Shown: positions 1-37,614 of the stretch, piece by piece
Position numbering within the stretch: the first letter of the stretch is position 1
Layout: every line of letters begins with the position of its first letter
Assembly (NCBI GenBank): GCA_003221035.1
Contig: QHUB01000036.1
Coordinates: 1-37,614, forward strand
Length of the DNA stretch: 37,614 nucleotides
Source: Gemmatimonadota bacterium
GTDB lineage: Bacteria > Gemmatimonadota > Gemmatimonadetes > Gemmatimonadales > GWC2-71-9
Reading direction: 5' to 3'
Program-made: the position numbers and the translations under genes
Notes under the pieces: model-generated
Databases searched by the model: none
What the model saw: only the letters and a program-made list of their open reading frames with translations
Told to the model about the DNA's origin: nothing

Positions 1-193
1 CGAGCGCGCGCATGACCTGCTCGACGCGGAACGGCCGGTTGAGCGGCGAGGGGTCGGCGATGCGGCCGCTGGCGATCAGATGCTCGATGTAGGGCATGCT
101 CCAATGCGAGATGGGCAAGTAGGGGCTGGCTTCTTGCGCGAGCAGCGGTGCGCCGCTGAGGGCCAGGATGAAGGGGAGAGCGACGCTGCGCAT
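1..193 (-). CDS. Exported protein, N-terminal fragment (possibly Wzi-like outer-membrane protein)
   Basis: This is a leftward gene cut by the window edge; 64 codons are visible from an ATG at 191-193 and the frame stays open to base 2. The first 20 residues form a short signal peptide: an Arg near the N-terminus, a hydrophobic stretch (VALPFILALSG) and a likely cleavage site after LLAQ or LLA. The mature part starts ASPYLPISHWSMPYIEHLI and continues with a Gly-Arg-Ile-Ala-Asp motif, resembling the N-terminal segment of large outer-membrane or capsule-assembly (Wzi-type) proteins; this resemblance is from memory. It is divergent from the asparaginase gene, and the 156-bp gap between them is mostly filled by a palindromic repeat. 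The function is uncertain; the call as an exported protein is firmer than the family. Confidence 0.5.
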   Translation of the reverse strand, partial: MRSVALPFILALSGAPLLAQEASPYLPISHWSMPYIEHLIASGRIADPSPLNRPFRVEQVMRAL

Positions 194-212
194 GGCGGGG
201 ATGATACAACTG

Positions 213-323
213 CAATGCGAAATGCGAAATGCGAAATGCGGAATGCGGAATTTCCGTGAAAGATCGTGCCGCGCACGACGCTCCCCGTTACATTCCGCAT
301 TCCGAATTCCGCATTTCGCATTG
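213..323. mobile_element. Heptamer-palindrome element copy 1 (short, no ORF)
   Basis: The left arm (213-251) is a run of ATGCGAA and ATGCGGA heptamers; the right arm (291-323) is its imperfect inverse and ends in CATTTCGCATTG. The 39-nt centre keeps TCGTGCCGC (264-272) and CTCCCCGTT (281-289). Both 9-mers also occur at the same distance from the arms in the copy at 2038-2467 that carries an S23-family gene. This copy therefore looks like an internal deletion of that element. It sits in the divergent spacer between the exported-protein gene and the asparaginase gene. Confidence 0.8.
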
Positions 324-349
324 AGCTCGCCGGCCGAAAGGAGCAACGG

Positions 350-1360
350 TTGTTCGTCGAGTCCTACCGGGGAAGCGTGCTCGAGTCCCGCCACCGAGTC
401 CATGTTGCCGTGGTGGATGCCGGTGGGAAGCTCGTGGCACAGGCGGGCGAACCCGACTACCGCACCTTCTGGCGCTCCGCCGCCAAGCCCTTTCAGGCAG
501 CGCCCCTCGTCGGGGACGGTGTCGTCGAGCGGTTCGGGCTCACGCGGCAAGACCTGGCGCTCGCGTGCGCGTCGCATTCGAGCGAGCCGGCGCAGGTCGC
601 ACTCGTGCGCGAATTCCTGCAGCGCATCGGCTGCTCGGAGCGCGATCTCTTGTGCGGGCCGCATCGCCCGCTCTCGGACGCGGTCGCCAGGGACTATGAG
701 ACCCGCGGCATGCGGCTGACGGCGCTGTACTCCAACTGCTCGGGCAAGCACACCGGGATGCTGGCGCTCGCGAAACATCACGGCTGGCCGACCGAGTTCT
801 ACACGCGTCTCGAGCATCCCGTGCAGCAGCGCTGTCTCGAGTCGGTGAGCGCCTGGACGGATCTTTCGAAGGACCAGATCGGTGTCGCCGTCGATGGCTG
901 CGGGGTGGCGACGTTTGCGCTGCCGCTCAGAAATATGGCGTTGGCGTGGGCGAGATTGGGGAATTCGAAAGTCGAAATGCGAAGTGCGAAATCTGAACCA
1001 ACCGATCAATTACGCATTTCACATTCGGCATTTCGCATTGTTGAGGCCATGCTGCACCACCCCGAGCTCGTCGCCGGTGCGGGCCGGCCGTGCACGGAGA
1101 TGATGCGCGCGCATCCGGGGCGCGTGGTCGCGAAGGTCGGCGCGGAAGGGGTATACAGCGCGCTGCTCGTGCGCGAAGGCCTCGGCGTCGCGCTCAAGGT
1201 CGAGGACGGCCACAGTGTCGCATCGGCCATCGCGATCGCCGCGGTGCTGCAAGAGCTCGGATTGAAGCCGCAGCCGGCCTCGCTCTTGAAGAAGCCAATC
1301 ACGAATTCGCGGGGCGAGACCGTGGGGGAGATGCGGGTTTTTGGGGGGCTAACGAAATGA
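350..1360 (+). CDS. L-asparaginase II family protein
   Basis: This 336-residue protein matches the Asparaginase_II family, which is unrelated in fold to E. coli AnsA/AnsB and is expected to hydrolyse L-asparagine to aspartate and ammonia in the cytoplasm. Family signatures visible are the early SYRGSVLESRHRV segment, FWRSAAKPFQA, CASHSSEP, YSNCSGKHTGMLA and the VDGCGVATFALPL block. The TTG at 350 was chosen because a strong Shine-Dalgarno sequence, AAAGGAG at 337-343, lies 6 nt upstream; the frame is open further upstream only through the repeat element. Residues about 205-230 are encoded by a second repeat copy (964-1040) inserted in frame just before the AMLHHPELVAGAGRP block. Whether the enzyme tolerates this insert cannot be judged from sequence alone. 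Confidence 0.88.
   Translation: MFVESYRGSVLESRHRVHVAVVDAGGKLVAQAGEPDYRTFWRSAAKPFQAAPLVGDGVVERFGLTRQDLALACASHSSEPAQVALVREFLQRIGCSERDLLCGPHRPLSDAVARDYETRGMRLTALYSNCSGKHTGMLALAKHHGWPTEFYTRLEHPVQQRCLESVSAWTDLSKDQIGVAVDGCGVATFALPLRNMALAWARLGNSKVEMRSAKSEPTDQLRISHSAFRIVEAMLHHPELVAGAGRPCTEMMRAHPGRVVAKVGAEGVYSALLVREGLGVALKVEDGHSVASAIAIAAVLQELGLKPQPASLLKKPITNSRGETVGEMRVFGGLTK
964..1040. mobile_element. Heptamer-palindrome element copy 2, in frame inside the asparaginase gene
   Basis: The left arm (964-992) contains CGAAAGTCGAAATGCGAA, identical over 18 nt to the left arm of the S23-gene element (2039-2056). The right arm (1010-1040) ends in CATTTCGCATTG and is followed by TTGAGG. The insert keeps the asparaginase frame open and adds about 26 residues, including a SHSAFRI peptide typical of translated right arms of this family. 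Confidence 0.8.
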
Positions 1361-1364
1361 AACG

Positions 1365-1386
1365 ATTGCGGAATGCGGAATGCGGA
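1365..1386. repeat. Solo heptamer arm upstream of the decarboxylase-family gene
   Basis: Three ATGCGGA-type heptamers in direct orientation resemble a left arm alone, with no matching right arm nearby. The run lies 4 nt after the asparaginase stop codon and contains an ATG (1380) that could act as an alternative start for the next gene. Confidence 0.7.
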
Positions 1387-1394
1387 GTGTTAAG

Positions 1395-2036
1395 GTGAGC
1401 GTCGAGCAGCCCTCTGGCCTCGATCCGCAGACGCTCGCGCTGGTGCGACTTGCCGGGGCAACCGCGACGGGCGACGAAACGAAGCTGCGCGATCGGATGG
1501 TCGCGGCGCGCGCGGTGCATGTGCCGCCGCAGTGGGTGGACGAGCTGCTACTGCAGAGCTTCCTCAACGTGGGCTATCCGCTCGCGCTGGTCGCGTTCGG
1601 CGTGTGGCGCAGCGTCGCGGGGCCGGTGCTGGAGAGTGAGAAGGGCGAGCCGATCGCGCATCCCGAGTGGGAGCGCTGGACCAAGCGGGGCGTGGCGGCG
1701 TGCGGCGAGGTATACGGCCGGACGTATCACAAGCTCATGCTGAACTTGCGCGCGCTGCATCCGGCGATCGAGCCGCTCGTGGTGGTCGATGCCTACGGCA
1801 AGATCCTCGCTCGACCGGGTTTGGATTCGAAGCGCCGGGAGCTTTGCACGCTGGCGGCGATTGCGATGCAGAACGCTCCGCGCCAGTTGCATGCGCACCT
1901 TCGCGGCGCCTTAAACACCGGGTCCAGCCGCGAGGACGTGGATGCGGTCCTTGCAGTTGTAGAACTGGATCTCACCAAAGAACGTGCGCTCAAGCTCTGG
2001 GAAATGTGGAGCGATGTGCGCTCACGAAACCTGTAA
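1395..2036 (+). CDS. Carboxymuconolactone decarboxylase family protein (AhpD-like fold)
   Basis: This protein of about 213 residues resembles the carboxymuconolactone decarboxylase/AhpD-like superfamily. The C-terminal half has the helical core pattern: a RRELCTLAAIAMQNAPRQL helix, then LHAHLRGALNTGSSREDV, then a VLAVVEL helix. The AhpD-type CxxC pair is absent; only one Cys sits at the RRELCTLA position, so thiol peroxidase-reductase activity is unlikely. The substrate is unknown. The GTG at 1395 is preferred because GGAG at 1384-1387 lies 7 nt upstream. The ATG at 1380, inside the solo repeat arm, would add five residues. It follows the asparaginase gene closely and is probably cotranscribed with it. 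Confidence 0.75.
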   Translation: MSVEQPSGLDPQTLALVRLAGATATGDETKLRDRMVAARAVHVPPQWVDELLLQSFLNVGYPLALVAFGVWRSVAGPVLESEKGEPIAHPEWERWTKRGVAACGEVYGRTYHKLMLNLRALHPAIEPLVVVDAYGKILARPGLDSKRRELCTLAAIAMQNAPRQLHAHLRGALNTGSSREDVDAVLAVVELDLTKERALKLWEMWSDVRSRNL

Positions 2037-2037
2037 T

Positions 2038-2467
2038 CCGAAAGTCGAAATGCGAAATGCGGAATCTCGAGGTGGGGTCGTGCCGCAATTCAACCTGAAG
2101 GAGCGCACGAAGGCCTTCGCATTGGCCGTGGTGGCTTTAGTAGAGGAGCTTCCACGTGGACGCAGCGCGGATTCGATCGGGAATCAGCTTCTTCGCTCGG
2201 GAACCTCAGTCGGTGCAAACTACCGTGCGGCGTGCCACGCGCGATCCAGGCGCGAGTTCGTAGCCAAGCTCGGTATCGTCGAAGAGGAAGCAGATGAGTC
2301 GCAGTTCTGGATGGACCTGATAATTGCTCGCGGCTGGGCGGATATCGACCGGGTTACAAAGTTGAGCGATGAAGCACGCCAGCTCGTCGCCATCGTCGTC
2401 ACGTCGATCAGAACGGCTCGCAGAACTCCCCGTTCAATTCCGCATTCCACATTCCGCATTTCGCATT
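2038..2467 (+). mobile_element. Heptamer-palindrome element copy 4, full form carrying an S23-family gene
   Basis: The left arm (2038-2065) carries CGAAAGTCGAAATGCGAA and an ATGCGGA heptamer; the right arm (2435-2467) is its inverse and ends in CATTTCGCATT. The whole S23-family ORF lies between the arms, and its last codons are the right arm itself. The arms match those of the ORF-less copies at 213-323, 964-1040 and 35232-35310, so this is the only copy in the window with coding capacity. No transposase is visible. The element starts 2 nt after one stop codon and ends at the obgE start codon. Confidence 0.72.
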
Positions 2468-2469
2468 AG
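2080..2469 (+). CDS. Four-helix-bundle protein, S23/23S rRNA intervening-sequence family
   Basis: This 129-residue protein belongs to the four-helix-bundle family first described from ORFs within 23S rRNA intervening sequences; Avd of diversity-generating retroelements shares the fold. Visible signatures are FNLKERTKAFALAVVALVEE, LLRSGTSVGANYRAACHARS, EFVAKLGIVEEEADESQFW and a final helix (LVAIVVTSIRTARR). The GTG at 2080 is chosen because GAGGTG at 2069-2074 lies 5 nt upstream and homologous sequence begins right after it. The last about 15 residues, including FRISH, are encoded by the right repeat arm and are probably not part of the fold. There is no rRNA gene or reverse transcriptase in the window. 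The biochemical role of the family is unresolved; nucleic-acid binding is a reasonable inference. Confidence 0.85.
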   Translation: MPQFNLKERTKAFALAVVALVEELPRGRSADSIGNQLLRSGTSVGANYRAACHARSRREFVAKLGIVEEEADESQFWMDLIIARGWADIDRVTKLSDEARQLVAIVVTSIRTARRTPRSIPHSTFRISH

Positions 2470-4535
<2,066 letters not shown>

Positions 4536-4538
4536 CGG

Positions 4539-4572
4539 CAATGCGAAACGCGGAATGCGAAATGCGGAATTT
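4539..4572. repeat. Solo heptamer arm between dprA and hemW
   Basis: The run begins CAATGCGAAACGCGG and continues with ATGCGAA and ATGCGGA units, then AATTTC as at the inner end of the left arm of copy 1. It starts 4 nt after the dprA stop. An inverted arm lies 258 bp away inside hemW (4831-4865). Confidence 0.7.
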
Positions 4573-4603
4573 CACTGCAGGCCCTATGCGCTAAATTGCA
4601 TCC

Positions 4604-5707
4604 GTGCATCTCTACATCCATGTCCCGTTTTGCCAGCGGCGCTGTTCCTACTGCGACTTCTCGATTGCCGTCCGGAAGCGAATTCCGACAGGCACGTACG
4701 TCCAGACAATACTGACCGAAGCTGCTCGGATTCCGGCTTCGTATCTTGAGACGATCTATCTCGGTGGCGGAACGCCGTCGTTACTTCCCCCGGACGCGAT
4801 CCGCACGTTGCTGCGCGAACTCACCCAGAGATTCCGCATTCCGCATTCCGCATTGCCCATTGAGGTGACCCTCGAGGCCAACCCCGAAGATGTGAGCCTG
4901 GAGTCGGCCCGTGCCTGGCGCGCCGCCGGCATCAACCGCGTGAGCCTCGGCGCCCAATCGTTCGACGACGCGGTCCTGCAATGGATGCATCGCTCCCACG
5001 ACGCCGCGCAGACCAAACGCGCGGTCCAGGCGTTGCGCGACGCCGGCATCGAAAACATTTCGCTGGACTTGATCTTCGGATTGCCCGAGGAGCTCAAGCG
5101 GGACTGGGAACGGGACCTCGACATCCTCGCCTCCCTGCTTCCGGCTCACTGCTCCTTGTACGGCCTGACCGTGGAACCGCGGACGCCGCTCGACCGTTGG
5201 ATTTCGCGCGGCGCGACCCATGCGCCCGAGGACGAGCGGTATGCCGAAGAGTATCTGGCGGCGCACCGCCGGCTGACGGCGGCGGGCTTTGAGTTCTACG
5301 AGGTCTCGAACGCCGCCCGCGACGGCTATCGCTCTCGCCACAACTCGGCGTACTGGTCGGGCAAGCCGTATGTGGGGCTCGGCCCCGCGGCGCACTCGTT
5401 TGACGGCACGACGCGCCGCTGGAACCTCCGAGCCTGGGAAGCCTATCGGCGTGCCATCGCAGAGGGGCGCTCGGCGGTCGAGTCAGAGGAGACGCTGACG
5501 GACGAGCAGCGGGAATTGGAGGCAGTATACCTGGGACTTAGAACAGCGGAGGGTTTTGACTTTGCCGCCCTTCGCCGCCCCTCGCCGCCGCCTCACCTCG
5601 CCGCCCAGGGCTGGGTATACGAGAACGAAGGACGGCTCAGATGCACACCAGAGGGCTGGTTACGATTAGATTCGATCGTGAATGAGTATGACAGCGCCAC
5701 TCACTGA
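4604..5707 (+). CDS. hemW: HemW-type radical SAM protein (heme chaperone, coproporphyrinogen-dehydrogenase-like)
   Basis: This 367-residue radical SAM protein carries the HemW signature. The cluster motif CQRRCSYCDF (CxxxCxxC) begins at residue 9, followed by the SAM-binding GGGTPSLL block, NRVSLGAQSFDD, and the HemW segment HNSAYWSGKPYVGLGPAAHS. HemW binds and transfers heme to membrane respiratory enzymes and is often mislabelled HemN. The start is a GTG at 4604; no clear Shine-Dalgarno sequence is visible. Two repeats are embedded in frame: a heptamer right arm (4831-4865, peptide FRIPHSALPI before VTLEANPEDV) and a decamer run (5561-5606, Pro-rich). The gene overlaps hrcA by 26 nt. Confidence 0.92.
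   Translation: MHLYIHVPFCQRRCSYCDFSIAVRKRIPTGTYVQTILTEAARIPASYLETIYLGGGTPSLLPPDAIRTLLRELTQRFRIPHSALPIEVTLEANPEDVSLESARAWRAAGINRVSLGAQSFDDAVLQWMHRSHDAAQTKRAVQALRDAGIENISLDLIFGLPEELKRDWERDLDILASLLPAHCSLYGLTVEPRTPLDRWISRGATHAPEDERYAEEYLAAHRRLTAAGFEFYEVSNAARDGYRSRHNSAYWSGKPYVGLGPAAHSFDGTTRRWNLRAWEAYRRAIAEGRSAVESEETLTDEQRELEAVYLGLRTAEGFDFAALRRPSPPPHLAAQGWVYENEGRLRCTPEGWLRLDSIVNEYDSATH
4831..4865. repeat. Heptamer right arm in frame inside hemW
   Basis: Tandem CATTCCG-type heptamers end in CATTGAGG, the same terminus as the other right arms. The stretch lies between two conserved HemW blocks and keeps the frame. Confidence 0.7.
5561..5606. repeat. TTCGCCGCCC-type decamer repeats in hemW
   Basis: Three contiguous decamers (TTTGCCGCCC, TTCGCCGCCC, CTCGCCGCCG) and a fourth after a 6-nt gap encode a Pro/Arg-rich segment in the C-terminal part of HemW. 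The frame is retained. Confidence 0.6.
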
Positions 5708-6722
5708 GCGGGAACGGGCCGTCCTCGAGGCGGTGATCGAGACCTACGTGCAAACCGCCGAGCCGGCGGGGAGCCGGACGGTGGCCAAGCGCTACCAGCT
5801 TGGACTGTCGCCGGCGACCATCCGGAACACGATGAGCGATCTCGAGGACAAGGGATACCTGTATCATCCCCACACGTCCGCCGGCCGCATCCCCACGGAC
5901 CTCGCCTATCGCGTGTACGTCGATTACCTGATGAGGCCGCCGGTGGTCGCGGCGGCGCACGCGCAGCAGCTCCGCGGTGAGCTGGAAGGGCAGCGCGCCG
6001 CGATCGAGGCGATTCTCTCGCGCGCGGCGCAGGTCCTCGGCGTACTCACGAACGAGCTCGGTGTCGCGATGACGCCCACGATCGACGAAGCCGTGCTCGA
6101 GCGGCTCGATCTGCTGCAGGTGTCCACGGAACGGTTGTTGCTCGTCCTCGCACTGCGCAGTGGTGCGGTGCGAACCATCTTCGTGGAAGTGCCGGCGGAG
6201 CTCGCGGCCGAAGCGGTCCAGAAGGTGACGGTCGTCCTGAACGAGCGGCTCGCCGGTCTCACGCTGAAAGAGATTCGCGCCACCCTGGCCGATCGTTTGC
6301 GCGACGCGAGCCCGGAGCCCGGCTCGACCGAGCTGCTGAACATCTTCGTGCAGGAGGCGGAAGGTCTCTTCGACGTGCCGATGGCCACGGCCGGCCCTGT
6401 GCATCTCGGCAGCACGCAGCCGCTCGCGGGCCAGCCCGAGTTTTCGACGCGCGCGCAATTGCAGGGGCTGATCGAGGTGACGGAGCGGCGCGATCTGCTG
6501 CGCGATGCGCTCACGGCGCGCGGCGGTGAGGGACTCAGGATCACGATCGGCCAGGAGCATGCCGACGCGCGCCTGTCGCCGTTCACGCTGGTGACGTCGA
6601 CCTACCGCTGCGGACCGCTCACGGGTGTCATCGGCGTGATGGGGCCGACGCGCATGGCGTACGACAAGATCGCCGCGCTTGTCAACCACACGTCGCGGCT
6701 CGTGGGGGAGCTGCTCGAATAA
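5682..6722 (+). CDS. hrcA: Heat-inducible transcription repressor HrcA
   Basis: This 346-residue HrcA represses chaperone genes through the CIRCE operator. The N-terminal winged helix is clear: [40 protein letters not shown] and the signature [22 protein letters not shown]. It is followed by a GAF-like dimerisation region and the C-terminal ITIGQEH and [17 protein letters not shown] blocks. It starts at the ATG 5682 inside hemW; a second in-frame ATG lies two codons later. No CIRCE inverted repeat is visible near this gene, so its targets (for example groESL) are probably elsewhere. It is followed 1 nt later by dnaJ; grpE and dnaK are not in the window. Confidence 0.95.
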
Positions 6723-6723
6723 G

Positions 6724-7887
6724 ATGAAGCAGGACTTCTACGACGTGCTCGGCGTGCCGCGCGACTGCAGCGAAGCCGACGTCAAGAAAGCCTACCGCAA
6801 GCTGGCGATGGAGTGCCATCCCGACCGCAACAACGGCGACAAGGCGGCCGAAGAGCGGTTCAAGCTCGTGACCGAAGCGTACGAGGTCTTGCGCGATCCC
6901 CAAAAACGGGCGGCCTATGACCGGTACGGGCATGAGGCCACTCGCGGCGGGGGCGGAGGAGGCGGCTTCAGCTCGATGCACTTCGATCTCTCCGAAGCGC
7001 TCATGGTGTTCATGCGCGATTTCGGAATCGGGGGGGGCGGTGGGGCCTCGGCGTTCGAAAGTCTGTTCGGCGGCGGCGGCCGGCGCGATCGCCGGCGCGG
7101 GCACGACATCAAGGTCGGCCTGAAGCTCACGCTCGCCGAAGTGGCGGCCGGCGCGACCAAGACCGTGCGCATCAAGAGTCTCGAGACCTGTCCCGACTGC
7201 GCCGGCACCGGGGCGAAGGCCGGTACCCAGCCCGTGCAGTGCGGCACATGCAACGGCAGCGGCGAGGTGCGGCGGCAGGCGCATTCGCTGTTCGGTCAGT
7301 TCCTGACCGTGTCGCCGTGTCCCACGTGCGCCGGCGAAGGCACCGTCGTCCAGAGCCCGTGCGAGCGGTGCGGCGGCGACGGGCGCGTGCGCGGCGAGAA
7401 GACGATTCAGATCGACGTGCCGGCCGGCGTTGCCGATCATCACTACCTCACCCTGCGGGGGCAGGGAGTGCCCGGCCCGCGCAACGGCCCGCGCGGCGAT
7501 CTCATCGCGGTGCTCGACATCAAGGAAGATGCGCGCTTCGAGCGCCACGGCGACGATCTGGTCTATGATCTGGCGATCACGATCACGCAGGCAGCGCTCG
7601 GCGCCGAGGTCAAAGTCCCGACGCCCTACGGGGAGTCGATGCTGCGGATCGACCCGGGGACGCAGACCGGCATGGCGTACCGGATCCGCAGCAAGGGCCT
7701 GCCACGCCTCGGCGAGGGCGGCCACGGCGACATGCACGTGCGCGTGCACGTCTGGACGCCGAACAAGCTGAGCCCGGAGCAGCGCAAGCTGCTCGAGAAG
7801 CTGCGCGAGGTCGAGGACGCGCCACCCGAAAAGGAGACCGGCAAGTTCTGGGAGACGCTGCGCCGGGCGCTGGGCCATCGTGAGTAG
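6724..7887 (+). CDS. dnaJ: Chaperone protein DnaJ
   Basis: This is a 387-residue type I DnaJ, the J-domain co-chaperone of DnaK. The J domain holds the HPD triad at residues 32-34. A Gly-rich and Phe-containing linker with long Gly runs (residues about 75-120) follows, then four CxxCxGxG-type zinc motifs ([32 protein letters not shown]) and the C-terminal peptide-binding domains ([29 protein letters not shown]). The ATG at 6724 comes 1 nt after the hrcA stop. The gene overlaps the HIT gene by 8 nt. The hrcA-dnaJ pairing without grpE or dnaK is somewhat unusual. Confidence 0.96.
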
Positions 7888-8218
7888 CTGCATTTTTTGC
7901 AAGATTGCGGCGGGCGAAATACCCGCCCAGGTCGTGAAAAAGGGCGACGGGATGGTCGCCTTCAGAGACCTGAATCCGCAGGCGCCAACCCATGTCCTGG
8001 TGATTCCCACGACGCACCTCGGCTCGTTGAACGACGCCAAGGACGCCGCCGTGCTGGGCAAGCTGATGGCGTTTGCGCGCGATGTGGCGCTGGAGACCGG
8101 TGTGGCCTCAAAAGGCTATCGGGTCGTGGTGAACACCAACCCTGACGGCGGCCAGACCGTCTTTCACCTGCACCTGCACGTCCTGGGCGGCCGCGCGATG
8201 AAGTGGCCGCCAGGTTGA
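7880..8218 (+). CDS. HIT family protein (HINT-like nucleotide hydrolase)
   Basis: This 112-residue protein has the histidine-triad fold. [16 protein letters not shown] at the N-terminus is typical of the HINT/PKCI branch, and the catalytic triad HLHLH (His96, His98, His100) is followed by [16 protein letters not shown] enzymes cleave purine nucleoside phosphoramidates such as AMP-lysine adducts. The start is a GTG at 7880 overlapping the end of dnaJ. A likely promoter for the next gene overlaps its last bases. Confidence 0.94.
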
Positions 8219-8243
8219 CCAACCCCGGCAGCGTGGCTAAGTT
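8215..8243 (+). promoter_or_regulatory. Candidate promoter of rpsU-yqeY
   Basis: TTGACC (8215-8220) and TAAGTT (8238-8243) are separated by exactly 17 nt and lie 36 nt before the rpsU start, in the only spacer over 50 bp between dprA-hemW and arsR. The -10 form TAnnTT recurs in the candidate promoters at 20754 and 25365. This is based on pattern only. Confidence 0.45.
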
Positions 8244-8278
8244 CGTGTGTCTTTAATCACTTAGAAAAACGGAGCCTT

Positions 8279-8467
8279 ATGCCGGAAGTCATCATTCACG
8301 ATGACGAAAGCTTTGAGCGCGCGCTCAAGCGGTTCAAGAAGAAATGCGAAAAAGCGGGCATTCTGGCGGATCTGCGCAAGCATCGTCACTACGAAAAGCC
8401 GAGCGAGCGCAAGAAACGCAAAATGAATGCGGCGCGGCGCAAGAATCGCAGGCCGCGTTACGCGTAA
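8279..8467 (+). CDS. rpsU: 30S ribosomal protein bS21
   Basis: This 62-residue basic protein matches bS21: [20 protein letters not shown] at the start and [17 protein letters not shown] at the end. bS21 sits at the platform of the small subunit near the anti-Shine-Dalgarno sequence and helps initiation. GGAG at 8271-8274 precedes the ATG by 4 nt. The stop codon is followed without gap by yqeY, and dnaG lies two genes further on, so the group resembles an expanded macromolecular-synthesis operon (rpsU-dnaG without rpoD). Confidence 0.97.
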
Positions 8468-8923
8468 ATGGCGGATCAGAGCTTAGCGGACCGGCTGCGC
8501 GCCGGGATGAATGAAGCGAGAAAGCAACGCGATCAGGCGCGCACCCTCCTTCTCTCCACGATCCTCTCAGACGTCAAAAACCGGGAAATCGAGCTGGGCC
8601 ATACTCCGACCGACGACGAAACGGCGGACGTGTTGCGGCGTGGCATCAAGAAGCGCCGCGAGTCGGTTGAGGTGTACGAAAAGGCGGGCCGCACCGAGGC
8701 GGCCGCCGTCGAAGCCAACGAAATCACGATTCTCGAAGGCTATCTCCCCGCTGCCGTGTCGGCGGAGGAGATTCGCGCGGTCGTCCGTGCGGCGATTGCG
8801 GGCGGAGCAGGCGATATGGGCAAAGTGATGGGCGCCGTCATGCCGAAATTCAAAGGCCGCGCCGACGGCAAACTCGTGAATCAGATCGTCCGCGAGGAAT
8901 TGGCAGCATCGACCAAGTCTTAG
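8468..8923 (+). CDS. GatB/YqeY domain-containing protein
   Basis: This 151-residue protein has the YqeY pattern: an N-terminal helical domain (MNEARKQRDQARTLLLSTIL, then ELGHTPTDDE) and the GatB/YqeY C-terminal domain shared with the amidotransferase subunit GatB (ILEGYLPAAVSAEEI, DMGKVMGAVMPKFKGRADG). Stand-alone YqeY proteins are thought to act on tRNA or as tRNA-dependent amidase accessories, but the role is not settled. The ATG follows the rpsU stop directly. Its 3' end very probably overlaps the true start of mutS2. Confidence 0.93.
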   Translation: MADQSLADRLRAGMNEARKQRDQARTLLLSTILSDVKNREIELGHTPTDDETADVLRRGIKKRRESVEVYEKAGRTEAAAVEANEITILEGYLPAAVSAEEIRAVVRAAIAGGAGDMGKVMGAVMPKFKGRADGKLVNQIVREELAASTKS

Positions 8924-8979
8924 CGACACTCGAATTCCCCCAGGCCCTGGCGCGAGTTGCAGCGCACGCCGCCGGGCCC

Positions 8980-11175
8980 ATGGGTGCGGCACGCATCACC
9001 GCGCGACTCCCCGACACCGATGCCGCGTCCATCCGCGACGCGCTGGCGCAGGTCGCCGAGCTCGCCGCGCTGCTGATCACCGACGAGACCATCCAGGCAG
9101 AGCCGGTGCCGGACATCGCGCAGTCGCTCGAGTTGCTCGATGTGACGGGTAGCGTGCTCGAAGCGTTACAGCTTGCCGAGCTGGCGGTCGCGCTCGCGGC
9201 AATGCGCGTCGTCGCGTCCGATCTCAAGCGGCTCGAAACGACGCACGACGCACGACGCACGGCTGCGCTTCGCGTCGATCCCCCACCACGCGACCTGGAA
9301 GCCGCGCTCGTTCGTTCGATCTCCCCGGCGGGCGAGGTTCTCGACAGCTCATCGAAGGATCTCGCGCGCGCGCGGGCGCACGTGCGCGAGGCGCGCAAGC
9401 ACGTGATGGACCGGCTCGGCGCCATTCTTGGATCGCTCGATCAGACCGAGCGCGCGCCCGATGCGGCGGTCACGATTCGCGGGGGCCGGTACGTCATTCC
9501 GGTTCGCAGCACGGCGCGCTCGCGCGTGGGCGGCATCGTGCACGACGAATCGGCTACGCGCAGCACCGTATTTGTCGAACCGCCCGAGATCATCGAGCTC
9601 GGCAACGAGCTGCGTGCGGCCGAGGCCGCCGAAGCGCGTGAAGTGTTACGGGTGCTGCGTGAGCTGACGGATCTGGTGCGACCGCAGGCGGCGACGATCG
9701 CGGCCGGCTGGGAGATGTGCATCGCGTTCGATGACCTGTGTGCGCGCGCGCGGTACGCCGTTGAAGTCAATGGATTCGTGCCGGAAATCGGCGGAGTGTT
9801 AAAAATACGCGGTGGCCGTCATCCGCTTTTGGTGACCGCCGTGCCGCTGCCGTCACGCGACATATCCACCCACGACATATCCATACGTATGGATATGTCG
9901 GCTGCCCGGCCTGTGGTGCCGTTCGACCTCGAGCTGCACGCCGACGAATTCACCGTCCTCATCTCGGGTCCTAACACGGGTGGCAAGACGGTGTTGATCA
10001 AAGCCGTCGGTCTGCTGGCTCTTTTAACGCAGAGTGGGATCATTCCGCCGATCGGGCCGCATTCCTCGCTGCCCGTGTTTACCCGCGTGTTTGCCGACAT
10101 CGGCGACCGCCAATCGATCGCCGCGAGCCTCTCGACCTTCTCGGCGCACGTCGCCGTGTTGCGGGAGATCCTGGACGGCGCCGGCGCGGGCTCGCTCGTG
10201 TTGCTCGACGAAATCGGGAGCGGCACCGATCCCGCTGAGGGTGGTGCACTCGCGTCCGCGACGCTCAAGACGCTCACGCGCCGCCGCGTCATCACGATGG
10301 CCACGACGCACCTCGGCGCCTTGAAGCAGCTCGCGGCCGAGACGGTGGGCATCGTGAACGCGTCGCTGCAGTTCGACGCCGAGACGCTGACGCCGACCTA
10401 CCGGCTGCTCAAGGGCGTGCCGGGACGCTCGTATGGTCTTGCGATCGCGCGCCGGCTGGGCATCGCCGGCGACGTGCTCGCCGAAGCCGAGCGCGCCGTC
10501 CCCGATGCAGAGCGCACGCTCGACAAGCTGCTCGCCTCGGTCGAAGCGCGCCGCCGCGAGCTGGATGCGCGCGCCGCCGAGCTCGAAACGAGAGCAGCCC
10601 AACTCGACCTCGAACGTCAGAACCTGCAGAACCTCGAGAACCTCCAGGACGAGTTGCACGCGAGAGAAAAGTCCCTCGACAAGAACGCCCGCGAGCAGGC
10701 CAGGGCATACCTGCTGGAAGCCCGTAAGACGGTCGAAGCGGCATTGGCTCAGGCGCGCGCGGCGGTGACGGAGGCGACGGCGAGAGAAGCGCGGCGGATC
10801 GTGGAAGAGGCGATCGAAAAGACAGGAGCCGGGAGCCGGGAGCAGGGAGCCGGGTGGGTGAATCTGGAGGAGCTCAGGCGGCGCAGGAACGTGCCCGCGA
10901 CGGCCCAGGTAAGCGACGCCCCAACCACCGTTGCGGCCAGTGAGGTTTCGCTCCGCGGCCTGACGATAGAGGAAGCCGAGCCCTTGCTCGCGCGGGCCAT
11001 CGATGACGCGGTCCTCGCCGATCTGCCCTATCTCCGCATCATTCACGGGAAGGGGACCGGAGTGCTGCGGGATTTTGTGCAAGGCGTCGTGAAGCGCGAC
11101 AAACGGATCAAGAGCTACGGATTGGCGCCCGCGAATCAAGGCGGCAGCGGCGTGACCGTCGTGGAGTTCAAATGA
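8980..11175 (+). CDS. mutS2: Endonuclease MutS2
   Basis: MutS2 is a MutS paralogue that resolves collided ribosomes and/or limits recombination. The ATPase has Walker A GPNTGGKTVLIK, the LLDEIGSGTDPAEGGAL Walker B/signature segment and TMATTHLGALK. A long coiled coil (about residues 490-610) precedes the C-terminal Smr nuclease domain (LRGLTIEEAEPLLARAIDDA, RIIHGKGTGVLRD). The ATG at 8980 is the first canonical start, but family-like sequence (DQVLATLEFPQALARVAAHA) continues in frame upstream to 8899-8911, where only ATT (8899) or ATC (8908) could start after GAGGAA (8894-8899). Three in-frame inserts are present: heptamers (9241-9261), a palindrome (9859-9900) and GGGAGCC repeats (10824-10854). 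It overlaps dnaG by 4 nt. Confidence 0.93.
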   Translation: MGAARITARLPDTDAASIRDALAQVAELAALLITDETIQAEPVPDIAQSLELLDVTGSVLEALQLAELAVALAAMRVVASDLKRLETTHDARRTAALRVDPPPRDLEAALVRSISPAGEVLDSSSKDLARARAHVREARKHVMDRLGAILGSLDQTERAPDAAVTIRGGRYVIPVRSTARSRVGGIVHDESATRSTVFVEPPEIIELGNELRAAEAAEAREVLRVLRELTDLVRPQAATIAAGWEMCIAFDDLCARARYAVEVNGFVPEIGGVLKIRGGRHPLLVTAVPLPSRDISTHDISIRMDMSAARPVVPFDLELHADEFTVLISGPNTGGKTVLIKAVGLLALLTQSGIIPPIGPHSSLPVFTRVFADIGDRQSIAASLSTFSAHVAVLREILDGAGAGSLVLLDEIGSGTDPAEGGALASATLKTLTRRRVITMATTHLGALKQLAAETVGIVNASLQFDAETLTPTYRLLKGVPGRSYGLAIARRLGIAGDVLAEAERAVPDAERTLDKLLASVEARRRELDARAAELETRAAQLDLERQNLQNLENLQDELHAREKSLDKNAREQARAYLLEARKTVEAALAQARAAVTEATAREARRIVEEAIEKTGAGSREQGAGWVNLEELRRRRNVPATAQVSDAPTTVAASEVSLRGLTIEEAEPLLARAIDDAVLADLPYLRIIHGKGTGVLRDFVQGVVKRDKRIKSYGLAPANQGGSGVTVVEFK
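9241..9261. repeat. Three ACGCACG heptamers in mutS2
   Basis: Three perfect 7-nt units encode a HDARRT peptide between two helices of the MutS2 core. The unit is identical to the one in obgE (3318-3345). Confidence 0.75.
9859..9900. repeat. Perfect 28-bp palindrome plus partial copy inside mutS2
   Basis: Positions 9873-9900 are a perfect palindrome whose half is CGACATATCCATAC. A partial copy of that half (CGACATATCC) precedes it at 9858-9867. The encoded peptide DISTHDISIRMDMS splits MutS2 between VTAVPLPS and VVPFDLELH. The core matches the palindrome upstream of the first arsR (20315-20340) at 24 of 26 positions. Confidence 0.85.
10824..10854. repeat. GGGAGCC heptamers in mutS2
   Basis: Four GGGAGCC-type units encode TGAGSREQGAG between the coiled coil and the linker to the Smr domain. 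Related units occur at the end of pheS and in xseA. Confidence 0.7.
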
Positions 11176-12911
11176 TTCCCGACGACGTCATCGAGCAAGT
11201 CCGCGATGCCGCGGACATCGTCGGAATCATCGGCGAGACGGTCGAGCTCAAGCGCACGGGCACGGACTTTCGCGGCCGCTGCCCGTTCCACGGGGGCACC
11301 CACCGCAACTTCGCCGTCATCCCCAAGAAGGGGATGTTCTACTGCTTCGTCTGCCACGAAGCCGGCGACATCTACACCTTCTTCATGAAGCGCCTCGGCA
11401 TGGACTATCCGACCGCGGTCCGCGAAGTCGCGCGGCGCGTCGGAATCACGATACCCGAGCGGACCGGTCCCACCGGTCCCGATCCCCACGAGCCGCTGTT
11501 CGCGGCCCTCGCTACCGCCGCCGACTGGTTCGCGCGCCAGCTTCGTGAGAACACCGAGGCCATGAAGTATCTGGAGTCGCGCCACGTAACCATGGAGCAG
11601 GCCCAGGTTCAGGGCCTCGGGTTCGCGCCACGCGGCGCCGCATTCCTCGATGCGATGAAAGGATTAGGGCTGCGCGAAGAAGTGTTGCTGGAAGCGGGCC
11701 TGATCGTTAAACGGGAGGATGGCTCGAAGATCCCACGGTTCCGGGGACGGCTGCTCTTCCCCATTCACGATTTGAGGTCGCGCATCGTGGCCTTCAGCGG
11801 GCGCATCCTCGGGGAGGGCGAGCCGAAGTATCTGAACTCCCCCGAAACGCCGGTTTTTCACAAGGGGCAGCTGCTGTACAACCTGCACGTCGCCAAGCAC
11901 GGCATGCGCAAGGCCGAGCGCGCGATTCTGGTCGAAGGGCAATTCGACGTTTTGAGACTGACGTTGGCCGGCTTCGAAGAAGTGGTGGCCCCGTTGGGCA
12001 CTGGTCTGACGGAAGAACAGGCCGCGCTCTTACAGCGCCACACGGCGCATGTGATTCTGTTGTACGATTCCGACGAGCCGGGCCTGCGCGCGACGTTCCG
12101 CGCCGGCGACGTGCTGCTGCGCCACAAGCTGCGCGTGAGCGTCGCCTCGCTCCCGGAAGGCGAAGACCCCGATACCCTCGGCCAAAACAAGGGCGCGGCC
12201 GCGTTGGAGCAGGCGCTCAAGGACTCGGTTGACGTGCTCGAACGCAAGATCCAGATCCTCGAGCGCAAAGGCTTCTTCGGCAGCTTGCCGGGCAGACGGA
12301 GAGCCTTGGATAGGCTGCTGCCGACGATCAGAGCTGCGGCGGATCCCATCACGAGGGATTTGTACATCTCGCGCGTCGCGGAAGTCGCCGGAATACGGAA
12401 GGACGTGTTACAGCGAGAAGTGGATCCAAAAGAGCAGACCCTTACCGTCCCTTACCGTCCTTTACCGTCCCTTACCGTCCTGCCCTCCAGCGCCGAGAAG
12501 TCTCTCTTGCTGCTCATGCTCGCCGGCGAGCCCTGGCGCGCGCGTGTGGCCGAAGCCGTCGATGCCGAGGAGTTCGAATTCCCGGTCTATCGGGCGGTGT
12601 TCGAAGCCCTCGCCGACGATGCGCCGGACCGGCTCGATGAGACCGCGGCGCGCGCGTACGAAGCGCTGCAGGCCGAGGGCCTGGGCAGTGAGCAACCGGA
12701 TCTGCTGTTCGAGCGCGCGGTGAACCGGCTCGAGGCCAGACGGCTCGATCGCGAAATCGCGCGCAAGCAGGAGGAAATCGATCTCGCGCCGGAAAAGGAA
12801 AAGGCGCGGCTGACCGTGGAAAAGCAGGCATTGGCCAACGAGCGCAATGCCAAACGTCCCACCTGGAAAATCATCGAGCATGCAAGGAGGAAGGGTGCAC
12901 CCGGATCTTGA
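11172..12911 (+). CDS. dnaG: DNA primase DnaG
   Basis: This 579-residue primase synthesises RNA primers at the replication fork. The N-terminal CHC2 zinc finger uses Cys37, His40, Cys58 and Cys61 (RCPFH, then YCFVC). The core has FSGRILGEGEPKYLNSPET, and the Toprim domain has LVEGQFDVLRL and LLYDSDEPG. The C-terminal region should bind DnaB helicase. A run of four decamers (12441-12480) codes for a Pro/Leu/Thr-rich linker between the RNA polymerase core and the C-terminal domain. The start overlaps mutS2 by 4 nt (ATGA). The end overlaps the start of the next gene. Confidence 0.96.
   Translation: MIPDDVIEQVRDAADIVGIIGETVELKRTGTDFRGRCPFHGGTHRNFAVIPKKGMFYCFVCHEAGDIYTFFMKRLGMDYPTAVREVARRVGITIPERTGPTGPDPHEPLFAALATAADWFARQLRENTEAMKYLESRHVTMEQAQVQGLGFAPRGAAFLDAMKGLGLREEVLLEAGLIVKREDGSKIPRFRGRLLFPIHDLRSRIVAFSGRILGEGEPKYLNSPETPVFHKGQLLYNLHVAKHGMRKAERAILVEGQFDVLRLTLAGFEEVVAPLGTGLTEEQAALLQRHTAHVILLYDSDEPGLRATFRAGDVLLRHKLRVSVASLPEGEDPDTLGQNKGAAALEQALKDSVDVLERKIQILERKGFFGSLPGRRRALDRLLPTIRAAADPITRDLYISRVAEVAGIRKDVLQREVDPKEQTLTVPYRPLPSLTVLPSSAEKSLLLLMLAGEPWRARVAEAVDAEEFEFPVYRAVFEALADDAPDRLDETAARAYEALQAEGLGSEQPDLLFERAVNRLEARRLDREIARKQEEIDLAPEKEKARLTVEKQALANERNAKRPTWKIIEHARRKGAPGS
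12441..12480. repeat. Four CTTACCGTCC decamers in dnaG
   Basis: Four contiguous 10-nt units, one with a single change (TTTACCGTCC), lie at a domain boundary of DnaG. Because 10 is not a multiple of 3, a change of one unit would shift the frame. Confidence 0.85.
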
Positions 12912-13599
12912 ATCGTTGCTGGCGTTGCAGGACAAGGACGTGGCGCTGGCCAGCTGCGACGTCCGGCTGAAGGCGCTGGAGCCGGAAGCGCGGGCGTTGG
13001 ACGAGCAGATCGCCGCGGCCGAGCGCGTGGTGGCGCAGGCGCGCGCCGCGATTCAGGCCGCGCTCGACCGGCGCGACGGCCTGGAGGGAAAAATCCAGAG
13101 CTATCGCACGATGCAGGAGCAGCGTCGCCAGAAGCTCGAGTGGGTGCGCGGCGCCAAAGAAGCGTCGACGCTGATGGCCGAGCTCGACCTGGCGCGGTCG
13201 GTGCTGGCGAAAGAGGAAGCCGAGTTCATGCGCTCGGGTGACGCCGTGGGCGAAGCCGAGCGCCGCACCGCCGAGGCCGAGAACGCGCTCGACAAGGTCC
13301 GCGAATCACAGGCGGCGCAGCGCGAAGCACTGGCGGGGCGGCGGCAGGAGATTCTCGCCGAGCGCGAGCTCGCGACGCGCGAGCGCGAAGTGGCCGCCAA
13401 GGCTGTGAACCCCACGCTGCTGGTGCGCTACGACCGCATCCGGCGCGGCAAAGCGCCGCTCGCGGTCTATCGGCTCCACGGCAGCTCGTGCGGCAACTGC
13501 TTCACGGCCGTCCCGACGCAGCGCAAAGCGCTGATCCAGCGCGGCGCGACGATCGAGGGCTGCGAGGCCTGTGGCGTGTTATTGTACGCCAAGGAATGA
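12895..13599 (+). CDS. Coiled-coil C4-type zinc-ribbon protein (CT398/CdsZ-like)
   Basis: This protein of about 234 residues has a long coiled-coil hairpin (residues about 10-180, rich in Glu, Arg and Ala) and a C-terminal zinc ribbon with two CxxC pairs (SSCGNCFTAVP, then GCEACGVLLY). This is the COG1579 layout; relatives include chlamydial CdsZ and Helicobacter FlgZ, but most members have no known role and an RNA- or secretion-related function is only a guess. The GTG at 12895 follows AAGGAGG (12884-12890); an in-frame ATG at 12880 is an alternative. It overlaps dnaG at its start, and recJ begins within its stop codon. Confidence 0.85.
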   Translation: MHPDLESLLALQDKDVALASCDVRLKALEPEARALDEQIAAAERVVAQARAAIQAALDRRDGLEGKIQSYRTMQEQRRQKLEWVRGAKEASTLMAELDLARSVLAKEEAEFMRSGDAVGEAERRTAEAENALDKVRESQAAQREALAGRRQEILAERELATREREVAAKAVNPTLLVRYDRIRRGKAPLAVYRLHGSSCGNCFTAVPTQRKALIQRGATIEGCEACGVLLYAKE

Positions 13600-15308
13600 T
13601 TCCGCCCCGCTGGATTGTCACGCCCAACGCCGATCCGGACACGGCCCGTGTCCTGGCGTCCGCGCTCCGGATCCCCGACGCGCTCGCGGCCCTGCTCGTG
13701 CAGCGTGGCCTCGGGAGTCCTGATCTGGCCAAGGCGTTCCTGAGACCCGACCTCGAGCGCCTCACCGACCCGCATTGCTGGGCCGACATGGGTGTCGCCG
13801 TCGAGCTCGTGGCGCGCGCCATCCGCGAGCAGCGCCCCATCCTGGTCCACGGCGACTACGACGTGGACGGACAGTGCGCCTCCGCCATGCTGACACGGAT
13901 CCTGCGGAGCGCCGGCGCGACCGTATTCCCGTTCGTGCCGCATCGCATTCGCGACGGCTACGACTTCGGGCCGGCGGGTCTCGCGGAAGCGCAGCGCGTG
14001 GGCGCGACGCTGATCATCACGTGCGACTGCGGCATCACCGCCGTGGCGGCCGTGGCGGCGGCGCGCGCCGCCGGGATCGACGTCATCGTCACCGATCACC
14101 ACTTGCCTGGCGATGAGCTGCCGCCCGCCAATGCGGTGCTCGATCCGCGGCGCGCCGATTGCAAGTCGGAGGACAAGAACCTCTGCGGCACCGGGGTCGC
14201 CTTCAAGCTCGCTCAGGCATTGGTCCGGACACTCGGGCTGTCTCCGAACATGCCGCTGCATTTTCTGGATTACGTGGCGCTGGCGACCATCGCCGACGTC
14301 GTGCCGCTCGTGGGCGAAAACCGCATTCTGGTGCGCTATGGGCTGAAGAAGATGGCCGACACGCGCTGGGTCGGGTTGCGCGCGCTGATCGACACCGCGG
14401 GACTGGGCGGCAAGACGCTGCGCGGCGCGCACATCGGGTTTATTCTCGCGCCGCGGCTCAACGCGGCCGGGCGCATCGGCGACGCCAAGGACGGCCTGCG
14501 GCTGCTCCTCACCGAGGATGCGACAGAGGCCGCGGCGCTGGCGCGCGAGCTCGAGACCATCAATGCCCGGCGCCAGGCGATGGATCAGATCATCCTCGAC
14601 GAAGCGATCGAGCTCGTCGAAAAGACGCTGCAACCCACAGATGCCGCCATCGTGCTCGGCAACGCGACCTGGCATCCGGGCGTCATCGGCATCGTCGCCT
14701 CTCGGCTCGTCGAGCGCTACGGCCGGCCGACGTTCCTGATCGGCTGGGACGAAGCGGGCGAGCTCGGGCGCGGCTCGGGGCGCAGTATTCCAGGCTTCGA
14801 TCTGCACGGCGCGCTGCACAGGGTCGGCGCGCATCTCGAGAAGTACGGCGGCCACACGATGGCCGCGGGCTTCACGATCCACCGCGACAAGTTCGACGGC
14901 TTCCGCGCGGCGTTTCTGGAGGTCTGCGGCGCATTGCTGACGCCGGATGATTTGGCGCCGAGCCAGCGCGTCGATCTCGAGCTGCCGCTTGCATCGGTGA
15001 GTCCGGCTCTCGAGCGCCTGATCCGCCACCTCGAGCCGTGCGGGGCGGGGAATCCGGCGCCGGTGTTCGGCGTGCGCAACGCCCGGGCGGTGGGCGCGCG
15101 GCGCGTAGGCACGAATCACCTCCGGTTCACGCTCGACGACGGCTCCGGACTCCTGCCGGCGATCGGTTTCCGGTGGGCCGATGCCGTGCCCGAAGACTGG
15201 CTCACCAATCCCTTGGATGTCGCGTTTCGGCTCGAGCGGGATGACTGGCAGGGGCGGACCTCGATTCAAGCGCGCGTGGCGAGTCTTGCTCCGCATCATC
15301 GCGGGTGA
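13596..15308 (+). CDS. recJ: Single-stranded-DNA-specific exonuclease RecJ
   Basis: This 570-residue RecJ degrades single-stranded DNA 5' to 3' in recombinational and mismatch repair. The DHH-domain motifs are present: LVHGDYDVDGQCASAML, ITCDCGIT, VTDHHLPGDELP and ALATIADVVPL. The DHHA1 part has GRGSGRSIPGFDLHGAL and GGHTMAAGFTI. A C-terminal OB-type domain follows (FTLDDGSGLLPAIGF). The ATG at 13596 overlaps the stop of the zinc-ribbon gene. The frame is open upstream, but that stretch only shadows the previous gene. Its end overlaps rsmD by 23 nt. Confidence 0.96.
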   Translation: MIPPRWIVTPNADPDTARVLASALRIPDALAALLVQRGLGSPDLAKAFLRPDLERLTDPHCWADMGVAVELVARAIREQRPILVHGDYDVDGQCASAMLTRILRSAGATVFPFVPHRIRDGYDFGPAGLAEAQRVGATLIITCDCGITAVAAVAAARAAGIDVIVTDHHLPGDELPPANAVLDPRRADCKSEDKNLCGTGVAFKLAQALVRTLGLSPNMPLHFLDYVALATIADVVPLVGENRILVRYGLKKMADTRWVGLRALIDTAGLGGKTLRGAHIGFILAPRLNAAGRIGDAKDGLRLLLTEDATEAAALARELETINARRQAMDQIILDEAIELVEKTLQPTDAAIVLGNATWHPGVIGIVASRLVERYGRPTFLIGWDEAGELGRGSGRSIPGFDLHGALHRVGAHLEKYGGHTMAAGFTIHRDKFDGFRAAFLEVCGALLTPDDLAPSQRVDLELPLASVSPALERLIRHLEPCGAGNPAPVFGVRNARAVGARRVGTNHLRFTLDDGSGLLPAIGFRWADAVPEDWLTNPLDVAFRLERDDWQGRTSIQARVASLAPHHRG

Positions 15309-15807
15309 GTTCAAGGGGCGTCGCCTCAAAACGCCGGCGGGGCGGACTGTTCGGCCGACGGGCGACCGGGTGAAGGAAGCCTGGTTCAGCATTCTCCAGC
15401 AGTCGATTCCGGATGCGCGTGTGCTGGACCTGTATGCGGGCTCGGGCGCGCTCGGCCTGGAAGCGTTGTCACGCGGCGCGGCGCAGGTCGATTTCGTCGA
15501 GAATCACAGGGCATCTCTAGCGGCCATTCGCGACAACGCCGCAACGTTGAAGGTCGAGGCTCGCGTCACCATCCACCGGAGCGATGCCATGCGCTTCGCC
15601 GAGCGGTTGCAGCCAGGTGCCTACGACATCGCGTTTGCCGATCCGCCGTATGCGAGCGAGGACGCGGCCCATCTCGCCGCGGTGTTTCGGAGTGCCCCGT
15701 TTGCACAGGTGTTCTCGGTCGAGCACTCGGCGGCACGGGACATCGGCGGTGACGACACTCGGCGGTACGGCGACACCGCAGTCACTTTCCTGTACGCACC
15801 ACAATGA
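15286..15807 (+). CDS. rsmD: 16S rRNA (guanine966-N2)-methyltransferase RsmD
   Basis: This 173-residue RsmD-type methyltransferase should methylate G966 of 16S rRNA. It begins RIIAGEFKGRRLKTPAG, the usual N-terminal signature. It then shows VRPTGDRVKEAWFSIL, the SAM-binding DLYAGSGALGLEALSRGA and the N6/N2-type catalytic motif ADPPYAS. The TTG at 15286 fits the family start, two codons before RIIAG. It overlaps recJ at its start and coaD by 4 nt at its end. The rsmD-coaD pair is a very common bacterial arrangement. Confidence 0.94.
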   Translation: MLRIIAGEFKGRRLKTPAGRTVRPTGDRVKEAWFSILQQSIPDARVLDLYAGSGALGLEALSRGAAQVDFVENHRASLAAIRDNAATLKVEARVTIHRSDAMRFAERLQPGAYDIAFADPPYASEDAAHLAAVFRSAPFAQVFSVEHSAARDIGGDDTRRYGDTAVTFLYAPQ

Positions 15808-16289
15808 CGCGCATCGCCGTGTATCCGGGCTCCTTTGACCCGATCACCAGGGGACATGAAGATCTCATCCGGCGCTCGCTGGAGTTCGTCGACCGGCTGA
15901 TCGTGGCGGTGGCCGTGAACGTGGCCAAGCAGCCGCTCTTTTCGCTCGACGAACGAGTACAACTCATCGAGGCCACCGTACCGGATAAGCGGGTGGAGGT
16001 GCGGTCGTTTGAGGGACTGCTCGCCGAGTTCGCCAAAAAGGTTAATGCGGCGGTGATCGTGCGGGGGTTGCGCGCGGTGTCGGACTTCGAATATGAGTTC
16101 CAGATGGCGCTCATGAATCGCAACCTCGCGCCCAAGATCGAGACGGTGTTCCTCGTGCCCGCGTTTGATCTCACGTATCTCAGCTCGAGCCTGGTGCGCG
16201 AGGTCGCGCGCTTTGGCGGAGACGTGTCTCAGCTCGTCGACCCGGTCGTCCAGCGGGCATTGAAGCGCAAATTTGAGCTTCCTCGATAA
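15804..16289 (+). CDS. coaD: Phosphopantetheine adenylyltransferase
   Basis: This 161-residue CoaD transfers AMP from ATP to 4'-phosphopantetheine, the penultimate step of coenzyme A synthesis. The nucleotidyltransferase motif YPGSFDPITRGHEDLI with the T/HxGH element is at the N-terminus. VRGLRAVSDFEYEFQMALMN and the C-terminal YLSSSLVREVARFGGDVS complete the family pattern. The start overlaps the rsmD stop (ATGA). The end overlaps the pta start by 17 nt. Confidence 0.97.
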   Translation: MTRIAVYPGSFDPITRGHEDLIRRSLEFVDRLIVAVAVNVAKQPLFSLDERVQLIEATVPDKRVEVRSFEGLLAEFAKKVNAAVIVRGLRAVSDFEYEFQMALMNRNLAPKIETVFLVPAFDLTYLSSSLVREVARFGGDVSQLVDPVVQRALKRKFELPR

Positions 16290-17190
16290 GATCTATCAGC
16301 GGGCGCGGGAGGCGCGGCAGCGGGTCGTCTTCCCCGAAGGGGACGACCCGCGCGTGCAGGAGGCGGCCAGGCGCATGGAGCGCGAGGGGCTCGCGACCGT
16401 CGAAGTGCTGCGCCGCTTTCCCGATTCCCGGACGCCGTTTCTCGCGCGGCACCTGCGCTCGCGCCGGCCCGACCGGTTTCCGACGGACGCGTCGGCGGCG
16501 GAGGCGCTCGAGCACCCGCTGACGCGCGGCGCGTGTCTCGTGGGGATTGGCGCGGCCGACGTGATGGTGGGCGGCGCGGTCTATCCCAGCGCGGATACGA
16601 TTCGCGCGGCGCTCTGGGCGGTTGGGATGGCGCCGAATATCGCGTCGGTGTCGGGCGCGTTCTACATGATCAAAGACGACCGGGTGATCACGTTTGCCGA
16701 CTGCGCGGTGTGTCCCGAGCCGACGTCCGTCCAGTTGGCCGATATCGCGATCGCGTCGGCGGCGGACCGGCGGCGGATTGTCGGGGACGAGCCGGTTGTG
16801 GCCTTTCTATCATACAGCACGCGGGGGAGCGCCGAGGGTCCGCGCGTCGAGCGCGTGCAGGCGGCGATTACGCAGCTGGGCGGTCGCACGCCGGCGCCCG
16901 ATTTCAAGTTCGACGGTGAGCTGCAGGCCGATGCGGCGATCATCCCCGAGGTGGCGGCGCGCAAAGCGCCGCGCTCCACGCTCGGTGGCCGGGCGAACGT
17001 GCTGATTTTCCCCGATCTCGATGCGGGGAACATCGGCTACAAGCTGGTGCAGCGGCTCGGCGGCTGGACGGCGTTGGGCCCGATACTGCAGGGGTTGGCG
17101 AAACCGATCGCGGACCTGTCGCGCGGCGCGACGGCCGATGATATTGTGGACACGGCGGCGATCGCGATCCTCCAAACGCGGAAAGGGTAA
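16273..17190 (+). CDS. pta: Phosphate acetyltransferase family enzyme
   Basis: This 305-residue protein matches the short Pta form, which interconverts acetyl-CoA and acetyl phosphate; phosphate butyryltransferase is the closest alternative. Visible features are VVFPEGDDPRVQEAARRM at the N-terminus, GGAVYPSADTIRAALWAVG, FADCAVCPEP, FLSYSTRGSA and the C-terminal LIFPDLDAGNIGYKLVQRLGG. No acetate kinase gene is in the window. The TTG at 16273 gives the usual N-terminus (SFLDKIYQRAREA). Its end is 3 nt before the STAS gene, so acetyl phosphate metabolism may be cotranscribed with the downstream regulators, although this may just be gene packing. Confidence 0.9.
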   Translation: MSFLDKIYQRAREARQRVVFPEGDDPRVQEAARRMEREGLATVEVLRRFPDSRTPFLARHLRSRRPDRFPTDASAAEALEHPLTRGACLVGIGAADVMVGGAVYPSADTIRAALWAVGMAPNIASVSGAFYMIKDDRVITFADCAVCPEPTSVQLADIAIASAADRRRIVGDEPVVAFLSYSTRGSAEGPRVERVQAAITQLGGRTPAPDFKFDGELQADAAIIPEVAARKAPRSTLGGRANVLIFPDLDAGNIGYKLVQRLGGWTALGPILQGLAKPIADLSRGATADDIVDTAAIAILQTRKG

Positions 17191-17193
17191 CGG

Positions 17194-17529
17194 ATGCGGT
17201 TCACCCTGAAGAAGGACAAGAGCGGCGTCGTGGTTGTAGGAGTCGAAGGCCAGCTCATTGTCGGGAACCGGCAGGAGCTCAAGCAAAAGGTGCTCGACGC
17301 GCTCGAAGAAGGGTCGCGCAAGTTTATCATAGACTTTTCCAAGACCGGCTATATCGATTCGTCCGGATTGGGAGTGCTCGTCTCCTTATCAAAGAAGATT
17401 CGCGAGCAGGGCGGGGAGCTCCGGCTCGCCGGACTCAATGCCGATCTCCAGACGCTGTTCGAGCTCACCAAACTCGACACGCTTTTCGCCATCACGCGGA
17501 CCGCCGAGGAGGCGCTGGCCGCGTTTTGA
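17194..17529 (+). CDS. STAS-domain anti-anti-sigma factor (RsbV/SpoIIAA-like)
   Basis: This 111-residue single STAS domain has the phosphorylation site in DSSGLGVLVSL; the second Ser of DSSG is the usual target of the partner kinase. The rest follows the fold: a beta start (GVVVVGVEGQLIVGN), FIIDFSKTGYID and a final helix. In partner switching, the unphosphorylated protein captures the anti-sigma kinase and frees the sigma factor or other client. The gene overlaps the HATPase gene by 4 nt and forms a compact trio with it and the PP2C phosphatase. Confidence 0.92.
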   Translation: MRFTLKKDKSGVVVVGVEGQLIVGNRQELKQKVLDALEEGSRKFIIDFSKTGYIDSSGLGVLVSLSKKIREQGGELRLAGLNADLQTLFELTKLDTLFAITRTAEEALAAF

Positions 17530-17954
17530 ATCTCCAACTCCACCTCACCCGCGACTCGATGAAGCTCGACGTCCCGAGCGATCTCGGGATCGTGGGTGCC
17601 GCGGTCGAGCTGGTCGCCAGTCACCTTCCGCCGGGCACCCTGTCGCCGCGCCGCATCAGCTTCAATCTCCGCACGGCCCTGGCCGAGGCACTCGGCAATG
17701 CGATTCGCTACGGCACAGGGGAGGATCCGGACCGGGTCGTGCGGGTGCGCGTCGAGCTGGGTGAGGACGTGGTGCGCATCTATGTCGTAGACGACGGCAA
17801 CGGCTACGATCCCAGACGCCTTCCCGATCCCACGCAGCCCGACAATCTGGAGCGCGAATTCGGGCGTGGCTTGTTCGTCATTCGCCACCTGGTGGATGAC
17901 GTCGCGTTCAACGAGAAAGGCAACGGCATCTGCCTGACACTCCGGGCGGGGTGA
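17526..17954 (+). CDS. HATPase anti-sigma factor / serine kinase (RsbW-like)
   Basis: This protein of about 142 residues has a GHKL ATPase fold of the RsbW/SpoIIAB type: N-box ALAEALGNAIRYG, G1 box VVDDGNGYDP and G2 box GRGLFVIRHLVDDV. It should phosphorylate the STAS protein upstream and sequester a client, classically a sigma factor. No sigma factor gene is in the window, so the client is unknown. The TTG at 17526 overlaps the STAS stop codon, and the end overlaps the phosphatase start by 4 nt, which indicates translational coupling of all three. Confidence 0.9.
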   Translation: MNLQLHLTRDSMKLDVPSDLGIVGAAVELVASHLPPGTLSPRRISFNLRTALAEALGNAIRYGTGEDPDRVVRVRVELGEDVVRIYVVDDGNGYDPRRLPDPTQPDNLEREFGRGLFVIRHLVDDVAFNEKGNGICLTLRAG

Positions 17955-19540
17955 CACGGCTCGAGCGCCTGCTGCCGGTGCTCGCGGCGCTCTCCGGGAC
18001 AACGCTGCGCTTGTGGCGAGCCAAGGCTCCTGGTGGACGGTTATTGCCGGTTGGCGGAGGGTTGGGAGAAGGCAGGGAAGAGCCGCTCTGGACTCCCACG
18101 CCCAATGGTGGTGGCAAGCTCGACACTCCTGATGGTCCTGCGTGGTTTCAGGCGATACCCAGCGTCAACGACACGTGGTTGGAGGTCAAAGGCGGCGAAG
18201 CTGCCGCGGCTGAGCTCGCCGAAGTCATCGGGGCGGTGATGGAGGCCGAGGAGGAGACGGGCCAGGTCGCGGCGGAGTTGTCGGGACGATACGAGGAAAT
18301 CGATCTGATCTATACGATCAGCGAAATCCTCGGTCACACCATCCGGTTGGACGAGGCGGCAAATCGTATTCTCAGAGAAGTCTCCGCAGTAGTCCGTGCG
18401 CGTCGCGCGACGCTGCTCGTGCACGACCCGCGGGCCCACGTGCTCCGGCTCGTCGCGGCCCGCGGCGTGGATCTCGGCGAGATCGAGCCCATCGAGGTTG
18501 ATGATCCACGGTCGGTCGCCGCACGCGTGTTCCGCGAGATGCGCATCATCAGCTACGACCCGCACGACCAGCGGGCACAGAAGCCCCCCAATCCGATCGA
18601 GCGCGGTTACCGTGGCCACGCATTTCTCTCGGTGCCGGTGGTGTACGCGTCGCCGGGGCGAGTGCCGACGCCGATCGGCGTGATCAATCTGACGGACCGC
18701 ACTGGCGAGGATGCGTTTACCGCCGGCGACCGCAAGCTGGTGGCCGCGATCGCCAATCAGATCGGCGCGGCGATCGAAAACGCCCGGCTCGTCGAGCGCG
18801 ATCTCGGTCAGCAGCGCGTGCGGCGCGAGCTTGAGCTCGCGCACGACTTGCAACTCAAGTTGCTCCCATCCCCGGCTGTCGTGGCGGCGAAGGCGGATGT
18901 GGCGGCGCGGTGTCGACCGGCCGAGTCGGTTGGCGGCGACTTTTATAATCTCCTCAGTTTACATGGTGACCGGGTCGGCGTGATGATCGGCGATGTATCG
19001 AGCCATGGGTTCGGCGCCGCGCTGATCATGGCGCTCGCGATGGCGGCTTCCGGTATTCACGCCGAGACCGCGGAGTCGCCGCATGAGGCGCTGCGGCGGC
19101 TGGAGACGTCGCTGGCTGAAGAGCTCGCGGAGACCGAGATGTTTCTCACCTTGTGCTATGCGGTCGCTGACCCTGCCAGTGGCACACTCACCTATGCCAA
19201 CGCTGGGCATCCGCATGCATTTCTTGTTTCCACCGAGGACGGGACGGTCAAGCGGCTCGAGGCCACGCGACCGCCGCTCGGTCTGGGCGACGGAGGTCAG
19301 GAGCGCGTTGAGAAGTTCGAGCGGGGCAAGGCGATTCTCTGCCTGTTTACCGATGGGTTGGCGGATGCGCGCGGGCCGAGCGGAGAGCGGTTTGGCGAGC
19401 AGCGGGTGCTGAGTCATGTGGTGAACCTCCGCGGGCGGCCGGCGCGGCACATTCTGGAGGCTGTGTTCACCGATATCGCCGCATTTACGGGCGGCGCCGC
19501 GGCCAATGACGATCGCACGGTCGTGTTGTTGAAGTTTTGA
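17951..19540 (+). CDS. GAF-PP2C (SpoIIE/RsbU-type) serine phosphatase
   Basis: This 529-residue protein has a variable Gly/Pro-rich N-terminus (about residues 25-75), a GAF domain (about residues 120-285, YTISEILGHTIRLDEAANRI to IANQIGAAIENARL), a short coiled-coil linker (RRELELAHDLQLKLLP) and a SpoIIE-type PP2C domain. The phosphatase motifs are VGGDFYNLLSL, GVMIGDVSSHGFGAALIM, LTYANAGHPHAFLV, LCLFTDGLADAR and NDDRTVVLLKF, with the metal-binding Asp residues in place. It should dephosphorylate the upstream STAS protein in response to a ligand sensed by GAF. The start is a GTG overlapping the kinase gene; the end overlaps rsmA by 4 nt. Confidence 0.92.
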   Translation: MTRLERLLPVLAALSGTTLRLWRAKAPGGRLLPVGGGLGEGREEPLWTPTPNGGGKLDTPDGPAWFQAIPSVNDTWLEVKGGEAAAAELAEVIGAVMEAEEETGQVAAELSGRYEEIDLIYTISEILGHTIRLDEAANRILREVSAVVRARRATLLVHDPRAHVLRLVAARGVDLGEIEPIEVDDPRSVAARVFREMRIISYDPHDQRAQKPPNPIERGYRGHAFLSVPVVYASPGRVPTPIGVINLTDRTGEDAFTAGDRKLVAAIANQIGAAIENARLVERDLGQQRVRRELELAHDLQLKLLPSPAVVAAKADVAARCRPAESVGGDFYNLLSLHGDRVGVMIGDVSSHGFGAALIMALAMAASGIHAETAESPHEALRRLETSLAEELAETEMFLTLCYAVADPASGTLTYANAGHPHAFLVSTEDGTVKRLEATRPPLGLGDGGQERVEKFERGKAILCLFTDGLADARGPSGERFGEQRVLSHVVNLRGRPARHILEAVFTDIAAFTGGAAANDDRTVVLLKF

Positions 19541-20280
19541 GACGCCCCCCCCGGCTCGGGCAGCATTTTCTCGACGATCCAACGATTCTAGGACGGATCG
19601 TTGATGCGCTCGATCCGGTGGTGGGCGAGACGGTGTTGGAGATTGGGCCGGGCCGTGGCAGTCTCACGCGCGCGTTGCTCGATCGCGGGCTGAAGGTCAT
19701 CGCGATCGAGCGCGACCGGCGGTTGGCGGGGAAGCTCGCCTCGGATGGTTTGACGCTGATCGTAGGCGATGCGCTGCGCATGGAGTGGCCACGAGTCGGC
19801 AAAATTGTCGGGAATATCCCCTACTACATCACGTCACCGCTCTTGGAAAAGGCGTTGAGTCCGCCGCTCCCCGAGCGAGTGGTCTTTCTGGTGCAGGCTG
19901 AAGTCGCTGATCGGCTCGCCGCGAGCCCGGGCGGAAAGACGTACGGCGCGCTGTCGGTGGGCGTACAGGTGGTGGCGCGAGTCGAGAAGTTGTTCAATGT
20001 GGCGCCGGGTGCGTTTCGGCCGCCTCCCAAGGTGCGCAGCAGCGTGATCAGACTGACGCCGCTGGCTGAGCCGCTGATCCGCTCGGGAGAGGCAGCGCCG
20101 TTACGGACGTTTGTGACGGCGTGCTTCAGCAAGCGGCGCAAGCAGCTGAAAAACGCGGCACCGGGGCTCAATGAGGCAGAACTCCAGTCCTTGGGCGTCG
20201 ACCCGGCGATACGACCTGAGCGCCTGGCGCCGGAGATTTTTGTGCGGCTGTTCCGTGAGGCAAATAATCGCGAGCGTTGA
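19537..20280 (+). CDS. rsmA: 16S rRNA (adenine1518-N6/adenine1519-N6)-dimethyltransferase
   Basis: This 247-residue RsmA (KsgA) dimethylates the two adjacent adenines of helix 45 in 16S rRNA. The family start RLGQHFLDD is followed by the SAM motif VLEIGPGRGSLTRALLDRG, VIAIERDRRL, the catalytic NIPYYITSPLL and the C-terminal FNVAPGAFRPPPKVRSSVIRL. The TTG at 19537 overlaps the phosphatase stop codon. At 247 residues it is slightly shorter than E. coli KsgA. It ends 34 bp before the arsR-associated palindrome, so it probably closes the long upstream operon. Confidence 0.95.
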   Translation: MRRPPRLGQHFLDDPTILGRIVDALDPVVGETVLEIGPGRGSLTRALLDRGLKVIAIERDRRLAGKLASDGLTLIVGDALRMEWPRVGKIVGNIPYYITSPLLEKALSPPLPERVVFLVQAEVADRLAASPGGKTYGALSVGVQVVARVEKLFNVAPGAFRPPPKVRSSVIRLTPLAEPLIRSGEAAPLRTFVTACFSKRRKQLKNAAPGLNEAELQSLGVDPAIRPERLAPEIFVRLFREANNRER

Positions 20281-20314
20281 CGCGGCCGACTGCCGGACCA
20301 TACCCCCCGGGCAT

Positions 20315-20340
20315 GACATATCCATACGTGTTGATATGTC
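20315..20340. promoter_or_regulatory. Palindrome upstream of the first arsR (candidate operator)
   Basis: GACATATC (20315-20322) and GATATGTC (20333-20340) form perfect 8-nt inverted arms around CATACGTGTT. The position just after rsmA and ahead of an ArsR-family repressor fits an autoregulatory operator. A near-identical site (24 of 26) occurs as a perfect palindrome inside mutS2. The first arsR start chosen is 107 nt downstream; an in-frame ATG at 20358 is only 17 nt away. Confidence 0.6.
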
Positions 20341-20447
20341 CCGGCTATGGTGGGTACATGCGCCGCCGTTGGCTGCTCCGAATGGCAAAGAATTGGCCCC
20401 GAATTCGAGCGGGGTTGCCACCCCTGCCGCATGCACTGCATCTCGAG

Positions 20448-20768
20448 ATGGCTCACGTCGCGCAATGGTTTCACGCGGCTTCGGATACCACGCGGCTCTC
20501 CATCCTGGAGTTCCTATCGCAGCGGGAACGCTCGGTAAGTGAACTGGCGCAGATCGTCTCCGCTCCTCAGTCCACGATCTCCTATCACCTGAAAGTGCTT
20601 AAAGAGTCCGGACTGGTGGACGAACATCCCCATGGCCGCCACACCTACTACAGCCTCCGCGGGGATACCCTGGAGAACATGATCGTCTTTACCCGCAGCG
20701 TGGGGCCGGGCGCGCACAAGGGAACCTGTCCCTTGACCTGCTGTACCCCGCCCTTGACATATCAATAA
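20448..20768 (+). CDS. ArsR-family regulator, first of a tandem pair
   Basis: This is a 106-residue winged-helix repressor of the ArsR/SmtB family, clearly paralogous to the next gene (shared VAQWFHA, then TxRLSILEFLSQRER, then STISYHLKVLKESGLVDE). The canonical arsenite site CVC in helix alpha-3 is replaced by Ser29-Val30-Ser31, but a C-terminal cluster CPLTCC (Cys94, Cys98, Cys99) remains, so metalloid sensing could use C-terminal cysteines as in some other ArsR types. The ATG at 20448 gives an N-terminus matching its neighbour; in-frame ATGs at 20358 and upstream would add a basic extension with no family match. Its 3' end contains the promoter and operator of the second arsR. Confidence 0.88.
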   Translation: MAHVAQWFHAASDTTRLSILEFLSQRERSVSELAQIVSAPQSTISYHLKVLKESGLVDEHPHGRHTYYSLRGDTLENMIVFTRSVGPGAHKGTCPLTCCTPPLTYQ

Positions 20769-20781
20769 AACTTGATACGTT
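20754..20781 (+). promoter_or_regulatory. Promoter and ArsR operator of the second arsR-arsM unit
   Basis: TTGACA (20754-20759) and TACGTT (20776-20781) are spaced by 16 nt. Between them lies the perfect inverted repeat TATCAA-N6-TTGATA (20760-20777), the kind of site bound by ArsR repressors, placed where a bound dimer would exclude RNA polymerase. The -10 element ends only 7 nt before the ATG at 20789, so the transcript may be leaderless. Confidence 0.65.
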
Positions 20782-20788
20782 ACGAGCC

Positions 20789-21100
20789 ATGACTCCCGCC
20801 GCGCAGGTGGCGCAATGGTTTCACGCCCTGGCCGACGAGACGCGCGTTCGCATCGTCGAAATGCTCTCGCACAAAGAGCGCTGCGTGTGCGAGCTCGAAC
20901 AAGTGCTCGAGATCGCTCAGTCCAAGCTGTCCTTTCACCTGAAGGTCCTAAGAGATGCCGGCCTCATCGCCGATCGGCGCGAGGGCCGGTGGATGTTCTA
21001 CGGGCTCCAGCGCGAAACGCTGGACCAGATTGCCGCATACACCAAGTCGGTCAAACCTGGCAAGCACGCCGGCAGCTGCGCCGTCGCGTGCTGCGATTGA
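20789..21100 (+). CDS. arsR: Arsenical-responsive repressor ArsR, second of the pair
   Basis: This 103-residue ArsR has the classical As(III)/Sb(III) site: Cys32 and Cys34 in RCVCELEQVL of helix alpha-3, the same numbering as in the plasmid R773 repressor. The recognition helix is AQSKLSFHLKVLRDAG and the wing is RREGRWMFYGL. A C-terminal CAVACC cluster (Cys97, Cys101, Cys102) could add ligands. It is 6 nt upstream of arsM and is probably cotranscribed with it from the operator-containing promoter that overlaps the end of the first arsR. No Shine-Dalgarno sequence is visible before its ATG. Confidence 0.93.
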   Translation: MTPAAQVAQWFHALADETRVRIVEMLSHKERCVCELEQVLEIAQSKLSFHLKVLRDAGLIADRREGRWMFYGLQRETLDQIAAYTKSVKPGKHAGSCAVACCD

Positions 21101-21106
21101 GGGCAC

Positions 21107-21877
21107 ATGGGTGACGTGAAAGAGGCGGTCAAAGAGAAGTACGCAGAGGCGGCTCGCAAAGTGCTGGACGGCGCCGGCGGCTCCGGCTGCGGCTGTGGCT
21201 GCGATCCTGTCACCGACAACCTCTACGACAGCGCGCAGACCGCCGGTCTGCCGGAAGGCGCGGTGCTGGCATCACTGGGCTGCGGCAATCCCACCGCGCT
21301 CGCCGATCTCCGCGAAGGGGAAACCGTTCTCGACCTGGGCTCGGGCGGCGGCATCGACGTCCTACTCTCGGCCAAACGGGTCGGTCCCACCGGCAAAGCC
21401 TACGGCCTCGATATGACTGACGACATGCTTGCCCTCGCCCGAGAGAATCAGGCAAAAGCGGGCGCGCCCAATGTCGAGTTCCTGAAGGGTGAAATCGAAA
21501 ATATCCCGCTGCCGCAGAACGCCGTTGATGTGATCATATCGAATTGCGTCATCAACCTGTCGGCAGACAAGAGCCGCGTCCTCAAGGAAGCGTTCCGCGT
21601 GCTGAAGCCGGGTGGCCGATTCGCGGTGTCGGACGTCGTCTGTCGCGGCGAGATCCCCGACGCTGTGCGGCACAACATGGAGTTGTGGGTGGGTTGCATC
21701 GCCGGTGCGCTCGAAGAAAACGAGTATCGGCGGTTGCTCGGCGAAGCGGGATTCGTCGACATCGACGTGGAGACCACGCGCGTCTACGAGTTTAAGGATG
21801 CGGGGATCGAGGACGTCTTGTGGCGTGAGGTGAACGGCCGCGTCATGGGTGCATTCATTCGCGCTCGCAAGCCGTGA
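21107..21877 (+). CDS. arsM: Arsenite S-adenosylmethionine methyltransferase
   Basis: This 256-residue ArsM methylates arsenite to mono-, di- and trimethylated species, which can volatilise. The SAM-binding motif [19 protein letters not shown] is at about residues 75-93. Conserved cysteines of the family are at residue 59 (LGCGNPTAL), 147 ([11 protein letters not shown]) and 197 (WVGCIAGAL). A GCGCGCDP motif near residue 30 adds three cysteines. It lies 6 nt after the second arsR, so expression should be arsenic-inducible. No arsenite efflux pump or arsenate reductase is in the window; methylation may be the main response here, or the pump is elsewhere. Confidence 0.95.
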
Positions 21878-21921
21878 AACGATTCCACTTTCCCTTCCCG
21901 CTCTTGCGCCGAGGTCCCCCA

Positions 21922-21939
21922 TTGTGAAATAGTTCACAA
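21922..21939. promoter_or_regulatory. Rex operator overlapping the rex start codon
   Basis: TTGTGAAATAGTTCACAA matches the Rex box (TTGTGAA-N4-TTCACAA) exactly. Its last A is the first base of the rex ATG. Binding would block transcription of rex and the genes behind it when the NADH/NAD+ ratio is low, and implies negative autoregulation. No Shine-Dalgarno sequence separates it from the ATG. Confidence 0.85.
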
Positions 21940-22550
21940 TGCGGAAGATCTCCGACAGCACGATCCGCCGGCTGTCCGTCTACCTTCGGTTCCTGGAACA
22001 GGCCAAGAGTCCGACGATCTCGTCCGGCGAGCTGGCCCGCCTCGGGGGCACCACCTCCGCCCAAGTCCGCAAAGACCTCTCCTTCTTCGGCTCGTTCGGC
22101 AAACGCGGCCTCGGCTACTCCGTCCCCGAGCTCACCCGGCGCATCCGCGATATCCTCGGCCTCGAGCGCGGGTACCGCGTGGTCCTGGTCGGCGCCGGGC
22201 GGATGGGCGGGGCACTCGTGCAGTATCACGGCTTCAGGCAGCGCGGCTTCCACATCACGGCGATCTACGACCAGGACTCGCGCAAGATCGGATCGCGCTG
22301 GAACGGTCTCGTCGTCCGCGATGTCAAACACCTCGAAACCGACCTCAAGAAAGATCCGAGCGACATCGCGATCGTCGCGACCCCCGCGGAATCGGCGCAA
22401 CACGTCGTCGATCGTCTGGTCCGCAGCGGCGTCAAGGCAATTCTCAACTTCGCGCCGGTGCCGCTCAACGTCCCCCCGGACGTAGAAGTCAAGACCGTCA
22501 ACATGGCGCTGGAACTGGAGACGCTGAGCTACTCGCTGGCAAATCGGTAA
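21939..22550 (+). CDS. rex: Redox-sensing transcriptional repressor Rex
   Basis: This 203-residue Rex senses the NADH/NAD+ ratio. The N-terminal winged helix has ISDSTIRRLSVYLRFLE, then SGELARLGGTTSAQVRKDLS and FGSFGKRGLGYSV. The Rossmann domain has VVLVGAGRMGGALV, IYDQDSRKIG and ATPAESAQHVVDRLV, ending in the usual swapped helix (VNMALELETLSYSLANR). The start at 21939 gives the standard N-terminus, so the operator really does overlap the initiation codon. The following gene is arginine deiminase, 8 nt downstream; an ATP-yielding fermentation enzyme behind a redox repressor makes regulatory sense. Confidence 0.95.
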   Translation: MRKISDSTIRRLSVYLRFLEQAKSPTISSGELARLGGTTSAQVRKDLSFFGSFGKRGLGYSVPELTRRIRDILGLERGYRVVLVGAGRMGGALVQYHGFRQRGFHITAIYDQDSRKIGSRWNGLVVRDVKHLETDLKKDPSDIAIVATPAESAQHVVDRLVRSGVKAILNFAPVPLNVPPDVEVKTVNMALELETLSYSLANR

Positions 22551-22558
22551 ATTTGGTC

Positions 22559-23791
22559 ATGCCGAAAGTCCACGTGACCTCCGAAATTGGGCCACTGCGC
22601 TCCGTCCTGGTGCACACCCCGGGCAAAGAGCTCGTGGCGGTCACGCCCGGCACTCGCGAAGACTATCTCTACGACGACATCATCGATCTCGAGATCGCGC
22701 AGCGCGAGCATCGCCGCCTCGTCGCGGTCCTCGAACGGTTCGCCGACGTCCACGAGGTGCGCGACACGCTGGTCGAGATCGCGGGGCGCCCGGAAGTGCG
22801 CGAATTCATCACGACGCGCGCGCTCGAAGTCGTCCCCTCCGACGCGCTCGCAAAGCAATTTGCGGCACTGTCGTCCGAAGATTTCGTCGCCCTGATGGTA
22901 GAGGGCGCATTGGAGGACGGCGGCCCGATCGCCCGAGCGTTGAACGAAGTCGCCTACGCGCTGCCGCCGCTGCCCAACCTGTTCTTTACGCGCGACGTGG
23001 GCATCGTGATCGGCGAGCACGCGATCATCGGCTCGATGCGCCACGGCGTCCGCTGGACCGAAGAGCTGCTCGTCAAGGCGCTGTTTCGCTACGACGCGAA
23101 ATTCGAAAACGCCGGCATCCTCTACGACGGATCCGAAGAGAAGCGGCTGAACTACACGCTCGAGGGCGGCGACGTCCACCCCATCCGCCCCGATCTCCTG
23201 GTGCTCGGCTTCAGCGAGCGCTCGAGCCCGGCCGCGCTCGACTTGCTGTGCGAGCTGGCCTTTCAGCACTGCAACGTCACCGACGTCATCATCGTGGTCA
23301 TGCCGGCCGAGAAGACGGCGATCCACCTCGACATGATCTTCACGCAGGTGGATCGAGACCTCTGCCTCGTCTATCCGCCGCATTTCGTTGGGCCAGAGCG
23401 ACTGGCGGTCCTGCACCGCAGAAAGCGTTCGAAGGGGGTGAAAGAAGTGCCGAACTTCTTCGCTGCCATGCAGGCCGTCGATCATCCACTCGAGCCGATC
23501 TTCTGCGGCGGGAACCAACGCACCTTGCAAGAACGCGAGCAATGGGCCTCGGCGTGCAACTCCTTCGCCGTCCGGCCGGGCGTGATCCTGAGCTACGACC
23601 GCAACGACTCGACCTTGAGCGAGCTGGCGACCGCCGGTTTCCGGGTAATCGAGGGTGTGAACCTGCTGACCGGTGAAGAGCTACTCGAGGAGGGAGAGCG
23701 GGCCGTGATCGCGATCGAAGGCAGCGAGCTGGTGCGCGGCGGCGGTGGCCCGCGCTGCATGACGCTGCCCCTGCGGCGAGACGACATCTGA
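22559..23791 (+). CDS. arcA: Arginine deiminase
   Basis: This 410-residue arginine deiminase hydrolyses arginine to citrulline and ammonia, the first step of the arginine deiminase ATP-generating pathway. Guanidino-group enzyme motifs are present: LPNLFFTRDVG, LEGGDVHPI, the catalytic His in TAIHLDMIFTQVD and the nucleophile Cys400 in GGGGPRCMTLPL. The N-terminus VTSEIGPLRSVLVHTPG is typical. The ATG at 22559 is preferred over an in-frame TTG two codons earlier. No arcB or arcC is seen here. It is probably cotranscribed with rex and thus redox-controlled. Confidence 0.95.
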   Translation: MPKVHVTSEIGPLRSVLVHTPGKELVAVTPGTREDYLYDDIIDLEIAQREHRRLVAVLERFADVHEVRDTLVEIAGRPEVREFITTRALEVVPSDALAKQFAALSSEDFVALMVEGALEDGGPIARALNEVAYALPPLPNLFFTRDVGIVIGEHAIIGSMRHGVRWTEELLVKALFRYDAKFENAGILYDGSEEKRLNYTLEGGDVHPIRPDLLVLGFSERSSPAALDLLCELAFQHCNVTDVIIVVMPAEKTAIHLDMIFTQVDRDLCLVYPPHFVGPERLAVLHRRKRSKGVKEVPNFFAAMQAVDHPLEPIFCGGNQRTLQEREQWASACNSFAVRPGVILSYDRNDSTLSELATAGFRVIEGVNLLTGEELLEEGERAVIAIEGSELVRGGGGPRCMTLPLRRDDI

Positions 23792-23835
23792 CCGGGCTCG
23801 CCGCCGTCCCGTCCTCCTCGCTCTCCTCCCGAGCG

Positions 23836-24561
23836 GTGTCGTATCTCCAACACGGCCCCGCCGGCAGCCTCACCATCGTCCGCGACGTCCTCGGCATCGC
23901 GCAAGCCAACCGCCATACGGCAGACCGCATCGCGGCAACGCTGCTCGCGCCCGACAAACGCTTCAGCCGTACCAGCGACGGCCGGTGGATCCTGGCCACG
24001 CCGCCGCCAGAGACGAGCCCCGTGCTCGAGCAGTGCCGCTGGGCCGTCGTCGATGTGGAAACGACCGGCGTCCGCGCCTTCCGCGGCGACCGCATCATGG
24101 AAATCGCGGTCGTCGCGCTCGACGGGACCGTCCTGTTTCACTCGCTCGTGAATCCCGGCATTCCGATTCCCGACTTCGTCGCCGGACTTACCGGCATCGA
24201 TGCCCGCATGGTGCGCAACGCGCCGACGTTCGAAGCCATCGCCGCCCAGCTCCTGGCCTCGCTCGAGGGCTGTGTCTTCGTCGCGCACAACGCGCGCTTC
24301 GACTGGGCCTTTGTGACGACAGAAATCGAACGCGCGACCGGACTCCTCCTGCAGGGCCCTCGCGTCTGCACCGTCCGTCTGGCGCGCAAGCTGCTCCCCG
24401 ATCTGCCGCGGCGCAATCTCGACACGGTGAGTTACCACTTCGGGATCGAAATCGAAGGACGCCACCGCGCCACCGGCGATGCGGTGGCAGCCGCCAAATG
24501 CCTGGGGAAACTGCTCAAGCTGGCCGAGCACAATGGCGCGCGCGCTCTCAACGACCTTTAA
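23836..24561 (+). CDS. DEDDh 3'-5' exonuclease (DnaQ/epsilon-like)
   Basis: This 241-residue protein has an N-terminal segment of about 60 residues that looks like a small helical or winged-helix domain (LTIVRDVLGIAQANRHTADR, then FSRTSDGRWIL). A DEDDh exonuclease domain follows, with VVDVETTGVRAF (Exo I), FVAHNARFDWAFV (Exo II) and HRATGDAVAAAKCL (Exo III with the His). It resembles stand-alone epsilon-like exonucleases rather than the polymerase subunit itself, and the N-terminal domain may bind a partner. The start is a GTG at 23836. It overlaps the next gene by 29 nt. Its place between arginine deiminase and a metallo-hydrolase gives no functional hint. Confidence 0.85.
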   Translation: MSYLQHGPAGSLTIVRDVLGIAQANRHTADRIAATLLAPDKRFSRTSDGRWILATPPPETSPVLEQCRWAVVDVETTGVRAFRGDRIMEIAVVALDGTVLFHSLVNPGIPIPDFVAGLTGIDARMVRNAPTFEAIAAQLLASLEGCVFVAHNARFDWAFVTTEIERATGLLLQGPRVCTVRLARKLLPDLPRRNLDTVSYHFGIEIEGRHRATGDAVAAAKCLGKLLKLAEHNGARALNDL

Positions 24562-25390
24562 CGTCGGCCGCTTGCGCTGCCACGCGCTCGAAGCCGGCCG
24601 CCAGCACTTGGACGGCGGCGCGATGTTCGGCATCGTGCCCAAAGCACTCTGGTCCCGTCGCGCGCCCCCCGACGACCGAAACCGCATCCCGCTCGCGCTG
24701 CGCTGCCTCTTGATCGAACACGATGACGGCCTGGTGCTGATCGACACCGGCATCGGCAACAAGGAGAACGACAAGTTCATCGACATCTACGGCGTCGAGA
24801 ACAGGGGCGCGAACGGCAAGACGCAGCTCGAGGACGCACTCGGGGAGCTGGGGCATCGCCCGGAGGACGTCCGTTGGGTGATCAACACGCACCTGCACTT
24901 CGACCACGCGGGCGGCAACGAGACCCTGCATGGGCTGGCATTTCCCCGCGCGCGCTATGTCGTGCAAAAAAACGAGCTGAACTTTGCCCGGCATACCAAC
25001 GAACGCACCGCGGGCAGCTATCTGCCGCACAACTTCGCGGCCACGCCGTTCCAACTCATCGACGGTGAGACCGAAATCCTGCCGAGCATTCGCGGTCTGC
25101 CCACACCCGGTCACGTTCCCTTTCACCAGTCGATCCTGATCGAGAGCGGAGGCGAGAAGGCGTGCTTCGTCGCCGATCTCGTCCCCACCGCCGCGCATCT
25201 GCCGCTGCCGTGGATCATGGGCTACGACCTGGAGCCGCTCGTCACGCTCGAAACGCGCAAGCGCATCTACCGGCGTGCCGAGGCCGAAGGATGGCTGCTC
25301 GTGTTCGAGCATGATCCCAACGTGATCTCGGGACGATTAGCCCAGGAAGGAAAGGGTTTTGGACTTGTCCACCAGACGCTGCTCGGCTAG
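24533..25390 (+). CDS. Metallo-beta-lactamase-fold hydrolase
   Basis: This 285-residue protein has the MBL superfamily zinc motif THLHFDHAGG with His120, His122, Asp124 and His125. Further ligands are likely in GLPTPGHVPFHQS and the C-terminal VFEHDPN. The N-terminal LIEHDDGLVLIDTGIG strand is typical. The pattern resembles the lactonase/glyoxalase-like branch, but the substrate cannot be assigned. The ATG at 24533 lies inside the exonuclease gene; an upstream open stretch in this frame is only a shadow. A promoter for the infC operon probably lies in its last codons. Confidence 0.87.
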   Translation: MARALSTTFNVGRLRCHALEAGRQHLDGGAMFGIVPKALWSRRAPPDDRNRIPLALRCLLIEHDDGLVLIDTGIGNKENDKFIDIYGVENRGANGKTQLEDALGELGHRPEDVRWVINTHLHFDHAGGNETLHGLAFPRARYVVQKNELNFARHTNERTAGSYLPHNFAATPFQLIDGETEILPSIRGLPTPGHVPFHQSILIESGGEKACFVADLVPTAAHLPLPWIMGYDLEPLVTLETRKRIYRRAEAEGWLLVFEHDPNVISGRLAQEGKGFGLVHQTLLG

Positions 25391-25393
25391 CTT
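25365..25393 (+). promoter_or_regulatory. Candidate promoter of the infC operon
   Basis: TTGTCC (25365-25370) and TAGCTT (25388-25393) are spaced by 17 nt at the end of the hydrolase gene. They have the same TTGxCC/TAnnTT form as the rpsU candidate. A start near 25400 would give a leader of about 150 nt containing the stem-loops and terminator described next. Confidence 0.4.
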
Positions 25394-25413
25394 GGTGTCC
25401 ACAATCTGGTAAG

Positions 25414-25528
25414 TGGGCCAGCCGGCCCCACCCGCATGCCTCTCCACGGGAGAGCGCTCCAGGGTTCTTCGAGGCCTCACCTGTGGTGAGGAATTGCGGA
25501 TCTTGGGGCAACCCGGGTCCGCTTTTTT
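25414..25528 (+). promoter_or_regulatory. Structured leader of infC with intrinsic terminator/attenuator
   Basis: The 163-nt spacer holds several hairpins. GGGCC (25415-25419) pairs with GGCCC (25424-25428). CCTCACC (25475-25481) pairs with GGTGAGG (25485-25491) around a 3-nt loop. The last, 25496-25522, pairs GCGGA with TCCGC and GGG with CCC, followed by TTTTTT (25523-25528). A terminator this close to infC suggests attenuation, as known for IF3/L20 operons in other bacteria; termination of the upstream gene is the alternative. No T-box motif was seen. Confidence 0.6.
25496..25528 (+). terminator. Rho-independent terminator or attenuator before infC
   Basis: A GC-rich hairpin spans 25496-25522, with an outer stem GCGGA/TCCGC and an inner stem GGG/CCC around a CAA loop. 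It is followed immediately by six T residues. It lies 25 nt before the infC start. Confidence 0.7.
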
Positions 25529-25553
25529 AACGCCGTCACCGGAGGAGAATCAG

Positions 25554-26084
25554 CTGCCACCACTCGAGAACAACAGCAAAGCACCGCGCACGCGCGTCAA
25601 CCGGCAGATTCGCATCAGTCCCGTGCGCGTGATTGCGGACAATGGCGACCAGCTTGGGGTGTTGTCGATCGATGAAGCCCTGGCCGCCGCGCATGAACGG
25701 GGTCTCGACCTCGTCGAAGTCGCGCCGCTCGCCCGGCCCCCGGTCGTCAAGATCATGGACTACGGGAAGTTCAAGTTCGAGCAGGCGAAGGCGGCGCGGG
25801 CGGCAAAAAAGAAACAGCACGTCATTCATTTGAAGGAAGTGAAGTACCGGCCGGGCATCGACGACCACGATTTCGATTTCAAGACGCGCCACGCCCGTGA
25901 GTTTCTGGCCGACGGCAACAAGGTCAAGGTGACGATGATGTATCGCGGCCGGCAGATGGCGCATATCGAGCTGGGCCGGGAAGTGCTGGATCGAGTCGCG
26001 CTAGAGTTGAAGGATATCGGGAAAGTCGAGCAGGAACCAAAGCTCGAGGGCCGTAACATGTCGATGGTCCTCGCACCGAAATGA
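25554..26084 (+). CDS. infC: Translation initiation factor IF-3
   Basis: This protein of about 176 residues matches IF3, which binds the 30S subunit and discriminates against non-canonical start codons. N-domain motifs are RVNRQIRISPVRVI and EALAAAHERGLDLVEVAP; the C-domain follows from KEVKYRPGIDDHDFD to KLEGRNMSMVLAPK. The frame has no ATG, GTG or TTG between the leader and the N-domain. A CTG at 25554 lies 6 nt after a perfect GGAGGAG (25541-25547) and is the best start. A rare start codon on infC is the basis of IF3 autoregulation in E. coli (there AUU). An in-frame GTG at 25413 would put the leader hairpins inside the coding region and is unlikely. Confidence 0.93.
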   Translation: MPPLENNSKAPRTRVNRQIRISPVRVIADNGDQLGVLSIDEALAAAHERGLDLVEVAPLARPPVVKIMDYGKFKFEQAKAARAAKKKQHVIHLKEVKYRPGIDDHDFDFKTRHAREFLADGNKVKVTMMYRGRQMAHIELGREVLDRVALELKDIGKVEQEPKLEGRNMSMVLAPK

Positions 26085-26091
26085 GCTAGCA

Positions 26092-26283
26092 ATGCCGAAG
26101 ATGAAATCGAAGCGCGCGCTGCGAAAGCGCGTCCGCTTGACGGGAACGGGAAAAATGCGGCGCTACCGCGCGTTCAAGCGCCATAACGCCACGTCGAAGA
26201 CTGCGAAACGCAAGCGCCACCTGCGCAAAGCGACGCTGGTGTCGCACGCCGAGCGCCGCCTCAAGCGCCTGTTGCAGGCGTAA
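26092..26283 (+). CDS. rpmI: 50S ribosomal protein bL35
   Basis: This 63-residue very basic protein matches bL35: PKMKSKRALRKRVRLTGTGK, then RRYRAFKRHNATSKTAKRKR and RHLRKATLVSHAERR. It belongs to the conserved infC-rpmI-rplT order, 7 nt after infC. Regulation is probably shared through the infC leader. No separate promoter is visible, and the Shine-Dalgarno sequence is weak, which suggests translational coupling to infC. Confidence 0.97.
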   Translation: MPKMKSKRALRKRVRLTGTGKMRRYRAFKRHNATSKTAKRKRHLRKATLVSHAERRLKRLLQA

Positions 26284-26292
26284 GGAGCACTC

Positions 26293-26652
26293 ATGCCTCG
26301 CGTCAAAAGCAACGTTGCGCGCCTGAAGCGCAAGAACAAAGTCATGAAGCTCGCCAAGGGCTACTGGGGCGGGCGCAGCAAACTCTGGAAAGCCGCCAAG
26401 GAAGCGACCGAGCGCGCGGCGAAGTACGCCTACCGCGACCGCCGCGCCAAGAAGGTCGAATTCCGGCGCCTCTGGATCACCCGAATCAACGCCGCGGCGC
26501 GCCTGCACGCGATGTCGTACAACAAGTTCATGAACGGTCTGCGCAAGGCCGGCCTGGACATCAATCGCAAGATGCTCGCCGACATGGCCGTGCGCGATCC
26601 GGCCGCATTTGAGCAGTTGGCGGAGGTCGCCAAGAAATCCTTGCAGCCCTAG
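26293..26652 (+). CDS. rplT: 50S ribosomal protein bL20
   Basis: This 119-residue bL20 has the family pattern PRVKSNVARLKRKNKVMKLA, then GYWGGRSKLWKAAKEA, RRLWITRINAAARLHAMSYN and ADMAVRDPAAFEQL. bL20 is needed early in large-subunit assembly and in some bacteria represses its own operon by binding the leader. AAGGAG (26282-26287) precedes the ATG. Its last five codons overlap the apparent pheS start, so pheS translation may be coupled to it. Confidence 0.97.
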   Translation: MPRVKSNVARLKRKNKVMKLAKGYWGGRSKLWKAAKEATERAAKYAYRDRRAKKVEFRRLWITRINAAARLHAMSYNKFMNGLRKAGLDINRKMLADMAVRDPAAFEQLAEVAKKSLQP

Positions 26653-27719
26653 ACGCGCTGCGGGAGCGTCTCACCGAGATCCCGCACGCAGACGAACGCC
26701 GCCTCCAGGAGCTCCAGACGGAGCTCCTGGGCCGCAAGGCTGGTGCGCTCACCGAAATCCTGAAGGCCCTTCCTGGTCTCGACCCCGAGACCAGACGGAC
26801 GGTCGGGGCAGCCGCCAATGCCCTGAAGCGCGAGCTCGAGCGCGCCATCGAAGCGCGCCAGGCCGAGCTCAAGCGCTCGGCGGCGAGCCTCAGCGGCGTC
26901 GATCTCACGATGCCGGGCCGGCGGCAATGGCAAGGCGGCGTGCACATCGTCACGCAGATCGTGGACGAGATCTGCGACATCTTCAAAGAGCTCGGCTTCA
27001 CGCGCGTCGTCGGGCCCGAGGCCGAGACCGAGCGCTACAACTTCTACGCGCTGAATTTCCCGAAAGACCATCCGGCGCTCGATGCGCAGGACAGCTTCTA
27101 CCTGGGCGGCGACGTCGTGCTGCGCACGCATACGTCGCCGGTGCAGATCCGCACCCTCGAGGTGTACAAGCCGCCGATCCGCATCGTCGTGCCAGGCCGC
27201 TGTTACCGTCGCGATCCGTTCGACGCGTCGCATTCGCCCGTGTTCGAGCAGATCGAAGGCTTCGCCGTGGACGAGGGCATTACATTCGTCGACTTCAAGG
27301 CGACGCTCGCGACGTTCGCGCGCCGCATCTTCTCGCCGACCACCAAGGTCAGGTTCCGGCCGTCGTACTTCCCGTTCACCGAACCCTCCGCCGAGATGGA
27401 CGTGCAATGCCAGATCTGCGGCGGGTCCGGATGCGCGGCCTGCAAGCAGACCGGCTGGATGGAGATCCTCGGCTCGGGAATGGTGCATCCCGCTGTGCTG
27501 GACAACTGCAAAGTGGATAGCGAGAAGTACACCGGGTTTGCGTGGGGCATGGGGCCGGAGCGGATCGCGATGCTGCGCCATGGGATTCCCGATATTCGGT
27601 TGTTCTTTGATTCCGATGTGCGCTTCTTAGAACAATTCGTTGGAAAGCAGGAGCCTGGAGCCGGGAGTCAGGATCTTGAATCCCCGACTCCCAGATCCCG
27701 ACTCCTGACTTCAGAATGA
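26637..27719 (+). CDS. pheS: Phenylalanyl-tRNA synthetase alpha subunit
   Basis: The class II catalytic subunit charges tRNA-Phe together with PheT. The catalytic core starts at DLTMPGRRQWQGGVHIVTQI and contains GFTRVVGPEAE, RTHTSPVQIRTL, VPGRCYRRDPFDASHSP (motif 2), VRFRPSYFPFTEPSAE and the motif 3 region GMGPERIAMLRHGI. The N-terminal tRNA-binding coiled coil is clearly encoded upstream of the first ATG (26910): an in-frame ALRERLTEIPHADERRLQEL segment, then LLGRKAGALTEILKALP. Only non-canonical starts exist there; ATC at 26637 after GGAGG (26622-26626) is chosen, CTG at 26658 is possible. The last about 22 residues come from a palindromic repeat. It overlaps pheT by 4 nt. Confidence 0.9.
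   Translation: MLAALDALRERLTEIPHADERRLQELQTELLGRKAGALTEILKALPGLDPETRRTVGAAANALKRELERAIEARQAELKRSAASLSGVDLTMPGRRQWQGGVHIVTQIVDEICDIFKELGFTRVVGPEAETERYNFYALNFPKDHPALDAQDSFYLGGDVVLRTHTSPVQIRTLEVYKPPIRIVVPGRCYRRDPFDASHSPVFEQIEGFAVDEGITFVDFKATLATFARRIFSPTTKVRFRPSYFPFTEPSAEMDVQCQICGGSGCAACKQTGWMEILGSGMVHPAVLDNCKVDSEKYTGFAWGMGPERIAMLRHGIPDIRLFFDSDVRFLEQFVGKQEPGAGSQDLESPTPRSRLLTSE
27648..27714. repeat. GGGAGTC/GACTCCC palindromic repeat at the pheS 3' end
   Basis: Direct units GGAGCC, TGGAGCC and GGGAGTC are followed by inverse units GACTCCC, GATCCC and GACTCCT. They can fold into a long imperfect hairpin. The stretch is translated as the C-terminal tail of PheS and ends just before the ATGA overlap with pheT. 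Confidence 0.7.
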
Positions 27720-30106
27720 TCGTCTCTCGCCGTTGGCTGGAGGCCCTCCTGAGCCGGCCTCTGGAAGGTCGCGATATCGCCGACCGCCTCGCGCGGCAGG
27801 TCGCGCCCGTCGACGCCGTCGTGCCGATCCATCAGGATCTGCGCGACGTGCTCGTCGCCCGGGTCCTCGAGGTCAAGCAGCACCCGAACGCCGATCGGCT
27901 GTCGCTCTGCCAGGTGGATGCAGGCAATGGCGTGGTGGAGGTTGTCTGCGGGGCTCCGAACGTTGCGGCGGGGAAGACGTATCCCTTTGCTCCCGTTGGT
28001 GCCACGCTGCCGGGTGGCCTGAAGCTCGAGCGCCGCAAGATCCGCGGCGTCGAATCGAACGGGATGCTCTGCTCGGCAAAAGAACTTGGCCTCGGCGTCG
28101 ATCAGGCCGGCATCCTGGAGCTCACCACCGAGGCTCCGCCCGGCACGCCATTTCTCGAGGCCATTCCGGTCGCCGATGAACAAGTGATCATTGATGTCTC
28201 GGCGAATCGGCCGGATTTGCTCTGCCACAAGGGGGTCGCTCGGGAATTGGCGGTCGCATACGGCGCAACCGTAAAGCTCCCGGTAATCCCCGGCGGTCAA
28301 GGCGGTCAACACCGAACGCCGCGACCGCCCGACCGCCCGACCGCCGCCGTTGATGGCGTCGAGGTCCGGTTGGAGGACCCCGAGGGCGCCCCCCGCTACA
28401 TGATCGCCGTCGTGCGCGGTGTGAAGGTGGGACCCAGCCCCGCATGGCTCGCCACGCGCCTCCAGAGCGTCGGCCAACGGTCCGTCAACAACATCGTGGA
28501 CGCGACGAACTACATCCTCTTCGAGATCAATCAGCCGATGCACGCCTTCGATTTGGCGAAGCTCCGCGGGCCCGCTGTGGTCGTCCGCCGGGCCAAGCCC
28601 GACGAAGCGATCGTGACATTGGACGGAGTGAGCAGAAGGCTGACCGCCGAGATGACCGCGATCTGCGACGCCGAGCGGCCCCAGATCGTGGCGGGCGTGA
28701 TGGGCAGTGCCGAATCGGAGGTCACCGAATCCACGACGGACATCGTGCTCGAGGCCGCCTACTTCCAGCCAACGCGTGTTCGGCGCACGGGTCGCGCCCT
28801 GGGCATCTCGAGCGAGTCCAGCTATCGCTTTGAGCGGGGCATCGACATGCTCGCCCTGCCCGACGCGATGGCCCGGGCGATCGATCTCATCGTCTCGATC
28901 GCCGGCGGCGCCGTGCGCGAACCGCCGCTCGACCTCTGGCCTGAGCCGCAGCAGCCGCGCTCGGTGTTCCTGCGCGACGCGCGTGTCAGCCAACTCCTCG
29001 GCGTCGCGATCCCGCGGAAAGAAACCGAGCGGCTGCTGTCGGCCGTGGGTTTCGTCGCCGCCCCCAAGGACGACCGGCTCGCCGTCCAGGTGCCCGGTTG
29101 GCGGCCGGACGTCACCCGCGAGGTCGATCTCATCGAGGAAGTCGCGCGACTGCGCGGCTACGATTCCTTCCCCGACGAGCTGCGGCCCTACCGGCCCGGA
29201 ACCGTCCCCGAGGCGCCCAGCGAGCTGACATTGCGGCGCATTCGCGAGCGGCTGATCGCGAGCGGCAGCGGACTGCTGGAAGCTCGAACGCTGCCATTAG
29301 GCCCCGCCGACAGCCCCGACGCGATCCAGGTAAAGAACCCGCTGTCCGCGGAGGAGGCGTTCCTGCGGAGCCGGCTCCTTCCCGGACTGGTTCGGCGCGT
29401 GGAGCACAACTGGGCTCAAGGCCACCGGGATATCCGCCTCTTCGAAGTTGGGACGGTTTTCCGTCCGTCAGTCCGACCGTCAGACCGTCCGACCGAGGAG
29501 TTGCATCTTGCGGTAGTTCTTACAGGTGCGCGCCATCCGCCGCACTGGACAGGCGGGTCGCAATCGGATTCGAAACTACCTGATATGGACATATGGGACT
29601 TAAAGCGCCACTTTGAGTTAGCTGTTGGGCTAACCACCCCTGGCGGCGACGTGCAACCGGCCGCCAGTGGCTCGGGTTGGGAGGCGCTCGGTGGCTCAGC
29701 CATCCGGCTCGAAGCCGACGCGCCCAGGTGGGCCGCACCGCTGTTCGGACTCGAAGTGACGATTGGGGTAGGGCCCGTTCCCGTGGTCAAGTATCAGCCG
29801 CTCCACACGCAGCCGCCGGTGCTGCGTGACATCTCCCTGGTATTGCGGGGAGGCGTAACGGCTGCGGCGGTCGAAACAGTATTGCGTCGCGCCGGCGGAT
29901 CGATGCTGGCGCAGCTCGAGGTGCTGGACGAGTACCGTGGCTCAGGTTTGCCCGAGGGGACGCGCGGCGTCACATGGCGCTGCACGTTCCGCGATCCGGA
30001 GGGGGTACGGACCCTCACGGACCGGGAAATCGATGCGTTACTCAGCCGGATGCTGAAAGCGCTGGAGGATGAACTTGACGTACAGCGGCGACAGGCCTCC
30101 GCTTGA
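27716..30106 (+). CDS. pheT: Phenylalanyl-tRNA synthetase beta subunit
   Basis: This 796-residue PheT carries the editing and tRNA-binding domains of the (alpha-beta)2 enzyme. The order is an N-terminal segment, an EMAP/OB-type domain (ARVLEVKQHPNADRLSLCQV, VVCGAPNVAAGKTYPFAPVG), B3/B4 editing domain (NIVDATNYILFEINQPMHAF), B5 (DARVSQLLGVAIPRKETERL), a catalytic-like core and a C-terminal anticodon-binding FDX-ACB domain (PPVLRDISLVLRGGVTAAAV, ending near LLSRMLKALEDEL). Two repeat-derived inserts are in frame: a palindromic one at 28292-28346 and a Pro/Ser/Arg-rich one at 29461-29496. The start overlaps pheS. Confidence 0.96.
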   Translation: MIVSRRWLEALLSRPLEGRDIADRLARQVAPVDAVVPIHQDLRDVLVARVLEVKQHPNADRLSLCQVDAGNGVVEVVCGAPNVAAGKTYPFAPVGATLPGGLKLERRKIRGVESNGMLCSAKELGLGVDQAGILELTTEAPPGTPFLEAIPVADEQVIIDVSANRPDLLCHKGVARELAVAYGATVKLPVIPGGQGGQHRTPRPPDRPTAAVDGVEVRLEDPEGAPRYMIAVVRGVKVGPSPAWLATRLQSVGQRSVNNIVDATNYILFEINQPMHAFDLAKLRGPAVVVRRAKPDEAIVTLDGVSRRLTAEMTAICDAERPQIVAGVMGSAESEVTESTTDIVLEAAYFQPTRVRRTGRALGISSESSYRFERGIDMLALPDAMARAIDLIVSIAGGAVREPPLDLWPEPQQPRSVFLRDARVSQLLGVAIPRKETERLLSAVGFVAAPKDDRLAVQVPGWRPDVTREVDLIEEVARLRGYDSFPDELRPYRPGTVPEAPSELTLRRIRERLIASGSGLLEARTLPLGPADSPDAIQVKNPLSAEEAFLRSRLLPGLVRRVEHNWAQGHRDIRLFEVGTVFRPSVRPSDRPTEELHLAVVLTGARHPPHWTGGSQSDSKLPDMDIWDLKRHFELAVGLTTPGGDVQPAASGSGWEALGGSAIRLEADAPRWAAPLFGLEVTIGVGPVPVVKYQPLHTQPPVLRDISLVLRGGVTAAAVETVLRRAGGSMLAQLEVLDEYRGSGLPEGTRGVTWRCTFRDPEGVRTLTDREIDALLSRMLKALEDELDVQRRQASA
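28292..28346. repeat. GGCGGTCAA / GACCGCCC palindromic repeat in pheT
   Basis: Two direct GGCGGTCAA units (28292-28309) face three inverse GACCGCC-type octamers (28323-28346), giving a potential hairpin. The encoded segment GGQGGQHRTPRPPDRPTAA lies between an N-terminal domain and the next strand, as expected of a surface loop. Confidence 0.75.
29461..29496. repeat. CCGTCCGT/CCGACCGT short repeats in pheT
   Basis: Imperfect 8-nt units (GTCCGTCA, GTCCGACC, GTCAGACC, GTCCGACC) encode a VRPSDRPT-type segment after the GTVFRPS strand. The frame is kept. Confidence 0.6.
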
Positions 30107-30395
30107 TGTCCGAGATGCGATAGACCAGCTCGAAGCGATCGTCCGCGATGTTGCGGAAGAGCTCGCCGGGTGGCGCTCGCGCGCGCAAAAAGCCGAATCT
30201 GAGCTGAAATCTGGAACTCGTGGGGGGGCCGGGGGCGGTGGGGCATCAGGAACCCCTGTGCGCAGTCCCGAGCTCGAGTCGGAGAACAAGGCGCTCCGCC
30301 AGCGGATGGAGGGAGCGCGGACGCGCGTGCACGACTTGATGCAACGTCTCACGTTCTTGGAAGAACAAGCGCGCGATAATGGAGCGCACAAGTGA
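30069..30395 (+). CDS. Small coiled-coil protein (ZapB-like position)
   Basis: This 108-residue protein has two helical, coiled-coil-prone segments (DVRDAIDQLEAIVRDVAEEL to AQKAESELK, and ELESENKALRQRMEGARTRV to LEEQARD). They are separated by a Gly-rich linker encoded by G-runs (30222-30243). It precedes zapA with a 4-nt overlap, the position where ZapB-like or cell-division coiled-coil proteins are often found, so a role with ZapA at the Z ring is plausible but not shown. The ATG at 30069 is used; a TTG at 30075 has better spacing from GGAGG (30064-30068). The start lies within the end of pheT. Confidence 0.65.
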   Translation: MNLTYSGDRPPLDVRDAIDQLEAIVRDVAEELAGWRSRAQKAESELKSGTRGGAGGGGASGTPVRSPELESENKALRQRMEGARTRVHDLMQRLTFLEEQARDNGAHK

Positions 30396-30697
30396 CGGTG
30401 AAGAAGCACGCCGTGCGGGTGATGATTGGGGGCGAGGAGTACACCGTTCGCTCCGACCTGTCGCCCGACTACACGCGCGAAGTCGCCGCCTACCTGGATC
30501 AGGCATTGAAGAAGGTCCTGAGTCAGGGACCGTTGGTGGAGACGCATAAGGCCGCGATTCTTGCGGCGCTGGACATTACGAACGAGCTGTTCCAGGCGAA
30601 GCAGACCGAGCGCGAGGTCGCGGCGCGGCTCGCCGCCGTCGCGGATGACCTCGCCAAGATGTTGCCGCCGGCGAAACGGAAAGCCGTAGCGGGCTGA
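30392..30697 (+). CDS. zapA: Cell division protein ZapA
   Basis: This 101-residue protein matches ZapA, which bundles FtsZ filaments. The N-terminal globular part has VRVMIGGEEYTVRSDLSPDY and TREVAAYLDQALKKV, and the C-terminal coiled-coil helix starts at AAILAALDITNELFQAKQTE. The GTG at 30392 overlaps the upstream coiled-coil gene. In many bacteria zapA is followed by the 6S RNA gene, but only 73 bp separate it from rny here, too little for 6S RNA. Confidence 0.9.
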   Translation: MTVKKHAVRVMIGGEEYTVRSDLSPDYTREVAAYLDQALKKVLSQGPLVETHKAAILAALDITNELFQAKQTEREVAARLAAVADDLAKMLPPAKRKAVAG

Positions 30698-30718
30698 CAA
30701 TCATCCTTACCCGGACGC

Positions 30719-30742
30719 AGGGGCGCAGCGTGCTGCGCCCCT
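30719..30742. repeat. Near-perfect 24-bp palindrome between zapA and rny
   Basis: AGGGGCGCAGC (30719-30729) and GCTGCGCCCCT (30732-30742) are perfect 11-nt inverted arms with a 2-nt centre. No T tract follows, so it is not a typical intrinsic terminator. It may be a REP-like dispersed palindrome or an mRNA-processing hairpin. Confidence 0.75.
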
Positions 30743-30770
30743 AACCTACGGGTGAGGTGGAGATAGATCT

Positions 30771-32195
30771 ATGGCCGAGGTGTCGTCGATCATTGCGGCC
30801 GTGCTCAGCGGCGTGCTCGTCGCGGCACTGGTCTTCTACGTGTGGGGCCGGCGCGTCGAGCGCCGCGCGACCGACCAGAGCCAGCGCCTCGTGCTCGCGG
30901 CCAAAGAAGAGCTCATGGCCGTGCGCGAAAACCTCCACAAAAGCCTCGATGAAAAGCTCGCCGGGGTGGACCGGCGTGAGCACGACCTGCGCAAGTCCGA
31001 CCAGCAGCTGCAGGAGCGCACCCAGGCGCTCGGCAAGCGCGAGCAAGAGATCGGCGCGCGGCTCCAGCAGGTCGCGGGGCTCTCCGCGCAAGAGGCCAAG
31101 GCCGAGCTCGTCAGCCGGCTCGAGAACGAGGCGCGCGACGAGGCCGCCGCGCTGGTCCGTAACATCACCGAGCAGGCCAAGAAGAACGCAGACCGCGAGG
31201 CCAAGAAGATCGTGGCGCTCGCGATCCAGCGCATTGCCGCGGAGCAGACGGCCGAGTCGAGCGTGTCCGCCGTGGTGTTGCCCTCGGATGAGATGAAAGG
31301 CCGGATCATCGGCCGCGAGGGCCGTAACATCCGCGCATTCGAGGCCGCCACCGGCGTCGACGTCATCATCGACGACACGCCCGACACCGTCGTCGTCTCG
31401 TGCTTCGAGCCGGTGCGCCGCGAAGTCGGCCGCCTGGCGCTCGAACGCCTGATCGCCGACGGCCGCATCCATCCCGGGCGCATCGAAGAGATCGTGAAAA
31501 AGGCCCAAGCCGACGTGGATCAGAGCATCGTCGAAGCCGGCGAGCAGGCGGTCTATGACATCGGAATCCGTGGCATGCATGCCGAGCTGGTGAAGTTGGT
31601 CGGACGCATGAAGTACCGCACGTCGTACGGGCAGAACATCCTCGAGCACTCCAAGGAAGTCGCCCACCTCGCCGGCATGATGGCCGCCGAGCTGAAGCTC
31701 GACGTCAGTCTCGCCAAGCGCGGCGCGCTCCTGCACGACGTCGGCAAAGTCCTCACCCACGAGCACGACGGCACGCACGTGCAGCTCGGCGTCGAGATGG
31801 CGACCAAGTACGGCGAGCAGCCGGTCGTGATCAACTGCATCGCGGCGCACCACGACGACGTGCCGCACGAATCGTCGGTCAGCGTGATCGTGCAGGCTGC
31901 CGACGCGATCTCCGGCTCGCGCCCCGGCGCGCGGCGCGAGGCCTTCGAGACGTACGTGAAGCGGCTGACCGACCTCGAGAAGCTGGCGTCCGAGTTCAAG
32001 GGCGTGGACAAGGTCTTCGCCATCCAGGCGGGCCGCGAAGTCCGCGTGGTCGTCACGCCCGAGACGGTGGATGACAGCGGGGCGACACGGCTGACCGACG
32101 AGATCGCGCGCAAGATCGAGCGCGAGCTGCAGTATCCCGGACAGATCAAGGTCGTGGTGATCCGCGAGACACGGGCGGTCGGCGTTGCCCGCTAG
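30771..32195 (+). CDS. rny: Ribonuclease Y
   Basis: This 474-residue RNase Y is a membrane-anchored endoribonuclease that initiates mRNA decay. A single N-terminal transmembrane helix (SIIAAVLSGVLVAALVFYVW) precedes a long coiled coil (about residues 30-165), a KH domain (MKGRIIGREGRNIRAFEAAT) and an HD domain (ILEHSKEVAHLAGMMAAE, LLHDVGK with His322-Asp323). It is about 40 residues shorter than the Bacillus enzyme, mostly in the coiled coil. GGTGGAG upstream of the ATG at 30771 serves as ribosome-binding site. It overlaps folD by 11 nt. Confidence 0.95.
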   Translation: MAEVSSIIAAVLSGVLVAALVFYVWGRRVERRATDQSQRLVLAAKEELMAVRENLHKSLDEKLAGVDRREHDLRKSDQQLQERTQALGKREQEIGARLQQVAGLSAQEAKAELVSRLENEARDEAAALVRNITEQAKKNADREAKKIVALAIQRIAAEQTAESSVSAVVLPSDEMKGRIIGREGRNIRAFEAATGVDVIIDDTPDTVVVSCFEPVRREVGRLALERLIADGRIHPGRIEEIVKKAQADVDQSIVEAGEQAVYDIGIRGMHAELVKLVGRMKYRTSYGQNILEHSKEVAHLAGMMAAELKLDVSLAKRGALLHDVGKVLTHEHDGTHVQLGVEMATKYGEQPVVINCIAAHHDDVPHESSVSVIVQAADAISGSRPGARREAFETYVKRLTDLEKLASEFKGVDKVFAIQAGREVRVVVTPETVDDSGATRLTDEIARKIERELQYPGQIKVVVIRETRAVGVAR

Positions 32196-33072
32196 GTTGA
32201 TCGATGGCAATGCCATCGGCGCCGAGATGCGGGCGGAGCTGGGCGCCGAGATCGCAGGGCTGAAGAAGAAAGCCGTCACGCCGGGACTCGCCGTGGTGCT
32301 CGTCGGCGACAATCCGGCGTCGGAAGTCTACGTCCGCATGAAGGGCAAGGCGTGCGACGAAGCAGGCTTGTACCACGAGACCGTCAAGCTTTCCAAGGAG
32401 ACGCCCGAGGGGGAGTTGATGTCCCTGCTCGAGCGCCTCAACGCGAACCCGCAGATCCACGGCATTCTGGTGCAGCTGCCCCTGCCCAAGCAGATCGACA
32501 CCAACCGCGTGCTGCATCGCGTCGATCCCCGCAAAGACGTGGACGGCTTTCATCCCGAGAATGTCGGCAAAGTGGCGGGGGGCGATCCGTCCGGCTTCCG
32601 GCCGGCGACACCATACGGGGTGCAACAGCTCCTGATTCGCAGCGACGTCGAGACGAAGGGCGCACACGCCGTTGTCGTGGGGCGCTCCAGCATTGTGGGC
32701 AGGCCGATGGCCGCGCTGCTGTTGCAGGATGGCAAGGGCGGCAACGCGACCGTGACCGTGTGCCACTCGCGCACGCGCAACATCGCTGAGCACACGCGAC
32801 AGGCCGACATCCTGATCGTGGCGATCGGCAAGCCGGAGTTCGTGAGCGGCGACATGGTGAAGCCTGGTGCGGTGGTGATCGACGTCGGCGTCAATCGCGT
32901 TGACGATCCGTCGAAGAAGAGCGGTTATCGTCTGGTCGGTGACGTCCAATTCGACGAAGCGAAGCAGGTGGCGTCGGCCATCACACCAGTGCCCGGCGGG
33001 GTGGGGCCCATGACGATCACCATGCTCCTCTACAACACCGTGCAAGCAGCGAAACAATGGTCCAGCCGCTAG
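32185..33072 (+). CDS. folD: Methylenetetrahydrofolate dehydrogenase / cyclohydrolase
   Basis: This 295-residue bifunctional FolD oxidises 5,10-methylene-THF to methenyl-THF and hydrolyses it to 10-formyl-THF. Visible motifs are LAVVLVGDNPASEVYVRMKG with the catalytic Lys region, HGILVQLPLPKQID, RVDPRKDVDGFHPENVG, the Rossmann VVVGRSSIVGRPMAALL and the terminal TPVPGGVGPMTITMLLYN. TTG at 32185 is the start used; a second TTG four codons later is equally plausible. It overlaps rny and xseA. Confidence 0.96.
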   Translation: MPARLIDGNAIGAEMRAELGAEIAGLKKKAVTPGLAVVLVGDNPASEVYVRMKGKACDEAGLYHETVKLSKETPEGELMSLLERLNANPQIHGILVQLPLPKQIDTNRVLHRVDPRKDVDGFHPENVGKVAGGDPSGFRPATPYGVQQLLIRSDVETKGAHAVVVGRSSIVGRPMAALLLQDGKGGNATVTVCHSRTRNIAEHTRQADILIVAIGKPEFVSGDMVKPGAVVIDVGVNRVDDPSKKSGYRLVGDVQFDEAKQVASAITPVPGGVGPMTITMLLYNTVQAAKQWSSR

Positions 33073-34202
33073 ACATCGTTGCCGCCGCGTCGGCCGAGGG
33101 GGCATGGACCGTCAGCGAGGTGACGAAGCGGGCGAAGAGCGTCATCGAGGCCGGTTTGCCGCCGCTGTGGATCCGCGGCGAGATCACGGGCTTCAAGGCG
33201 TGGCGCAGCGGCCACTGGTACTTCTCGCTGCGCGACAAGGCGGCGCAGATCCGCTGCGTGATGTTTGCCAAACAGAACTTCCGGCTGCCCACCCCGACCG
33301 ACGGGACGCAGGTCTTTGCGTTCGCTCGGCCGTCCGTGTACGAAGAGAAGGGCGAGTTCCAGCTCACGGTGATGGAGTTGCTCTCGACCGATCAAGGCGG
33401 GCTGTGGAGGCTCGCGTTCGAAAAGGCCAAAGCCGCGCTGACCAAAGACGGCCTGCTCGATCCCGCGCGCAAGCGTCGTCTCCCGCCATTCCCGCGCCGG
33501 ATCGCGGTCGTCACGAGCCCCGATGGCGCCGCGCTCCGCGACATCCAGGCGGTCGTCGGCCGGCGCTGGCCTGTGGCGGAGTTGATCGTGGTGCCGGCGC
33601 AGGTGCAAGGCGCCAAAGCCGAAGCCTCCGTCTGCTCGGCGCTCAATCGGATCTCGCGCCTGCCCGTGGATGTGCTGATCGTCGCGCGCGGCGGCGGGTC
33701 GGTCGAAGATCTGTGGGCGTTCAACAGCGAGCGCGTCGCCCGGGCCGTCGCCGCCATGCCGATGCCCGTGATCTCGGCCATCGGACACGAGACCGATGTG
33801 AGTCTGTGCGACCTGGTGGCTGACCTGCGTGCGCCCACCCCGTCAGCCGCGGCTGAAGCCGCGACCCCAGATCGTGCTGAAGTGCTGATGAAGTGCGGCG
33901 TGTTGGGGCAGCGCCTGGCGCGCGCGCTCCGCATCGCGTCACGACATGTCGTGGAGCGACTCGATCGCACTGGCGATCGTCTGGTTCGCTGCATGGACCA
34001 TCGCCTCGAGGTTTCCGGCTCCCGGCTCACGGCATACGGCTCCCGCCTGGATGCGCTGAGTCCGTTGAAAGTGCTGGGTCGCGGGTATGCCGTCGCCCGT
34101 GACGCCGACGGCACGGTGCTCAAGCGCGTCGCCCAGCTCCCGGCGGGCAAGGAATTCCGGCTCCGGGTCACCGATGGGGAAGTGAATGGCCGAGTTCAGT
34201 AA
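33057..34202 (+). CDS. xseA: Exodeoxyribonuclease VII large subunit
   Basis: This 381-residue XseA is the catalytic subunit of ExoVII, which degrades single-stranded DNA from both ends. An N-terminal OB fold (LWIRGEITGFKAWRSGHWYF, then SLRDKAAQIRCVMFA) is followed by the catalytic domain with RRIAVVTSPDGAALRDI, DVLIVARGGGSVEDLWAFN and AIGHETDVSLCDLVADLRAP. The C-terminal helical part is short and contains repeat-derived sequence (34015-34045, SGSRLTAYGSRL), then LGRGYAVARDADG. At 381 residues it is shorter than the E. coli protein (about 456). It overlaps xseB by 17 nt. Confidence 0.95.
   Translation: MVQPLDIVAAASAEGAWTVSEVTKRAKSVIEAGLPPLWIRGEITGFKAWRSGHWYFSLRDKAAQIRCVMFAKQNFRLPTPTDGTQVFAFARPSVYEEKGEFQLTVMELLSTDQGGLWRLAFEKAKAALTKDGLLDPARKRRLPPFPRRIAVVTSPDGAALRDIQAVVGRRWPVAELIVVPAQVQGAKAEASVCSALNRISRLPVDVLIVARGGGSVEDLWAFNSERVARAVAAMPMPVISAIGHETDVSLCDLVADLRAPTPSAAAEAATPDRAEVLMKCGVLGQRLARALRIASRHVVERLDRTGDRLVRCMDHRLEVSGSRLTAYGSRLDALSPLKVLGRGYAVARDADGTVLKRVAQLPAGKEFRLRVTDGEVNGRVQ
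34015..34045. repeat. GGCTCCC-type heptamers in xseA
   Basis: Four imperfect heptamers (CGGCTCC, CGGCTCA, CGGCATA, CGGCTCC) lie in the coiled-coil part of xseA. The unit is the complement of the GGGAGCC unit in mutS2 and pheS. Confidence 0.6.
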
Positions 34203-34377
34203 GCAGCTCGAACGGCTGGAGGCGATCGTGCGCCGGCTCGAATCGGAAGACCTCGATCTCGATGAGGCGCTGAAGCTGTTCGAGGAAGGCGTCGAGCGGC
34301 TCAGGGTCGCGCGCGAGCAGCTGGCGCAGGCGGAGCTCAAGGTCAAAAAAGTCCTCGAGATTGAAAGCCCTAGTTAG
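34186..34377 (+). CDS. xseB: Exodeoxyribonuclease VII small subunit
   Basis: This 63-residue XseB matches the family: FSKQLERLEAIVRRLESEDL, then LDEALKLFEEGVERLRVARE and LAQAELKVKKVLE. Several small subunits bind each XseA through two helices. It sits in the usual xseA-xseB-ispA-dxs order, overlapping xseA by 17 nt and ispA by 17 nt, so the genes are probably translated in a coupled way. Confidence 0.96.
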   Translation: MAEFSKQLERLEAIVRRLESEDLDLDEALKLFEEGVERLRVAREQLAQAELKVKKVLEIESPS

Positions 34378-35233
34378 CTATCTCGCCGATGCCCGCTCCC
34401 GGGTCGACACCGTATTGGCGTCCGCCACCATCGGGGACGAAGTCGTTCGCTACAGCCTGTTGGGGGAGGGCAAGCGGCTCAGGCCCACGCTGGTGTTTGC
34501 CGCGCACGAAGCGCTCAACGGATCGTCATCGGCGGGTGTCGCCGAGCTAGCCGCCGCCGTCGAGGTCGTGCATGCGTATTCGCTGGTGCACGACGATCTC
34601 CCATGCATGGACAACGACGACCTGCGGCGGGGCCGGCCGACGGCGCATCGCGCGTTCGACGTGCCGCGCGCCACCCGCGCGGGCTACGACATGGTGGCGC
34701 TCGCGGCGCGCGTCCTCGCGCGCGGGCTCGCGGCGCTCGAGCTTTCCACCGAACGGCGGCGCGAGATCGCGCTCGAGCTGTTCCGCGCCGCCGGCGCGGG
34801 CGGCATGATCGGCGGGCAGACGCTCGACCTCGAGGCGGAAGCGAAGGCACTCCCGGTCGAAGCGCTCGCCGAGGTGCATCGGCGCAAGACCGGCGCGCTG
34901 ATTGCCGCGTCGTGCGTCATCGGCGGCCTCGCGGCCAACGGCACGCGCGGGCATGTCGAGGCGCTGCGCGCGTACGGCGAGGCGATCGGACTCGCGTTTC
35001 AGATCGCGGACGACGTGCTCGACGCCACCGCGACATCCGACCAGCTCGGCAAGACGGCGGGAAAGGACGCGGCGCACGCCAAAGCCACGTTCGTGACGCT
35101 GCTGGGCGTGGGCGCCGCACGCGCCGAGGCGGAACGGCTGGCTGCGAAGGCGGTAGACCAGTTGCGCCAGGCGGGGTTAGTTTCCCCGATACTCGTGGAG
35201 CTGGCGCATTATATCGTGACGAGGCCTAATTAA
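34361..35233 (+). CDS. ispA: Polyprenyl (farnesyl/geranyl) diphosphate synthase
   Basis: This 290-residue trans-prenyltransferase condenses IPP with allylic diphosphates. The first Asp-rich motif is VHDDLPCMDNDDLRRGRPT and the second is FQIADDVLDATATSDQLGK; KRLRPTLVFAAHEAL binds diphosphate. The residues before the first Asp-rich motif (HAYSLVHDD) suggest a C15 (farnesyl) product, but length cannot be fixed from sequence. The TTG at 34361 lies within xseB. The stop codon runs directly into a heptamer-palindrome element before dxs. Confidence 0.93.
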   Translation: MKALVSYLADARSRVDTVLASATIGDEVVRYSLLGEGKRLRPTLVFAAHEALNGSSSAGVAELAAAVEVVHAYSLVHDDLPCMDNDDLRRGRPTAHRAFDVPRATRAGYDMVALAARVLARGLAALELSTERRREIALELFRAAGAGGMIGGQTLDLEAEAKALPVEALAEVHRRKTGALIAASCVIGGLAANGTRGHVEALRAYGEAIGLAFQIADDVLDATATSDQLGKTAGKDAAHAKATFVTLLGVGAARAEAERLAAKAVDQLRQAGLVSPILVELAHYIVTRPN

Positions 35234-35310
35234 TGCGAAATGCGAAAGTCGAAATGGGAAATCGAAACCTGCCTGTCAATTTCGCATTCCACATTTCGCA
35301 CTTCGAATTG
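35232..35310. mobile_element. Heptamer-palindrome element copy 7, between ispA and dxs
   Basis: The left arm (35232-35267) contains CGAAAGTCGAAATGGGAA, one mismatch from the arms of copies 2 and 4. The right arm (35277-35310) ends CACTTCGAATTG and is followed by AGGAA. The centre (ACCTGCCTGTCAATT) resembles the centre of copy 2. Its outer end contributes to the GAGGA ribosome-binding site of dxs. Confidence 0.8.
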
Positions 35311-35318
35311 AGGAATCC

Positions 35319-37232
35319 GTGATCCTAGAAACGATCCGAAGCCCAAACGATACAAAGGACCTATCGAGCGACGAGCTCCAGCAGCTGGCCGACGAGGTCC
35401 GCCAGCGGCTCATCGACGTCGTGTCGCAGACGGGCGGCCACATCGGCGCCGGCCTCGGCGTGGTCGAGCTGACCGTCGCGCTGTGCGCCGCGTTCGATTC
35501 GCCGCACGACAAGATCGTCTGGGACGTCGGGCACCAGGGCTACCCGTGGAAGATCCTCACCGGCCGCAACGACCGGCTGGACACCCTGCGGCAACAGGGC
35601 GGGTTGTCCGGCTTCCTGCGTCGCGATGAGAGCGAGCACGATACGTTCGGCGCCGGCCATGCGGGGACGGCGCTCTCGGCGGCGCTCGGCATGGCGACCG
35701 CGCGCGACCTGAAGGGCGAGGACTTCGAAGTCATCGCCATCGTGGGCGACGGCGCAATGACCTGCGGGCTGCCTTACGAGGCGCTGAACAACGCCGGCGA
35801 TTCGAGCCGGGACATCATCGTCGTGCTGAACGACAACGGCATGTCGATCGCGCCCAACGTCGGCGCCATCAGCAAGTATTTCGGCTCCATTGTCGCGAGC
35901 CCCTTCGGCCTGCGGATGCGCGAGCGCGTGAAGCACGTGATCGAGCGCGCGTCGCACGTCATCGGCGGCAGGAAGCTCGTGGCTTTCGCCAAGAACGTCG
36001 AAGAGAGCATCAAGAATCTCTGGTCGCCGGGCATGCTGTTCGAGGAATTGGGCTTTCGCTATTTCGGGCCGATCGACGGGCACAACATCGGCGCGATGCT
36101 CCACACGTTCGACAGCGTGAAGACGCTCAAGGGCCCGCGCGTCGTGCACGTGATTACCGAGAAAGGCAAAGGCTTCCCGCTCCCCGAGCCCGATCTCGAG
36201 AAGTATCACGCGCGCGCGCCATACGATCCGAAGACCGGCAGGTTGAAGCCGGTGAATCCGGGCCTTCCGCAGTGGACCAAGGTTTTCGGCGATGCGCTGA
36301 CCCAGCTTGCGGCCGAGGATCCGAATTTCGTGACGATCACCGCGGCGATGCCGTCGGGGACGGGCACGAACATCTTCGAGAAGAAGTGGCCGAACCGGTT
36401 CTTCGACGTCGGCATCGCCGAGGCGCACGCGACCACGTTTGCGGCCGGGCTCGCGACGCAGGGTGTGCGACCCGTCGTGGCGATCTACTCGACGTTCCTG
36501 CAGCGCGCCTACGACTCGATCATCCACGACGTGGCCATTCAGAAACTGCCGGTGATTTTCTGCATGGACCGCGCCGGGATGGTGGGTGAAGACGGCCAGA
36601 CACACATGGGCTTGTACGACATCGCGTACATGCTGGCGGTGCCGCACATGACCGTGACCGCGCCCAGGGATGGCGCCGAGCTGATCGGGTTGCTGCGCTG
36701 CGCGTTGGCGCACGACGGGCCGTTTTCGCTGCGCTACCCGCGCGACAGGGCGCCTGGCGAGCCGCCGCCCGTGGCCGAGGTGCCGCCGGTGCCCTACGGC
36801 ACGTGGGAGCCGCTCCGGAAAGGGAAGGACTGCGCGATTCTGGCCGTCGGGGTGATGTGCAAGCCGGCACTCGACGCCGCAGAGCTGCTCGGCGCGGACG
36901 GACTCGATGTCACGGTGGTCAACGCCCGGTTCTTGAAGCCCATGGACCGCGAGATGCTCGAGGGACTGTCGCAAAATCACAAGCTGCTCGTCACCGTCGA
37001 AGACGGCACCGTGATCAACGGCTTCGGCGCCGCGCTGGCCGCGCTCGTGCAGACGACCGCGCCCGACGTGCGCGTGGTCGCGCTCGGCGTGCCCGATCGC
37101 ACCTATGAGCACGCGCCGCGCGCCCGCCAGCTTGCCGATGTCGGTCTGACGGGCGAGGGCATCGCCGCCCGCATCCGCGCCCTCTCCGCGGAAGAGTCGC
37201 TCGCGACGCCACCGCCTCAACAGCCGCGATGA
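35319..37232 (+). CDS. dxs: 1-deoxy-D-xylulose-5-phosphate synthase
   Basis: This 637-residue thiamine-diphosphate enzyme condenses pyruvate and glyceraldehyde 3-phosphate in the first step of the MEP isoprenoid pathway and also feeds thiamine and pyridoxal synthesis. Motifs include HIGAGLGVVELTVALCAAFD, DVGHQGYPWKILTGR, GAGHAGTALSAALGMA, the ThDP motif GDGAMTCGLPYEALNNAG with NDN, GPIDGHNIG, and the transketolase-type DVGIAEAHATTFAAGLA and MDRAGMVGEDGQTHMGLYD. GTG at 35319 follows GAGGA (35310-35314), which overlaps the end of the repeat element. It overlaps nadK by 4 nt. Confidence 0.97.
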   Translation: MILETIRSPNDTKDLSSDELQQLADEVRQRLIDVVSQTGGHIGAGLGVVELTVALCAAFDSPHDKIVWDVGHQGYPWKILTGRNDRLDTLRQQGGLSGFLRRDESEHDTFGAGHAGTALSAALGMATARDLKGEDFEVIAIVGDGAMTCGLPYEALNNAGDSSRDIIVVLNDNGMSIAPNVGAISKYFGSIVASPFGLRMRERVKHVIERASHVIGGRKLVAFAKNVEESIKNLWSPGMLFEELGFRYFGPIDGHNIGAMLHTFDSVKTLKGPRVVHVITEKGKGFPLPEPDLEKYHARAPYDPKTGRLKPVNPGLPQWTKVFGDALTQLAAEDPNFVTITAAMPSGTGTNIFEKKWPNRFFDVGIAEAHATTFAAGLATQGVRPVVAIYSTFLQRAYDSIIHDVAIQKLPVIFCMDRAGMVGEDGQTHMGLYDIAYMLAVPHMTVTAPRDGAELIGLLRCALAHDGPFSLRYPRDRAPGEPPPVAEVPPVPYGTWEPLRKGKDCAILAVGVMCKPALDAAELLGADGLDVTVVNARFLKPMDREMLEGLSQNHKLLVTVEDGTVINGFGAALAALVQTTAPDVRVVALGVPDRTYEHAPRARQLADVGLTGEGIAARIRALSAEESLATPPPQQPR

Positions 37233-37614
37233 ACGTCGGGGTCGTCGGGAACCCCAACTATCCGGATCTCGGCGCCTTTCTCGGGACGCTCCAGCAACAG
37301 GCGTTGCGCTACGGACTGAAGCTCTACACCGAAGAGCGCATTCAAACGCTCTGGCCCACGGGCGACGGCGGGACTCCGCCGCCGCTCGGCGAAGCGCTCC
37401 AGGCCAAACTCGATTGTCTGATCACGCTTGGCGGCGACGGCACTCTGCTCCGAGGCGCCCGGCTCCTGAACGGGGCCGACACGCCGATCCTCGGTTTGAA
37501 CCTGGGTCGCGTCGGATTCCTGACGACTGCAGGTCCGGACTCGCTCGACTGGGCGCTCGATGCGGTCGCGCGGCAGGCCTATACCACCGAGCCACGACTC
37601 GCGTTGCAATCGGC
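37229..37614 (+). CDS. nadK: NAD kinase, N-terminal part (cut by window end)
   Basis: 128 codons are visible before the window ends. The NAD kinase motif LITLGGDGTLLRGARLL, with the catalytic Asp in GGDGT, and the NE/D-like block ILGLNLGRVGFLTTAG are both present. The N-terminus NVGVVGNPNYPDLGAFL replaces the usual single Rossmann start. NAD kinase makes NADP+ from NAD+ and ATP or polyphosphate. The ATG overlaps the dxs stop (ATGA), a common dxs-nadK arrangement. Confidence 0.93.
   Translation, partial: MNVGVVGNPNYPDLGAFLGTLQQQALRYGLKLYTEERIQTLWPTGDGGTPPPLGEALQAKLDCLITLGGDGTLLRGARLLNGADTPILGLNLGRVGFLTTAGPDSLDWALDAVARQAYTTEPRLALQS

Follow-up and report, generated by a model that had tools for sequence, protein, structure and literature searches.

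The REPIN/RAYT system consists of dispersed hairpins and a vertically inherited gene, and RAYTs have not been observed on plasmids (PMC8049555). In the intervening sequence (IVS) of Coxiella, an S23 open reading frame (ORF) is located between inverted repeats that form a 28-bp stem, and the IVS is excised by RNase III (PMC4990558). Heptameric repeats are known from many bacteria: GGGAATC repeats occur genome-wide in Xanthomonas, with 70 convergent pairs in X. campestris, and the heptameric repeat of Nostoc is GGGGA(C/T)T (PMC4692102). The accessible part of that report describes such repeats as over-represented in many bacterial genomes, leaves this unexplained, states that GGGAATC repeats are generally not associated with mobile elements, and names no associated protein (PMC4692102). 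A search of the open-access literature returned no account of a link between S23 and heptamers.

We analyzed a 37,614-nucleotide stretch of a Gemmatimonadota genome (the window), for which a sequence-only reading had proposed an S23-family gene enclosed by inverted heptamer arms. This was confirmed: the gene matches TIGR02436 over residues 7–113 (E = 1.8e-22; 79.6 bits against a curated cut-off of 24) and is flanked by arms on both sides (Table 1). Its TAG stop codon (2467–2469) falls at the end of the right arm, hence the C-terminal residues of S23 are encoded by the arm (window 2430–2469). The cassette occupies the entire intergenic gap, with the upstream pcaC-like gene terminating at 2036 and obg beginning at 2470. 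We agree with the earlier reading that the cassette contains no transposase. The cassette is located outside rRNA, between the pcaC-like gene and obg, and a known RNA family was rejected because window positions 1–5000 gave no Rfam match.

The locus resembles REPIN/RAYT in its short inverted hairpin pairs, its dispersed non-autonomous copies, and its vertically inherited chromosomal gene. It differs in that the gene encodes an S23 four-helix bundle instead of a Y1 transposase, and in that the arms are tandem heptamers whose unit differs between most S23 lineages. Similar to the S23-bearing 23S rRNA IVSs of Leptospira and Coxiella, the gene lies within stem-forming inverted repeats (PMC4990558), but here the site is not in rRNA, the arms are tandem heptamers, and there are families of ORF-less copies. 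With no linked Y1 gene and a site outside rRNA, the system falls outside both classes as they are defined.

Table 1. Positions of the S23 cassette, ORF-less hairpins and heptamer arrays in the window.
Feature	Coordinates	Strand	Remarks
Left arm, S23 cassette	2035..2065 (approximate)	+	Heptamer array GCGAAAT/GCGGAAT
S23 / four-helix-bundle protein gene (TIGR02436)	2080..2469	+	GTG start; stop inside right arm
Right arm, inverted	2436..2467	+	ATTCCGC units
ORF-less hairpin	213..323	+	S23 leader 9-mer TCGTGCCGC at 264-272, tail 9-mer CTCCCCGTT at 281-289; fold z -7.3
Short-loop ORF-less hairpin, in frame within asparaginase-like gene	962..1040	+	Fold z -3.8
ORF-less hairpin copy	35232..35310	+	Fold z -2.8
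Lone non-inverted heptamer half array, before pcaC-like gene	1366..1387	+	GCGGAAT-type array in seven genus genomes
Left-type array, after dprA-like gene	4540..4571	+	
Right-type array within gene following the dprA-like-gene array	4831..4855	+	Unit varies by species
Second-family array, inside obg ORF	3313..3350	+	Unit GTGCGTC, the arm unit of the L009 S23 gene
Further GTGCGTC-family array	9238..9261	+	

The arms recur in ORF-less copies, as had been claimed, and three of these were verified in the window (213–323, 962–1040 and 35232–35310). The hairpin at 213–323 shares two exact 9-mers with the cassette, in register and at matching offsets; a 9-nt run on one side was obtained in ~4e-5 of shuffles of its loop, and runs on both sides in 0 of 200,000. 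It is best read as a putative deletion derivative of the S23 cassette. Loop length differs in most of the own-genome hairpins that we examined, and many have short loops without the cassette interior; the term deletion derivative is therefore justified for the longer-loop class alone. The earlier idea of internal deletion thus probably holds for 213–323 but does not extend to the many short-loop hairpins, and the combination of shared ends with an internal deletion that is expected of a MITE is clear only for 213–323. Its orthologues (G001, G005, G006) have a similar interior, GGTCGTG..ACATTCCGCA, and different arms; the hairpin is missing in G002. Hairpin 962–1040 is also present in G006, and a short array-free sequence takes its place in G002, G004, G005, G007 and G008. 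It is inserted in frame inside a protein gene, as are the palindromic elements of Rickettsia; we know of no protein family linked to the latter. At the obg-internal site, different array families were seen by species, with a GGTGTCT-type array in G002 and G006 and none in G004.

An armless S23 gene was sought in relatives at the pcaC-obg site, and none was found: across nine species there were six intact S23 orthologues and a truncated copy (G003), all with arms. The site in G006 has no S23. The arm unit is GCGRAAT in G000 (the window's genome) and G001, GCGGATT in G005, GCGGAAC in G004 and G007, and GTGYGGC in G002, G003 and G008, and both arms vary in concert between species. A dN/dS of ~0.04 between the window gene and that of G001 indicates strong purifying selection. 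The proposed relation of a parent transposon to its MITEs is only partly sustained: 213–323 is best taken as a deletion copy, but the gene copy has been inherited at its site through most of the genus. Because the window gene is inherited in place and the dispersed parts are mainly arm-only, REPIN/RAYT is the closer analogy.

We then compared the locus unit of each species with its arrays elsewhere. Among 17 cases at further orthologous sites, the array carried the S23 unit of its own species in 13, whereas 3.6 were expected (p = 0.0006). On other contigs or at sites far from the locus, the share of the locus unit among the four units counted averaged 57%, compared with an expectation of 26% (p = 0.004); both tests are small, with units assigned by eye, and the permutation statistics are not corrected for phylogeny. 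G002 is an exception, in that its nearby orthologous arrays carry GCGGATT instead of its S23 unit. Dispersed ORF-less hairpins tend to carry the same unit as the local S23 arms.

The host genome contains 11 S23 genes, nine or ten of which are flanked by inverted arrays of a short unit (the arms of L010 are weak). Examples of these units are GGTGTCT, GTGCGTC, GGGATGT and GGGACGGTAA. GCGRAAT arms were found at 1 of the 11 genes, the window's copy only, and a single arm sequence for all S23 genes was therefore rejected. Genome-wide, the window unit ATGCGRAATGCGRAAT gave 128 matches with at most one mismatch, compared to 0 for the reversed pattern. We also took a census of solo arrays in 437,614 bases (the window together with stretches sampled at 12%): it yielded 31 period-7 arrays (0 in a first-order Markov control), 18 of which match the arm unit of some host-genome S23 gene. 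A frequent array family of this genome, GGGAGCC (window 10825–10854; L263 13693–13715; L252 5410–5437; L257; L267), corresponds to no S23 arm unit used in the comparison, and is either an orphan family or one whose S23 gene was lost.

To extend the comparison beyond this genome, we scored the inverted repeat between the two flanks of each S23 gene against off-target windows of the same loci, using a narrower S23 alignment for the collection scan since the first was too diverse. In the relatives and the own genome, 37 of 40 S23 genes exceeded the 99th percentile of 568 off-target windows. In a distant set from ~25 phyla, including one archaeon, 64 of 80 loci exceeded the 99th percentile of 2157 off-target windows and 72 of 80 the 95th; whole genomes behind 20 of these loci, a sample that overlaps the 80, had 25 of 27 S23 genes enclosed. 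The same holds for Lysobacterales, where 29 of 30 S23 genes lie between inverted arrays scoring above the 99th percentile of off-target windows. The best period was 7 in 61 of the 64 distant loci, and the units are short, mostly of 7 nt, and G-rich, with G exceeding C in 96 of 101 left arms. Arms were weak or absent at a few S23 genes (L010, L044, L064). The suggestion that arms plus S23 form a general unit was thus borne out in every set, from the own genome to Lysobacterales. As for shared arms, enclosure is general but no single arm sequence is, since the unit is in most cases particular to an S23 lineage. S23 proteins of higher identity to each other also have more similar arms (Mantel r = 0.33, p = 0.001).

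Lysobacterales connect these arms to the published repeats. The S23 protein XCC0516 of X. campestris has a solved structure (2gsc), and its closest relative found (L211, 87% identity) sits between GGGAATC-type arms; other relatives have GGGATTC arms and further variants. The Xanthomonas GGGAATC repeats, as described in the accessible part of the source, share the unit and the convergent inverted layout of the arms of XCC0516-type S23 genes (PMC4692102). From 299 Lysobacterales genomes we compared 38 with a strong match to XCC0516-type S23 and 193 with no match. At least five GGGAWTC tandem hits were present in 34 of the 38 but in only 12 of the 193 (Fisher 4e-26, likewise uncorrected for phylogeny), with a median of 82 hits in genomes that have this S23 and mostly none in those that do not. 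Two of the four exceptions among the 38 (G296, G315) have variant arms. The 12 genomes that carry the repeat without a detected S23 suggest that upkeep without S23 is possible. No protein is named for the Xanthomonas and Nostoc heptamers in the accessible part of that report (PMC4692102). In both groups that we examined, the repeat around the S23 gene is also scattered through the genome, and S23 thus appears to be the partner that bacterial 7-letter repeats had been lacking.

The AlphaFold2 model of the window S23 (pLDDT 92.5) matches 2rld with TM-scores of 0.77/0.91 and also matches 2gsc, in keeping with the S23 fold; no catalytic domain was identified in S23. More weakly, the model matches Avd, the accessory protein of diversity-generating retroelements (4dwl, 8ub7), and S23 is thus predicted to share its fold; in contrast to those retroelements, the S23 cassette has no reverse transcriptase. 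S23 is rare on plasmids: with one query it was found on 25 of 72,556 plasmids and in 0 of 50,697 phages, and no relative of the window S23 protein was found on viral contigs.

We propose that an S23 gene and its flanking heptamer arrays probably constitute one heritable unit, with lineage-specific heptamers, a RAYT-like S23 and REPIN-like arm-only hairpins. The S23 gene would be RAYT-like in its fixed chromosomal site, its inheritance and its purifying selection; the arm-only hairpins, each composed of an array, a short loop and an inverted array, would be REPIN-like in being dispersed with the same unit. From co-occurrence and co-variation, we infer that S23 may act as an arm-specific factor. 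An Avd-like S23 would recognize the hairpin, either RNA or single-stranded DNA, that its own heptamer unit forms. It would promote both the copying of hairpins to sites elsewhere and the rewriting of arrays already in place, while a host enzyme would carry out cutting and polymerization. More tentatively, and with less confidence than we place in the heritable unit, S23 might represent a large class of repeat-specific factors in which each lineage recognizes its own heptamer hairpin and drives its copying, insertion and rewriting. These factors would have no transposase themselves and might be partnered by a reverse transcriptase or a repair polymerase, in the manner of Avd; such a class could be the origin of bacterial heptameric repeat families.

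The arms might instead control the S23 gene through RNA structure, acting as an RNase III target, a terminator or an autoregulatory site, much like the arms of 23S rRNA intervening sequences; dispersed copies would then have spread by an unrelated route. The strong stems, and arms that pair across the gene and vary in concert, fit this idea, as does the stem-forming Coxiella IVS with its excision by RNase III (PMC4990558). We nevertheless regard it as unlikely, since it leaves unexplained why ORF-less copies have the unit in common, why the unit tracks S23 lineage, and why arrays occur inside other genes. Replication slippage, a known source of short repeats, could account for the varying number of units, with S23 genes merely marking tolerant intergenic sites. 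However, slippage would not give inverted pairs with shared polarity, flanking specific to S23 or a unit common to dispersed sites; the inverted, lineage-specific arms already disfavor it, and we consider it barely credible.

Two further alternatives assign movement to a transposase. A Y1 (RAYT/IS200-type) enzyme acting in trans could move the hairpins with S23 as a passenger: REPINs are moved by such a transposase (PMC8049555), and Y1 genes were present in 35 of 38 genomes searched. Yet no Y1 match was found in three array-bearing genomes, G335 and G336 (91 and 142 GGGAWTC tandem hits) and G007, the host genome gave one weak match, and the arm unit tracks S23. Y1 is thereby disfavored as a consistent mover and this scenario is very unlikely; no consistent mover was found. 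The cassette could also be a conventional non-autonomous element that depended on a transposase encoded elsewhere or since lost, with a cellular role for the S23 protein. Sites without the cassette do exist: in Nostoc edaphicum a cassette lies between nrdB and nrdA, and Calothrix NIES-4105 lacks it, with flanks ~85% identical. That insert spans array to array; ~14 AT-rich bases are exchanged there, and no duplication is visible. Against a conventional element, no target-site duplication was seen at the hairpin or cassette sites compared, which have diverged, and there is no fixed terminal sequence; the unit differs between most lineages, a range that a single transposase is unlikely to accept. 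We judge this explanation highly improbable.

If S23 and the heptamers do belong to one heritable unit, then the repeats and S23, which is widespread without a known function, each gain a testable role. The link also offers a candidate ligand for the solved structure 2gsc, and extends the known repeat-dispersal systems by one with a linked gene other than a transposase.

In Anabaena sp. 90, cas6 and cas4 of a type I-D CRISPR-Cas operon are separated by an S23 cassette (L244 2971–3339), and the right arm of this cassette extends into the coding start of cas4. A near-identical Dolichospermum plasmid (L245, ~700–980) carries a different inverted-repeat element, GTAGGTTGGGTT..AACCCAACCTAC, at its cas6-cas4 site. 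Lastly, many S23 genes are situated near contig ends (L005, L042, L049, L050, L060, L061, L064), perhaps as a result of arms breaking assemblies.
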